64,000 bases of DNA from contig MU270017.1 in the NCBI GenBank assembly GCA_021432635.1, forward strand, positions 1,531,520 to 1,595,519. The letters run 5' to 3'. Under the pieces are notes generated by a model. The model was not told the DNA's origin and searched no databases. It saw only the letters and a program-made list of their open reading frames with translations. The translations under genes and the position numbers were made by a program. This DNA comes from Thozetella sp. PMI_491. Taxonomy: Eukaryota > Ascomycota > Sordariomycetes > Chaetosphaeriales > Chaetosphaeriaceae. This document shows, in pieces, positions 1 through 64,000 of this stretch. Within the stretch, counting starts at the first letter, position 1. Every line of letters starts with the position of its first letter.

Positions 1-686
1 TAACGGGAACATGCAGATGGCGGTATGACGATCTTAGCTTGCCGCATTGGCTACACAGAGGATCCCGGGGAGTAGTGAGGCCAACGAGTCTCATTTCTAT
101 GTTAGGCGGGCGGGGACGCAGCCCTGTCCTCCCCAGGGCCTCAAGGCAAATACGGTAGCAACTTGAGCGCGAATACACCAAGCTTTCTTAGAAGTTCCCA
201 GCCGTCTCTAATTCGTCCGTGTGTGCACTCTCCTCGACCTAGGCGCCATCACTATGCCATTTTCTGTCTCTCCCAGTCGTCTCCTGATTGGTCGGCCTAG
301 ACAGGGGCAAACAGCACAGCTGCGACGTTAGACGAGAGTCTCCGGCGCGATACGGATAGAGGCATGTCTAAAAGCTCGAGGCTCGCATCAACCAAAAACA
401 ACGCCCTCTCAAATTTTCTTCAGACACCCCATGGATAGTTCTGTTGAAGCCGCCCGTGCTATCAAGTCTGTCGCCGGACTCTTCCCCTCACCCCACAATT
501 GCATGTCTTGCTCTACGGTCCGCCCGAGCTCCCTCGGAATCTAAACCCCGGAACCCTTCCCACATCCCGGCAATCCACCCACATGCCGGAGCACAGCCTG
601 CATGTCGGGAAGTAAGCCGTCCCAACCCCCGCGCGAGCTCGCATGACTCGTTGATGATCCCCTGCTCTGGCGCACTTCAATAATTC
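1..686. other. intergenic, no gene seen
   Basis: I see no domain-like reading frame. Short frames here have no recognisable composition or splice structure. The stretch ends at the tRNA-Pro gene. Confidence 0.5.
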
Positions 687-787
687 GGCCTGATGGTCTA
701 GCGGTATGATTCTCGCTTCGGGAAAAATCTCACCAGTTTATCTGGTACATTTGCGAGAGGTCCCGGGTTCAATCCCCGGTCAGGCCC
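687..787 (+). tRNA. tRNA-Pro (anticodon CGG) with intron
   Basis: The acceptor stem GGCCTGA (687-693) pairs perfectly with TCAGGCC (780-786), and C787 is the discriminator base. The T stem CCGGG/CCCGG encloses the loop TTCAATC. The anticodon stem CTCGC (712-716) pairs with GCGAG (753-757). The loop reads T-T-C-G-G-G before an intron, giving anticodon CGG at 719-721. The intron runs from about 723 to 751 (29 nt) and starts one base after the anticodon, the canonical position for a nuclear tRNA intron. The mature tRNA would be about 72 nt. Confidence 0.95.
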
Positions 788-1345
788 CACCTTTTTGGTT
801 CTTTTCCTATCATATAGGATGTCGGAGAGTGCAGAATCGTGTTGTTTTTGTTTTTGAAGGTTGTATGCCTTTTTCCTGCCGTCATGAAGGTGTGAATGCA
901 GGATGCGCAGTGGGTCGTTACAGAGGCGACATGATTAAATTGTGACACGTGACTAAGTTATCGTAATCGGCTATTCGAATTATGGTAACTATACGAAGTG
1001 GTACATCTTCCTTAACTGCAAGGTCTTGATATAGTACCCAAGATTCTGCTTAAAGCTTCCGTCCTGCCTCACTCTAGCCTCTCGCATGAAACACGCCATT
1101 CAGGACTGCTCACCCGCTGCCTGACTCGATGGTTATGCCTCAATTCAACCTCCAGACCACGCACTTCAGCTAGGACAGCAGGGACGGCCCACATGCTATC
1201 ATAAGTTAGAAGAGTGGCGCTTAGAGATTACATTTAGAGTTTAGTAGCGGTATTCTCGCCTCCGGGGCATTGGATATAGATAGTATGATGGTTGGAAATA
1301 GGTAGTATTGATAAAGACAGAGGCACCAATAGTCCTAATGAGCCA
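788..1345. other. intergenic, no gene seen
   Basis: The tRNA is followed at once by a T-rich run, a plausible Pol III terminator. The rest is moderately AT-rich and lies downstream of the minus-strand DUF3176 gene. No gene recognised. Confidence 0.5.
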
Positions 1346-3651
1346 TTAGATTTCATGATTGCTGACGCGTTCTAACTGGACACCGCTGTCGATATCCTTC
1401 AGCTTGATGGTGATCTCTGTTACATTCTCTCCCCGAAGCTTCATCTCGTTCAAGCTCGCCTTGGTCTCGTCGTTGAGGCCATGGAGCATGACCGGCAGCA
1501 GCTCGCCCTTGGTCATCTTGAGCTCGTGGCCGCTGACGGTGAACATCATGCCCAGGGCGTAGATGACGGCCAAGACATACATGGCGACAGGGAAGGCGAG
1601 GTATGGCCACTGCATGCGCACAAACACGACCCATTCCTCCACCTCACCACTGGTGATGTTTCCGTCATTCTGTCGTAGGCGGAGGGACATGATACGCGCG
1701 GCATGCTCGAACGTCGCGGTCAGATTAGAAGATTCGATCAGTGAAGCGGAGATCATGTCGAGCGTGTCGTTCCGCGTGAGGAACACGACGGACGATTCGA
1801 TCGCCAGCTGAGTGATGTTGAAGGTGGTCTGGACCTTGTTGGCCAGGTCCGACCCGGCGGGCAACTGCAGCGCGAGTTGGAGGTCGAGCCGATCGTCGTA
1901 GTCTACGCTCCACTTGTTCGTTACCGAGAGCGGCGTGTTTGGCGTGTTGTACTCCCTGTGCGCCGGAGAATCCCGCACGAGGCCCGATCCAATGTCCCAG
2001 TCGCTAGCGACTCCGGGCGACTTTAGCTGGTACGAGTCCTTGACGCGCTGGAAGGAGGTGCCAGGGATCGGCGTCTCTTTGACCTTGCCGCTAGACATGG
2101 TTGCGTTGTAGGCATTGCTGCAGTAGCGGAGAGCGCATTCGGTGGCCTGCATCGAGGAGGCGTCCCAACGCGTCTGGTTATCCCACCAGGGATCCGGGGC
2201 CCTTAGGAAAGCGAACGCCGCCAGCATCGTGTCCCATTCCTTGAAGTTGTAAGTCGCGTTGGGCTCGAACACAGCCGTAAGCATACCATGCTTATAGTTC
2301 AAAGGACCACATGCAGTCTCATCCTTAAAACCGTTGAACCAACGAAGAAAGACGTCGATCTTTGATGAATATGGGAGCGTGTAGGTCGTGTAGTTACCGC
2401 TCAAGGATGCCTTGGTCACTATGTTACAGTCAGGCAGGTTGGCCTGGTTGCCAACCCCGTGCGAGGCGACGACTTTAGACGAAATGTCGACGCAGGAGCT
2501 ACAGATCTCGATGGTCGAGTATTCAGCCCATGTGCAATTGCCTGTGTTGCAGGACAGCGACGGTGGCTGGTCCGTATTGGAGGTAGACGAGTCGGAAAAC
2601 CCAGCGAGGATGCTGGAGGAAAAGCCGATGTCGGACTTTATGTTATGTACAGCAGACGAGTAGATTGCTGACCCCAGGTTCGACCCGAAGCTGATGGCGC
2701 CGCTTCGACCGAGCGTCGAATTCGATCCTTGCCTAACGACCAGGTCTCCGTCGTAGTCGATGACGGCCTGGAGAAAAGGGTCGAACCCGAGCATGAGGAG
2801 CATCACCCAGGCTCCCAGTGCGGGCCAGTGTCTAGCGGAAGGGGGTCAGTCTCATGGCCTCCCGGCCGAGGGGGTCGGGCATATAGAGGATGAACGCACA
2901 AGGACTTCAGCCACCAGAGGAGGGAGATGGCACCCAGGGGCCCCCGAGACGCGTCGTCGAAGGCCAAGAAGCCCTTGATGGGGCCCGCTCTGCTCCTGAA
3001 CCACGTCCACTTCCCTTGACTGAGGCACGAGCCGACGACGCCCATGAGGGCAATTTGAAAGGCCACGCTCAGGATAGAGGTGACTGAGTTGATAGAGATG
3101 GCGGCCGACCACGCGTTGAGCTCGGTGCCGTCCAGTTTCCAGAATAATATGATCATTGCGGCGAGCAGCGCGGTGCTGAAGAGGAGGAGTAGGATCTCAG
3201 TCCACCACGACTGGCCCTCCGCCTTCTTCATCGAGTTCCAGGTAGGTCGGGTTCCGTCCCGGCGGTTGCCTATCTTCTGGCTCTCATCAGGCGATGCTGA
3301 CGACACGCCGAGCTTCTCGCTGGCTTTGCCGTACTCGATCCCGTTGCTGTACCCCATCTCGTTGCCGTACTGAACCCCGCTGCCGTATTCGATCCCGTGG
3401 TTGTGGTTGTACCCAGTCCCGGTAGCGTACTCCGTGCCAGTGACGTGGCTATACCCTGTTCCGTTGGCGTACTCAGTGCCGTGGCTGTACTCGGTTCCGT
3501 TGTTGTACCCAGGTGCGTTGTTATACCCAGCCCCGTTGGCGTACTCAGTCCCGACGGTGTACCCTGTCCCGTTGCCGTTGGCACCGAGCAGCGGGCCCCA
3601 TGCCGGGTCCGGCGGAAACTGTGGCGTCGGGGTATCTTGGGGCAGAGACAT
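1346..3651 (-). CDS. DUF3176-family membrane protein
   Basis: Two exons: 3651-2900 and 2831-1346. The 68-nt intron (2899-2832) begins GTGCGT, ends CTAG and has a CTGAC-like branch site; the spliced product is 745 aa. I chose the internal ATG at 3651 over an in-frame one 14 codons upstream because the protein then opens MSLPQDTPTP. Residues 27-108 are a degenerate Gly-Thr-Tyr repeat. Next comes the diagnostic DUF3176 block: a W..EILLLL helix, a second helix, KWTWF, then FDDASRGPLGAISLLWWLK. Across the splice this continues into HWPALGAWV and DPFLQAVIDY. A large ectodomain with many N-x-S/T sites and paired Cys follows, then a C-terminal helix and a short charged tail. The biochemical role of DUF3176 is unknown; the topology suggests a surface membrane protein. 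The repeat tail is unusual. Confidence 0.85.
3328..3573 (-). repeat. coding repeat rich in Tyr-Gly (6-7 residue period)
   Basis: The N-terminal region of the DUF3176 gene encodes about a dozen degenerate units of the type G-T-[EG]-Y-[AS]-[NH]-G. They lie in the predicted cytoplasmic tail before the first helix. Units differ by point changes and small indels, as expected for a slippage-prone coding repeat. Confidence 0.7.
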
Positions 3652-4887
3652 CTTCCCATAGATCCGTGGGCAATACCACCGAGGAAGAGCCAAAAGGAAA
3701 ACAAGGCAGGGGGGGAGGGAATGAGGACATCTGGGTAGTTATTGCCGGCAGGCCAAGACAAGGCTGCGGCGAGCCTACCAGGGGGCCCGCACTTAGACCG
3801 GCCGATTGCTCTATGCACGCGTGCTTGCGTAACGAGTGGACTTGTCCAAGCCTGTGGGTGAGATTTTAACGTAGATCCCCCCTGGTTCGTCCCGTTGCGG
3901 CTGACGGAACCCAAACCGCAAAGGGAAACCTTGCAAGGGTCGAATCCTGCCATAGTGGGTTGTGCCAGTCACCGTTACCAAGAACAGTTCACAATTAGGC
4001 GGCAATCGAAACGATTTCTCCTATTTTAGTCTATGCCCGATATCTCCTATATCAATCATGTCAGGCATGTCGCGTGTGTACTATGTAGAATAAGGGACCC
4101 ACACCCAAAAAAAATCTACCGCATACATAATAGGGCGATTTAGAGCCTAGCTCCTCACGGGAACTCGAAGCACATACAATATGAAGTTCTCCGGCTAGAA
4201 GGATAAACGATATGCACTTTGCGATGCGGTTGAGTAGAGTTGAATCGGCAATGCGTAGAGTAAAAAATAAGAGTTCTTCTATGGCTGCTCAGATGGAAGG
4301 CCATCACGAAGAAGACCGAGGGGCGAGATATCCTAGTCGTTGAGTATTAGGTAGGAACTCATAACCTCCTTCTCTGCCGACGTTCCCAACGTGGCGACGA
4401 CGCTTGGTATGGCGATATGCCTCAGGTAGTACCACTGCCAGATTGCCCAAACACCGCGATAGTAGAGAACGGCGAGGCTTCCAGTTCCAGCTGTGCACAC
4501 TTGGGGCAGCCCAGCCTCATTAATGGCGACTGTAGAGGTCGCGATAGACATCGAATGAAATTAGAGACAATTCTGTGGCTACTGACTAAGGTATAGACAG
4601 GCCGTCTGCTCACCGATGATGTTGGTTTTATCAGCCAATAGCTAGCGCGTCGGAGAGCCACTGTCGTCATCCGCGTGAACCCGTGTGACAGGGCTTGGGC
4701 AGCCTCGACGGCTGTAACTCCGTCTTTCCGTAGTGCAGTTCCTCTCGTTTTCATCACGTGTGGTGGCTTAGAGGGCACCGCCAACACTTGAGTCATTAAT
4801 CTGCAGCGAGGGAAGCTCAGGCATTCAAACCTTTGCTCAACCGACATATCACGCCGAGTGTATGTGCCACGACCAATTCCAGCAGCC
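3652..4887. other. intergenic stretch between divergent genes
   Basis: This 1.2-kb stretch separates the divergently transcribed DUF3176 gene and the gene starting at 4888, so it should carry both promoters. It is partly AT-rich. One small minus-strand frame (4333-4551) is listed separately at low confidence. Confidence 0.5.
4333..4551 (-). CDS. possible small hypothetical protein (72 aa) or gene fragment
   Basis: The frame has an ATG at 4551. Its central part is hydrophobic and aromatic-rich (LAVLYYRGVWAIWQWYYLRH), which looks like a membrane segment rather than random translation. No splice partner or family was recognised. It could be a relic exon. Listed because the composition stands out from the surrounding shadow frames. 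Confidence 0.2.
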   Translation of the reverse strand: MSIATSTVAINEAGLPQVCTAGTGSLAVLYYRGVWAIWQWYYLRHIAIPSVVATLGTSAEKEVMSSYLILND

Positions 4888-5945
4888 ATGTCGTCATACG
4901 AATGGAAAGGTTACGAGACGGAGCCTACGTATCGAAACAATGACTATGACAGGCAAATGCGGGAACGGGGACCAGGCAAGCAGCACGTATATCGACGGGA
5001 AGGAGGGAACCGAGCATTTGAGCATCGTCTACGGGAACCGGATTACGAACATAAGCTCTATCGAGAGGAACGAGAAAGTACAGGACAACACGACGGCGGC
5101 TCCAGTGAGATTTCCTGGGTTGTTCCCCTTGTCATTAGCACCGTGGTTGCCGGAGGGTTGGGAATTCCCAACCTAAGCATAGCAGGAGTGGCCTTCGCCT
5201 CGCAGCCTCAGCCTTATATGTAACCGCCACGGCGGCTACAACAGCGACTGTCGCCGCCGGAGCAACAGCAGGCGTTGCAGGAACGGGGTATCTCGCCGTC
5301 CAGGGAGGCCGTCTTGTCCTCACAGCCGCCCGACCCGGTCTGATCGGGTCCATACGCGCCGCCAATATGGTTGCGAGGGATATCCGCTCCGGAGTTGCGT
5401 CGACCGCCGGTGGCGCTATACGAAGAGCTGGGAGGGTGCAACAAGCTGTGTCTCAGGGGGCTTCCGAGGCTTTGAGCGCGGGGACTGCCGCTGGAGGGAT
5501 AATAGTCAACTTGGGTGCGGAAGGCGCGGCCCAGCTGGCAGGCGTCTATCCCGATTTCCCTGCCCTTTTCAACCGTGCTGTGCAGGGACGAGCGCAGAGG
5601 GAAGTACCCGTGCGGATTCTCATTAGAGACTCGGCATCGTTTGGGGACGAAGGTTCCTTGATTGTCGACATCGTCGATGGCGCGCCTCTTGTTGTGGCGG
5701 ACGGGGTCGAGGCCGAGGGAGACTTGGTCGAGCTGCACTTAATGACGCCAGCTCTCGGCCACGAAGCCCCAGCTGTCGAAGGTAGTGAAAGCACGGTAGG
5801 GCAGAGTGTGAAAGGGCACGGCGGTGCTAGATCCGAGGTTGATTTCGAGCAAGATATCGTTGATGCTGTCCTGGAACCCGATCCGGACTTGGCGGATGTT
5901 GACTGGGCTTCAGAGGTTGTCTCTTTCCAGACCACGAATTCCTAG
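4888..5945 (+). CDS. hypothetical protein with charged N-terminus and Ala/Thr-rich hydrophobic segment
   Basis: Two exons, 4888-5104 and 5206-5945, join at a 101-nt intron (GTGAGA...CGCAG), giving 318 aa in one frame. I chose the ATG at 4888 because the protein then opens MSSYEWKGYE; another in-frame ATG lies at 4858. The first 70 residues are very rich in Arg, Glu and Tyr. Just after the splice comes a long Ala/Thr/Gly/Val stretch (about residues 74-125) that could span or associate with a membrane. Next is a Gly/Ala-rich amphipathic region, then a more normal domain with the motif VRILIRDSASFGDEGSLIVD. The C-terminus is acidic. I do not recognise the family. The intron gives a frame switch that excludes the in-frame stop at 5221, which supports the model. 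Confidence 0.6.
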
Positions 5946-6394
5946 CTACAACAGCTCATTTTTGGGTGAAGGCTATTTGGGCCAGTCACGTACGGCTAGG
6001 ATCGCAGTCGCTTGTCAGAACCTGTAGCGCTGAGGCTCACGCCACTCAGAGCCAATGCGGACCCAAGTGTTCGGGCTAAAATGTCAGCTGTAAGCCACAG
6101 CGCTTACTGCAGGTACACTGAGCCAAACACGGCAAATAAACAAATCTGCATCCAGCTGATACTGTAAGGATCGCGCCTATGTCTCAGCCTTGTGAAGCTT
6201 CATTACATAGAAACGCGCCGCGCGTCTGGGTAAGCGCTGGACTTCCGCCAGCTGAGGAAGTTTCGGACTTGGCCTAACTATAAACCTAGGCATGCAGCCC
6301 GATTGCGTTGTCGGGGAATGGCGATCACAGATGTTAGGTGGTCGAATAGTCTCTCAAAATCAGCCTGCACTCGTTCTCTGGAACAAAGATCAAC
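5946..6394. other. intergenic, probable promoter of the 6395 gene
   Basis: There is no coding signal. The stretch separates two plus-strand genes and probably holds the 3' end of the first and the promoter of the second. Confidence 0.5.
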
Positions 6395-7450
6395 ATGAAA
6401 GGCCTACGGATGCTGCTCACTACGTCTCTATGTCGTGCAGCCACGACCCTTGCCCCAGTCCCGCCTCATTTTCAGCAGTGGTTTCCCAACTTTGGGGATG
6501 CATTCGACGAAATTATGCAGCAGAATTGCAGCCTTGAGTACCAAGAATATCTACAAGGTGCCTCGCCGCTGTGCCCAGACAACAGCCACCCGAGGTGCGT
6601 GGCGGGTCGAGTCGTGGACTGCGTCCTGGAAGCGACGACCGAGTCACGCAAGGCCAACATGGCCGCTGGTGCCGTCCTTCTCGGCGTCATGCCCACCACG
6701 CTCGTCTTCGCTAGCCCAAGCACCCTTGAGACTGGCCTCTTGGCGATGCGTCGCCCGATACTCGCGCTTCTCGTTGGCGCCGGCTCCCCGGCGATCTCCC
6801 CCTTGCACAGCTTGAAGTACCGCAAAGTACAAGACATGCTGGACCCACCGGCCTTGCCTGTACCTGGTTGTGTCTCGACCCTACTCGTCCCTGTCCAGTA
6901 CCTCGTAGCGATCGGCGCGACCGCGAATATAATCCACACAACCCTCCAACTCTGCGCCTACATCGTGTGCAGTTTCGCACCAGAGGTGTCGTACCTGCCG
7001 GCTCTCTGGGCCATCCTTTCTGTGCCCCTGCACATGGCCGGCGCCTTAGGAGTTTTTCTTTGCATCGAGATGAAGTCAAATGGCGAGAAAATCTCCTGGC
7101 TGAAGCGGTTTGCCGGTGAATTCAGGCCACGGCCACGCCTTCACCCACCCAAAGTTATTATCAGTCTTCTTCCAGAATCATGGTGGTTTATTATCGCGTC
7201 TTGGCTTACCTCTGTGGGGGTGCTGCTGTACATATTCTTTGGAACGCTGGTGTTCTCCAGTGTCCTGTTTATTAGCACTCAGGACGCTGCGTATGTCGCT
7301 TTCCGGTATCTAGGTTCCACAATCGGGTGCCGCATCGTGCTGAGGAGTGAACTCAACAGGATGAAAGGAGAAGTCGAATTCGTCCAGGAGGATGATACGT
7401 GCTGGTCATGGAAGGGCCGTCATGCGACGATGTATTTCTTTCCCAAGTGA
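6395..7450 (+). CDS. multi-pass membrane protein of unknown function
   Basis: Single exon, ATG at 6395, 351 aa. The N-terminus may be a signal sequence. It is followed by a short Cys-containing ectodomain with paired Cys (NCSLEYQEYL...PLCPDNSHPRC). Next is the motif VVDCVLEATTESRKANMAAG running into a hydrophobic segment. In all about six or seven hydrophobic helices follow, the last a cluster around WWFIIASWLTSVGVLLYIFF. I recall similar Cys-plus-multi-helix membrane proteins in plant-associated ascomycetes, but no function is known to me. Uninterrupted frame, good composition and an AUG in reasonable context support a real gene. Confidence 0.7.
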   Translation: MKGLRMLLTTSLCRAATTLAPVPPHFQQWFPNFGDAFDEIMQQNCSLEYQEYLQGASPLCPDNSHPRCVAGRVVDCVLEATTESRKANMAAGAVLLGVMPTTLVFASPSTLETGLLAMRRPILALLVGAGSPAISPLHSLKYRKVQDMLDPPALPVPGCVSTLLVPVQYLVAIGATANIIHTTLQLCAYIVCSFAPEVSYLPALWAILSVPLHMAGALGVFLCIEMKSNGEKISWLKRFAGEFRPRPRLHPPKVIISLLPESWWFIIASWLTSVGVLLYIFFGTLVFSSVLFISTQDAAYVAFRYLGSTIGCRIVLRSELNRMKGEVEFVQEDDTCWSWKGRHATMYFFPK

Positions 7451-10400
7451 TCAGGTTCCTGGCGTTTCTCACACAAAAAAAAAGCTTGGAGTTAACGCGT
7501 TTGGTTGAGAGCCAGCTGAGATAGCTAATAGGTTAACGGCGCTCGTATGAAGGAATGAGAGCAGCTAGGCATCCGTGCCTATACGAATAACTACATAGCT
7601 ATCATAAAAGTTGACCGCTAACTTGTCACAGCACGAGCCACTACTACTTCCCCAATCCCCCTGACGACCACCTTTGTATCCACATCCTTTGTATATATAA
7701 GCGAGCAAGCCTAGTAACGGCCAAAGGAAGGACCTCTTCACTTCCTTTGTGCAGCAACAAGAAGTCAAATCCTGACAAACTTGCCATGTTCAAAGGAACA
7801 ACGGCAGCTGCCACGGTTAACCAAACGGCGCCCCTCCAGCCGGCTGATGTTACCGTGGCCTTCCTCACAAACTGTCCGAAGTCTTACACCCACCAGCTTG
7901 AGTTAATTGTTACCAGAGCTAATTAAGGTTGTGCTTGAAATCTCCATTAAGGTCGTGCCTGATTTGACTGCTGCACTCGCTCCTGCAGGAGCAACATGGT
8001 GCGCCCGTACGCGCCTAGATCTTTCGCTCTTTTACATTGCTTCCCAAGTATTACACCGAAACCTAACCTTTGCGGTAGGTGGCTATACTAATCAGAAAAG
8101 ATCGGGGCGTCCGAACCGGTGGCAACTGGTGGCTTGAGAATGGCTCGAGGACCTCCAGGCTCCGGCTCAGTACATATTCGGGCCGACAGTGCAAGTTGCT
8201 TACTGAGGACTGAATGGATATTCCAGCATGCCACTCTGTATTCCCTATTATGTCATTTCTCCCCTCTTCGAGGTTACTGGAGTGTTCCACTGCAACTAGC
8301 TCGGAGCTAGCCGCAACAAGAACTCAAGTCCACTGCTTACACAACCTGTCACCATCATCACTGCTGTTACGTCTGACACGTAGGAAAAGAGACAGGAGAG
8401 ACCTCTCGTATGCGATAATCTCATGGCCGCTATCCCATTGCACCGCGGAAGGCGGTCTTGCCCCAGCGCACGATTCAATCGGTTCAACCCAAAGGGGGTC
8501 AAACCCGAAATGCTCACGCAGGAGATCGTGCAAAGGTCTCACTACGGCATGAGCCGAGCCTATAAGTTACCTTAGTAGTAGCCATGCCTAGCAAATTTAT
8601 GTCCAAAAGGGGAACCCAGACGAGTCCGTATAGTACTAGGGAGGATCCGCGGCCATCATGCCTTCACGTCTCGAATAGGATAACATTCACCGAATAATAA
8701 TCCACACCGCGACCATGCGCTAGGCTGCATGCGTGGCAGCATCCACTCAGATACCACGGTTGAATTTCTGCCCGCAAAACGCGATGGAGACAGCTGCCGG
8801 CACTTTTGCGCGACTTGTCTCCCCATCTGTGCATAGGTCATACCTTGCCGAGTTGACCTCGGACAAGACAAAGCTGTATGCACCGGCTGTTGAATATAGG
8901 ATGTGCATCACTAATGCCAGCATTATCCATTTCTGTGAGAGCATTGTTTCGTACAACGAGGCTAGATACTGTGTTGTATCCGGAGAGTCCGAGGTAGCGT
9001 TTCTCCTTGCTACCGGTCCTTCTTCCGTGGCGCTATGCTGTGCCGGCTGCCGGCTGATAGTTGTCGATCTGCGAGACGATGAGGCCGAGATTGGCAGATC
9101 GCGGGCAGCGGGACTAGTATACAGCAGCGTATTCGCTCCTCAGAGCGGAGCACGCCGGAGAGGGCCCCACGCGTGCTGGGAAATACGAGGGAACAGAAAA
9201 CAGGCACTTGTCGTCTCGGCCGCTGCTTCGCGCGCCGGAAGGATGCTCTCCTGGCCGATTGCAGCATTCGGTCCTGAGACCGTAATTGTGATCTGGCTGC
9301 CATCGAGCCCCTTCGCCTTCGCACAGGGCTAAGGCTCTTGTCGGACCGAGGTCTGGGGTCTCCACTCCAAAGGCACCTGAGGCCATCCCGAAGTAGCTAG
9401 GGCGGCTGGAGCACGGTATATTAAGTCGTACTGATATTATGCACTGGTTTGGATGCGGTAAAAGGTCCTCGTCTGTGCCCCCATAGCATAGCGCAGGAAC
9501 ACAGCGGACAAAGTTGGCGGGATCCAAGACTACGACGCTGGTGCGCGGCGCCAATTTTCTACGGCGCAAATGGGCTAAGTCGTGAATCATGAATAGACGG
9601 TGCATCCGATCCGATTAGGACAAAAACGTACCACTCCGGCAACCGTTGGCCACGCGCGGTACGGCGGTACGGAGGGGGGGGGGCACGAGGCGGACCAAAT
9701 TCGCCGCTGCTTATGAGGTCAGCGCACGTCGGTGGCGTGAGCGCGACGCAGAGACGCGGATGAGGCCAAAATTGAAGGGCAGCAGGCGCCCAGTATTGCC
9801 TGTCCTTTTCTGTTTGGGGCTTTCGCCGGACTGGCCTCGGCACATGCATGGCGCACCTGTGCAATTACCACACCAGGCAAAACGGCCTGCGCGAGGCTTT
9901 CTGTATCGACTCGCGTGTGCCCCTCCCCCCCTCCGCCGTTGCAGAAGCTGGGTCGGTGTCTTCAAACGTTGCGGCTCCCAGGCTCCCGAGGTATGTAGAC
10001 CGTGTGGCATTAGTCGAGCGGCCGCTCAAGCGAATCGCTAAGATCGCTAAGGTCACGTTGGGCTATGCGAGCAATTACTCCCAATCTTCTTGGCCTATAG
10101 TTCGCTTATTAGGGCATCCGATTCAATGGCGTCTTGGGGGACGCAGTGCAACGCAGCAGCCGCTAGAACACCCTGCAGCACTCCATCCCCAGATCCTGCC
10201 GAGTGGAAAATGATCCACGAGTGCCACCTTGTTTCAATATTCCCCCTCCAAACCCCTCCAATCAGGCAAAGTGCCGCTCCCCAGTGGCCTTGGCGCCACA
10301 CCCCCTAGCCAAATCCCCCTGGACTAGCCCTCGCCAAGGGTTCTCTAAGCCGCACGTGCATAGTCGGGACTAGGGCTAGGTACCTTTGGTAGACGGTATC

Positions 10401-11292
10401 AAGGGTATCTACCAATCGACTGCCTCCCGGAAACCCCTCGCAATTCTACTACAAGCCCTCCCCGAAAGAGCCTGTCAGTCAGGTACATGGCTACCGAGGA
10501 GGGGCGTGGCCACGGACAAGAGACCTTATCAGATCTTTTGCGCCTCGTATGCCCGACGCCCTGGCTCTTTTATGGCGTGCGGCCGCTGCCTATCACCAGG
10601 CTTCCAGCCTCGGACTTGTGTACCAACCCGTGTGCCACCTACTCCACGCGGTTTGCACTTGTTATCTGGAGGCGTGGTAGAAACAAGGTTCTTACTGCGG
10701 TAACGATGCCGATGTGTGAACCGGGGGCGTTGGTCCTCAGCAATTATCCCTATCCAGCCTTCCCTTCCCAGGGCATGTGGACTGCACCAGCCAACCGCCG
10801 CCCCTTGCCACAGTCGCGCTGGGCCTCAATAGTCGTGTGGGTTCCGTCCTTCTAGAACTCACGCTACGAGAGCCTTCCATGCGTGGAAGGGGGATCGACT
10901 GTGCGGATATCCCAATGGGATGCCCGAGGGGTAGTATTCTCGACAAGGACCATGCATACTAGGTTGGCTATCAGAGTAGTATGGGCAGAGCCCGGTGCGG
11001 TGAGGTGGATCGAGAGACCGAGGCGGTGGGGCCTGTATCCTGGGCTCAACGGGTCAGGTAGGATGAGGCAACAGCTGAGGCGACGCCTTGCCCTAGGGCG
11101 GCGGTAATATAAGATACCTCCCGATCCCCACGATCTCGTCACAGATAGTTTGTCTGCCAGGCCAGCCCTCGTTCACACAAGTCTGACAGCCCCCGCCTCT
11201 AAGCTGAAGCAGACATCACTCCTTAGTCTCTGCCCATACACTCTTTTGCCTCTCCGCAGCGCTGCCCCTCGGCTGAGCAGGACCTGATCATC
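7451..11292. other. long gene-poor stretch
   Basis: This 3.8-kb region has no frame that I can assign or join convincingly by splicing. The largest plus frame (about 8733-9332) opens with GTG, overlaps an equally long antisense frame and has no family features. GC content rises towards 9.6-11 kb. A G10 tract lies near 9671. The last ~200 bases are the GH71 promoter and leader. Confidence 0.5.
11108..11113 (+). promoter_or_regulatory. TATA-like element of the GH71 gene
   Basis: TATAAG lies about 180 bases upstream of the ATG at 11293, followed by a pyrimidine-rich leader typical of expressed fungal genes. Assigned by position and motif only. Confidence 0.4.
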
Positions 11293-12927
11293 ATGAAGCT
11301 CAACTACCTCTACGGTCTGCTGACCGCCGCCCTGGGCATCTCCCAAGCCCAGGCCAAGGCCGTCTTTGCCCACTTCATGGTCGGCAACGTGCCCGCCTTC
11401 AGCGTCGCCGACTGGGAGGCCGACATCGCGCTCGCCCAGGCCGCTTCGATCGATGCCTTCGTCCTCAACGTCGCCGCCACCGACTCGAACAACGCGGCCT
11501 CCGTCGACAAGGCCTTCCAGGCCGCCACCAACAAGAACTTCAAGCTGTTCTTCTCGTTCGACTACGCCGCCCAGGGCCCCTGGGACCAGCAGGCCGTCAT
11601 CAACCTGATCAACGGCTACGCCAGCAAGACGCCCTACTGGAAGGAGGGCGGCAAGCCCTTCGTGTCCACCTTCGAGGGAGGCGCTCAGTGGACCCAATGG
11701 AGCGCCATCAAGGCCGCCACCAACTGCTTTTTGGTCCCCGAGTGGAGCAGCCTCGGCGCACAAGGTGCTGTCAACACCGGCGTTGTCGACGGCCTGTTCA
11801 GCTGGGACGCCTGGCCGACCGGCGCCACGGACATGGGCACCTCGGGGGACTCGACCTACCGCCAGGCATTGGGCACCTCCCGACCCTACATGATGCCCGT
11901 CTCGCCGTGGTTCTACACCAACCTGCCCACCTGGACCAAGAACTGGCTGTGGCGCGGCGATGATCTCTGGTACGACCGCTGGCAGCAGGTGCTCACGCTC
12001 CAGCCCGAGTACGTCGAGATCATCAGCTGGAACGACTTCGGCGAGTCGCACTACATCGGCCCTCTCCACGACAGCGAGTTCGATCTCTTCACCTACGGCG
12101 GCGCCCCCTACAACTACGTCAAGGACATGCCCCACGACGGCTGGCGCCAGTTCCTTCCCTACATCATCAGCCAGTACAAGACCGGCGCGGCTACCGTCAG
12201 CGCCGAGGGCCTGACGGCGTGGTACCGCCGCAACCCGGCCACGGCCTGCGCGACCGGCGGCACCACCGGCAACTCGGGCCCCAACGGCCAGTCGACCACC
12301 ACGCCGTACAGCATCGTCCAGGACAAGGTCTTCTTCTCGGCGCTCCTCGCCTCGAGCGGCGCCACCGTCACTGTATCCATCGGCGGCAACTCGCAGGCCG
12401 CCTCGTGGGAGAACACTCCCTCCGGCGGCGCCGGCATCTACCACGGCAGCGCTCCCTTCAACGGCCGCACTGGCGACGTCGTCGTCACTGTCTCCCGCGG
12501 AACCACTCAGGTCGCCAAGCTCACGGGCGCTTCCATCACCACCACATGCACCAACAACATCGAGAACTGGAACGCCTGGGTCGGCAGCACCGGCGGTACC
12601 TCGTCGGGCGGCGGCAGCGGCGGTAGCGGCGGCAGCGGCGGCAGCGGCAGCGGCAGCTACTGTGTCGCTGGTAAGGAGAAGTCCGACCCCAACATGTCCG
12701 GTCTCTGCGGCTACACTTGCGCGTACAACTACTGCCCGTCCGATGTCTGCACCTGCACTCAGTACTCCACCACGGCGAACCCCGAGCCAGCCATCACCGG
12801 CGGGAAGGGATACCCCCTCGTCGGCCTGGGATGCGCCTACGCCGGTCTGTGCTCTTACAGCTGTGACCACACGTACTGCCCTTCGACGGCCTGCTCGTCG
12901 GACCCCGCCGGCGCTGTTGGCTGCTAG
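11293..12927 (+). CDS. secreted GH71 alpha-1,3-glucanase (mutanase) with CBM24-like modules
   Basis: Intronless, 544 aa. Residues 1-21 are a signal peptide, followed by KAVFAHFMVGNVPAF, the conserved GH71 start. The GH71 barrel continues to about residue 320 (IDAFVLNVA, WNDFGESHYIGP). A beta-rich domain follows at about 345-430. A Gly/Ser linker (GGSGGSGGS) leads to two Cys-rich segments, GLCGYTCAYNYCPSDVC and GLCSYSCDHTYCPSTAC. These match the CBM24 alpha-1,3-glucan-binding pattern of fungal mutanases. The enzyme should hydrolyse alpha-1,3-glucan outside the cell, for wall remodelling or mycoparasitism. Codon use is strongly GC-biased, so a very long open frame also appears on the opposite strand; that is a shadow. 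Confidence 0.93.
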   Translation: MKLNYLYGLLTAALGISQAQAKAVFAHFMVGNVPAFSVADWEADIALAQAASIDAFVLNVAATDSNNAASVDKAFQAATNKNFKLFFSFDYAAQGPWDQQAVINLINGYASKTPYWKEGGKPFVSTFEGGAQWTQWSAIKAATNCFLVPEWSSLGAQGAVNTGVVDGLFSWDAWPTGATDMGTSGDSTYRQALGTSRPYMMPVSPWFYTNLPTWTKNWLWRGDDLWYDRWQQVLTLQPEYVEIISWNDFGESHYIGPLHDSEFDLFTYGGAPYNYVKDMPHDGWRQFLPYIISQYKTGAATVSAEGLTAWYRRNPATACATGGTTGNSGPNGQSTTTPYSIVQDKVFFSALLASSGATVTVSIGGNSQAASWENTPSGGAGIYHGSAPFNGRTGDVVVTVSRGTTQVAKLTGASITTTCTNNIENWNAWVGSTGGTSSGGGSGGSGGSGGSGSGSYCVAGKEKSDPNMSGLCGYTCAYNYCPSDVCTCTQYSTTANPEPAITGGKGYPLVGLGCAYAGLCSYSCDHTYCPSTACSSDPAGAVGC

Positions 12928-13160
12928 AGAGAGAAGAAAAGTCGTGATGCACTTCTTTCCCTCTCTACACTTTCTTCATGTATATACTTTTCATTCCATG
13001 TCATATAGATTCACTTATCGTACAAATCTCGACTCCTGCAGGAGTCTGTAAATACACGCTGCATGATGAGCATATACTCCCGATTGTACCGAGATACCTG
13101 TTCTTCCGCTGCTACTTGGCCACGTAATCTTTCGAAACTCGGTGAAGGTCTAGTCCTGTA

Positions 13161-14560
13161 CTAGGTCTGCACACCCGAGACCTTGGATGCATAGTGCCAT
13201 GGGAGCAAACCCTCGAGATGTGACTTTTCTGGCAGGAAGTCGAGCACATGACCTGCACTGATGATCGGGCCGAAGGCGCGACGAGTAGCGAGCCTGGCCC
13301 CCCCGGTCCACGGGATGTACCATCGATCCAGCCACCAATCCTTCCATGTCTGCCAAGTCTGGTTACGAGTTGTGGCTCCAGACAGCGAGGTGGCCCGTAT
13401 AACCTCTTCATATTGTGCCGACTGATAAGCCTCGAAAACCTTCTCCACCTCCGCTCCCTCGACCGGCTGCCCAATCCATTCATCTAACAACCCCCGCAGC
13501 AGGTTCGTGAGTACCACGACGTCCTGCACGCCGACGTTCCAGCCCTGACCCATGTTGGGCGTCATCTTGTGGGCGGCGTCGCCGACCAGGACAATCCGAC
13601 CCCAGGAAAACCTCTTGAGCACCCCTTCGTGGATGTCTGACAGCACGCTCCATTCCCGCGCGTTGTAGACATCTTTCAAGCGCAGGGTCTTGATCACGTA
13701 GGTGTCACCCCATCTCTTGACGAACTGGTCTTGACCGTCGTCGCCATACCTTGTCGTCTCTCTTGTCGGGGTTTCGAGCTTGTCGTAGACGAGAAACCAA
13801 ATCTTATCCTTGCCCCCGAACATCTGCGATGCGAAATTGGGACTGTGCGAGTCCCACGTCTCGCCTGCCTCGAATCCCTGCAGCGTGCGAGACGTGTTTC
13901 CAAAGAGACAGCGAAAGTGCGCTGTGTACGGCCTCTCTTCGTTGATGGGCGCGTCTGGCGACTCTTGCAGCGCCAGCTGGCCCATCAGCATGCGAGTCTG
14001 GCTGTGTATGCCGTCGGCCCCGATCACAATACTTCCCTCTTCGGTCGTGCCATCCGAGCACCTCACAATAACCCCGTCTGGGGTTGTCTCGATATTTTCC
14101 ATTTTCTTGTTCGTGAGGAGCCTTGCTTTTATGGGTTCCGGAAGAGATTCGTATAGAACCCGGAACAGGTCGGGTCGGTGAAGATACATCCAGCCAATCC
14201 CGTGACTGCCACGGAGCATCAACAACCTGTTCGGTCTTGTTGGCTAAGGGAGTAGCAGGCTCACTTTTCTTCTGCCCACTGCACTTGATAGAGGGTGTTG
14301 TAGTGATAACCATTTCGCGTCACGACGTTTGTGTGATCGAAGCCGATCGAGACGGCACGAACCTTGTCCAAGAGGCCGAGCTGATCGAGCACCCTCAAGC
14401 TGTGGGGAAAGAGCACTATTCCTGCCCCATGAGCGGCGACGATTGAATCCCTCTTCTCAAGCATGACGAAGTCGATGCCGGCCTGGTGCAGAATGTGGGC
14501 GGCCATGAGACCTACCGGTCCGCCCCCGACGAGGACGACCCGGAAGCGCGAGCCCGCCAT
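13161..14560 (-). CDS. FAD-dependent monooxygenase (PaxM/AusM-like)
   Basis: Two exons, 14560-14265 and 14205-13161, with a 59-nt intron (GTGAGC...GGCAG); the product is 446 aa. A shorter 38-nt splice (acceptor at 14227) is also in frame but below usual intron size. Group A flavoprotein motifs are present: GGGPVG at residues 12-17 for the FAD dinucleotide, the DG motif GADGIHSQTR near 163, and the GD motif VGDAAHKMTPNMGQG near 307. The N-terminus (HQAGIDFVMLEKR) resembles PaxM/AusM-type epoxidases of indole-diterpene and meroterpenoid pathways. The C-terminus is hydrophobic and Trp-rich (WKDWWLDRWYIPW), also as in that group. Substrate unknown. The gene diverges from the Dabb gene across about 640 bases. 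Confidence 0.88.
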
Positions 14561-15200
14561 CTTATCCGATCAGTTGTTTCCCTCTCTATCTTCGCCTCGC
14601 GAGTTCTTAAATCTTGCGTGGGAGGTTGATTGGCATAAAGAGTCGGTGTTTTCCATGAGTCTGAGACAAGGGCTATGGGGCTATGCATCCTACCGTTGCC
14701 CAGACCGCTACGGTCAAGACAGTGCGGTGCTGGCCGGCATCATGGAATGGAGAAATGACGCCATTTCGCAGGCAGACCTTACAGTCCCAGAACTCCCGTT
14801 CGCATTCGTCTGGATCTGTTGCTGGGCTCCAATGCAACTGAGCGTATTTCAAGTCCCCCATTGGATTTATTACGACGCTCGGTTGCTATCCTCCGTACGG
14901 GCCACTGTGAGCCATCTAGACCACTGCGAGCCACGCAGACCACTTTTAGCCAATAGGACACCTCCTTGAGGTACTACTTATAGCTATCTTACATTTTCTT
15001 GTGCCGATCAAAGAACTCCAGGCGCCGTCGTCCTGTATTGTACGGTTCAGGTTAGCGCTTGGAGTGTGTGTTCCGCAAGCTAGCGCCGAGCGCCCGCCCG
15101 ACGCGGTCTCATTTTAGCGCGTAGCCTCGGAGCGCCGACGTGTCTGCCCGGCAGCCGCTCCGCAATTTCAAAGTTTTGACCAGAACAACCACCGTGTGTC
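14561..15200. other. shared intergenic promoter region (divergent genes)
   Basis: The only sequence between the minus-strand monooxygenase and the plus-strand Dabb gene. Frames here show no coding features. A short imperfect direct repeat of the type GCCA-x-x-TAGACCAC / GCCACGCAGACCAC lies near 14911-14943. Confidence 0.5.
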
Positions 15201-15796
15201 TTGGACACAGACTCTATCCAGCTGATGGACCGCTCTATTATGCGCAGTCCCCGTAACATTGCGGCGACTGTTTTTGTTTTCCTCGCACTCTTTTCAATCA
15301 TCACCTTCATTCGGTCCTTCGGCGGCTCGCCCTTGGCCGCACCCATGACCGCGATGAGCGTCACCCACACCGTCCTCTTCCAGTTCAAGGCTGCCGCCAA
15401 GTCCGACGATGTCACCGCTGTGAGTGACTGGTAAAAATTGTGGACAAGCGGAAGAATGCTGAGACAGTGTTCACAGGCTTGCGCTCGCTTCCTGGCGCTG
15501 AAGCAGGATTGTATTCACCCAACGACTCAAACACCGTACATCTTGTCCCTGAAAGGGGGGAAGGACAACTCCATTGAAGGCCTCCAGGTACCACCTCCGC
15601 CACCTGCTCCCATCCCGTCATGTTCACTGACTTGCAATAGAATGGAGTAACCCATGGGTTTGTGGTCGAGTTTGCCTCGGCCGATGACAGGGACTACTAC
15701 GTCGGGGCCGACCCTGCCCATAAGGCATTTGTCAAGAGCATCGGGGACATTGTCGATAAGGCCATCGTGGTTGATTTTACGAACGGAGTGTATTAA
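15201..15796 (+). CDS. stress-responsive A/B barrel (Dabb) protein with membrane anchor
   Basis: Three exons: 15201-15419, 15477-15587 and 15641-15796. The introns are 57 and 53 nt (GTGAGT...CACAG, GTACCA...AATAG), and the product is 161 aa. The Dabb domain starts at SVTHTVLFQFK. It continues with FLALKQDCIHP and SLKGGKDNSIEGLQ, then the highly conserved THGFVVEFASADDRDYY and DPAHKAFVKS, ending VVDF.NGVY. All splice junctions keep the phase. N-terminal to the domain is a hydrophobic helix (about residues 21-38), so the protein is probably membrane-anchored, which is not universal in this family. Alternative ATGs at 15225 and 15240 keep the helix. Dabb proteins are small dimeric barrels, some of them cyclases or stress proteins; the role here is open. 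Confidence 0.9.
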
Positions 15797-16737
15797 CTAC
15801 AAGGTTCTAGCACCAGCAAGTTTGCCAGGAGGTTCCCGCACAACCAGCTCGTATAGAACTCTATAGAACTCACATTGTAGAGATAATATCTGGACAACAA
15901 CCTCAGCATATAGGCACTCTTGTAGACAATCAGGGGTCGTAAGAGCCCATGGCATCTAAAGATCCTCTCTCAGCCTGCTATCCTGTTCAGGCGGTGTACC
16001 AGTGCCGATATGACCGTTCTGTTCCCGAGCACGCACGCACTATACAATACGATGGTCGCATCGGACCCCCAGAGCACGATTGCTATCCGAGGCCAGCGAT
16101 AGGTGCGCAAGAGCTTTTGCTGCAGGCTAAGCAGGACCGGTTCTCACGGGCCGGGGTGGAAACAACCTGGCCCCTTTTGCTGCAACACAGGCACCGGTGT
16201 GGAGACATTGGCACCATAAGTCGTTAGGGGCGATGCTGGATACAGACAGAGGCAGGTTGGTGAAGTTCGAAAGTGGCCAATCAGAATCATCTGTCGGGGA
16301 GATGACAATAGTGTCCCCGATACCGGTGAAGCAGCCAGCCTGCGGCAACGTGCCCGGCGAATTAGAAAGCGCTCTATCGTGGAGCACATGGAGAATAGCC
16401 AGTGAACTAACATGGAATTGGCCAACCACGAATGAAAGACGTCCGTCGCGGAGCAAATGTCCAAGTCCCCGAATGCAAATGTGGATTCGGCCCTTGCGGC
16501 GACCTATGGAGGAGAGAAAGAATGCCAACTCAGGAGACCGCCTGCATTCGCTTTTTTTTGGTACGTCACAGGCGAAACCAGGCGTGAGAGTGAGCCCGCT
16601 AATGTCGCAGGGTTTTGCCCAAAGAATTTTATGGTTCTTGACGAGATGTCTCCCAGCCCGATCCTTATAAGAGCACATGTCCTGCTGGCCGGGCAGCACT
16701 GCGCCATGTACCAAAAACACCAGCTTTCAGTTCGTTC
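15797..16737. other. intergenic, no gene seen
   Basis: Frames on both strands lack family features. The stretch holds the 3' end of the Dabb gene and the promoter of the MFS gene at 16738. Confidence 0.5.
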
Positions 16738-18536
16738 ATGATGAAAGCCATAAACGGCGTACCCGCTGAAATGGCAACACGGACCTCCGCCGTTGAAGTC
16801 AAGGAGAGTGCCCCAAAGGAAACAGTTGCGGACCCCGAAGCTGCGAGACCCACAGATGAGAGCCTGGTCGACCCCGAGATCGCCAAGTATGCCGCAGACC
16901 AGAGTGTTCATGTCGACGAGGAGACAAATCGACGTCTTAAGCGGCTCATAGACAAGCGCATCTTGGCCGTCATGATCGTAACGTCCTTCTTCCAGACCCT
17001 GGACAAGGGCGCCATCTCGTACGCATCCATCATGGGCATTGTGGGTGACGCAGGCCTTGTTGGCCAACAGGTAGAACGCCCCCTCTTGACTTTGCTTTCC
17101 TTCATTCTTACAGTCTGTAGTACAGCTGGTTGACGACCGCAGCGTACATTGCTATCGTCTGCGTCGAGTATCCGACCACTTGGGTCATCCAGCGCGCTTC
17201 CATAGCCAAGTACCTAGCGGCAAATATCATTTTACGCGGCATCACTCTCACGCTCCATTCCGTATGCAAGAGCTTTGCGGCACTTGTGGCGCTCCGTATC
17301 GTTCTTGGCATAGCAGAGGCATGCAGCCAGCCCACGTTTGTGCTGCTCTCGGCTTTGTGGTACAAGCGTGAAGAGCAAGCAGCCGCTATTGTTTATTGGT
17401 GAGGGGGCTCCGAGACCCGGGCACAGCCAGCCAGGAACTTGCTTTGCTAACTTCCAAACGAGGCTCATGATGAATGGTTTATCCGCTACCATCGGTGGGC
17501 TCCTGGCCTACGCATTCTCCAACATCCCTAGCTCCCCGGCCCTGAAATCTTGGCAGGCTCTCTTCTTGGCCTACGGGATCTTGACTGTCTGCTGGGGCGT
17601 ATTCGTTCTCTACTGGATGCCCGACTCGCCTATGAGAGCGAAATGTTTTAGTGAAGACGATAAGAAGCTCATGATTGAGAGAGTGAGAGACAACAAGACT
17701 GGTATTCAAAACCGAAAATTCCGGAAGGAGCAGTTCATCGAGGCCTTTCGTGATCCTCAGAGTACGCCCGTGCGCTCCTCTGCTGGTTGATCATTTTCAC
17801 TGACACAAGCCGCTGCAGCATATGCTTTCGCCATCATCCAAATCTGCACAACGCTCCCATCCGGTGGTGTTGGAGCATTTTCCAGTATCCTCGTCAGGAG
17901 CTTTGGCTACGACGTGCTTCAGACACAGCTCCTGCAAATGCCCGTTGGCGTGCTCCTTATCATCATCATGCTCAGTGCAGCATACATTGACCGCAAGTTC
18001 CAGCGCCCAACACTTGCCATGCTTGCATCCATACTCCCTTCCATCGCGGCTACCGTGGTATTCCTGACCGTTCCGCAAGGCGATCAGGCAAGCCGGGTAG
18101 GCCTACTGCTAGCCTACTACATCATCTTCTCATTTTGGGCTTGCTCCGGACTGGCGTTGCCACTTGTCACTCGCAACGTCGCCGGACAGACGAAGAAGGC
18201 TACTGTCGTTGGTACAAACTTTGTGTGCTGGGCACTCGGCAACGCAGTAGGGCCGCAAACGTTCCGATCCGAAGACGCGCCGCGCTATGTCATCGCCTTT
18301 TCGACGATCATGGGCTGCTGGGTGGCTCTTATTATTACCGTGATCCTCTTGAGGGAATACTACAAGGCGCAAAACCGGGCGCGCGATCGGCTCCTCGCAA
18401 GTGGACAGATCCCAATCAACGTTAGCTTGATGAGTGGCTTCGAGGATATCACGGACAAGGTAGGCCGGCAGCTTTGCGTTCTTCCGCAATCGTTAACACG
18501 CCCTAGGAAAACCCTCACTTCCGGTACATGTACTAG
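16738..18536 (+). CDS. MFS transporter, allantoate permease (DAL5/ACS) family
   Basis: Five exons: 16738-17070, 17121-17398, 17463-17761, 17819-18459 and 18507-18536. Introns of 47-64 nt carry GCTAAC, CTGAC or GTTAAC branch sites; the product is 526 aa. Family motifs: DKRILAVMIVTSFFQTLDKGAISYASIMGI (helix 1), YSWLTTAAYIA, EYPTTWVIQR, RIVLGIAEACSQPTFVLLS, then WLMMNGLSATIGGLLAYAF and SPMRAKCFSEDDKKL. The second half has GGVGAFSSILVRSFGY and the C-terminal ENPHFRYMY ending encoded by a 30-nt last exon. Such transporters move allantoate, nicotinate, pantothenate, biotin or similar carboxylates with protons across the plasma membrane. Which substrate cannot be read from sequence. It follows the monooxygenase/Dabb pair and might serve it. 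Confidence 0.92.
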
Positions 18537-19410
18537 TATTATAAGAGAAAAGGTTATCCGGCATCTTATATATGTAGAATCCTCGGGCTTTATGAATGTG
18601 TCTGCTGGGAGCGATAGATAGAAGAGAGCCACCGATGAAGATGGAGGATTGGGGCCCTCGGCTTCCTTAGCTTGTCGGTGCTGACACCCTGGCTCGGCTG
18701 TGCGCTTATTATACGCGTGGCGTTATGGCAACTGTAGAAAGACAGGCTATAATACGAGCGAATTAAGTAATTTAAAAGAGCTCTGATAAACGCGATTCAG
18801 AGTAGTTTTAATTAATTCAAGGCGTTGTGGTGGAATTGACTTATATCTTACGATTGAAGTAAGTAAGAAGTAGCGACACGCTAACTATATAGATACGCTA
18901 TTGTTTGTTTTTTTTTGTTGTTTTTTTTTTAAAAAAAAGGAAAAAGTAAAAAAGAAATCGTATTGCGCTCGCCTTTAGTGTTTCAGTGTCAAACTAATAT
19001 ACTTATTTTGTATCGACAATATGAACCTATACCCTGCGGTTCCGTCGACACTGTTCGCTACATATGGCGAACGCTCGTAATCGCTGTGGAACGTGGCTGT
19101 ACTTTGAGTGGTGGTCATGGTGCGCGCCCCAGCTGGTGGCTTGACGCCCATTCTAGGTTGCCAGGCTGCCTGTATTCAGCGGCTGCCCAAGGCAGACTGC
19201 AGGTACCAAAGTACAGCATATACCTCAGGCTGGCTTTGATGGCCTGGAGGCCCTTGAAGAAATCTTGCATTGAAGACAGAACTTGACCGAATTCTTTGCA
19301 TCCCATACACGTGCACCTTTGCTCTTTCGCCAGTCATATCCTCTAATTACCTTGAAATCTCATCCGCAGTATCAAGGTAGCTGGTATCCGGCCCGGTCGC
19401 GCGATCATTC
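18537..19410. other. AT-rich intergenic region
   Basis: From about 18540 to 18960 the base composition shifts strongly to AT, with a long T-run/A-run near 18907-18950 that can fold back. No open frame of interest. From 18960 the composition returns to normal towards the VWA gene. Some of this may be a decayed mobile element, but I could not define ends. Confidence 0.5.
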
Positions 19411-19884
19411 ATGGACGCCAACGGCCAGCCTGACGCCGGCTCGGCGATTGAGCCCAACAGGCCGGTGCCTCCAAGTACTGCATCGACCGCAGACAGGCCT
19501 GCAATGGACACAGCTGATGGGGGGATATCTGCTGGCCCGGCCGAGCATACTGAGATCCCGCGGCCGACCGCCATGCCGTTTCGAGAATCTCAAATCTGCA
19601 TAGCAGTGGATTGCTCCGGGAGTACATACGGCACGGTGCTCGAAATGGAACGGAAGGCGATCCGAAGCATTTGCTCCCTTGTCCCTAGGAGTCTGCTCTC
19701 TAATGTGGCAATTCTTCCGTGGAATTCCGAGGCCCGCCGACCGATTGCCGTGCACCTGATTGACCAGATATACTCGGATGGCGGGACAAACCCGAATGTG
19801 GTTCTCGAGGACCCAGACTGTCGCCTGCTTCTGCAGCAGTGTTCCTTCTGGTTCTTGATAACCGACGGCATCATCGATACCGTA

Positions 19885-19959
19885 ACGTAGTCCATAGGTG
19901 GGCCGATCATATATGTGGGCCGATCACTCATTATCACATACTAAATCGTGATTTTCTTA
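19885..19959 (+). repeat. left terminal inverted repeat of the MITE
   Basis: 75 bp, complementary to 20247-20321 with a single mismatch. It contains the doubled GGGCCGATCA motif. Confidence 0.92.
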
Positions 19960-20246
19960 ACAGCCTTTCACATGTAAATATAAAGGAATCTCTTTATAAA
20001 TAAAGTTATAATCTATCCCAAGGTTCTTTATATATATATAATTTTCTTAAGAGTTTTAAAAAACTTTATTATATAATAATTAAGGAGAAAAGAAGGAGTA
20101 GAGACATATGTCTCTAATTTTCTATTATTATATTTAAGAAAATTTTAGAAAATATTTTTAAAACAAGTCTTTGATTTTATATTCTTATTAGAAAAGTAAT
20201 ACAAAGTTTTATGTTTTACTATAAAGAATTGGCGGCTTAAAGTTGG

Positions 20247-20321
20247 TAAGAAAATCACGATTTAATATGTGATAATGAGTGATCGGCCCACATATATGAT
20301 CGGCCCACCTATGGACTACGT
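20247..20321 (-). repeat. right terminal inverted repeat of the MITE
   Basis: Reverse complement of 19885-19959 apart from one T/C difference. It is followed directly by the second TA and then by the resumed VWA reading frame. Confidence 0.92.
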
Positions 20322-22439
20322 TATTGATTCACCGCTTCGCCAAGAGCCTCGCCGATTATGGTATGCATGGCAAAGGAGCCGTGGTGGCCGTCTTTGGCGA
20401 GAGGCTTGCCAACCCTAGTGAGTGCAACATCACCGTCGGCTTGTCGGTATTCGCCGCCAGCCCTCACGTCGCGTTCCTATATACGGACGTAGAATTCAAC
20501 AAGACATTTGTTCTCCAGACGAAGGGCTGTTTTACGGCGCTTCTGCCGCCCGGCACTCCCAATCCGCACTTTGATTATGACACGAAGTGGGACGACTTGC
20601 CGCAAACTTCGTACGAAAACCTCATGCGGGTCTCAGTACCGCCGCCCGTCAAGCTGGATTCCAGCGAGATTGCTCTCGATGGGAACACAAAGTTAAACAT
20701 GGACGCGCTCTTGCAGGACCTGCCCGTCTCTGAGGAGATCATGGGTACAATCCTGGACAACGAAGAAAACCTAAAGACCCTCGCGCTTACGGCTAAGACG
20801 AGGGGACAGCAAGAAAAGCTCCATGCTTGGCTGGATAAGATTGATCGGAAACTTGATGAGCCCGCACCTCAGCAGCCTTTGGCCGCCCCTAAACCTTCCG
20901 CACTTTTAGCAAAAGTGGCATCGGACCTCGCCTCCGAACACCCTCCATACATACCAACAGTTACCTACACCTCCTATCAGCCGTTAGATAAAATAGTCCT
21001 GAATCGGCGGCTCTCAAGCGACCATGCGCGGCGTCTCTCGGGCAAATCGATAACCTACGCCAGGGATAGCCTGGGGTGTGTACACCCTAAGGGCGCAGCG
21101 AAAACCAAGGCAACAAGGCCGCCTGCAAAGGTCCAGCCGGGCTTTACTACGCCCTCAAATCCCAAACATTCGTTTGAAGGTGCCTGTATGATATGCGATG
21201 ACCAAGCGGTTCTCCATTTCCTCCTGGTTGATCCTCCGACTACAGAGGCGACGAAGGATCTACCAGCGCCTGGGAGCCACTCCAAGCTCATCTTCCCTCT
21301 AACTATGGGCAATTATCCCGAGACGGATGTGGTATCAACACTATTATCCTGCAACAGCTGTGTCGACAGTTTCCTACGCGGTTTTAACACTCGCAACGGA
21401 GAGAAGGCGGTCTCTGCCGTGCCTCTAGTCTCCCTCACCCAGAGCAGAGTCGCCTGGCTTAAGGCTGTCAGCCTCGCGCTGAAACACCGATTCGACCACT
21501 CTGATTTGCCCCAAATCCTCCTGGCAATTCTCTATACCAAATTAGAGCGCCTGCTAGTCCCCCATTCTGGGGGATACGGCTTAATCTTCCGTCAGGCCCT
21601 GGAGTGGGAGTGCAGTATGCTGCAGTCCGAAATCACGCTGGAAAACTGTATGAATCCGCCCACGCAATCACTCGGCACCGGTGTCATGCATGAAGCCGTC
21701 GTACGGAGCTTCCGCGATTCTCTCAATGCGAAGCACCCCGAGCTCCCGCTCCTGTTGCAGTATCCGCTCGACGGGTTCATTGTTGCCAATGCCATCCTCT
21801 CCAACTCGCGCCACAAGACACTTCTAAGTGGCGAGAAGCGCAAGACAGTCGTGTTACTGCGCTTCTTATACCACATTACTGAAACGTACTGTGCCTTCGA
21901 GGCCGCCAGCAACCCCGCCTCGTTGCATGGCGCCAAGGCATTACTGCTTTCGGTAGACAACCCGCAGGGGCCGCGCTCGCTGTTCAAGTGGGACTCCCTT
22001 CGCAAGCTGTCGGTCAGAAACATACACGAGGTGATGGGCTTCCTGGGCAGCATGATCACACAATTCGAGTTCCGCATGGCCATCTCGGCAAAGGACCTGG
22101 CCGAGACGCCATTCCTCAGCGCTGAGAGTCTCCGAGACTTTCGGAGACTGGGCGTCCTGTTCAGTGGGGTGGAGAACCAGGCCGGGCAAGCTATCTCGGT
22201 ATTTGTCCACCACCTGTTGAGGAGTGATGTGGTGGACAGCACGCCGCAGGACCGATTCCGGAAACTCAGAGACCTTCCCACCGTAGCGCAGGCGCTGGGT
22301 GACCCGGAAGGTCTGAGCATGCGGATGGTGCAGACCCTGATTAAGGATCTCCCAAAGCTGAACGGATGGCCAGTGGCGGGTTCTAATACTTTCAATGAAC
22401 CAAAAGCTACATAGAACATAGCCTTTTTCATAACACCTG

Positions 22440-24077
22440 TTATTCATCTGCCTCAAAATTTACACTGCTCAGGTCGTCCTCTTCTTGGGTGTCTCGCTCC
22501 CCATGTACTCTCATGCCACGCTTTGTAAACAGATCATACGCTGCTATGGATATAGCTGTAGAAGGCACAGTGAGGATGATCCACAGCCAAACATGGTCGG
22601 CATCATTCATCCACGATTGCTGCGCGAAAAAGGGCATGGAGAGTATTGCCTGGCAATACGAGCAGGCAAGATCAGCATCCTTGGTCGCACGAGTGAGAAG
22701 TTGGACTTACGGCGAACGAAGTAGCTGGTAGAAAAAGCATAGTAAGGAGTGCGATCTGCTAGATATTAGAATCGGCAAGATCATGAATGGTCTGCCGTCC
22801 TACCGTCTTCATCGATACACTGTCTTTCCGCATCTCCATGGCCATCTGCTGGGACTCCCGCGCCATGTGTCTGGAGGACACGCCTTGGGCTCGTGTGGAT
22901 TTCATAATCTTTCGCATGGATCGCCCGTTCTGAATTAAAGTCTTATCGCTGGATAAATGGCTAGCTTCGAGGAGCTATAGGCTCGTAAGTCAATAGTGAC
23001 CGGTTTGATATCAAACTCTCTTTGCTTACTAGGTTGTGAATGTTTCCTGTTTTGCGATCGAGCTCGTCGAGGGCAGCCATGAGTCCTCTGTAACGTACTA
23101 TGAGTTCGCCCAGATCAGATTGCAGGAGCTGCCGCTGCTGGTGGCTCAAGTGCGCCCATACAGAGGCATCGCGTGTTCCTTCTTTGAGCGATCTGATTAT
23201 CTGCTCTGATGTTTTTAGCTCAGCTGTGTACCTTCGAAGATGCGATAAGAGAGCCTGCAAGGTCTTGATGAATTTCCCGCTATTTGAGAGAAGCTCTGCT
23301 GTCTCGAAAGAAGCTATTATCTCTTTTTCCTTGATGACCGTGGTTGTGAGATAGTGTCGTGATCATGCATTGGACACCATGTTGGAATGACTCACGTAGT
23401 ACAACACTTGTTCTCTCAGAGCAGTCACTACGTCGGACCACCAGCGTGCGGCGCTGGAAAACAAGATGAGGTGGATAGAGAAGGGGCAAGATGGGGTGTT
23501 CTTCTGTTGGGCGAGTTTGAAGGCTTCGGAGACTCTCGCATGGGGTTCGTCGAGGTGCTCATGCCACCGGCTGTCTTGGAAATCAATACACAGCGCGTTA
23601 CTACGCAAATTGTCTTGCCGGAAATGAACAGCCATTTTCGAGGGACGAATATCTTTCGTCGGTGTGTCAAGATGAAGATAGCCAACAGCATCGCCCTGAT
23701 TGTTGCCGTTGTCACTGAGTGCGTGTGGGGATTCCTTGTCGGTGCAGTCAACGACGATGCGTACAGGAAGAATGTACCAACAGACGTTTTTCGTCTGAGA
23801 CTCTGATTCAATCAAGGTTTGACTGCAAAGCTCGAACGGGATGTCGTGGAGCAGGGCCGATATCAACCCTGGAGACACATCCAGGTGAACCAGCAACCAA
23901 CGGAAAGCTGACGGAGAGATCTGAAGGCGCTTGGGATTCTTCGGAATAGTGTCCGAACCACCAAGCTTAAAGCGGTGAACAAAGCTGTTTCACGTTAGTG
24001 GCATTCCTTAGACGCCTGCACTGCCGGCTGGTCTATGGTGTTTCCTACCAGACGGCGAGCAAGCTGTCGTTCAGCGA
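22440..24077 (-). CDS. CorA-like two-helix membrane protein lacking the GMN motif (5' end open)
   Basis: Exons read from the minus strand: 24077-24049, 23984-23396, 23329-23030, 22974-22804, 22755-22711 and 22649-22440. All introns are 48-66 nt with GT-AG ends and phases agree. At least one further 5' exon is needed because no in-frame ATG precedes 24077. The order is typical of fungal CorA-like proteins: FKLGGSDTIPKNPKRLQIS, a beta-rich soluble domain, the helical region NSGKFIKTLQALLSHLRRY, then RSMRKIMKSTRAQG and MRKDSVSMKT. Two membrane helices follow (IALLTMLFLPATSF and WLWIILTVPSTAISIAAYDL). Between them SMPFF stands where Mg2+ channels have YGMNF, so magnesium selectivity is doubtful. 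The tail is acidic. It converges on the VWA gene with only 25 bases between stops. Confidence 0.78.
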
Positions 24078-25024
24078 CTAGTTTAACTATTTGTTAGTCC
24101 TCAGAAGGACAGACTTCTAGAAATGTGCGGTTGTGATGTGCTGGGAAAGACTTGCCGAACTAAGTTCTTTCGAGTGATGGTCATGGATGGTTAATGCGTC
24201 GACTAGCCCAAGTACGTGATCAGCACACACCACCTTGAGCTAGTACCAAGTATATTGATGCCCCTAGGAACGTGCAGACATACCTCGGGCATCACACCAC
24301 TGGCGTAGAACCCTAAACGCACTCTTGTGGGCTAGGAACTTTTTCTCAAACTGCATAAGATCTTGAACGGCGTTTTTCTTGGAAATTCTTGGTCACCACC
24401 ATTAGCATTCCACTCTACCTAAGTATTCAATGACACCTACAGGGTCGCGGCATAGCCGTGGACGCAAAGAGGCCATTCCAGTGTGGTGGATTTCGAACCT
24501 GTCGCGTCTGGTAACAACAGGCTCTGCGCCGATGAGGGCAGCGCAGAGCTTGTTCTTTGCGTATCATTTTCGCCTTCCCCAGCCGCAGTGATTCTAAGCG
24601 TGGGAATAACATTGTTCTCCATTGTAGACAATGGGACTTTGCGCCTCTGAAGTTTGCGCATCCACCGATCCGTTGCTCCAAAGGCGCGTTGTGACCAGAT
24701 ACCGTGCAACAGACGGCTGCCTCCCCGACACCCCGCAGCATGTCTTGGATCAGTCTGCCCTGTGATGCGCCCGACCTCATGCACTTGATCTCGATGTTCC
24801 ATTGGATTGGCCGCGGTTCGTTGTGGTGGCGGCACTGCTGCTTTAGCGCGGCTGCCTCGCAGCCGCTCGGCAGCCTGCCTGCGCTCAAAACCACATGCCG
24901 CGAAACATGATATCTCGATTTCACAACTTTACAATAGCAGTTCGTTTTGTATCGACTGAGACCAGCTAATACGGCACTGTTCGCCTTAGTAGGATGGCGA
25001 ATACACCTCTACCCAAACAATAAT
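24078..25024. other. intergenic stretch between divergent genes
   Basis: It should contain the missing first exon(s) and promoter of the CorA-like gene, and the promoter of the gene from 25025. A 165-codon minus frame (24427-24924) has no recognisable features and I treat it as chance. Confidence 0.45.
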
Positions 25025-25834
25025 ATGACCCCTGCGCCTTTGAGAGTGTCGGCCCAGTCACGGCAGGACTCACAGACGCTATGTTACAGCAAATTCTACT
25101 CTCCAACCTGGACTGTAGCTACGGGTCCGCCCATACTAAGCAAACGCAGCGACACAGTAAAGACTGCTTTCGTCGTTCCCGAAATCAACAGCCCAACACT
25201 CCCCAGGCAAGCCTCCGAAATCTCACGACATGCTTCTGATAACGCGACTACGAGTGCTGGCTCGGACTACTCAACCCCTGTAGGGAGAGTTCAGCAACTG
25301 TCTTTGGTTTCTAATGGCGCTGCGGGTGGAGAGGATGTTGTTATGATTGACGAATCTTGTAATGCGCAAGAACGGTAATAAAAGAGTAGGAATTTGATCC
25401 GGAATGACTGGTCTAGTGCCTCGTTACAGCAGTGGTGTTTTCGCATGACTGCTACTCCTCACGGCATTCGGGCGACGCTAGATTATCGTACTCACCGGGA
25501 AACACCAATGCTGTCATAGATCATGGTCCAAAACTTCTAGGCCGTGGCGTATGGCAGTCTTCAGGCAACGGGTCTTGCACTGCCAGGAGCGATCGGGATT
25601 TACGTGTTCGATTTATACTGTGAGCTGTTGAAACCCCAGCTCGATAAACAGCTGTCCCATTCCCTTACACCATATGCAGTGGCCTCAGTTGCCTCTTTAT
25701 TCAAGGGTAGACAACAAAAATAAAATAAAAGTTCCCAATGCTCTATCACGTACCTTGCTGAATTGACCGGTATTTTTGCTGCAGTAGAGGATACGAGGAC
25801 ATGGAGTGTACTAAATAGACTAGGGCCGATGTAG
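25025..25834 (+). CDS. hypothetical multi-exon protein (middle splicing uncertain)
   Basis: The first part (ATG 25025 to about 25374) is Ser/Thr-rich, with VKTAFVVPEINSP and an acidic end, GGEDVVMIDES. A clearly protein-like exon lies at about 25558-25706: LQATGLALPGAIGIYVFDLY, then CELLKPQLDKQLSHSLTPYA and VASVASLFK. A 78-nt intron (GTAGAC...CTGCAG, 25707-25784) joins it to VEDTRTWSVLNRLGPM and a stop ending at 25834. A GTAATA...GGCAG splice (25375-25557) links the first and second parts in phase but is longer than other introns here. An extra exon within it, where another frame is open, is possible. I do not recognise the family. It sits between the CorA-like and Zn-cluster genes. Confidence 0.45.
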
Positions 25835-25999
25835 GAGTGGGTGTCTAAGGCCTCCACTTGCGAGTTATTACTAAACACAGCCTGAAGTAAGCAGCCGAGG
25901 GCAGGCACCTTCTTTTGTCAACGCCAGTAGGGCCAACAATTCAACCCGCCATCCGTATGGTTTACCTAGTCTCGGCTGCGCCAACAGGAAATTGGGACG

Positions 26000-28291
26000 A
26001 TGACCGGATCTCTAGCTGAGAACACCCATGCTCAGGTCGCATTTAGCCCGATCGCCCCGAAGCCCAGCTCATGCGCGCCAACAAGCCCTGCCGGAGTATC
26101 CATTCAAGGCGAATACCCGCTTCAAAGGCGTTCCCGGAAAAGAAAACTAAATGGGACCTCAGACCTTGCACGTCCGCGGAAGCGAGGGGCCACTGCTTGT
26201 CGGACCTGCCGAGCGCGTAAAACCAAGTGTAGCAATGATAGGCCGATATGTAGTTCATGTGCCGAAGCTGGTACCGAGTGTACCTACGAAATCCCTCCAG
26301 AGAGTCCAATGTGAGTCCTCTACCTTTGTTTCTGGGTTAAAATGCCGTCTTGTGAAACTGACACGAACGAAGCCTCGACCCGACCAGTCTCTTGCTGCTG
26401 GGCAAGCTAGATCAGATCCTTGACCGGTTAGACGAACCGCAGGCGGCTGGGAAGCAGCTGTCATTAAACCCTAGTAAACCCAGCGATAGGCTCCAGAGCA
26501 GAGCTGCTGGATTTGCCGTGAACGAAGCTGCTCCCTTGCCAAACGAGGCGAGCGTAGCCAAAACCCACCACCCAAGCGACGAGGATGAAATGAATATACC
26601 TGGTCCCCGAATGACATCAGACAACATTTTACAGTGGTCAATATTTCGGCAGGAATACCCACCTGACTATCTGGTTCAACCCCTTTTCAGGCGTGCAGTT
26701 GAGTCGCCCTCTAGCACCGAACTCGATGACACTCAAGACAACGGTTCTGCACCTTGGGAGCCTGGCTTCTCGGTCGAAAGCCGAGCGGTGCAGTTGACAG
26801 ATGTGTACTTGGTCCGAGTGCACCCAAAAAACCCAGTACTCCCCGTTAATACCCTGCGAAAATACGCCAAAGAAGTTGAGCAGCGTGGCTTGCGTTGGGA
26901 CGGGAAGAGCTGTCTTGTCGTAAGCATCCTCCTGCCCGCTTCCGAGTCTTTCCTGCCCTTTCCTCGTAGACTCAACTCGCCCCGTATAAGCTGACAGGAA
27001 AAGCTTCTCACATGCGCACTAGGGACCTTATCAACCGAGTATCATCACTCGGTTGCAAACGCCAGTCGTAGGCTAGATGGAAGCTGCGACTCGCTACAGG
27101 AGTTTGGCAGAGAGCTGCAGTTAGCAGAGCATCTTTTTACGCTCGCAAGACAGAGGATCGGCCTGACAGGTGCTACCATCCTGGGATCTCAGTGCCACTT
27201 CCTCTTGGGCGTTGTCTTCCAGTTCCTACTGCGCCCGCTTGATGCGTGGCGTTCCTTTACCCAAGCAATGCTCTCTCTCTCGCTGCATCTCCAGGCCTCA
27301 AAGCTCAGCGGCAACTCGCAGGTATTCGAAGACGGCGCGACCGAGCAGCTGGCTCAGTGCGTATACTGGTCATGTTATAGATCGGAAAGGTAAGTTAGCG
27401 TCGTCCCTCTTGCGGTGCTCCAGGTGCTTAGCACAAGGAACAGCGACCTCCGAGTCCACCTCCCTCTTCGGCCCACTGTTATTCCATCCCTGGAATTTCT
27501 GGAGATGTTTCCATCCCCATTTCATGATGGCCCATTTGGTGCCGACGATATCTACGAAGCAGAGAGCCCCTCGGCAGGCGCACCCCGCGGGAGCTTGACA
27601 GAGATGGGAAGACAGCAGAGCTGGTTCTTCTACCTCACCGAGATTGCCATGTGTCGAACTGCAAGCAGGATTCTCAACACGCTGCACATAGGAGACGCCT
27701 ATCCTGGGGCCGGATTCTCCATTCCGGAGCTGTTGAACATCATCGCAGATTTCGACGCGCAGCTGGTAGAATTGTACGTGATCTCTCATCACTTATCTCT
27801 CACATGCTCCACTAACCGAGACACGAAGCCACGCACGGCTTCCGCCTTTGCTTCGACCAAGCTACGATGACCCGGACGCTTGTCCCTCAGAGGAACTACC
27901 TACAATGATCTACACTAGGTTCTGCGACCTCCGCTCCCAGCTTTATAGGCCACTCTTGTACTACGCGATCCACACTCCCGCCGATGGCGTATACCAAGAG
28001 ACAATACAACCGTTCGTCAGGAGCACTCTCAAGCAATGCTGTCGAATAATCGACGTGGCAGGGCGGGTGCATCGGACGCAGGGAGTATGGAACCTCGTGC
28101 GATCCGCCACCGGCTGCGCCTTGATGTTGCTGGCAGCAGCGAGGTGCAAGCACATTCAGCTTCTGGACGAATGGAAGCATGCAGTGAGAACTCAAATCTC
28201 GGTTCTAAGATACTGGGAGAGAGAATCGCGCGGGGTATTCAGTAGGGCACGCATCATCCTGGAGGCTGAATTTGAGCAACATTGCTCATGA
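26000..28291 (+). CDS. Zn(II)2Cys6 transcription factor
   Basis: Five exons: 26000-26310, 26373-26919, 26998-27389, 27444-27773 and 27829-28291. Introns of 54-78 nt have good branch sites (ACTGAC, CACTAAC), and the product is 680 aa. Six Cys at 67, 70, 77, 84, 87 and 94 form the binuclear zinc cluster (CRTCRARKTKC and ICSSCAEAGTEC), preceded by a basic nuclear-localisation-like stretch RRSRKRK. An acidic linker and the fungal middle homology region follow (LRWDGKSCLV, LGSQCHFLLGVVFQFLLRPL, AQCVYWSCYRSE). It should bind CGG-type sites and regulate nearby or metabolic genes; the target is unknown. The next gene on the same strand is the HET gene, 376 bases downstream. Confidence 0.92.
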
Positions 28292-28667
28292 TCAAGAGCA
28301 ATCATCGAAATGCAAGCTACGTTCCGAGCTCGATCACTAAATCTCGTTCGTGAACTATTCGAATTTTCTCTGTGAATATCCCGTGGCCTTGTTTACTGGC
28401 TCACATTCGTTGGCTAAAAGCACCCCTTTCTCCCCCCGGAGGAATCGACCCGAGCGCTTATGCCGCCCCGGGCCCGGGCGCTATGCTCTCCCGGTCGCCA
28501 AGCCACGGTTGACCAGGCCTACCCGGGCTGAAAAGTCCACGGCGGGCAAACCCTACAACGCCTCAACCCGGCGAAAACGAACCAAACACTCCCGCATCTT
28601 GACGTTTATTTCCCACTCCAGTCGGCCTAGGGTTAAGACGGCACCCGAAGCCGTAGAACCTATAGAG
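28292..28667. other. intergenic between Zn-cluster and HET genes
   Basis: The HET frame stays open upstream of 28668 but without an in-frame ATG. I treat this 376-base stretch as 3' UTR plus promoter/leader. Confidence 0.45.
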
Positions 28668-30760
28668 ATGGACAACCTCATGGCCAGAATGAGCGCTATG
28701 AATGCCCCGAGTGCAGAAGCCCTTCAACGCTGCAGAGCTTGCGATCATCCCCGTCCAAAAGGACGGAGCCCTGCCATGATACGCACTACTCTCACGCGCA
28801 TGAAAGACCGAGCTGCCCAAGGATGCACACCATGCTCGGTCCTCTCCCGGGGCATCCAAGAGATTGTGTCCAGCACAGCAGTGCTGCAGCAGGAGGAGGA
28901 GGGGATCGACCACCTGCGGCTAGACTTCAACATGTCCGGCGCTGAGCGGAGTCTCGAGGCATATCCCATTGGTGCCGATATCTGCATCTCCTTCTTTTAC
29001 AAGAAATGTAAGCTCGCACTCTCAATAGATCCCTGCGGTGCTGACTCCTTCTGCCGTCAGCAACTCCCGACCTTCGAGAAACACTCCCTGATCTCTCGGC
29101 GGGGTATAGCGTCCCGCCCCAGACGTCGTCCAACGAGAGCTTCGCATGGGCTGCGGAACAGCTGGCCTTCTGCAAGAAGAACCACGAGGGTTGTGCAGCC
29201 AATGCGGCTTCTCCTCTGCCACGGAGGGTGCTGGACATCGGTACCTCCGTAAACGACCATATCTACCTGCGGGAGACAGATGGCGAGATTGAGCCGTATG
29301 TTTGCCTGAGCTACTGCTGGGGCCCACGCCTTCTGTTGCGCACCTTGTCACACAACCTCGAGACGCACAAGGAGGGTATCGAGGAAGAGAAGCTTCCGCT
29401 GACGTACCGCGAGGCTATTGATTTTACTCGCAGGCTGGGCATCCGTTGCTTGTGGATCGACAGCTTGTGCATTGTCCAGGATGATCTGGAGGATTGGAGA
29501 CGAGAGGCGGCACAGATGGCTGCCATCTACTCTGGTTCCTATCTCGTCGTGTCGGCCGCCCGATCAGACCGAGCGGATGGCGGACTCTTCGCGGGCCGCC
29601 CTCAGGGATCGGCCGGCTATGGAATACGCCTCCCGGGAACATCATCCGGTGATGAGGCATACGTCCGGCTAGGATTTGCTCACACTAATGCGATGAGCGC
29701 CCCCCACTTCCACCGTGCCTTGTTCCCAACGCTGGATCGAGGATGGATCTTCCAAGAGCGCTTCTTATCGTCGCGTGTCCTGCATTTTGGAGAGGAGGAG
29801 CTGTCATGGGAGTGCCTCCAGGCGTCATCGTGCCAGTGTAGCGGCCTGCGGCCCGTCGAATCTCCCTCTAGCAGGCAGTCCGGTTCGGGATGGCTGATGA
29901 AGATGGTGCAGCGCTCGGTCCGTCCAAAAAGCTACTACAACCCGGCCGGTTGGGCGGCAATGACCGCGACGGAACTGGACGTATGCTGGCGGAAGCTGGT
30001 CGAGGATTACTCGCGCCTGCGACTCACGTTCGAGAAGGACGTCTTCCCGGCGTTGTCTGGGCTTGCGAGGCAATTCGGCATCGCCACCTCCTCGGTATAT
30101 TTGGCCGGCCTCTGGAAGAAGAGCCTTGCCGCCGACCTCCTCTGGCATGTGGACCCCGACCCATCAGAAGATGACGACGGCGGCCAGAGTGCACCGTGGA
30201 CTAACAGGCCGCGTGTATGGCGTGCACCTTCGTGGTCATGGGCTGCAGCTTGCGGGCCGGTCAGCTTTGTGATCGGAGACGAGGGGCTGGAGCCCTCATG
30301 CGCGATCCTAGAGGCCACGTCCGTTCCTGCAGGCGCGGACCTGATGGGAGAGTTATCTAGTGGCCATACAATGCTGCGAGGGACACTAATACCCTCGACA
30401 GTCGACTATCGAGAGGCGAAGCCTGGAAAGGCCGTGACGCCTTACTGGCTGCTTAAATGCACTCTCCTGGAGGGGCGCGTCGGAAGCCTGCGAGTGGACT
30501 ATGACTGCTCAATCGAGGGAGAAGATTATGTCGCGCCCGGCAGCACTCTATACTTCTTCTTTGTAGGCAGGAGAAACGTATCGAGGGAGCTGTACTTTCT
30601 GGTGCTCCGCGAGACCGGCAGCGATAGTGAGAAAAACTGTCGCATGTTTCAGCGCGTGGGTCTGCTCAACATCGACGGGGGCCGGTCGCCAACGCCGACA
30701 CAGTTATGGGACGACTACATGCTGTCCCTCGGCCAGGATGAGGTGGTCAAAATCAAATAG
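28668..30760 (+). CDS. HET-domain (heterokaryon incompatibility) protein
   Basis: Two exons, 28668-29007 and 29061-30760, with a 53-nt intron (GTAAGC...GTCAG, branch GCTGAC); 679 aa. The ATG at 28668 is the first in frame. Residues 20-60 carry C..C pairs (CRACDHP, GCTPCSVL), common in long HET proteins. The HET domain begins at about residue 193 with YVCLSYCWG. It continues with LPLTYREAIDFTRRLGIRCL, WIDSLCIVQDDLEDWRREAA and MAAIYSGSYLVVSAA, and ends in the GWIFQERFLSSRVLHFG block. A long C-terminal region includes WRAPSWSWA, also conserved. HET proteins trigger cell death when unlike hyphae fuse; many copies are orphan paralogues, so a role in allorecognition is plausible, not shown. Confidence 0.93.
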
Positions 30761-31023
30761 ATATTCACAGTTCAGGGCAGCTCCGGTTGGGTACTGTTGG
30801 TACTGATCAGGCTTATCGAGGAAGGCGGTACTTCAAAATTGAGGGGATCATCATGGAGAAATAGAAGGAAAAGTCCTTTCTTGTGGTGGAAGGACACATA
30901 TGATTTCTAGTTATACACCTCTCTATAATCTATATCTTGGAAGTGTTAAATACAATATGTACTAGGAGAAAGCCGATCAAGGCGAATGCACACCACCCAC
31001 CCGGTCCATGCACAGCCCGGAGC

Positions 31024-32457
31024 CTATAAGCAAGGCGCTTCGCGAGCCGCGCATTTCTTTTCTAGCCACCGCGCAAGATCAGTAGACCCCACGTCTACGG
31101 AGCGCCAGAACACATCCGAGGACCATATGATGAGCGGCACGTACAGACTGGATGCAAGAGCAAAGCTGAGGGCATAGCGGACGGTCCCTTCCTTGCCGAT
31201 CGTGACCCAGAATGTACCCAGCAGCCACTTCCCTACGGTCCGGTTGCCGAGGCCGTGCACAAGATAGAGGGCGTAGCTAATGCGTCCCAAGTACCGAGTG
31301 GGTCTGGTGAGGAAGATGGCCTGGACTGGCGGCAGGAAGGCGATGGGGCCAGTGATGAGGATCGCGCTGATACCCAGCCAGAACCGCCTCCTGTATAGGC
31401 CCGAGGGCCATACGTGGGCGGTCCACATGTACCCCAGCGTCTCGGTGTTGTGTTCTCGTGGATATCCGGACAAGTAAACACCTACCACTAGGACGAGGTA
31501 GAGGGCAGCGGCGACAGCACGAGGCTGACCGCGCGCTCCGGACTTATCAAAAAGTACCTGCAGCTCGGCGATGAGCATGCCGGCGATGAAGAGTGCGACA
31601 TCCCAACGCTTGTGCCCAAAGCAGTGCGTCACCAGGAGGGTCTCGACGGCGATGCGGACCGACGTGCGCGTCTTAGCCAGCCCCATGACCAAGAGGAAGA
31701 CGACCATAGAGCCGCGGTACTCGACCGAGATGGACCATAGCTGGGGGTTGTAGAAACCTGAGAAGGTGTGGTCCCAGGTCCACGGGTTCGACTCGGCATC
31801 CAAGTAGTCGAGGAAGGCAGGCACCCCGTGTTGAAAAGGCGCGCCCCCGACGCGCTTCGGCACATCGACGATGCCGAGGCCCGCGCAGACAAAGGCCAGA
31901 AAGCTTGAGACGAAGGCGGGCACGAACAGGCGGACAGCCCGCCTGAAAGCGAGGGATGTCAGCCCGGCGAACAGCTCGGGGTATTCGCGCCGGTGCATGC
32001 GCTGAACGAAGCGGTGTGACAGGACGAAGCCCGAGACGACGAAGAAGACAGACACCATGGCGGCCCCAGAGAAGATCAGGCGGACAAATGGCAGGAGCCA
32101 CAGCGACGTCCTGCCCTCGTAGCCCCAGCCCCAGTTGACCGAAGGGTACGTGATGTGTGTCCAGTGGAGGATGAAGACGATCAGAGAAGCAACACCGCGC
32201 ACCCCGTCGAGGTATTCCGTCGCGTGCCGTTTCGGCAGCTGCGGCTTCTCGACGGCGTCCAGCGCCGGCCGCCTGGCTAGAAAGCTTGGTTTCAAGAATG
32301 ACACGCATTGCCCTGCAAGATGCGCTGCCCGGCGCAGGAGGGACCCCGTGGCCGGGCACGCCGCGGGGGCTATTGGGCGTTCCCGCGACGGCGATTGGAG
32401 AAGCAATGCCTCTTCATCCTTGCGAGCGGCATAGAGGGTTTCGCCGGAGGAGAGCAT
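31024..32457 (-). CDS. acyltransferase family 3 membrane protein
   Basis: Single exon, 477 aa from the ATG at 32457; upstream in-frame sequence has no ATG. A cytoplasmic N-terminus of about 75 residues precedes the acyltransferase-3 signature EYLDGVRGVASLIVFILHW, whose His is the conserved catalytic/structural His. VSVFFVVSGFVLSHRF follows, then RRAVRLFVPAFVSSFLAFV. Eight to ten membrane helices follow, ending with ALYLVHGLG and a tail of charged residues. The family transfers acyl groups to sugars, lipids or metabolites (OafA-like). The acceptor is unknown. A TATA-like element lies about 85 bases upstream. Confidence 0.9.
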   Translation of the reverse strand: MLSSGETLYAARKDEEALLLQSPSRERPIAPAACPATGSLLRRAAHLAGQCVSFLKPSFLARRPALDAVEKPQLPKRHATEYLDGVRGVASLIVFILHWTHITYPSVNWGWGYEGRTSLWLLPFVRLIFSGAAMVSVFFVVSGFVLSHRFVQRMHRREYPELFAGLTSLAFRRAVRLFVPAFVSSFLAFVCAGLGIVDVPKRVGGAPFQHGVPAFLDYLDAESNPWTWDHTFSGFYNPQLWSISVEYRGSMVVFLLVMGLAKTRTSVRIAVETLLVTHCFGHKRWDVALFIAGMLIAELQVLFDKSGARGQPRAVAAALYLVLVVGVYLSGYPREHNTETLGYMWTAHVWPSGLYRRRFWLGISAILITGPIAFLPPVQAIFLTRPTRYLGRISYALYLVHGLGNRTVGKWLLGTFWVTIGKEGTVRYALSFALASSLYVPLIIWSSDVFWRSVDVGSTDLARWLEKKCAAREAPCL

Positions 32458-33443
32458 GTCTGTTGGAAGAGGCCGCCTGCGCGAGCGTGAAAGAAGCTGG
32501 CCACTAACACAGGCGGCACGGCCCAAAGGCGTCTACGGTCTATATATTCCAAGGATCGGCTGCCGGATGGGAAGCCAAGACGTCAACAGCAAAGGCAAGA
32601 ACGAGGTTAAGACCGATGTACATTGGGCCCCCAGTTCTGTTGCGAGATAAGCACAAGGATCTAAGCTGTCGATCTCCTGCGTTGTGGGGCGAGGTACCAA
32701 GTGCCGGGGATTAGACCGGGTCGCGCTGAGCGGATTGGTCGCCCTCCGCCGATTGCCGATCGACAGGACCGGCGGCGGGGGGCCAGTTACACCCGGCGTC
32801 CGCGCCAAGACGGCCGCCCGCATGGTTGCCCGCAATAGGGGGTGTGTTTCGCCGTGCCAAGAGCGTTGCGATCTTCTTCCTGCTTGGGAAACCGGTCGTG
32901 TGAGCACTGAGGAGCCCCGGACCGACGTAGGCAATTGGTCGCGTGCTTCGGTAAGTCAACATGAGGATAGGCTCTGGCTAACGGGTGCCTGCGAGTGGCA
33001 TCGCCGCGCCGGGGTGGAGCGCACGAGCTTCTCAAACACTCCGACTTGCACCTACCGGCCCTGGTTAGCTGCGCGCTTGACGGCTATCTGTCGTCTGGCA
33101 GGGTGGCAGCGACCTGACCAACTTCCGCTGATGACGTGCGAGGGGATGACCAGGAAGCAAGCAAGCTCGGTGGGCTGCGATGCGGGTTTAAGAGGCCAAG
33201 CACTCTCGTCTGCCGGCAGTTCTGCTACCCCTTGCTACGCACGCTTCCTTCCTTACAATACTTTCTTTCCAGACTACACAAACTGTGCGCCGTTCGCTGT
33301 CGCTTCTGGTCAAGCCGCAAGCCGGGGCACGTTCTCTCGCTATACTATACTCTCCTTTCCGCCAGCCGCCGTGCCAGGCCAGACCAGATAGGCAACCGTC
33401 CCTACTTTCTACATTCCTGCCTTGTCCGCTCGTTTCTATAATC
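32458..33443. other. intergenic stretch between divergent genes
   Basis: Holds both promoters. The frame of the downstream Stealth gene remains open from 33285 but lacks an ATG before 33444. CT-rich leader sequence precedes 33444. Other frames show no features. Confidence 0.5.
32541..32547 (-). promoter_or_regulatory. TATA-like element of the acyltransferase gene
   Basis: TATATA about 85 bases upstream of the ATG at 32457 on the minus strand. Motif and position only. Confidence 0.35.
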
Positions 33444-35519
33444 ATGCTGTCCCCAAGGCTCAAGACGCTTCCGCGCATCCAAATACAGCGACCGACGATC
33501 CAGCGTCCTACCTCACCCATTGGGCGGAGAACCCTAACGGCGCGTCCCATGCAGAAGGCGGCACTGCTGCTCTGCTTCCTATCTCTGGTGTGGCTCGTCT
33601 CCGCCGGCCCCCTCGGGGCCTCAGACCTCGTAGGGCGGACCGGCTCCGCCGCCTTCGATTTTGCTCATGCTACCCTCGCCCCTGGTGAGCAGAGAGCCTG
33701 GGTCGGCGGCGGCGCTGCCGTACCGCGGCCCCCAACTCGCGCGGGAGACAGTCCACCGCAGGGCGCGGACGCTCCCAGGGAGGGCCGGCCGCGCGGGAAG
33801 TCTGGCCGCAAGTCGCTCTACAAGGCGCAGCCGGACGCGATCCGCATCTCGTTCGAGGAGGCGGTGCGCGACGTTGAGCTCGCCGGTTGGGAGGAGGAGT
33901 GGTTCTCTTCGGGCGTCTACGACGTGGAAAAGTACGGCGCCCTCGCCGAGCCCAAGCTAGATTTCGTGTACAACTGGGTCAACGGCTCGGACGAGGCTTT
34001 CCAGGAGGCCCGGCGCCCGTACGAGCTGCAGTCTCCGCTAAACGACGCGAAGGGGGAGTGGCTCGCGAGGCACGCCGTCAACCGCTACCGAGACTGGGAT
34101 GAGCTCCGGTACTCGCTGCGCAGCCTAGACGCGTACGCCCGTGGGATTGTAAATCGTGTTCAGGTGCTAGTTAATTCAGTGGCGGATAGCACTGGAGCGC
34201 TGGTGCCGCAGCGGCCGGCGTGGCTCCGGCACACCGATGAGGCTGACAACCTCGTGCAGGTGCTTGGCCAGGAGTCCTTTTTCGGAGAAGACGAGCAGCA
34301 GTGCCTCCCGACATTTAACTCACTCGCCATTGAGGCCCAGCTGCACCGCACGCCGTCGGAGCGGGATCAACTCGTTGCGCTGTCGGACGACATGTTCCTC
34401 GGGGCGCCACACGTCGCCGCTGACTTCTACTCGCCGTTGTTCGGGCCGGCCATGGCGTTCAAGCCGGATCACTACAACGTCCAGAGCCTGGGCGGCAAAG
34501 ACAAGTGGCCGTCGTTCGGCGAGAAGCCGTTCCTCTACTATACCTCGCACCTACTGAACCGCCGCTTCGGATCTCGCAACCGTCACGTACAGGCTCATTT
34601 CGGCCACTCCGTCTCCCGTTCGGTCATGAAGGAGGCGCTCGCTTCATTCCCGCAGCCTTACGCCCAGGGCTCGTGCGAGAGGTTCCGCGGCGAGTCGAAC
34701 TTCCAGATCTACCCATGGTACGCGAGCTTTCACTACACCATCGAGCGCTTCCGAGAGGTGCTGCTGTGGTCATTCATCGTTGCGCGGTCCGACGGGGACG
34801 GAGACGGCTATCTCGACTGGGCCGAGCGCCAGGCCATCCTCGACGCTGCGGAGCCGGGCTGGCGGGCACTAGGAGGCCAAGACTCATCAATGCCGGCTCG
34901 CCAGAGCCGGGTGCGCGACCGTATGTACTACCGGCTCCCCGACGAGCTGCGCAGGGCGGGCCTCCAGCCCCCGGAAGCGAACGTGAACGTCCTCTGGACG
35001 TCCCTGGATGGCCCGGCGACGATCCGCGGCGTTAAGTGCCACCACTTTAGCGTCGACGAGTGCTTCGGCGAGTCGTTCGGCTCACCGCTGTCGGACGCGG
35101 CCGCGCACGACCCTGGCTTTACCGCGTCCAACGTCTTCGCACGGTTGGCTGTGCAGCGCCCTGAGTGCGGGGACTGTCTGCTCAAGTTCCTGCTTGAGGG
35201 GGCACCGCGGGGCCTAGAGCCGCTGCTCCCACCGGCGGTGACGCGGGCGGCGGACCGTACTATCGTCGTCAAGGCACTCAAGAAGTACCAGCACACCATC
35301 GTCGGCACCGACGCCATGAAGTTCGTCATGGTCAAGGACGCTGAGCAGGCCCAGGCTGAGCTGCTGGAGCGCGCGGTCCTGCGCGGGGAGAAGTTTGGAC
35401 AGTGGTGCCTCAACGACGACGTGATGGACGAGGCTGAAGAATCCCAAGTGCGCGCGGTCATCAGCGAGGTTTTCCAGAAACTGTGGCCGAAGCGCGGACG
35501 GTGGGAGCGAGAGGACTGA
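33444..35519 (+). CDS. Stealth-type sugar-phosphate transferase (GNPTAB/capsular phosphotransferase-like)
   Basis: Intronless, 691 aa from the ATG at 33444. A single N-terminal membrane anchor (LLLCFLSLVWLVSA, about residue 38-51) gives a type II Golgi-like topology. Stealth regions appear in order: CR1 LDFVYNWVNGSDEAF (about 172), CR2 RYRDWDELRYSLRSLDAYA (about 213), CR3 LPTFNSLAIEAQLHR with LVALSDDMFLG (286-320), and FQIYPWYASFHYTIERFREV. An EF-hand-like loop DGDGDGYLDWAE lies at about 450. The family transfers sugar-1-phosphate to glycans: bacterial capsules, or lysosomal-enzyme tagging by animal GNPTAB. The fungal acceptor is unknown; I infer a mannan or glycoprotein glycan. The last codons lie inside a 14-base tandem repeat. 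Confidence 0.87.
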   Translation: MLSPRLKTLPRIQIQRPTIQRPTSPIGRRTLTARPMQKAALLLCFLSLVWLVSAGPLGASDLVGRTGSAAFDFAHATLAPGEQRAWVGGGAAVPRPPTRAGDSPPQGADAPREGRPRGKSGRKSLYKAQPDAIRISFEEAVRDVELAGWEEEWFSSGVYDVEKYGALAEPKLDFVYNWVNGSDEAFQEARRPYELQSPLNDAKGEWLARHAVNRYRDWDELRYSLRSLDAYARGIVNRVQVLVNSVADSTGALVPQRPAWLRHTDEADNLVQVLGQESFFGEDEQQCLPTFNSLAIEAQLHRTPSERDQLVALSDDMFLGAPHVAADFYSPLFGPAMAFKPDHYNVQSLGGKDKWPSFGEKPFLYYTSHLLNRRFGSRNRHVQAHFGHSVSRSVMKEALASFPQPYAQGSCERFRGESNFQIYPWYASFHYTIERFREVLLWSFIVARSDGDGDGYLDWAERQAILDAAEPGWRALGGQDSSMPARQSRVRDRMYYRLPDELRRAGLQPPEANVNVLWTSLDGPATIRGVKCHHFSVDECFGESFGSPLSDAAAHDPGFTASNVFARLAVQRPECGDCLLKFLLEGAPRGLEPLLPPAVTRAADRTIVVKALKKYQHTIVGTDAMKFVMVKDAEQAQAELLERAVLRGEKFGQWCLNDDVMDEAEESQVRAVISEVFQKLWPKRGRWERED

Positions 35520-35603
35520 AGCGAGAGGACTGAAGCGAGAGGACTGAAGCGAGAGGACTGAAGCGAGAGGACTGAAGCGAGAGGACTGAAGCGAGAGGAC
35601 TGA
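35507..35603 (+). repeat. 14-bp tandem repeat (7 copies) across a stop codon
   Basis: GCGAGAGGACTGAA is repeated seven times, the last copy missing its final base. The first copy contains the TGA stop of the Stealth gene. Because 14 is not a multiple of three, each copy shifts phase, but translation ends in the first copy. Confidence 0.95.
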
Positions 35604-37651
35604 CTTGGCGGCTCGAGCGGTGCGATCGTCCGAGAACGCGCGACACGGAGTCCGGGATCCAGGCGGCCATACGCGGTAGCATCATCGGGTAGGCATCCTC
35701 GTGGCCGGCGCCGGCAGATGCGCCTGTGTATGTATCTCTATGCTAGCCCTGTGACCGTGGTGTCGGCTCCGGCTGGTCGGCGCGGTGGCGCTGCAACCGG
35801 TCGGCGTGGCGGCGCCGCAACCGAGCTGCCGCTGACTCTCCACTTCTTCGGCCAGTGGGTTCTCAGAGTGGAGATCGCTGGGAACATAGGTGACAGACAG
35901 GCTAGAGCTGTTACGAGCTACCACACTGGGCTTCGGGCCGTCATCAACCTAGCTACTGCTGACTGGCCGACGCCCAGGTAGAAATCCAGGCCGCTTCCTT
36001 TTTGTTAATTGCTCGACGCGGCCTCCATTCTAGTTGGCTTTGCCGTAGGCTAGCCACGCCTCAGGGGACGCGGCTAGCCTCCTTGTCGGCTCCTGGCGGT
36101 CTCGCTGGCCCGTAATTAGCGCCATAACATGGTGATATCCTGAGTTTCCCGAAAGGGTTAAAGGTGCGATGGAGCAAATGATGCTCTTTGATCTCACACA
36201 AGCCCCCCGACCGAAGAGTCGTTTACGGGCCGAAGATGTCCGAGGAATTAGGTAGGTCGCTCGTCGCGCTCAAGGATGCCCAGCCGTCAGCGTACATGCG
36301 CAAGGATCTCCCAGGGCGACGGACAGGAAGGTAATTACAATTTTGCTAGAGTCGTCAAGATGCTGCGGAGAGCTCGCTTGAGCCTCCCTCCGGGCTTTAC
36401 CGGTGCTCAGGGGCGAACAGGGTTCATACGCACCCGATTCATTACCGCGATGGGCCGTGATTTATTTGTAGAGCATGCTGGCGTGACAAAAGAAAAAAGA
36501 AAAGAAAAGGAGTGCAACGGTGACGGCACAGGGAAAAAAGTATCTCGATACAGGGACCAGGGTCACATAGAGCAACACCGGGTTTGCATCCTGCGTGATG
36601 ATGGTGTGATGTTCGTATGCACTTTTTTTAGGAAGCTTATCGGAGATGCAGATCGTCGGGGCGCTCCGTGTGGTGCACCGTGCCTGACGCCCCGGTCATC
36701 GGCCCTTTGTTGGAGATTTTGCAGCATGATAAGTGTTGCGTTCGACCCTGAGCTGCTACTCTGTCCAACGAGTATTCCCGTAATATACGCGTGAAGAGCT
36801 TGGTGTGGTAGTTGGACGGTATGCGGATTGGACTAGGCCTCTTGCAGGTGGCTAAGCGCCTCTTGCAGTTGGCTACGCGTCACTAGTGCTACGGTTTGCA
36901 TCTGCCATAAGCACTGGCACCAAGGCCCGGATCGGCGGGCCAGTGGCGTGACAGGGGGTCGGGCCACGCTGGCACCCCACGTCTCGTCATGGCCAACAAC
37001 CCGTCCGTGCCATCCCTCGGGCTTTCCCGACGACATCTCACGGGCTTGTTTGCGACCTCGCAAGGACAGCACACAACCCTCCCACAATCGGCCCCACGCC
37101 CCTGCCTGGCTGGCAGTGCTTGCAGCTGGGATTCCCGTGAAATAACATTGCCAACCAAGCCAACCAGTCTCGTACGAGCTGACGCCCCGCTTGTGGTACT
37201 TGTTTGGTCCCTGGGGCGGTCTCTTCAGCTGTCCTGAGTCAAGCCCCACGCAGCTATCTTCACCACATCAGGTCTTCACCTGACGCATCATCCCATCAAA
37301 ACAGGCATCCTTGGCCTAGATTCGCCAGGCCTCAACCAATCGCGGCCCCCTGGGACCTACCAGCTAGGGTATCCGCGTTCCGCCCTGAGAGTTTGCCTTC
37401 CCAAAACTGCGTCTCGTAATTCCTATAGCGGTGGAGCGCCGTCACCGGCCGGATGGGGACATGTTGACGCGGCGTTGTATATAAGTCGACACAAGTAGCA
37501 AGCACGCGCGAGCCTCCGGGTGTTCTCTACCTCAAAGCCGACACTCTCTTGATGCGTAGTCATCGGACGCTGCCATCATCGTTCTGCTGCCTCTGCTGCT
37601 GCTAATCTACTCGGCCCTTCTGCGCTCTTTGGTCTTACCGCCACTGCCGCA
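35604..37651. other. intergenic, no confident gene
   Basis: A 172-codon plus frame with ATG at 36276 has basic low-complexity sequence (KEKRKEKE) and no family features; I do not call it. An internal near-duplication (GCTGGTCGGCGCGGTGGCG / CCGGTCGGCGTGGCGGCGCC) occurs near 35770-35815. The last ~200 bases are the promoter and leader of the F-box gene. Confidence 0.45.
37478..37485 (+). promoter_or_regulatory. TATA box of the F-box gene
   Basis: TATATAAG lies 167 bases upstream of the ATG at 37652, ahead of a pyrimidine-rich leader. Confidence 0.5.
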
Positions 37652-38619
37652 ATGGCCTCCTCTCCGGTGCCCATTGACGCGATCCCGAACGAGGTACGCC
37701 CCCTCCCTTCACCGCCATCTGCCGTCCTGCTCTGACACACCTCTAGATCCTGCTGGGGATCCTCGACGGCCTCTCGACCCGAGACCTACTGCCCCTCGCC
37801 CAGGTCAGCCGCCATTTCATGGCCGCTGTCCTGCGCATCTTGGACCACCGCCTGACCCAAGCCTCGCGCCTGCCGGACCAGCGCCTCATCCTCGAGTGCT
37901 ACCACCCGAGCGCCAAGATCTCCACGCCGTACTTCTTCTGCGACTATCTCTACACGAGCCCGCTTGAAGTGGGCGGGACGGAGGAAGAGGCAGGGGACGG
38001 GCGCGGCTTGTCCACGCTCAATTCCCTGTACTCGCGATTCCGCCCAGTCGTGCAGGAGGAGAACCGGCGCGCGAGATTGCGGTATCCGACGCAGGCCCAG
38101 GCCGCGGTGCAGGCGGGGAGCCAGGATGACGCCGGCCCGTCACAGCCACGCCCGGAACCAGAGCGGCCCGCCCATGACATTGCGTTCGACGACGGCGAGC
38201 TGTTCTCGCAGCTCTGCACCGTCGCGAACCTGGTCAAGGTCGGCCCCAAACGGGGCCTTTTCCTGAGCCATGTCAACATCAGCGACGCTGTGATCCGGGT
38301 GTGGCGGCACTGGCTGGCGGAGCAGGCGGTGCGAACGCAGGCCGGCGCGGTCGAGGGACACCTCGACGACGGCATCCTGTGGGCGGACAGCCGCACGCGC
38401 AATGTGGGGCTGCGGTTCCGGGTCGTCGAGCACGAGGTCGCCCCCCAGCACGGCGCCCCGGTCCTCGTCGGCGCTGATGAGGACCTGCCGGTCGCCTACC
38501 GGCTGGAGTACGACGAGCTCCTGGTGCGCACCAATCAGTTGCTACTGATGGTGGAGAAGAGCGAGGAGCAGGAAGTTGCTACGTCAGGTAAAGCCATCGT
38601 CATTGCTTCTCTCGAGTGA
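37652..38619 (+). CDS. F-box protein
   Basis: Two exons, 37652-37693 and 37747-38619, with a 53-nt intron (GTACGC...CTCTAG, branch CTGAC); 304 aa. The F-box spans about residues 7-50: VPIDAIPNE | ILLGILDGLSTRDLLPLAQV followed by SRHFMAAVLRILDHRL. The intron falls inside the motif after 14 codons, a common fungal arrangement. The rest has a variable charged loop, then a conserved-looking segment FLSHVNISDAVIRVWRHWL and a C-terminal beta-rich region. It should recruit an unknown substrate to an SCF ubiquitin ligase through Skp1; no WD40 or LRR substrate domain is visible. Confidence 0.82.
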
Positions 38620-41502
38620 TGCCCGCGGGCCAGGCAACCACCGCACGCCGGCGACGGGTCGAAACAGACCCAAAAACACCGCCAAACAAAGAACAGAGTG
38701 GCCATTTCCGGGTGAGCCATGGTCGACAACCTCACGGCAGAGTTGCGCGTGACAAACAGGAAACATGTTTGAAGCTATCTTTGTCCACCCAATCTTGGGC
38801 TGCCCAGGGAACCATGATCTCTCTCGGCACCGGGGTGTGCCAGTCTGGCGCACCCGGCAAGGAGAAGGGGATAGTGTCCCGGTTTTGGCGAAGCTGCTAA
38901 TAGTGGCATGCCATATAGCAGTCAAACGCAAGCATTTTTGCCGGCGCGCGGGGGAATACCTGGAAGAGACCGCCAGGGTCTTGATCTGGCGCATGTTGGG
39001 CTTACTGTTTACCCTCACCCGGGGTTAGTAGGTTTCTATTTCGAGGGGAGAGGATCGAAGCCCTGCCCGATCCGGACGATCGTGACCTGGGCGGACCTGC
39101 ACCCGGCCGCCAGGAAAGTGTACCGGGAGCCGATGATGGTCGCCTGAGCCCCGGAGAGCGAAACGACGGTCTTTTAGCCTATACAGCGGCGCCCGACAAG
39201 CGGGCTGGGCCGTCGAGCGCGCTCGGGCAGCTTGTTCGCGCGAGTCTGTTTGAGATCGCTTCGTTGTTTGTCGGATCCGCATCGCCCCGACGGGATACAA
39301 GGGAACTATGCGAACAAACATGCGCGGGGGGGAACTCGAAACGGGCGGGCGCAACATCGCCATTCCCGCAGCGTCGACGACGACATCGGTGAGGCCACCG
39401 AAGAGGCCATCACGCGGGCGTGCAATGCGACTGGCGGACCAGGGAGAGCATGGCTCCACGAGCTTGGTGCGGGCCAGGATCGAGAGTCTAGGTCTGGACA
39501 TCGGTATATGCGGCACATCTCGGCTTAGGGAACCGGGGCACTCTCCACACGACTGACTACGTAGTACGTGTGTGTAGATGGGCAGCCGGGGGTCAGCCCC
39601 CGGCTTCTTTTGTGGGCATCCAAGCGGCGACTCGCTATCCGGCTATGCGCCGCTTGATCGACGCCAGGGTTGAGGGGCAACTGTCGTTCGGAAGAGGGCC
39701 GAGAATGGCATACGGGCAGGTGGAAGTTGCTAGACGAACCGGGGGCTCGGGGCTTGTGTTTAACAAACTTGGGACGGACGCACAGTAGAAGAGCGAATCG
39801 CGACATAGAATCACTCGCATCCCTGCCAGGCTCCCCATCTATTCTTGTGGCCTAATAACGTCTCGCTTCCAGTGATTTTCGCTGCAGTCTCCCGCCTCGC
39901 ACCACCCGCTAGTTCCCATGGGCAGTGCGTGGAGAGGAAACACACGCGGTGGGCTGCGAAGACAAGCACCATGGCAAGAGATTGAGGGGATCCGGTGCAT
40001 CAACCATAAAGAGCACAGCATAATATCCCGAAAGAGCTATTTCGAGACCAGAATCGAGGGCCAGGTCGCGCCAGCAGTTGGTGCCGAGGAGTCGCGACAG
40101 TGCCGGTCCATGTCAAAAGAGGGTCCCAGGGGCCGGGATCCGCTCTCGCATGGAGGAAGGGCTCGTCCAAGCTCTTGTTTCTCAAAGCCAAGCCCGGCCC
40201 ATCCGATCCTAGACGATGGCAGAGCCGCACCGTACGATCGTGCCGGCGACCGAGAGACATCGTGGGTATCGTTACAGTCGCCAGCAGCGCCATCTTAAAC
40301 GTAGAGGGCTGGAACGAATAGTTGCGGCACCGGCGCGAAGACAACTCGGGAGGAGCTGAACGCTGTGGATTTTTGCGCCGGACGGTCGTGCTCTAGCGGG
40401 GGACGATGCCCCGAGATCGCTTGACTCACAGAAGGTCGTTCATGCGCACAAACGGTCATCGCCATCTGTCCTGCGTCCCATGCACTACGTTTGTCAACCC
40501 GTCTCTTCTCAAGTCGCTGAAAGCACATTGATCAGCTGTCGACGGGTTTAGCTCCAGCGTCAGACAAGTTTCAGCCTCATGCTCCACGACCCCGGACCCT
40601 GTCAACATTTGCTGTGGGCTGGTCCGAGCGGGCCTGACCACGGACCAGGGTCGCCGTGCACACGGATAGAATCCATGGGGCAGACAGCATCTGAGTGGCC
40701 AGCGCGGCTGACCGCCTGCCATGCTAGGGCGAGCCCGCTTCCACTTGCCTGGGGCTCGACTCTTCGCCTCCTGGTCCGCGCAGTATGCATGGCGTAAGGG
40801 TAGAGGCAGCATTGCGGCGGGGTGGTCTGTATGACCGCTTATACCTCTCGTATGTATGGCAGGTCGCTCGAACCGAAGGGGTACCTGCGCTCGCCTACGT
40901 CCTTGGCTGCCAGTGAGGGGTACCCAACCCATCTTGGGTACCACGTCGAGGCCCCGGCTGTCCACCACCACATCTCCACGGAAGCCATCCGTGATGTGCT
41001 AAACGGTTCGTGATGGCCCACTTGCGGCCACGCCTGGAGAGCGATGCTCACCGCCATGACCTCCAGGCCGTCACACACGATCGCCTCCGGGTTTCTATGC
41101 CGGGGGGGGGGGGGGGAGGATGTCCCTTTCCTATTTCCTCTGCACCTTTCATGCGGTCTCCTCCGCGGCTCGCCTGTCAGCCGGCAGAGCGACACCCGTG
41201 ACCCGCCGAGAGTGTTTATGACGAAGCTGTCAATGCCCTCCCTCCAGGGCTGGCTGCTGTCCGTTCGCGCGCCCGCACGTCCTCTCTTAACCCTAATCTA
41301 GAGTACGCCCTTGTTCGTCTGGTTTCTTCTACCCCATCCACCCCTACCCTCCCTCCTTTTCTTTCCTGCACGCTCTTAAACTCGTTTGTCTGCTGGGCGG
41401 CGACGACACTTGGGCCGCTTTCCTTTTTCTTTTTGGCATCTACGCTTATTTGTGTTTAATACCGACGAAGAGTCCCTTCGACAGGGCTCTGTCTGATTCA
41501 CC
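38620..41502. other. long gene-poor stretch
   Basis: About 2.9 kb with several mutually overlapping frames on both strands but none with family features. The region 39025-39520 has coding-like composition on both strands, which is typical of GC-rich non-coding DNA here. A G15 tract lies at 41102-41116. The last ~200 bases are pyrimidine-rich leader for the MFS gene. Confidence 0.45.
41102..41116 (+). repeat. G15 homopolymer
   Basis: Run of 15 G within non-coding sequence. Length may vary through slippage or sequencing. Confidence 0.9.
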
Positions 41503-43824
41503 ATGGGGCTGGACCTAGATTTCGATAAGGAGCTGGGGCTCGAATTCGACAAGGAGATGGGCCTGCTGGGGCTGGGCGAGGGGGGCGACCGGAAGGACGA
41601 GAAGAAGAAGCTGTGGAGGACGACGGTGCCGCCGACACCGCCGCCGAAGGAAGACAAGTTTCCCGCCAAGGTCGCTGAGCAGGCGAAAATGGAGGAGAAG
41701 GCTGCCACGACGAAGAGCAGCCCGAAGAAGGTGGCGCCTACCGTGGGGTTGCCAAACAGGCCCGCGCCGCTGAAGTTGGGATCGTCTAATCTCGGCACAA
41801 GCGCACCCGTCCGGCCAGGCACTAGTGGATCTGTGCGGCCAGGTACGAGCGATTCCCAGGCGCCGACGCGACCCTTGCCGCCAGCGCCGGCCGGGAAGAA
41901 GTTCGCGGAACTGGCGAGGCCATCGACCGGCAGCTCGGAGCCCCCGAACCGGCCGTTACCTCAGCCGCCTCTGCGGCCCGCCGCCCTCAAAGCCCCAACG
42001 CCCCTGGCCATGAACCCGCCGACGCGGCCCGGGACGGCCGCCTCCAACATGACCACGTCCACCAAGATGGTTGGCTCCACTAAGAGGCTCTCGTTCTCGT
42101 CGCTAGCATCCAACCGGAGGCCCATCAAGTACGGCAAGGGAAAGCACAGCCGCGTGGAGCTCAACCCGCAGCCCAGCGACGATCCGGATGACCCTTTGGT
42201 ATGTGAAGCGACTTTGCACGGGAGGAACCGCACTAACGATATCCAGAACTGGCCACAATGGCGAAAGGAGCTGAACTTTGGCGCTCTGCTCCTGGTGGTA
42301 GCCATGGTCGGCGTGATGAAGACCATTTTCATCAGCGTGAACAGCCAGTTGACGCAGACCTTGGACGTGACTTACACGGCCGCGGCCGCCCTCACAGGCG
42401 CGCCCCTGATCATCTCGTCTTTCACCGGCGTGCTGAGCCTGATGGGTGCCCGCGTCTGGGGCAAGCGACCATTCTACCTTGTTTCCCTTCTCTTAATCTT
42501 CATTGGGGCGGTGTGGAACACCAACGTCGGTGGCAGCTTTGCGCAGTGCATGGCCGCTCGCGTGTTCCAGGGTCTCGGCTGGGGTGCGTTCGACACCCTG
42601 GTCCTCGGCTCCATCCACGACACATATTTTGTAAGCAGCTCCCGCTTCTCCTTTCCCCGCCTCTCCGCTGACCCAGCGTCCTAGGATTACGAACGTTGCA
42701 GGCGCGTGGCGGTCTACTCGATCGTCTCGGCGGCTTCCACCTGGGGCGCACCACTGCTCGGTGGCGTCGCCTCCCAGACCGGCGCCGGCTTCGGCCAGCA
42801 GTTCAGCATCCTGAGCGCCTTCTTCGTGGTGGCGGTGCCGGCCATCGCACTCGGCGCGCCCGAGACGGTGTTCGACCGGGCATACACCATGTCGGAGCCC
42901 ATGACGGGCAACAGCTTCCTGGACAAGTCTCTCCCGCTAGCGCCCCGCAAGCTGCTGTCGGTGGAGACAGCCCTGGACTATGCTGTCAAAATGAAGCCCG
43001 TGTCGTACAGCGGCTCACTCAGCAGTCGCGTCCTCATGCAGGTACCGCGCGCCCTCGTCGCGCCGACCACCTTGCTGCTCTTCCTCATCTCCTTCATCCC
43101 TCTTTCAGCGCTCTGGGGCCTCACCCAGTCGCTCTCCCTCCTCTTCTCTGCCATGCCTTTCATGCTCTCGACGGGCAGCCTCGGCGTGCTCATGACGGGC
43201 CCGTGGCTCCTCGCCACCGGCGTCGTGGCGGCCTTCGCGCTCACGCCGTGGTGGCATATCAACTTCTCCCCAAGGCTACACATGGCTGCGGTGGCGGGCG
43301 GCTCTGTGCTCGCCTTCACCGGCATCCTCGGCTTTGGGCTGCATGTCGGGGCGTGCATGACGCCGCCGAGCGACGACAACGGTGCCACCAGCATGTTCGC
43401 GCTAGATTACCTCGGCGCCAACGTGAACTTCCCTGCCCTCAGCTTCCTCCTCGGCCTGCTCGCAGCCGGCGTGTACGTCGTGGATTCCACCGTTCGCCCG
43501 CTGATCCGCCGGAGCACGCAGTTCACAAGCTCCAACCTGGGCATCGCGCTCCGCAACACGGCTGACATGGACGCTGGCGTGCACTTTTGGCAGGCGCTCT
43601 TCGCGGGCGTCTTCGTCATCGCGGTGCCGAGCGCGGCCTGGTCTTGGGATGGGATGCGCTCGCTCACCGTCGGCCTAGCTGTTACTCAAGCCGCCGTAGG
43701 CGCCATCCTCGGCAGCGCCTGGTACCTCTGGGGCGAGAACATCTGCCGCTACGACGGCAAGGTCATGCGCCTCGTCGATCTGGACATACTCAAGCGCAAC
43801 GGCAGCTTCTTTGACATGGACTAA
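41503..43824 (+). CDS. MFS transporter with long Pro-rich N-terminal tail
   Basis: Three exons: 41503-42198, 42247-42630 and 42685-43824; 739 aa. Intron 1 is 48 nt (GTATGT, CACTAAC, CCAG), a multiple of three with no stop, so it could be mistaken for coding. Splicing joins DDPDDPL to NWPQWRKELN, exactly as in fungal DHA-type MFS proteins. Intron 2 (54 nt) joins HDTYF to DYERCRRVAVYS. The tail of about 230 residues begins with acidic DLDFDKELGLEFDKEMGL and continues with RPGTSG and RPLPPAP repeats. Motifs such as RVFQGLGWGAFDTLVLGSIH and VAVYSIVSAASTWGAPLLGG mark a 12-helix MFS domain. Substrate unknown. The start has a good context (TTCACCATGG). Confidence 0.88.
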
Positions 43825-45151
43825 GGCGCGCCCGCGGTGCCTCGGCTGTTTGCGCATTGGGAAACGGAGTTCGATAGGGCCATGGTTGGCAGCACTTACT
43901 TACCTGGGGATCCCGGCTGGGAGACAGATGATACCATTCATTCTTTACCTTTTTCTTTCCTTCAAGTGTAGATACCAGGAACATAGGGCGGGCAGATCAA
44001 CACAGGATGGAAGGTTGGGGCGGACTGGGGACGAGGGATGGAGGAATATATAGGCAGCTGGCACTAGCAACCGCACGGCTAGGTCTGGATCCCCGGAATC
44101 CGGGGATCCATAATGAAGTCCAGATTCTAGAAGCATTTCCCCGCGCTCCCGTGCTTCGTCGTGTTCAGCCGGTGCCGCCGTACCAGATTCCTGGGCGGGT
44201 AAATGGTATTCGCTATGGTTCCCTCGCCTCGCCCGGCGGTGGCTCCCCCGGCTTCTGGAAGCTGCCCTTCCCGCATCACCCGCCTCTGGCTGCAGATCAA
44301 ACTGGATCGCAAGCCCGGGAGCGAATCAGAGCTACGGTGTCCAGGCAAAAGAAGCAACTCACCTCACCCTCCATAACCGACGGCCAAATGCCCTGCAAGC
44401 CTGTGGCGAAGCGACGCCCGCTTTCGCCGCCGGGCATGCAAGAGGCGCCAGATTGGTAAATTGGTAGCTCGCCATGGGCCACCGATTCGTGGTAGCAGAT
44501 GCTGTGCGATGCGAATTCAGCCCAGTGCGATCTGAGAAGCATCGCAGACTGGCGACAGGTGAACTTGCTGGATCCTCTATGGTCCTGTTGCCGTTGCTGC
44601 TTCCCCGCCGCCAAGTGCCTCGAAACAGAAGGAGGGGCAGGCGTGATGGAGCTGCCGCTTTTAATTCACAGCACACAGGCGGGCACGCTAAGGCAAGCAG
44701 AGTTCGACGTACTCCATAAGCTACCTAGACTGGCGCCACGGGGACGGGTGCCGACAATAGCCTCCAGCGTCCCGTCGCATGTTTCGCCGGCTATCGGCCT
44801 TAGCCCTGACTTGTTGCGCCACCCACGAAGCCTGCCCACTCGCTCTCTCGACGGCGATTGGGACTTGGCTGGGATCCGGGGAAGTCCTCGCCGCTTTACC
44901 TGCGTCTTCCTATCGCCCTCCCGGCGCCCTGCGGGACCTTTGACCCCGGACCGAAATGCTGCCCTGTCCACCCGATCATGGATCGGCCGCGTTAATAGCG
45001 CGCCCGACTCTCACAAGCTCCAACCCACGCTTGACCCCTCTTTCCCCTTCTCTCCGCCGTTTCTGTGCCACTCTCCACCTGGGTCGTCCCTGGAACCATC
45101 GACCCCTCTTGCGTCTACCTAGCAGGCATCGAAGTCAGATCAGCAGTAGAC
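43825..45151. other. intergenic, no gene seen
   Basis: Contains the 25-base hairpin at 44086-44110 and pyrimidine-rich leader sequence before 45152. Frames on both strands look like chance. Confidence 0.45.
44086..44110. repeat. perfect 25-base palindrome
   Basis: Two 12-base arms (TGGATCCCCGGA and its exact complement) are separated by a single A, about 260 bases after the MFS stop codon. It can form a cruciform or hairpin. It could be a binding site or a remnant of an element end. Confidence 0.85.
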
Positions 45152-46428
45152 ATGGCGGAGCCCCAAGCAACCCCGCAGCCCGACAACGAACCGATCGTGC
45201 GTGTTCCCGCGACTCTGATGCCCCTCCTCCCTGCTTCGCGGCAGCGGCAGGACCCGGAGCCGGACCCGAAGCTAACGAGCGATAGGCCGCCGAGCCAGTG
45301 GACGACATAGATGACGACCGCGACTCCGCACTCTCCATTGCAGGTTCACCCCATCCCTCCACATGACGCTGGAAAGCTAACGTGGTTCACCGCAGCCTAC
45401 CACCACGTCGCTGACTTCACTGCGCTCCAGCGTGCTGCAGTTTCAGCAGGAGAATGGCCGTACCTACCACTCCATGAGCTCCGGGAGTGAGTAATCCTCG
45501 CGGGTTCCGTGCTGACGCCTTGGTGCTTCATGCTGACGGCCACCAGAGTATGCTTATCCCAATGACGAGGCCGAGAGCGAGCGTCTGGACCTCCAGCACA
45601 ACCTGTGGCTGCTGACGCTCCGTGGCGCCCTCTGCCTGTGCCCCAAGGAGAAGGGGGCCAAGCGGGTCCTCGACGCTGGCACCGGCACCGGCATCTGGGC
45701 CATCGAGTATGCGGACCTCCACCCAGACGCCGAGGTCATCGGCGTCGACCTCTCGCCGATCCAGCCGTCGCTGGTGCCACCCAACTGCTCGTTCGAGGTC
45801 GATGACCTCGAGAAGGAGTGGACGTGGGCTAAGAAATTTGACTTCGTCTTCAGCCGCATCATGGCTGGCAGCTTCTCCGACTACGAAACATACATTCGCA
45901 AGGCCTACAACGCGCTCGAGCCCGGCGGCTACCTCGAGATGCAGGACCTGCACACTCCCTTCGAGTCCGACGACAACACTTTGTCTGAGGACTCGGACAC
46001 CTACAAGTTGGGCAAGATATTCGCTGACGCGAGCGAGAAGCTTGGCCGCCCCCTGACCGTCGCGCCCACTTACAAGGCCCTCATGGAGAAGGCCGGTTTC
46101 GTAGACGTCGTCGAAAAGAAGCTAAAATGGCCCATCAACAGTTGGCCGGCCGACAAGCACTACAAGGAGCTCGGCATGTGGTACCTCGCCAATTTGGACA
46201 CAGGTCTTGAAGGCCTCCTCATGGCGCTGTGCACGCGCGGCCTTGAATGGTCTGCCGAGGAGACACACGTGTTCTGCAGCACAGCGCGCAAGTCACTGCG
46301 CAATCGCAAGATCCATGCCTACCTCCCCATGTATGTACTTTCCCTGCCATTCCCTCGCGCGCCTCCTGGTGCTAACATCGAAAAGCTACGTCGTGTATGG
46401 AAAGAAGCCCGAAACCGCTACCGACTGA
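45152..46428 (+). CDS. LaeA-like class I SAM-dependent methyltransferase
   Basis: Five exons: 45152-45196, 45295-45339, 45396-45486, 45547-46330 and 46386-46428; 335 aa. Introns 1, 3 and 4 are canonical (GTGCGT with GCTAAC; GTGAGT; GTATGT with GCTAAC). Intron 2 keeps frame only as ATT|GCAGGT...CGCAG, a GC-AG intron; the GT four bases later shifts the frame. Family landmarks are DDIDDDRDSALSI, TTSLTSLRSSVLQF, ENGRTYHSM, YPNDEAESERLDLQHN, and the SAM site VLDAGTGTGIWAIEYA. Next are VIGVDLSPIQPSLVPPNC, GGYLEMQD, and the ending RKIHAYLPIYVVYGKKP-type pattern. Such proteins occur in secondary-metabolite regulation and as pathway methyltransferases. Start chosen for an N-terminus rich in Pro/acidic residues as in relatives. 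Confidence 0.85.
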
Positions 46429-46702
46429 GCTGGTGGCGGAGGACTGAGGCGTCGGAGGCGCATCCCTCATCGGACGGTGGGCTATTGGGCGCATCACGCG
46501 CGGCTGCATGCTCTCCGAGAGGGAAGAGCAGAAATTCAGCTTTGGCATACTCTATCGGCTTGCTAGGCATAGAAGAAGTAATTTCGCAACATTCAAATAA
46601 ACAGGCGACGTGCATACCCATCCGGTTGCCCAGCCCATGCTCTAAGCAGAAAGCAGGCTAGAAAGATTTAAAACGCGAATGCCCTAGTAAGATGACCCGC
46701 CC
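46429..46702. other. 3' flank of the methyltransferase gene
   Basis: No feature seen. It leads directly into the inverted-repeat element. Confidence 0.4.
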
Positions 46703-47238
46703 GCTGTGCTTTCAAAACGGTAAGACAGCAGTGAGTGGGTCCAGGTTTGAGGGACCACCACCACCACCGTCACCACCATCACCAGGCACAAGATAAAATT
46801 TGTTGGAAAACATTTTATCGCTTTATAAACGCGCACGTATCATTATAATTACAATAGCTACAGGTCTTTAATCTCCTTATTAACAGGCATCGAGTTATAC
46901 TATATATATCTCTCTCTCTTTTTCCTAGCGTGTGTACGCTATATAGATCAGGTAATCCTTATGGATTGCACAGCAGCGTACGGTTAGTATGGATCGCGCG
47001 GTCCGTATAGCTAACGTGGACCAATTGGCCCTCGAGGATCGTATGGCCAGCGCCGTCAGTATGGCTCGTGCGGATCGTATAGCAAACATAGCCCGTCTAT
47101 GTAGGCGTTGTTACGTTGTTCTATAGCTACAGATATCTATCTCGAGATCTCTCGACGCGTTTTCTTCGCGTTGGTGGTGGTGGTGGTGGTGGTCCCTTAA
47201 AATCTGGACCCGCTGTCTTATCGTTTGGAAAGCACAGC
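46703..47238. mobile_element. probable degenerate inverted-repeat element (MITE-like)
   Basis: The left end GCTGTGCTTTCAAAACGG followed by TAAGACAGC, GGGTCCAG, GAGGGACCACCACCACC is mirrored at the right by GGTGGTGGTCCCTTAA, CTGGACCC, GCTGTCTTA and GGAAAGCACAGC. The inverted arms cover about 75 bases with several mismatches and a small indel. The interior is AT-rich with no open frame and contains loosely repeated GGATCGTATAGC/GGATCGTATGGCC motifs (46990-47090). I could not find a clear target duplication, so the exact ends and superfamily are uncertain. Confidence 0.65.
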
Positions 47239-48289
47239 GCTCAGGGGGGCTTGTGAAACATGAAATATTTTGCAGTGTGCACTCACTAGGGCTTGCGAGA
47301 AAATGTACCGGTCGAATATGTAATGATGCTGCGTGACGCGAGCCCACGGCCCCATCACGCCATCATCCGAGGCCCAATACTGTCGAGCTTTCAGCCTCGA
47401 GGGAGGAGATAAAAAGCCATCGTTGGTTGCATACGAATCAGGTACTAGGCGACCCGGAGACTCTTTCGGCCACCTTCAATCCCTGGTGGCAGCAAAATGG
47501 CTGCGAATATGGTGTCATTTCGGGATGCATTGACGAGCTGTTTGCTGCGCATAGATCTTGCGTGGACACCACCACCCGGTGCATGGGGTCGCCGCGCTGA
47601 GTATTTTCCTTATCGGTGCTTTCCAATGCCATCTATCAAACACCTAGTATACTCGCATTTTCCATGTATACAGGCGGCGCATGGAAATACTCATGTTTCC
47701 TATACCAGGCGAGAAGCCGCAAAAATGGCGGCTTCATAGGTGCGCCGCAGCAACCGACAGCACACACTGCATCCCGGGGTCGCACTGTTTGCCCAGATAG
47801 GGGCAACCTTTAGAAAATCTTTCTCGCATCGCCGGGATTGCCATGTTGGTGCGGGCCCGGCATCACGGATCTCGGTGTCGGCACCCACTCTCCCGGATGA
47901 GGTGCTCGTAAAGGGGGAGATCATTGGTACCACACAGCCCCCCCACGTCGATAGTAAGGGAGGGCGGTGGTCTATAGTTCCAGAACCACAGAACAGGGCA
48001 TAGTTTCCGGAATGATGGTACATTTTGAGTAGGTTCTCTTCGTCACGCAATCCCCCCCCCTCATGTCACCTCGCACCCTGCATCCGCCCACGCTTCGCCC
48101 AGTGGTCCGAGGCGGCCAGCTACCCGCGCCCCCGGGCCGTGGGTCATGTATAATATCCCACCATGTTCTCTTCCGTGTCTTGCTTTCAGAGGATCGACGT
48201 TGCATCCACAGCGAGGAACTGCGATCAAGCTTCTTCACTCCTACCACCGTCCGCTCCCACACCGTAGCCAGCGTGGCCGTACTATCACA
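47239..48289. other. intergenic, promoter of the MFS gene
   Basis: No confident gene. A C10 tract lies near 48051-48060 and CT-rich leader sequence precedes the ATG at 48290. Confidence 0.45.
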
Positions 48290-50328
48290 ATGGCATCTGA
48301 ACAGCAAGCCGCTGCCTTCTCCCTGGAGAAAGAGGCATACGGGGCGAACGATAGGAAGGATCACGTCGCTCTCCACTCGGGCGACTCGTCCGGGTCGGAG
48401 GGCGACATCGACCTCGCGAAGAACCCATTCCTAGATGCCAGTGTAGCAGACCGCTGGAGGAACGTCTACGACGAAGCCCACTACGAGTGCCGACATGTCT
48501 TTGACCCCAACGCGACTTGGACCGAAGAAGAGGAGAGGAGGGTCGTCCGTAAGCTGGACTGGCGTGTCTGCCTCTGGGCGGTAAGTGGCGGCCGACATGG
48601 TGCACCGACCGGTTCTGACCAGGTGTGCAGTGTGTGATGTTTTTCTCACTCCAGGTCGATCGAGGCAACCTCGCTCAGGCCGTGTCGGATAATCTGCTCG
48701 ACGATTTGGGCATGAACACCAACGGTGAGCTCCCTGTATCACAGGCTGCCAAAGGCGACACGGCTAACGACGAAGCCAAGATTACAACCTTGGCAATGTT
48801 GTGTTCTTGGTATCTTTCCTCCTTGCTGAGCTTCCATCCCAGCTTGTCTCCAAGAAGCTCGGACCAGATCGGTGGATGTAAGTTTCCCTGCCGCTGTGGC
48901 GCGAGCACTTAGACCTGCCTAACCATTTTCTCAGTCCGATGCAAATCTGCCTCTGGTCCATCGTCGCTATTTGCCAGTGCGCCCTTACGGGAAAACGGAC
49001 CTTCCTAGCCACCCGTGCGATGCTAGGTCTCCTCGAGGTATGTCGTTCATCTCTCACACCACCGGCACCACCCTGATGGCCGTGTCTACTTAGGGAGGCT
49101 TCATCCCAGACATCGTCCTGTGGCTCTCATACTTCTATACGTCGCGCGAGCTGCCCATCCGACTCAGCTACTTCTGGACCACGCTATCCGTCACCTCCAT
49201 CATCACATCCCTGCTGGCCTTCGCCCTCCTGCACCTCCGCGGCGTTGGTGGCTGGGGTGGATGGCGTTGGCTCTTCCTTGTAGAGGGCCTCATCACTCTC
49301 CTAGTCGGCATCGTATCCTTCTTCTATATGCCCGCGTCCGCCGTACAGACGAAGAGCTGGTTCCGTCCCAATGGCTGGTTCACCGACCGCGAAATCGAGA
49401 TCGTTGTGAACCGTGTCCTCCGGGACGACCCTTCCAAGGGTGACATGCACAACCGGCAGGCCATCACTCCCAAGCGGCTGTGGGAGGCGCTCAAGGACTA
49501 CGACTTGTGGCCTCTGTATGCCATTGGGATCATAGCCTACATCCCACAGGCTCCTCCCGGGACGTACCTGACCCTAACGCTGCGGTCCCTTGGCTTCAGC
49601 ACCTTCAATACTAACCTACTCAGCATCCCCGCTGTGAGTCCCGCCCCGTGGCTTGGTTGTTCACGAACAGGCGCTGACTAGCCACCCCAGAGCGCTGCGC
49701 ATATCATTACCCTCCTCCTCCTGACGCGACTGTCCGAGAGGCTTAATGAGCGTACCTTTGTAGCGATGATTCAGAACATCTGGACCCTTCCATGCGTAAT
49801 CGCGCTTGCCTGGTGGCCCAACGTGATCAAAGATGCGTGGGGCACGTATGCCTTGGTCACCATACTCCTATCCTATCCTTACTGCCGTGAGTCACCATTT
49901 GTTGGAACGCGAAGCCCACTGCTAACAAGCACTAGATGCAATCCTGGTCGCTTGGACATCCAAGAATGCAAACAATGTCGGGGCCCGCTCCGTGTCAGCA
50001 GCTCTGTACAACGTGAGTCGTAACCCTTCTAGTCCCCTCCCACAGCGGCTAACTGTTCATGTAGATGTCGGTGCAGCTTGGTAACGTGTGTAGCAACTTC
50101 GTCTACCAAGACGCCGATAAGCCCTATTACCGTGTGGGAAACAGGAACTTGGTTATTATCAACCTGCTCAGCATAGGAGTTTTCCTCTCCACAAAGGCAT
50201 ACTATATCTGGAGGAACAAGCAGAAGGATAGAGTCTGGCAGTCCATGACACCTGCTGAAAGAGAGGAGTACCTCAAAACCACCAAGTTACAGGGAAGCAG
50301 GAGACTGGATTTCCGATTTGCCCACTAA
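48290..50328 (+). CDS. MFS transporter, allantoate/nicotinate permease-like (ACS family)
   Basis: Eight exons: 48290-48580, 48631-48724, 48781-48877, 48935-49037, 49094-49633, 49691-49886, 49936-50012 and 50065-50328. All introns are 49-57 nt with GTRAGT-like donors and the phases agree; 553 aa. Motifs: [87 protein letters not shown], and [14 protein letters not shown]. These match the fungal ACS group (Dal5, Tna1, Liz1, Vht1). It should be a plasma-membrane proton symporter for an organic acid or vitamin. It is distinct from the 16738 gene in exon structure and sequence, so it is not a recent copy. Confidence 0.92.
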
Positions 50329-50754
50329 TGAGTCAGAAATGGCTCTCGAGTGAAGTCCTAGCAATTGGGCGACACTTGGGCGACACTCGGGCGACACTTG
50401 GGGAGAGGAGTGGGTGGAAACTTTAGGCCTGTCTCTACCCTTGTAGTGGGTCAATCTTGGATGTCGCCGTGGTAGGAGTTTATTCTACTTCGCGCAATTG
50501 TTTTCCCTCTCTGTCACGAATGGAATCTTCTTTGACATGTCGGAACAAGTCTCCTCCTAGCTTTAGACATTATAGAGCCTCTAACTAGAACCAACATGTC
50601 GCAAGCATTCAAATTCTTTACGCTGACCTTGAGCGCCACGAACAAGACCATGTCCACCGTTAGCCCGTTCTTCAAGTGGAATTGTTATATACCAATACGT
50701 TCCAAAGTCTGCCCCTATCCCAAGAGGACCTTTAGTGCAGAAGACAGGTCTAGA
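50329..50754. other. intergenic between convergent genes
   Basis: Only 3' flanks. It contains three imperfect copies of GGGCGACACTTG-like sequence at about 50367-50402. Confidence 0.5.
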
Positions 50755-51763
50755 TTAGAAGTTTCGAAACAGTGGTTCCATGGACTGCATAATGGGGCTT
50801 GTCAGCAAGGTTCTTATCAAGGTTTGGACTCGGGGCAAGGGCAGAGCTCGTACATTTGCAAACTTGGGCTCAACAAATAAGGAAGTGGCCTCGGCAACTA
50901 AATCTGCTTCATTCTCTTCGGTGCTCAAGTCTGCAGATTTCGAAGGCTCTCGTGTTGCCATAACACTAGCCGTGAATGGGCCCAAGCACCGGATCGAGCC
51001 CGTCACCCATAACTTTCGGCCCTCGCCCCTTTCCACTTCGGCTCGAACGACGTAGAGGCGGTCGGGAAGCGATGGCTTCCGAAAATTTATGTTGAGGTTT
51101 GCGGTCATTCCCACGCTGCTGGGGAAAACTACGGCAGCACATCGCGCGAAGATGTCATCGAACAGTGAGAACAGGACCCCACCATGTACGTAGCCGGGAT
51201 GTCCACAGAGCTTTGTGCCGATGTAGCAGACCGAGATCATGCGGCAGACGGGTTCTTTTTGCACAAATAAGCGAGGATACGCGGGCAACTTGTCTTCTCC
51301 AAAGAGGGAGCCGCTGACAAGATGAGCGGAGGAGGCCATGGGGCTCATGTTGCTATGTAGTCGGAACTCGCTGTAGACTAGCAGCTTGGATTCCGACTCC
51401 GGCGTAGGAGCGTGAGAGCGAAGATACCGAACAAGTGGGAGCGATGAGATAAGATCTTCAATATGCTGTTGCTGTTCGTGCAGGCTGGTAGCCTCGAGTT
51501 GTAGATCTTGACTAGCCTCCGCTTCTGTAGCAAGCATTCTAGAGCCGATCGCATCTAGGGACATGGTGGTAATAGCAGGTGGTGCAAGCTGCCCAGTTAG
51601 TATGGTTGGTCGGTGGTATCGTGGCGAATTTCTGTCTTGATATTTTCCCCTGGACGTTTGGGAGTGGAAAGCCCGCCTCCCTAGCGAGAGCAAATGCGGA
51701 ATTCTAATGGTTTAGCAGGGCATACTTTGATACAGCACGTTGGGTGTGTCACCTTAAAGACAT
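50755..51763 (-). CDS. 4HBT-type thioesterase superfamily protein, probably mitochondrial
   Basis: Exon 1 is only 11 nt (51763-51753, ATG TCT TTA AG). A 49-nt intron (GTGACA...CATTAG, branch GCTAAAC) precedes exon 2 (51703-50755); 319 aa. Without the mini-exon the frame has no upstream ATG. The joined N-terminus MSLRIPHLLSLGRRAFHSQ is basic, amphipathic and acid-free, as expected for a mitochondrial presequence. The hotdog domain is marked by GHPGYVHGGVLFSLFDDIFA, RCAAVVFPSSVGMTANLNIN, FRKPSLPDRLYVVRAEV and a terminal AEATSLFVEPKFA. This resembles THEM4-like acyl-CoA thioesterases. An alternative is a cytosolic start at Met 51564. Confidence 0.85.
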
Positions 51764-52295
51764 GGGTTCGTCGTCTCAATCGTTTAAACCGTCTAATTGG
51801 ATAGCGGGGCTATTTTGCCGGTTCTATGCTTGAACAACTGGTTCCTATACGCTGTATGGAGTCTATGCTTTCTGCGAGCCGCCCTTTTCTTTCCTGCTTA
51901 TTTTCCCCACCCCTTTCCTTTCCTCCTTGGTCTCGGTTAACCGAGGTAATTGGGACTGCCAAAAGGCTCTCGGAACATTATTTTCGCGATTACAGGCGTT
52001 GACAACCATTGGCCGCTAACTCAGCTAACAACCCAGCCTCTACGATATAAGCGCCTTAAAGCCGGGGCCATCATCACTAGAGACGCGCACTCGCGATAAC
52101 TTCCGTTATCGGGTTGTACAGCATTACCTTCGGGAGTCACACGGGCCTGGAAATTTTGGCAGGTGTGACATATCTCATAATACAGTTCTTGAAAGGGCGC
52201 GCGTCCTTTTAATTGTAGTAATCGTCTCGGGCCACTTACCCAATGTCCGAATCACCTACTTTGAGATATCAAAGACTAGCCAATCTTGTCCGTAA

Positions 52296-52541
52296 CTATG
52301 GGGGGTCTCCGAGGCGGAGGCGCTCTGCCTGCAGACGGATGAGTTCGTTCTCCAGCACAGTGCGTTCTTCAAGCATGATCCTCATCCCCTCGGTGATAAC
52401 GGCGGAAGGGGCGACAATCAGCTGAGCTTGCAGCGCGAACAAGCCCGCCGTTTGCTCTTCCAGTTCCAGAAACTGCTGTCAGATTTGCCCAAACAGAACA
52501 GCTCTGCTGTAATTGGTCCGGTGCGGGGTATGGGAGGCCAT
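52296..52541 (-). pseudogene. small coiled-coil frame with an in-frame stop
   Basis: From ATG 52541 the frame runs 20 codons to TGA (52481-52479), then continues open in the same frame for 60 codons. The second part is strongly coiled-coil-like: QQFLELEEQTAGLFALQAQL and MLEERTVLENELIRLQAERL. One nonsense change would explain the break. It could also be the last exon of a larger decayed gene, or TGA could fall in an unrecognised intron. Confidence 0.35.
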
Positions 52542-54777
52542 TGTCTACTGAAGAGAGTCTAATGGCATTCAGGTCTCGACAACAGAAGGCTTGAGGAAAT
52601 GAGAAGATCAAAGCTAGGAAAGAGGCCTCTCTATCTCCTTCTCCCTTTACAGCGTCTCGATGTGAATCCAAAGCTTCCAGGATACTACTACTGTCTCGTG
52701 CTGGCTGCCTTGGATTGTGGATCTTGCAGCTTCTCGAACTCTAACAGGAAGCATACTTATCTTCTAGAGTTCACCGATCTGTAGTTGGGATTCAAAGAGG
52801 GCCGGGGGTATACACACCGGCTACCAGGTCCTTTGTTTCAATCGGTAGATGGAGCTTTGTTCTGAATAGATCGCGTGGAAATGGAAGCACATGTACAATA
52901 CTGGAACACAGGACCCGCACCTAGTCGTCTCTACGAGCGCTGGGCATCTATCGGGCTAGGCTTTTGTGTTTGGGCTTGCAAGTGGTGTTTCCCCAAGTCA
53001 AAGCACCTCGCTTTAGTTCACGCCATTTTTCTGACAGTGGTCCATGGACGACGGGCACGGGGATACTTATGATACGATCCACAACTTGGATTGCTTGTGG
53101 TTACCAGAACTTGCTTATGGCCAGCGGCATTAAGCTGTTCAGCGTGGCGCAAAGCGCGGGAGTTGAGACGAACGGGGAAGCCGATGGCATCAAACAACGC
53201 CAAAGACGCGTACCAAGCGGTTTGGGTAGGAATGATGCGAAACAAAGCCTCCAATGTCCACATGGCACCAAGGAGCAGGGCCTGGCCTATCCGACTGCTG
53301 TGTACGGCAGAGGAATTGTACGCAGAGGAATAATTACTCGACAGCTGCAGCAAGGGAGGCCCCGGCGAGCAGTCGAGGTTTCGGAGGATCGCTGAGGAAG
53401 TGCCAGGGCCCTCTTCCCTGCGCTGCGCCGGCAAATGCGCCAGGACAGACGGGCTTGAAATACATGACCGTATGCAGAGGGAGCTGAAGGAAGCCACTGT
53501 GCCTGGTCACGCTCCCTGGTTGGGCGGGCGGATAAGATGGGTGAGTCGTGCTCGAGGCTGGTGGGCCAGGCGCATGTCAGCCCCCACCACTTGGGTTGCG
53601 TTGTTTCAGGCACGACAGGCAATATGCCCGGCCGATGTCTGACAGGCTCTCGTTCACCCTCCACCTCCCGCCGGCATGTGAAAGTGAGGGTACCCCTCCA
53701 AGCCCTCCCCTTCCCAAGGCTTGCCAGCGTGCGCGGTCGTGTCACACACCCTGGGTCTCCGTCGGTACTAGCGCGCGACCCGGGGCACATGCGCAAAAAT
53801 AGCCGACGCTCAATGGGTGGTTGTGGAGGCAGAGAAGGATGGATGATGGACGGACGGAGGGTGAGACTGGCCCAAACCGGCAGACAAGCACGAGAGGGGA
53901 GAGGAAGGACCCCGAGCATTGTCGTCAGTGGCAATGCCATTTGGCTTGTGAGAGGACCAGAGACAGTCGGTCCCAAATGATCGGCGCCTGCAGCGCCCAA
54001 AGTATCGGCCTTCATGTGACAATAGCATGCCGACTTAAGGCGTCGGCCAGCGCGAGCAGGGTCAAACCATCGCAGCTGCCCATTGCCGACACGCCGACCG
54101 CGTCCCTCTTCCTTCCTTTTCTACCACTTCACCTCGCGCCAGCCTCTCTTTCCTTCTGGTCTCTTCGGCCCCCCCCTTCGGCGGTTTGCATCGCCTCCGT
54201 TCAACCAGTTTGCGCCATTCCCATCGCATACCGCATCCGACGGTGTTCCGGCATCGGTTCCGCCTAGCCGTGATCCACAAACCCACTACACTACCCACTG
54301 GCTACAGGACGGAGTCGCTGTAAAAAAAGTCTAGCAGGCCTACGGTGCAGAATTCATACATACAGCGGCCCCTCCCGCGCAGCTCCCGTGCAGCTCCCGT
54401 CTCACCCCTCCCGCCAAGATCGCCCCTTCTCCCCAGCGACATCGGACTCAGCCGGGCTACGATTCGCAGTGTGCATTGCACGCCAACAGCCGAAGCACAT
54501 CATCAGACCAGCTGATGCTAGGGGATCGCACGTCGACGCTAGACTCCAACCTGGCAGGCTTGGATTTGCACTACTTTGCGAGCCAGCAACCGACCCATCG
54601 TTGAGGACAACCGGGTCTTCTTACCGACTTCTCGAGTCTTTGTTTTCCCGCCCGCTTCCTCCCTTTGTCTCCACACACCGGCGTCCCCACGTGCGCTGGT
54701 ACATAACCGCCCCCTTTTTTGTGTGTTTCTGGTTCCCAACCGCCTGTTGGCGTTTTGTTGTTTGCGAATCGCCCACC

Positions 54778-54813
54778 AGCGACGACACCAGTGACGACAC
54801 CAGCGACGACACG
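54778..54813 (+). repeat. 12-bp tandem repeat, 3 copies
   Basis: AGCGACGACACC with single-base variants, three tandem copies, in the presumed leader region of the 55835 gene. Confidence 0.85.
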
Positions 54814-55834
54814 AGTTTTGCAGAGTGTCCGTTGCGTTGCATAGGGGCAATATTTTACAATCGCCTGCCCAGACGGGTTGACCGAGTCTTACGAGCCCAG
54901 GCCACTCCTTTGCTCCCTGCGCCTCTGGCCTTTGGGGTCTAGGGCGAAGCCGGAAGCCAATCGCGGGGTTCCATTAGACAACGCGGGGTTGCGTCCGGTT
55001 GTCGCCGCCAAGTGCAGCCAGCAGTGGTCCTCCTCCATCGCCATCTCCACACTGATGGGGACAGAAAGCAGCCTAGACTGACAAACCGGTTGCTTGACCG
55101 CTTGACTCGACCACTCAGGCCCAACAAAAAAAAAATAGAAAGGGACAATAAAGAAAACGCCGGCCCGTCTCTCTCCCACAGCCCTTGCACCTTTGCGGCA
55201 CCTGGGGTCCGCCGCTCTTATTAGATCTAATACGTCTTTGGGCTCTCTGCATCACAAGCCTGCGCTTTCAGCTCCTTACCCCGCGGCTCGAAGGCACAGT
55301 CCTTTCTTACAAAATCCAGGGCTCGCATTCTCCCCCCTCCGCTTCATCTGAACTCCAGGCTCAGCTGATCCCGTCACCCCTTACCCAGCCTGGGAAGCCT
55401 GCTGCGCCTGGCCCCCCTCCCGCAGACGCAAATACATCAACCCTGCATATCCTGCATCTCGCTTCCGCACCTTCTCGCGCAGCCCGCAGGAGCTACGTGC
55501 CACTCACATACTGGCCATAGTGCTGCCCACCCTCTTGATTGGGCCTCGCCCGCTTGCACTGCGACCCGCCAGACGCCCATAAACAACAACCTAGAGCCAT
55601 CCCAGGGTGGTGCGAGGACTGGCCCCATTTTCGCAGGGGGTCCCGACACGTTTCCGTCACCGTCTTTTGCCCCCAAGACACCGAACCCACGACCCGATAC
55701 CCCTGCCGGCCCTCTGACCGCAACTTCTTAATTTAAAGGCGTCGCTGCAGGAACCGCTCGCTCTGGTTCCCGCAGCGATCACACCCTTCCGCCCGGCGGG
55801 TTTAAACCGCGCTGCATCCGCACGCTCGACGACC

Positions 55835-56815
55835 ATGTGTGCTTCCCCCGAAGTCTCGCTTCACGCCGGCGGCACCTTGAAGGTGAGCGGCGGGTGCTTC
55901 GACAGTCTGCAGCTTGACGACCTACGCGATACCGACTGGGAGCCCACCATGTCTCGCTTATCGCCCCGCCCCCGCTCCTGCTCCAGGGCGAGCCTGGCGC
56001 CGTCCGAGACCACTTACCACAGCTTTCTCGACAACAACGATGTCCAAGAGCCACCCGCTGCCTCGGCGCCGTACGTCACAGCCCCGGCCAAGGCCCTGCG
56101 AGAGATCCAGACCCCGGCGAGACCTGAGGACGTCGATCCTCCCGTCTGCTTGGAGATGCGGCGCCAAGACTCGGGCTACGAGTCCTTGACGCCGAGGCGC
56201 TCGTACTCGTCCCGGCACCGCTCCTCGTCCATAACGACGTCTTCGCATCGGCCCAAGACAAGGCCCTCGATCCGCCGTGCGGCTATGTCAGGGCCGGTCT
56301 CCGCCATCCCCAAGTGCCGTGGGGACGGCCTGTTCCGCCGCGCCCCGACCAGCCAGTCCCTGCACTCGCACCAGCCGGGCACCTTCTTCCACTTCCCCAA
56401 CTTCGCCTCGAGCCAGCCCGAGGCGGACGAGACGGAGCTCGTGGTCGACTCGCGCTTAGCCCAGGACCTGAACAGCTCGCGCCCGTACACGGCGGCCGCG
56501 GCCTACCAGGCCCAGCAGGAACCGCTACGGTCTGAGACGCCAACCTTTCCGCACCCGCCGCAGACCACGCACTACTGGACTAGCGACCGGACGCGGAGAC
56601 TCGAGTACGCCGCCATCGATGCGGCGAGTAAGGGCGTCCGCGGCTGGGTGATGCGCTACGTGATCCCAGACTGCTTTGTCCCCAAGGACCGGCGCCGGAT
56701 GCGCTTCGACGACGACCGCGGCAGCGTGGTACGCTACCGAATCGACCTCGAGGAGGAGGAAAAGGACGACTGCGGCGCCGGGAAACGGCGCAACAGTTGG
56801 TGGTTCAGCCGATGA
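55835..56815 (+). CDS. conserved fungal protein with Ser/Arg-rich disordered region
   Basis: Single exon, 326 aa, ATG at 55835. The first two thirds are low complexity and rich in Ser, Arg and Pro, with phosphosite-like RQDSGYESLTPRRSYSSRHR. The C-terminus is well ordered: HYWTSDRTRRLEYAAIDAAS, KGVRGWVMRYVIPDCFVPKD and FDDDRGSVVRYRIDLEEEEK. I recognise this end as a conserved block in hypothetical Sordariomycete proteins; function unknown. It is preceded by a very long pyrimidine-rich upstream region, which suggests a regulated mRNA leader. Confidence 0.8.
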   Translation: MCASPEVSLHAGGTLKVSGGCFDSLQLDDLRDTDWEPTMSRLSPRPRSCSRASLAPSETTYHSFLDNNDVQEPPAASAPYVTAPAKALREIQTPARPEDVDPPVCLEMRRQDSGYESLTPRRSYSSRHRSSSITTSSHRPKTRPSIRRAAMSGPVSAIPKCRGDGLFRRAPTSQSLHSHQPGTFFHFPNFASSQPEADETELVVDSRLAQDLNSSRPYTAAAAYQAQQEPLRSETPTFPHPPQTTHYWTSDRTRRLEYAAIDAASKGVRGWVMRYVIPDCFVPKDRRRMRFDDDRGSVVRYRIDLEEEEKDDCGAGKRRNSWWFSR

Positions 56816-58186
56816 AGGCTCTTAGGCCATGTTTGGTCCCGGCGTGCATCCATGCGCCGGGTTTCTACTCCTTTCTTTTTTTTCTTTCTAGATGGCACAG
56901 AGTTGGCCTAGTTTGCATCGGCATCGCGCGTCATTTTGCATTGCACACATCGGCGTTTTATACCCAACGCATTTTGGGGGCTTCATCTGCATAGGTATCA
57001 TACATGCTGGGCTCTACGGAGCCACAGTAGCATTAGGCATTCGCATCCTCGACTTAATCACTGTTTACTGGAAGGGAGAGAACACTGGAGGGATTTACGC
57101 AGGGTGGACGATGAGAGATGAGAGATGAGAGACGAGAGACGAGAGACGAGAGACGAGAGACGAGAGACGAGAGACGAGAGACGAGAGACGAGAGACGAGA
57201 GACGAGAGACGAGATGAATGATACAGCGGTGGACGGAGCGGTGCTAGCGAGATGGGACGGACGAGAGGGCGTCGCGGCAGTTGGGTCTTCCATTTCTAGA
57301 CGGATAGCCTGCGAGACAAACTATAACATGCCCAGCGATAGTGAATACGAAGCCTTTCTTGACTCTCACTTGCTCTCCCGCTTCCCGCTTGGCAGACTCT
57401 TCGTGGACACACCCGCTAGGATGCTGCCTAGGCATGAACTCGGCGTTTCTCGCCGACGGTATGATGTTCCAGACTCTGGCTAACCCGATTGATGCTCCGC
57501 ATTGCTCCCAGAGGGAGCCAGCTCTGGAGCCCCCTATACCGAGTCATGCTTGCAACGCACAATGCAGGACGCTAGCGTCTGGCCGGTGCGTACTGGGCAT
57601 CAACGGTCGATCCTCTAACCGCACGACTTGATCGAATCCGTACAAAGAAGTTACTACTTTGAGCACACTACGCAAAAGGGGCTACGCAGCAGTGGCGGGC
57701 GGGCTAGAGGCTGGCGTCGAGCTCTTGTGGGCCCGACACTGCGTCTAGTCCATGGTGGCGGAAGGCCCGAGGAGGTGGACACACAACGGCGAGAGCACGG
57801 GGTTTCGGCCACAAAAAAGCAACAGAAGATGACCGGCGATTTTGTGTGTGCATTTTGCATCCAGCGCCGAAGCGGCGGCGCGCGAAGGACGTAATGGAAA
57901 TGATTCCAAAAGATATGAACCGCCAGACCCAGACCAGGCCAGCTGCTCACGCCAGCCAGGCCCTCGGAATCTCTAGCTGCGCCCGTACTGACGCGCGAGA
58001 GAAGTTGGGTATCACGTACACCCATGCCCAACCCAGACACCACTACCTTATAACCAGACACCCAAGTGCACTCATACCTCATGATCCGAGGGAGGGGGAC
58101 CGTCCCAAGTGGCCGGAAGCCTTGCTCCCACATGTCAATGCCAATTTTTTTCTCCATCCCGTATGGCCGCGAAAACGCTTGATCGG
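56816..58186. other. intergenic between convergent genes
   Basis: Contains the 7-bp tandem array at 57111-57214. Repetitive frames over it (RRETRDE) are artefacts. The rest shows no gene. Confidence 0.5.
57111..57214 (+). repeat. 7-bp minisatellite (ATGAGAG)3(ACGAGAG)11
   Basis: Fourteen full tandem heptamers plus a partial one. The first three have T where the other eleven have C. The plus strand is mostly purine. Confidence 0.95.
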
Positions 58187-59304
58187 TCAGTATCCCTGGT
58201 TGCCGTAGGGGCTAGGCATGGGTGGCTGCGCGGCCGACGGCGGCTGCTGCTGGCCCTGGTTCAGCCCATGGAACCACGGGTGACGTAGAGCATTGGCGGC
58301 GCTGATGCGCATTTCGGGTCGCAGCTGCAGCATGCGCTTCAGCAGATCTAGGCCGAGCTCGTCGATCTGGGGCAGAATGAGGCGGAGGTCCTGGGTGGCG
58401 TAGATCTGCATCTGAATGTTCGGCTTATACTCAGCCAGCTGCGAGATACCGGGCCAGGTGCGCTCCGAGGGCGTGCCGAGCAGCCGGAAGATGCGCTGCA
58501 GCTGGTCCTCATTGGTGGTGCCCGGGAACAGCGGGCGGCCCGTGTACATCTCGGCCATGATGCAGCCGATGGACCAGATGTCGATGCTGGTGCTGTAGGT
58601 GCGGCTGCCCAACAGCACGTCCGGGGCGCGGTACCAGAGCGTTACGACCTCGTTAGAGAAGGTATTGACTGGGATGCCGAACGCCCGCGCCAGGCCAAAG
58701 TCGGCCAGCTTGAGCTGCCCGCTCTTGTTGATAAGGAGGTTCTGCGGCTTCAGGTCGCGATGCAGCACCTTGCTCTCATGGCAGAAGGCTATGCCGCGCA
58801 GCAGCTGGTACGTGAACGATTTGGCGGTTGCGGGGTCGATCTGGCCGCGGTCTCCGCCCTTTGTCTCCATGTACTTCTTAAGGTCCATGTCCATGTACTC
58901 AGACACCAGCATCAGCTTGTTCTCGGTGTGAATGACGTCGTGGAGCGACAGGATGTTTTCGTGCTTGAGCTCCTTCATGAGCGAAATCTCGCGGATCGCC
59001 GTCGACGGCGTGCCTTCCTCGGAATCGAGATGGATCTCCTTGAGGGCGACCATCTGCCCGGTCTGGCGGTTGCGTCCCTTGAAGACCTGCCCATCATCCC
59101 ATCCCGTCAGCGCTTCAAAGACCGAGAAGGGGGTTCCATGCTCGGTTGGGCTTCCTCGAGCCGGGTGCGCGCCCAACTCACCGTTGCATAAGTTCCCTCT
59201 CCTAGCTGTGAGTCGTACCGTTAGCGTTGGACCGGCTGAGACATCGGCTGCGGGCGCCAAACCTTCTCCAGCTGCTGGAAGGAGTGCTGCGGTTTTCCCG
59301 TCAT
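58187..59304 (-). CDS. pho85: cyclin-dependent kinase Pho85
   Basis: Three exons: 59304-59263, 59205-59182 and 59086-58187; 321 aa. Exon 2 is a 24-nt micro-exon that encodes exactly LGEGTYAT, the glycine-rich loop. Introns of 57 nt (branch CGCTAAC) and 95 nt (branch GCTGAC) flank it. Catalytic features: Lys38 (VALKEI), PSTAIRE helix at 49-55, HRD 131-133 (LHRDLKPQN), DFG 151-153, and the activation loop [20 protein letters not shown], lacking the Thr phosphosite of CDK1 as Pho85/Cdk5 do. [20 protein letters not shown] is characteristic of Pho85. The tail is Gln/Pro-rich. It should act with Pcl-type cyclins in phosphate, glycogen and morphogenesis signalling. Confidence 0.95.
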
Positions 59305-59740
59305 CTTTTCTGGAGCTCACGGGGCCGTCGCGGTGGACAGGCGACAGTTGGCGAGGGAAAAGGCGCCGGCATGCGGTAGCTCCGGAGAAGGCGTGATCTG
59401 GTGGAAGGAGAGGTGGGGGAGGGGAGCAACCCGATAAGGCGTGGTGCGATTGGCGATAAGAGAGGCCTCTCGGGAATGCGTTATGGACCCCACCCAAGCT
59501 GAAAGTTTTGCTACTGCAGATCGCGCGCGCCTAGTTGACGCTCGTCAACCGCTTTGGTGTGGATCCTGTACGGCGCAGACGGGTAGGTTCATTAAGGTTT
59601 CATTGGCATACATAGTAGCTTTCTAAAGAAATAAGCGCCCGCCGTAAGAAGGTAGATGACAGGCTAGTAGTACAAAGATGTGGCAACGAGAATCGAATCC
59701 AGAGCCCCGGGGTGGAAGGGCTCTCTCCGCGATCGTCCCT
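59305..59740. other. Pho85 promoter/leader and 3' flank of the next gene
   Basis: Upstream of the kinase ATG on the minus strand. No other gene seen. Confidence 0.5.
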
Positions 59741-61378
59741 CTAGAGTTGGCCTGGTACAGCATCCATTGGCGTCTCCTTCCTCTCCGCGAACACAGGCGC
59801 CGCACCAATGTTGACGTAGCGCGTGAGCCAGGTGACCTCAGTGCCACGGTGGCCCTCGCAGTCTCGGCAGCCGCGTCGGGCCAGCTCGAGCCCGACCACC
59901 CCGTCCGACACCCCGTTGCGCTGTCCAGCGGTGGCGCCGAGGCCCGTCCAGCTCAGCCTCTTGCTCTCCTTGTTGGACCGGATCGAGGCGTAGTTAGACA
60001 TGGCTGCGAATTCGCGCTTCTCGGCCATGTCGCGGTCGATCATCATGATCGACTCCAGCGCGCCAGCGTCCGTGGCTTGGCTGTTGGTGAGCTGGGCCGG
60101 GAATAAGACGCGCATATAATCGTGGATCGAAAGGCCTGAGGGTGCGCTTGGCATCTTCCTCAGCGCCCTCCTGGATGCCCGGGTCTGGGTTTGTACCTGT
60201 GTTACCGGGTTGTTGAGGATGAACACGCCGCCGCAGAAGCGGCCGACGAGGTGCTCGCGGACGCTCTTCAGCACCCCGAACCTAGCGAACGGGTCGCGGG
60301 CCAAAGCAAAGTGCTCCGTGTGGATCGTCTTGCGCGGCTCACTCGGCCCGGCCGTCTGCTGGTGTTGCGGGTCAGCTCTGGGCTCGCCGACGGGGATGAC
60401 GAATTCGTAGGCCGCGGAACCGAATGTGTAGACCTCGAGCTTGGACACCTTCTCGAGCGGAAGGTCCACGCAGAGCTGCGCAACCACCTGGGAGGCGGAG
60501 ATGGCGCCTGTGTTATGCGCGATGACGACGACTCTCGGGACGGTCGAGTCTACGAGCGCAGCACGGAGCTGCGAGTACAACAGCCGAGTAGTAGGGGTCG
60601 GCAGCGCCAGGGTGCGCTGCAGCACGAGGCATATCAGGTCAAATGGCAGTCCGCACGTCGGCACCTGGAGCCCTGTCATGGGCCGACTGAAGAGCTTCGA
60701 CAGCATCGGAAGCGTCGAGCCCGATAGCTGCCGCGGACTGCACTCGTGTCAGTTTCTTTCGTGTGATTCGTGCCGCGTCGGCTCCTGTCCTTACCTCAAC
60801 CCCATACCGCCGACATAGACCCAGCGCTCGTCGTCTGCCTCCTGGCCCATCATCCATCCGTCCGATCCAGCGAAACACCGGACCAGCGGGTCCTTCTTCG
60901 TGTCGTTGAGGAGCTGCGTGATACCGTAGACCACAGCCAAGCACCCCGTCATCCATGCCGCAAACGCGGCGCCCGGTAGGGTCATCCACAAGGGAATCGC
61001 GGCCATGAGCATCGGAACCTCGATCAAGATCAGTGCGGCATGTGCCAGCATGTCGTAGCAGTCCGCCCAGCTCCTCTGCGAGCGCCTAGAGAAGCAGTCC
61101 CCGCAAGCAGTCCAGGCCATGTCCGGCAGCCCTCTCCACAGAGCCGCTGCGTCCTGGTACAGAGACGTCAACATCGGCGTCAGGGCGCGCGGCACCGTGC
61201 CGCATGCACCGTCGATGAGGGGCGGTATATAAGTTATGGGCGCTGCCGTCGTCCTAGGTGGCGAGGACATCCTCGGCGACACCGTAGGAGATGGGGACCT
61301 AGAGAGCCACGGCATCGTGTCTGTTTCTGGTCGCGGACCGAGATAAGGCATTCCGTGCATGTGTAGAGCGTTGAGCAT
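59741..61378 (-). CDS. lipase-like alpha/beta-hydrolase fold membrane protein, nucleophile serine lost
   Basis: Two exons, 61378-60795 and 60737-59741, with a 57-nt intron (GTAAGG...GTGCAG, branch ACTGAC); 526 aa. A Pro/Ser-rich N-terminus is followed by a hydrophobic region (LAHAALILIEVPMLMAAIPL and AAWMTGCLAVVYGI, about residues 110-160). The hydrolase-like domain begins DERWVYVGGMG, then LSKLFSRPMTGLQVPTCGLP, VVVIAHNTGA and KLEVYTFGSAAYEF. In relatives I know the nucleophile elbow reads HSQGG; here it is HNTGA, so the Ser is Asn and the enzyme may be inactive or rewired. A downstream RFGVL and HDY correspond to the family's C-terminal block. The last ~100 residues are poorly conserved-looking. 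It starts 1.3 kb from the divergent NmrA-like gene. Confidence 0.75.
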
Positions 61379-62662
61379 CCGGACACGACCCGTCGAGGGG
61401 GCGACCCTCGAGGAGGATTATAACGAGAGTGCCAAGGCTGCCATGCTTACACCGTTGTTGTCTCATTCCTCGACGTTGCGCAATTTCAGTCCATCGCCTA
61501 TCATCGCTTTACGGCGCATTCCTCGGTTGAGGCCCTTCTGAGCGTGGGGGTTGCCTAGAGCGTCCTCACGAGTGGGTCGAAATAATGCTCCAAGACAACA
61601 AATGCGATCCGCTCATGGAGGCGAACGGCGAGAGCCAAACAGCGGCTCCCGTTGAGCACGCTGTTAGCACCGATGTGGCGCAAAATCCTGACCCCCATTC
61701 TTGACTCTAGACCAGTCCCGCGACGGCCTCTCTAACCGATCCATCGCGCTTCTCGGAGATCAGATAAGCCATCAAAACAAGTTTGATAGCGGCCTTTTTG
61801 GACGCGGCAGAGATTGCTACGTTCCAGAAGCCACTCGTAGCCGACCTAATCACCTTGGGTTCATGTTAAAAAGTCGCATGGGAACTAAATAGGTATTGGA
61901 CTCGGAGCGTTGTGTTTCCTCGCGCTCCTAGCATAGAGTAAAAGGCTGTTAGGAATGAGAACTCAAGATGAAGCTAGTCATGTTTTATCGAAGGTCCAAC
62001 CGATAATCATCCCCACGAAGCTCAATTAGAAAGCAGATTATGTGCCCTTCTTCGTCTTGTCTACCTCCTTTTTAAAGGCCGCGACGGTCTTGGTTGTAAA
62101 GAGTAATAATAGTGCCACGTCTGTAGGGACGCTCATGCCTTTATTAAAGCTTAATACTGTTACATAGCGGGACAGCATCTTGGCTCTATTATTAGTGACA
62201 AAGATGGCCGAGAGGGCAAATTTACCTGCCTATCTATAGGGTCTTGTCATGTTTGCCCTGCCGGACAGGTGCTTGCATTATTTCTCAGTGACAGTAGTAA
62301 TCTCAGTGTGGTCTCTGGAAGCCAGTTACCTGTTTTGGAGGATGCAAAAAAGATTCCGAGCATCTAGTGCTGGCAGTTTTGGCCGGAATCATGTTAGCTT
62401 CCAGCTTACACGACCATAGAAGCCGTACGTAATCCGGTAGTTAATGCCCTGACAAAGAGATCTCTGTGCTTCTAAATTCCGTCTTAGCTAGGCGATTGAA
62501 TGGGTAATCCATATTATCAAACTCCAGTCCAACTCGCTGAGTAAGTCTCTCAAGCTGCATGTATATATAAACGTCTTTTTTGAGAACCGATAGGTATTCC
62601 CCTTATCTTCACTCTAAACATATCATCACCTATTATATCTAGCTTCCCTTTCCCTTGGAAAT
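61379..62662. other. intergenic stretch between divergent genes
   Basis: Holds the promoters of the hydrolase-like and NmrA-like genes. The half near 62000-62660 is AT-rich. No gene seen. Confidence 0.5.
62562..62571 (+). promoter_or_regulatory. TATA box of the NmrA-like gene
   Basis: TATATATAAA, 92 bases upstream of the ATG at 62663. Strong match and good spacing. Confidence 0.6.
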
Positions 62663-63616
62663 ATGGCCAACTTCAAGAAAGTTGCCGTCATCGGCGTATG
62701 TATACCGACGCCTTTCTGCGCGCTGCCAACCGCTAATAGTGCATAGAAAGGAATGCTCGGATCAGCTATCGTGGAGAAGATGGTTGATGCCGGATTTTCC
62801 GTGACCATCATCACTCGTAACCGCGATTCACCGAAAGGCCTTCCCTCTGGAGTGGTGGTTGTCGAAGCCGATTACTCTTCGGTGGAGAGCCTGGCCACAG
62901 CTCTCGCCGACCATGATGTCGCTGTCTCCACCGTCGCATTCGACGCGATTCCACTGCAGAAATCGATCATTGATGCTTCCATCAAGGCAGGAGTCAAGCG
63001 CTTCATCCCTTCCGACTATGCCTCGTTCAATCATGACCCAATCGCTCAGGAAACTCTGCCGTTTCTCCGCCGGTTTACTGAAATCTATGCATACCTCGAC
63101 GAGAAGGCACAGGCAGGGCTTCTTGAATATACAGTCTTCTCGACCGGCCTGGTTCTCGATGTGATCTTCTTCGCGCCCATTGTTGTGGGTATCGCGGGTC
63201 GCACGGCCACCCGCTACGACGACGGCAAGCACCATTTCCGAGTGAGCAGGCTCTCGACCATAGGTGATGCGTTTACAAAAGCACTTGAGCGCCCGGACGT
63301 GTCCAAGAATCGTCTGTTGACCATAAGGGATGCCGTGCTGTCCCAGGACAAGATATTCTCACTGGTCAAGAGGCTTGGCAGCGGAGGCTGGACAGAGACC
63401 AAGGTCAATGGCGAGATCGAGTTCCAGAAGGCGGTGGCCGACGCCAAAGCCCGGAATGATACCAGCATGGGGACTTCCTACAACCTGATCGGCCAGGCAA
63501 TCCTGTCTGGACAATTTGGTACCGGGCGCCACGTCGTGGACAAAGAAGTACTTGGACTGGGATACCTCAGCGATGAGGAGCTCGAGGCCCTATTCGCTCT
63601 TCAATTTACTTCTTAA
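62663..63616 (+). CDS. NmrA-like / isoflavone-reductase-like NAD(P)-binding oxidoreductase
   Basis: Two exons, 62663-62695 and 62747-63616, with a 51-nt intron (GTATGT...GCATAG); 300 aa. The intron interrupts the Rossmann loop: KVAVIG | KGMLGSAIVEKM gives GxGxxG. RNRDS follows strand 2 and suggests NADPH preference. The motifs VVEADYSSVESLATALADHD and STVAFDAIPLQKSIIDASIK are typical of the family, as is AGVKRFIPSDYASFNHDPIA. The C-terminus (VLGLGYLSDEELEALFALQ) matches fungal isoflavone-reductase-like proteins. These reduce small aromatic metabolites or sense the redox state; the substrate is unknown. Confidence 0.92.
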
Positions 63617-64000
63617 TGCACCTTTTTCAGCGAAGCTAGACGAATTGGACAGGTCTTTGTTGTCGATCTAGTGCACCTAGAATTACCAATAAACGCATTC
63701 AATTAGAATAGCAGGGTCTTAGTTCGGAGTGGGGCTCTCCTACGGTAAAGTTTGCTGAGGTCATTCGGAAGCAAATTTACTTCCTGGTCACATTCATACC
63801 CGCTCCCCTCCCTTTGTAAGACCGGCTGCCCGAACGGGGTCCCATATATCGACCGGTCCGGTCGATTTATTATTTTACCGGTCCGGTCGATTTTACGTAA
63901 GCGTGGACCCTAACCCTGGGATCCCCCATATGGGGGGGGGGGAGGGGGATGGTCTGCAACCACCATATCTAAGATCGTATGCCCTTATATTTTAAAAAAT
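63617..64000. other. 3' flank with repeat motifs
   Basis: Holds the ACCGGTCCGGTCGATTT pair and a G13 tract near 63934. No gene. The window ends in AT-rich sequence that may belong to a repeat continuing outside. Confidence 0.5.
63852..63893. repeat. paired 17-bp direct repeats with internal dyad symmetry
   Basis: ACCGGTCCGGTCGATTT occurs at 63852-63868 and 63877-63893. Each contains CCGG-T-CCGG dyad symmetry, and the first copy extends to a CGACCGG-T-CCGGTCG palindrome. Such doubled motifs are often found near transposon ends. Confidence 0.8.

What the first reader, a model, noticed from the sequence alone, without database searches (positions are those of the whole stretch)
19411..22414. 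MITE insertion splits a VWA gene; the original frame is still intact
Seen: a 437-bp element with 75-bp inverted repeats and TA duplications sits in codon 158 of the VWA gene. Removing it plus one TA rejoins the frame exactly, and the 2.1-kb downstream half has no other stop or frameshift. Inference: the insertion is recent, or some nuclei/strains keep an intact allele. If the element can excise precisely, the gene could switch back on.
Basis: partly seen in the sequence, partly recalled or inferred. Interest (0 to 1): 0.75.

Follow-up and report, generated by a model that had tools for sequence, protein, structure and literature searches.

The report
Mobile DNA insert splitting fungal gene
A short, non-coding jumping-DNA element of a type well known in fungi has landed in the middle of a fungal gene and cut it in two, probably recently because the rest of the gene has not yet decayed; this looks ordinary, and nothing found here shows that the gene can switch itself back on.

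Summary
A 437-bp element (19885-20321) flanked by TA, with 75-bp inverted repeats matching at 74 of 75 positions, interrupts an open frame after codon 158; the 696 codons beyond it are open in the continuing phase. Each terminal repeat carries two direct repeats 17 bp apart, the layout reported for the fungal transposons Aft1, Tan1 and Trem (PMC2836289, passages). Its longest open stretch is 38 codons: a non-autonomous MITE. The host looks like a filamentous ascomycete of unknown genus. 'VWA' rests on a motif only: Pfam and NCBIfam match neither half. Best explanation: transposase supplied in trans inserted the element, giving a loss-of-function allele; if unselected, 854 unbroken codons imply roughly 1-2% divergence at most. 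The switch idea is weak: mariner-type MITEs usually leave footprints on excision (PMC4561436, passages), which usually shift the frame. Insertion creates a donor-like GTAACG with an in-frame acceptor 21 bp beyond the element, but 30 of 303 TA sites in coding stretches here would do likewise. Ordinary; low interest.

The parts
19411..19884 (+). 5' half of the split gene, 158 codons, VWA-like MIDAS motif (DCSGS at residue 67, TDG at residue 151)
   Evidence: open frame; motif; no Pfam match
19883..19884 (.). left TA of the target-site duplication
19885..20321 (.). 437-bp non-autonomous element (MITE), 28% GC, longest open stretch 38 codons
19885..19959 (+). left 75-bp terminal inverted repeat
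   Evidence: 74 of 75 positions match the right one
20247..20321 (-). right 75-bp terminal inverted repeat
19894..19926 (+). two 16-nt direct repeats, starts 17 bp apart, in the left terminal repeat
20280..20312 (-). the same pair of direct repeats in the right terminal repeat
19888..19890 (+). first in-frame stop, inside the element
20322..20323 (.). right TA of the target-site duplication
20324..22414 (+). 3' half of the split gene, 696 codons and stop
   Evidence: open frame in the continuing phase
19882..20344 (+). hypothetical 463-nt intron: donor-like GTAACG at 19882, acceptor-like CAAG ending at 20344
   Evidence: chance control gives no support

Best explanation
A non-autonomous Tc1/mariner-superfamily MITE of the Fot1/pogo (Aft1/Tan1/Trem) type was inserted by cut-and-paste at a TA in codon 158 of a gene of a filamentous ascomycete, duplicating the TA. 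Its first bases bring an in-frame stop, so translation ends after 159 codons, inside a probable VWA-like domain, and the 696 codons downstream are cut off. Shown: element anatomy, TA on both sides, premature stop, continuing phase, both halves open. Inferred: the transposase came in trans from an autonomous relative elsewhere in the genome, the allele is a loss of function, and the insertion is young in this haplotype.
For: TA on both sides, 75-bp inverted repeats at 74 of 75, 28% GC against 57% in the window; two direct repeats 17 bp apart in each terminal repeat, the layout described for Trem, Aft1 and Tan1 (PMC2836289, passages); longest open stretch in the element 38 codons; both frames open up to the element and in phase; in 7 of the 8 20-codon blocks next to the element the gene frame is the best of the three forward frames.
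Against: No second copy of the element in the window, no host genome and no uninterrupted orthologue were available, so neither mobility nor the former gene is proved. Terminal repeats of 75 bp are longer than the 42-49 bp listed for Trem elements (PMC2836289). The codon measure is coarse: the 5' half scores -0.044 in its frame against -0.09 in one antisense frame, 31 of 2000 shuffles reach it, two of three untrained sense frames score below zero and an antisense frame of the GH71 gene scores -0.032. No family match for either half.
Confidence: 0.87

Rival explanations
1. The element is removed from the RNA as an intron: insertion next to a G makes GTAACG, the inverted repeats fold into a hairpin that brings the ends together, and an acceptor 21 bp downstream gives an in-frame protein that lacks eight residues.
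For: 26 of 208 GT-AG pairs keep the frame without a stop, among them GTAACG 19882 to CAAG 20344, 463 nt. The transcript would fold strongly (-196.3 kcal/mol, z -19.6, 0 of 100 shuffles as low). Introners with terminal inverted repeats that co-opt exon splice sites are described (PMC9860276, passages).
Against: 30 of 303 TA sites in eight coding stretches of the window would offer the same donor and an in-frame acceptor within 30 nt. No CTRAY branch site lies within 60 nt before the acceptor, only one weaker TTGAT. Most of the donor would be paired in the hairpin. The same paper calls ascomycete introners an outlier in signs of DNA transposition. 463 nt is long for such fungi (recalled).
Confidence: 0.05
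2. The insertion is a reversible switch: the element excises precisely in some nuclei and the gene is active there.
For: The frames are still intact and in phase. Excision of an impala element at about 1 in 100000 is reported in Aspergillus nidulans (PMC4832277, passages; that insert lay in a promoter).
Against: Mariner/Stowaway-type MITEs usually leave the TSD and some element bases (PMC4561436; PMC2874221); two or three such bases plus the extra TA add four or five, which shifts this frame. The element encodes no transposase, and no copy with an empty site was seen because no reads or host genome are at hand.
Confidence: 0.04
3. The two halves are, or have become, two separate genes, the second starting at an ATG inside the 3' half.
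For: No orthologue is available; the 3' half has an in-frame ATG at its codon 14, window 20363.
Against: Both frames run into the element from both sides and are in phase, and the codon use next to the element favours the gene frame in 7 of 8 blocks.
Confidence: 0.04

Closest known systems
Fot1/pogo-type fungal transposons Trem, Aft1, Tan1 (PMC2836289, passages seen)
   Same: TA on both sides; terminal inverted repeats that contain two direct repeats 17 bp apart
   Different: Those are 1.8-2.3 kb (Trem) with a transposase and have terminal repeats of 42-49 bp; here 437 bp, no transposase, 75 bp. The letters of the ends were not compared.
MITEs of Tc1-Mariner families in Sclerotinia sclerotiorum (PMC4188875, passages seen)
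   Same: Short non-autonomous derivatives of Tc1-Mariner elements in an ascomycete
   Different: 481-813 nt; their positions in genes and their sequences were not compared
Vader of Aspergillus niger (recalled; no paper on it appeared in the listings)
   Same: As recalled: a TA-flanked non-autonomous Fot1-family element of about the same length, ends beginning ACGTA
   Different: As recalled: terminal repeats of about 44 bp. Nothing of this was tested
Fot1-like insertion allele pacX18 in Aspergillus nidulans (PMC4832277, passages seen)
   Same: A Fot1-like element inserted in a gene and giving a mutant allele
   Different: Identical to a resident transposon with its transposase gene, found under laboratory selection

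Membership tests
MITE of the Tc1/mariner superfamily | TA target-site duplication | tested here: met
   TA at 19883-19884 and 20322-20323
MITE of the Tc1/mariner superfamily | terminal inverted repeats | tested here: met
   75 bp, 74 of 75
MITE of the Tc1/mariner superfamily | short (under about 500 bp) and without transposase | tested here: met
   437 bp, longest open stretch 38 codons in six frames
MITE of the Tc1/mariner superfamily | several copies in the genome | not testable with these tools
   one copy in the window; no host genome held
Fot1/pogo type (Aft1/Tan1/Trem) | two 17-bp direct repeats in each terminal repeat | tested here: met
   starts 17 bp apart, 15 of 16 positions alike; criterion from PMC2836289 passages
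Fot1/pogo type (Aft1/Tan1/Trem) | an autonomous element with the same ends and a pogo-type transposase | not testable with these tools
   no host genome held; no such element seen in the window by its ends
VWA domain protein | MIDAS motif DxSxS, later T, later TDG after a hydrophobic strand | tested here: met
   present; 2 of 100000 shuffles; pattern written after seeing the sequence, from recalled knowledge
VWA domain protein | match to a VWA sequence profile | tested here: not met
   Pfam and NCBIfam gave no match at E up to 10 for either half; each half would hold only part of the domain. I therefore write VWA-like
VWA domain protein | VWA fold | tested here: inconclusive
   single-sequence model of the 5' half, mean pLDDT 63.1; Foldseek best E 0.47, 0 of 141 matches at 0.001 or below; model of the 3' half, mean pLDDT 36.3, not used
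Introner (transposon-derived intron) | removed from the mRNA by splicing | not testable with these tools
   no RNA data; in-frame splice-like pair exists but 30 of 303 chance sites do too

The most novel reading that the evidence does not exclude
The MITE is tolerated because it behaves as a new intron: its end completes a donor at the target G, its hairpin brings the borders together and an exon site serves as acceptor, so that a nearly full-length protein is made. That would be the birth of an intron from a TA-flanked Fot1-type element, seen soon after insertion.
Probability: 0.05. Interest if true: 0.55.

Novelty: new member of a known kind. Interest (0 to 1): 0.2.

Why it matters
It is a clean case of a fungal gene interrupted by a MITE with every border readable, and so a usable marker for presence/absence surveys. 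If the element were spliced out, it would be a rare case of intron birth from a TA-type DNA transposon in an ascomycete. As it stands it adds one case to a common class.

Tried and rejected
Other element borders: a shorter element starting at the TA inside ACGTA was considered and rejected, because complementarity runs out to the outer TAs and the phase fits the 437-bp reading (sequence).

RIP as the cause of the low GC: the interior (19968-20238) has TpA/ApT 1.16 and (CpA+TpG)/(ApC+GpT) 0.69, the whole element 1.00 and 0.92. These lie in or near ranges used for RIP (recalled), but AT-rich MITE interiors would look alike, and the one mismatch of the terminal repeats is a C before T, not the usual CpA. 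Left open.

Relatives: 3' half in viral contigs, no pattern match; 5' half in viral contigs, 3 stretches with a pattern, none a relative; 3' half in prokaryote genomes, 7 stretches, none a relative; element ends in viral contigs and in prokaryote genomes, no match. These collections are not fungal, so the absence says little.

Weak hints not relied on: PHROG 5298, cobalamin biosynthesis protein, E 0.15 over residues 59-93 (CobT is recalled to hold a VWA-like part). Foldseek: one of the 50 rows shown is titled a VWA domain (rank 24, E 1.8); a few more are proteins recalled to hold VWA-like domains; the top row is a clostripain. Rfam: no match in the window. tRNAs: none.

Literature: five pieces of the element's end as text: 107 papers held at least one, 20 listed; those 20 held only the 9-letter piece, and none by its title was about a fungal transposon; 87 were not seen. 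Vader: 88 papers, 20 listed; 6 papers, all listed; by title or abstract start none was about the Aspergillus element; the one opened had it as an author's name. Searches were also literature searches; of the papers cited I saw passages only, and for PMC4561436 its abstract too.

Full report
What the window is. Of 149 mechanical frames of 100 aa or more I gave 20 long ones to Pfam; 11 of the 20 matched a family at E 0.001 or below (6 of 10, 5 of 10), among them glycosyl hydrolase family 71, a HET heterokaryon-incompatibility domain, DUF3176, Stealth regions and a protein kinase. That this set points to a filamentous ascomycete is recalled knowledge. The genus is unknown, and no genome is held.

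The element. Between 19885 and 20321 lies a 437-bp element with TA on both sides. Its ends are 75-bp inverted repeats, alike at 74 of 75 positions. It is 28% GC in a 57% GC window, and its longest open stretch in six frames is 38 codons. Its first 18 bases occur in the window only at its two ends (2 matches, 0.04 expected). Each terminal repeat holds two direct repeats that start 17 bp apart. A study of Paracoccidioides transposons (PMC2836289; [quoted passage not shown] On this layout I place the element with the Fot1/pogo-type DNA transposons, as a non-autonomous MITE. The terminal repeats are longer than the 42-49 bp given there. I could not compare letters with a named family; Vader of Aspergillus niger is recalled as a close case, but no paper on it appeared in the listings.

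The gene. Codon 158 of the frame that starts at 19411 ends with the left TA. The element adds one codon and then a stop (19888-19890). From 20324, 696 codons are open to a stop at 22412-22414 in the phase that continues codon 158; the other two forward frames there have 26 and 28 stops. The phase match alone is a one-in-three event. What favours one split gene is that both frames are open right up to the element. Codon use agrees but is a coarse measure, trained on six frames of this window (3088 codons): in 7 of 8 20-codon blocks nearest the element the gene frame is the best of the three forward frames. Against it: the whole 5' half scores -0.044 in its frame and -0.09 in an antisense frame that is also free of stops; 31 of 2000 shuffles reach the 5' score, against 0 of 2000 for the 3' half; two of three untrained sense frames score below zero; an antisense frame of the GH71 gene scores -0.032.

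Is it a VWA gene? The 5' half has a hydrophobic strand with DCSGS (residue 67), a later T and TDG (residue 151) after another hydrophobic strand, the layout of a MIDAS site (recalled); a pattern written after seeing it appears in 2 of 100000 shuffles. The single-sequence model orders strands and helices in a compatible way, but with mean pLDDT 63.1, and Foldseek gave nothing significant (best E 0.47 of 141 matches). Pfam and NCBIfam gave no match for either half at E up to 10, PHROGs one at 0.15, PDB sequences nothing below 0.6. The insertion would cut such a domain, so each half holds only a part. I call it VWA-like and no more.

How old? If nothing selects on the halves, 854 codons stay free of stops and frameshifts with probability 0.5 up to 0.2-0.5% divergence and 0.05 at 0.9-2.0%, over three transition weights and three assumed indel ratios. 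So the insertion is young, or the pieces are still under selection. The one mismatch of the terminal repeats is no clock, because the source copy may have carried it.

Can it switch back? Mariner/Stowaway-type MITEs usually leave footprints on excision, unlike Tourist/Harbinger types (PMC4561436, abstract and passages); [quoted passage not shown] These passages are not about Fot1-type elements in particular. Two or three leftover bases plus the extra TA add four or five bases, which shifts this frame. A clean return would need repair from an intact copy or a rare event. Excision as such does occur in fungi: about 1 in 100000 for impala in Aspergillus nidulans, from a promoter (PMC4832277, passages). 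Nothing here shows an intact copy or a transposase.

Could it be spliced? Of 208 GT-AG pairs around the element 26 keep the frame without a stop; one uses GTAACG, completed by the insertion at 19882, and CAAG ending at 20344, 21 bp beyond the element, a 463-nt intron that would cost eight residues. The RNA would fold into a strong hairpin (z -19.6), which would also pair most of the donor. But 30 of 303 TA sites in eight coding stretches of this window offer the same donor and an in-frame acceptor, and no CTRAY branch site lies in the 60 nt before the acceptor, only a weaker TTGAT. Introners made from DNA transposons are described, with ascomycetes as an outlier in DNA-transposition signs (PMC9860276, passages). 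I give this 5%.

Verdict. A real insertion of a known kind of element, probably recent, with loss of function as the expected consequence.

Noticed in passing
window 46702-47239: A second, imperfect inverted-repeat structure (arms of 28 and 30 nt, 93% and 90% complementary); by eye the complementarity seems to continue outward to CCCTAGT/ACTAGGG. Possibly an older DNA element of another kind.
   Followed up: partly
window 35506-35603 and 57113-57214: Tandem arrays: a 14-bp unit in 7.0 perfect copies, and a 7-bp unit in 14.6 copies at 98% matches.
   Followed up: no
window 11173-12870 (-): A 565-codon open frame antisense to the GH71 frame (11293-12927 +), without a Pfam match at E 0.001; probably a by-product of codon bias.
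   Followed up: no
window 21185-21361 (+): Two CxxC pairs (CMIC at residue 288, CNSC at residue 343 of the 3' half), spaced as in some zinc-binding domains, in a stretch with no family match.
   Followed up: no
window 33285-35519 (+): A 744-codon frame with all four Stealth conserved regions (CR1, CR2 and CR4 above the Pfam cut-off, CR3 just below) in what looks like a fungal genome.
   Followed up: no
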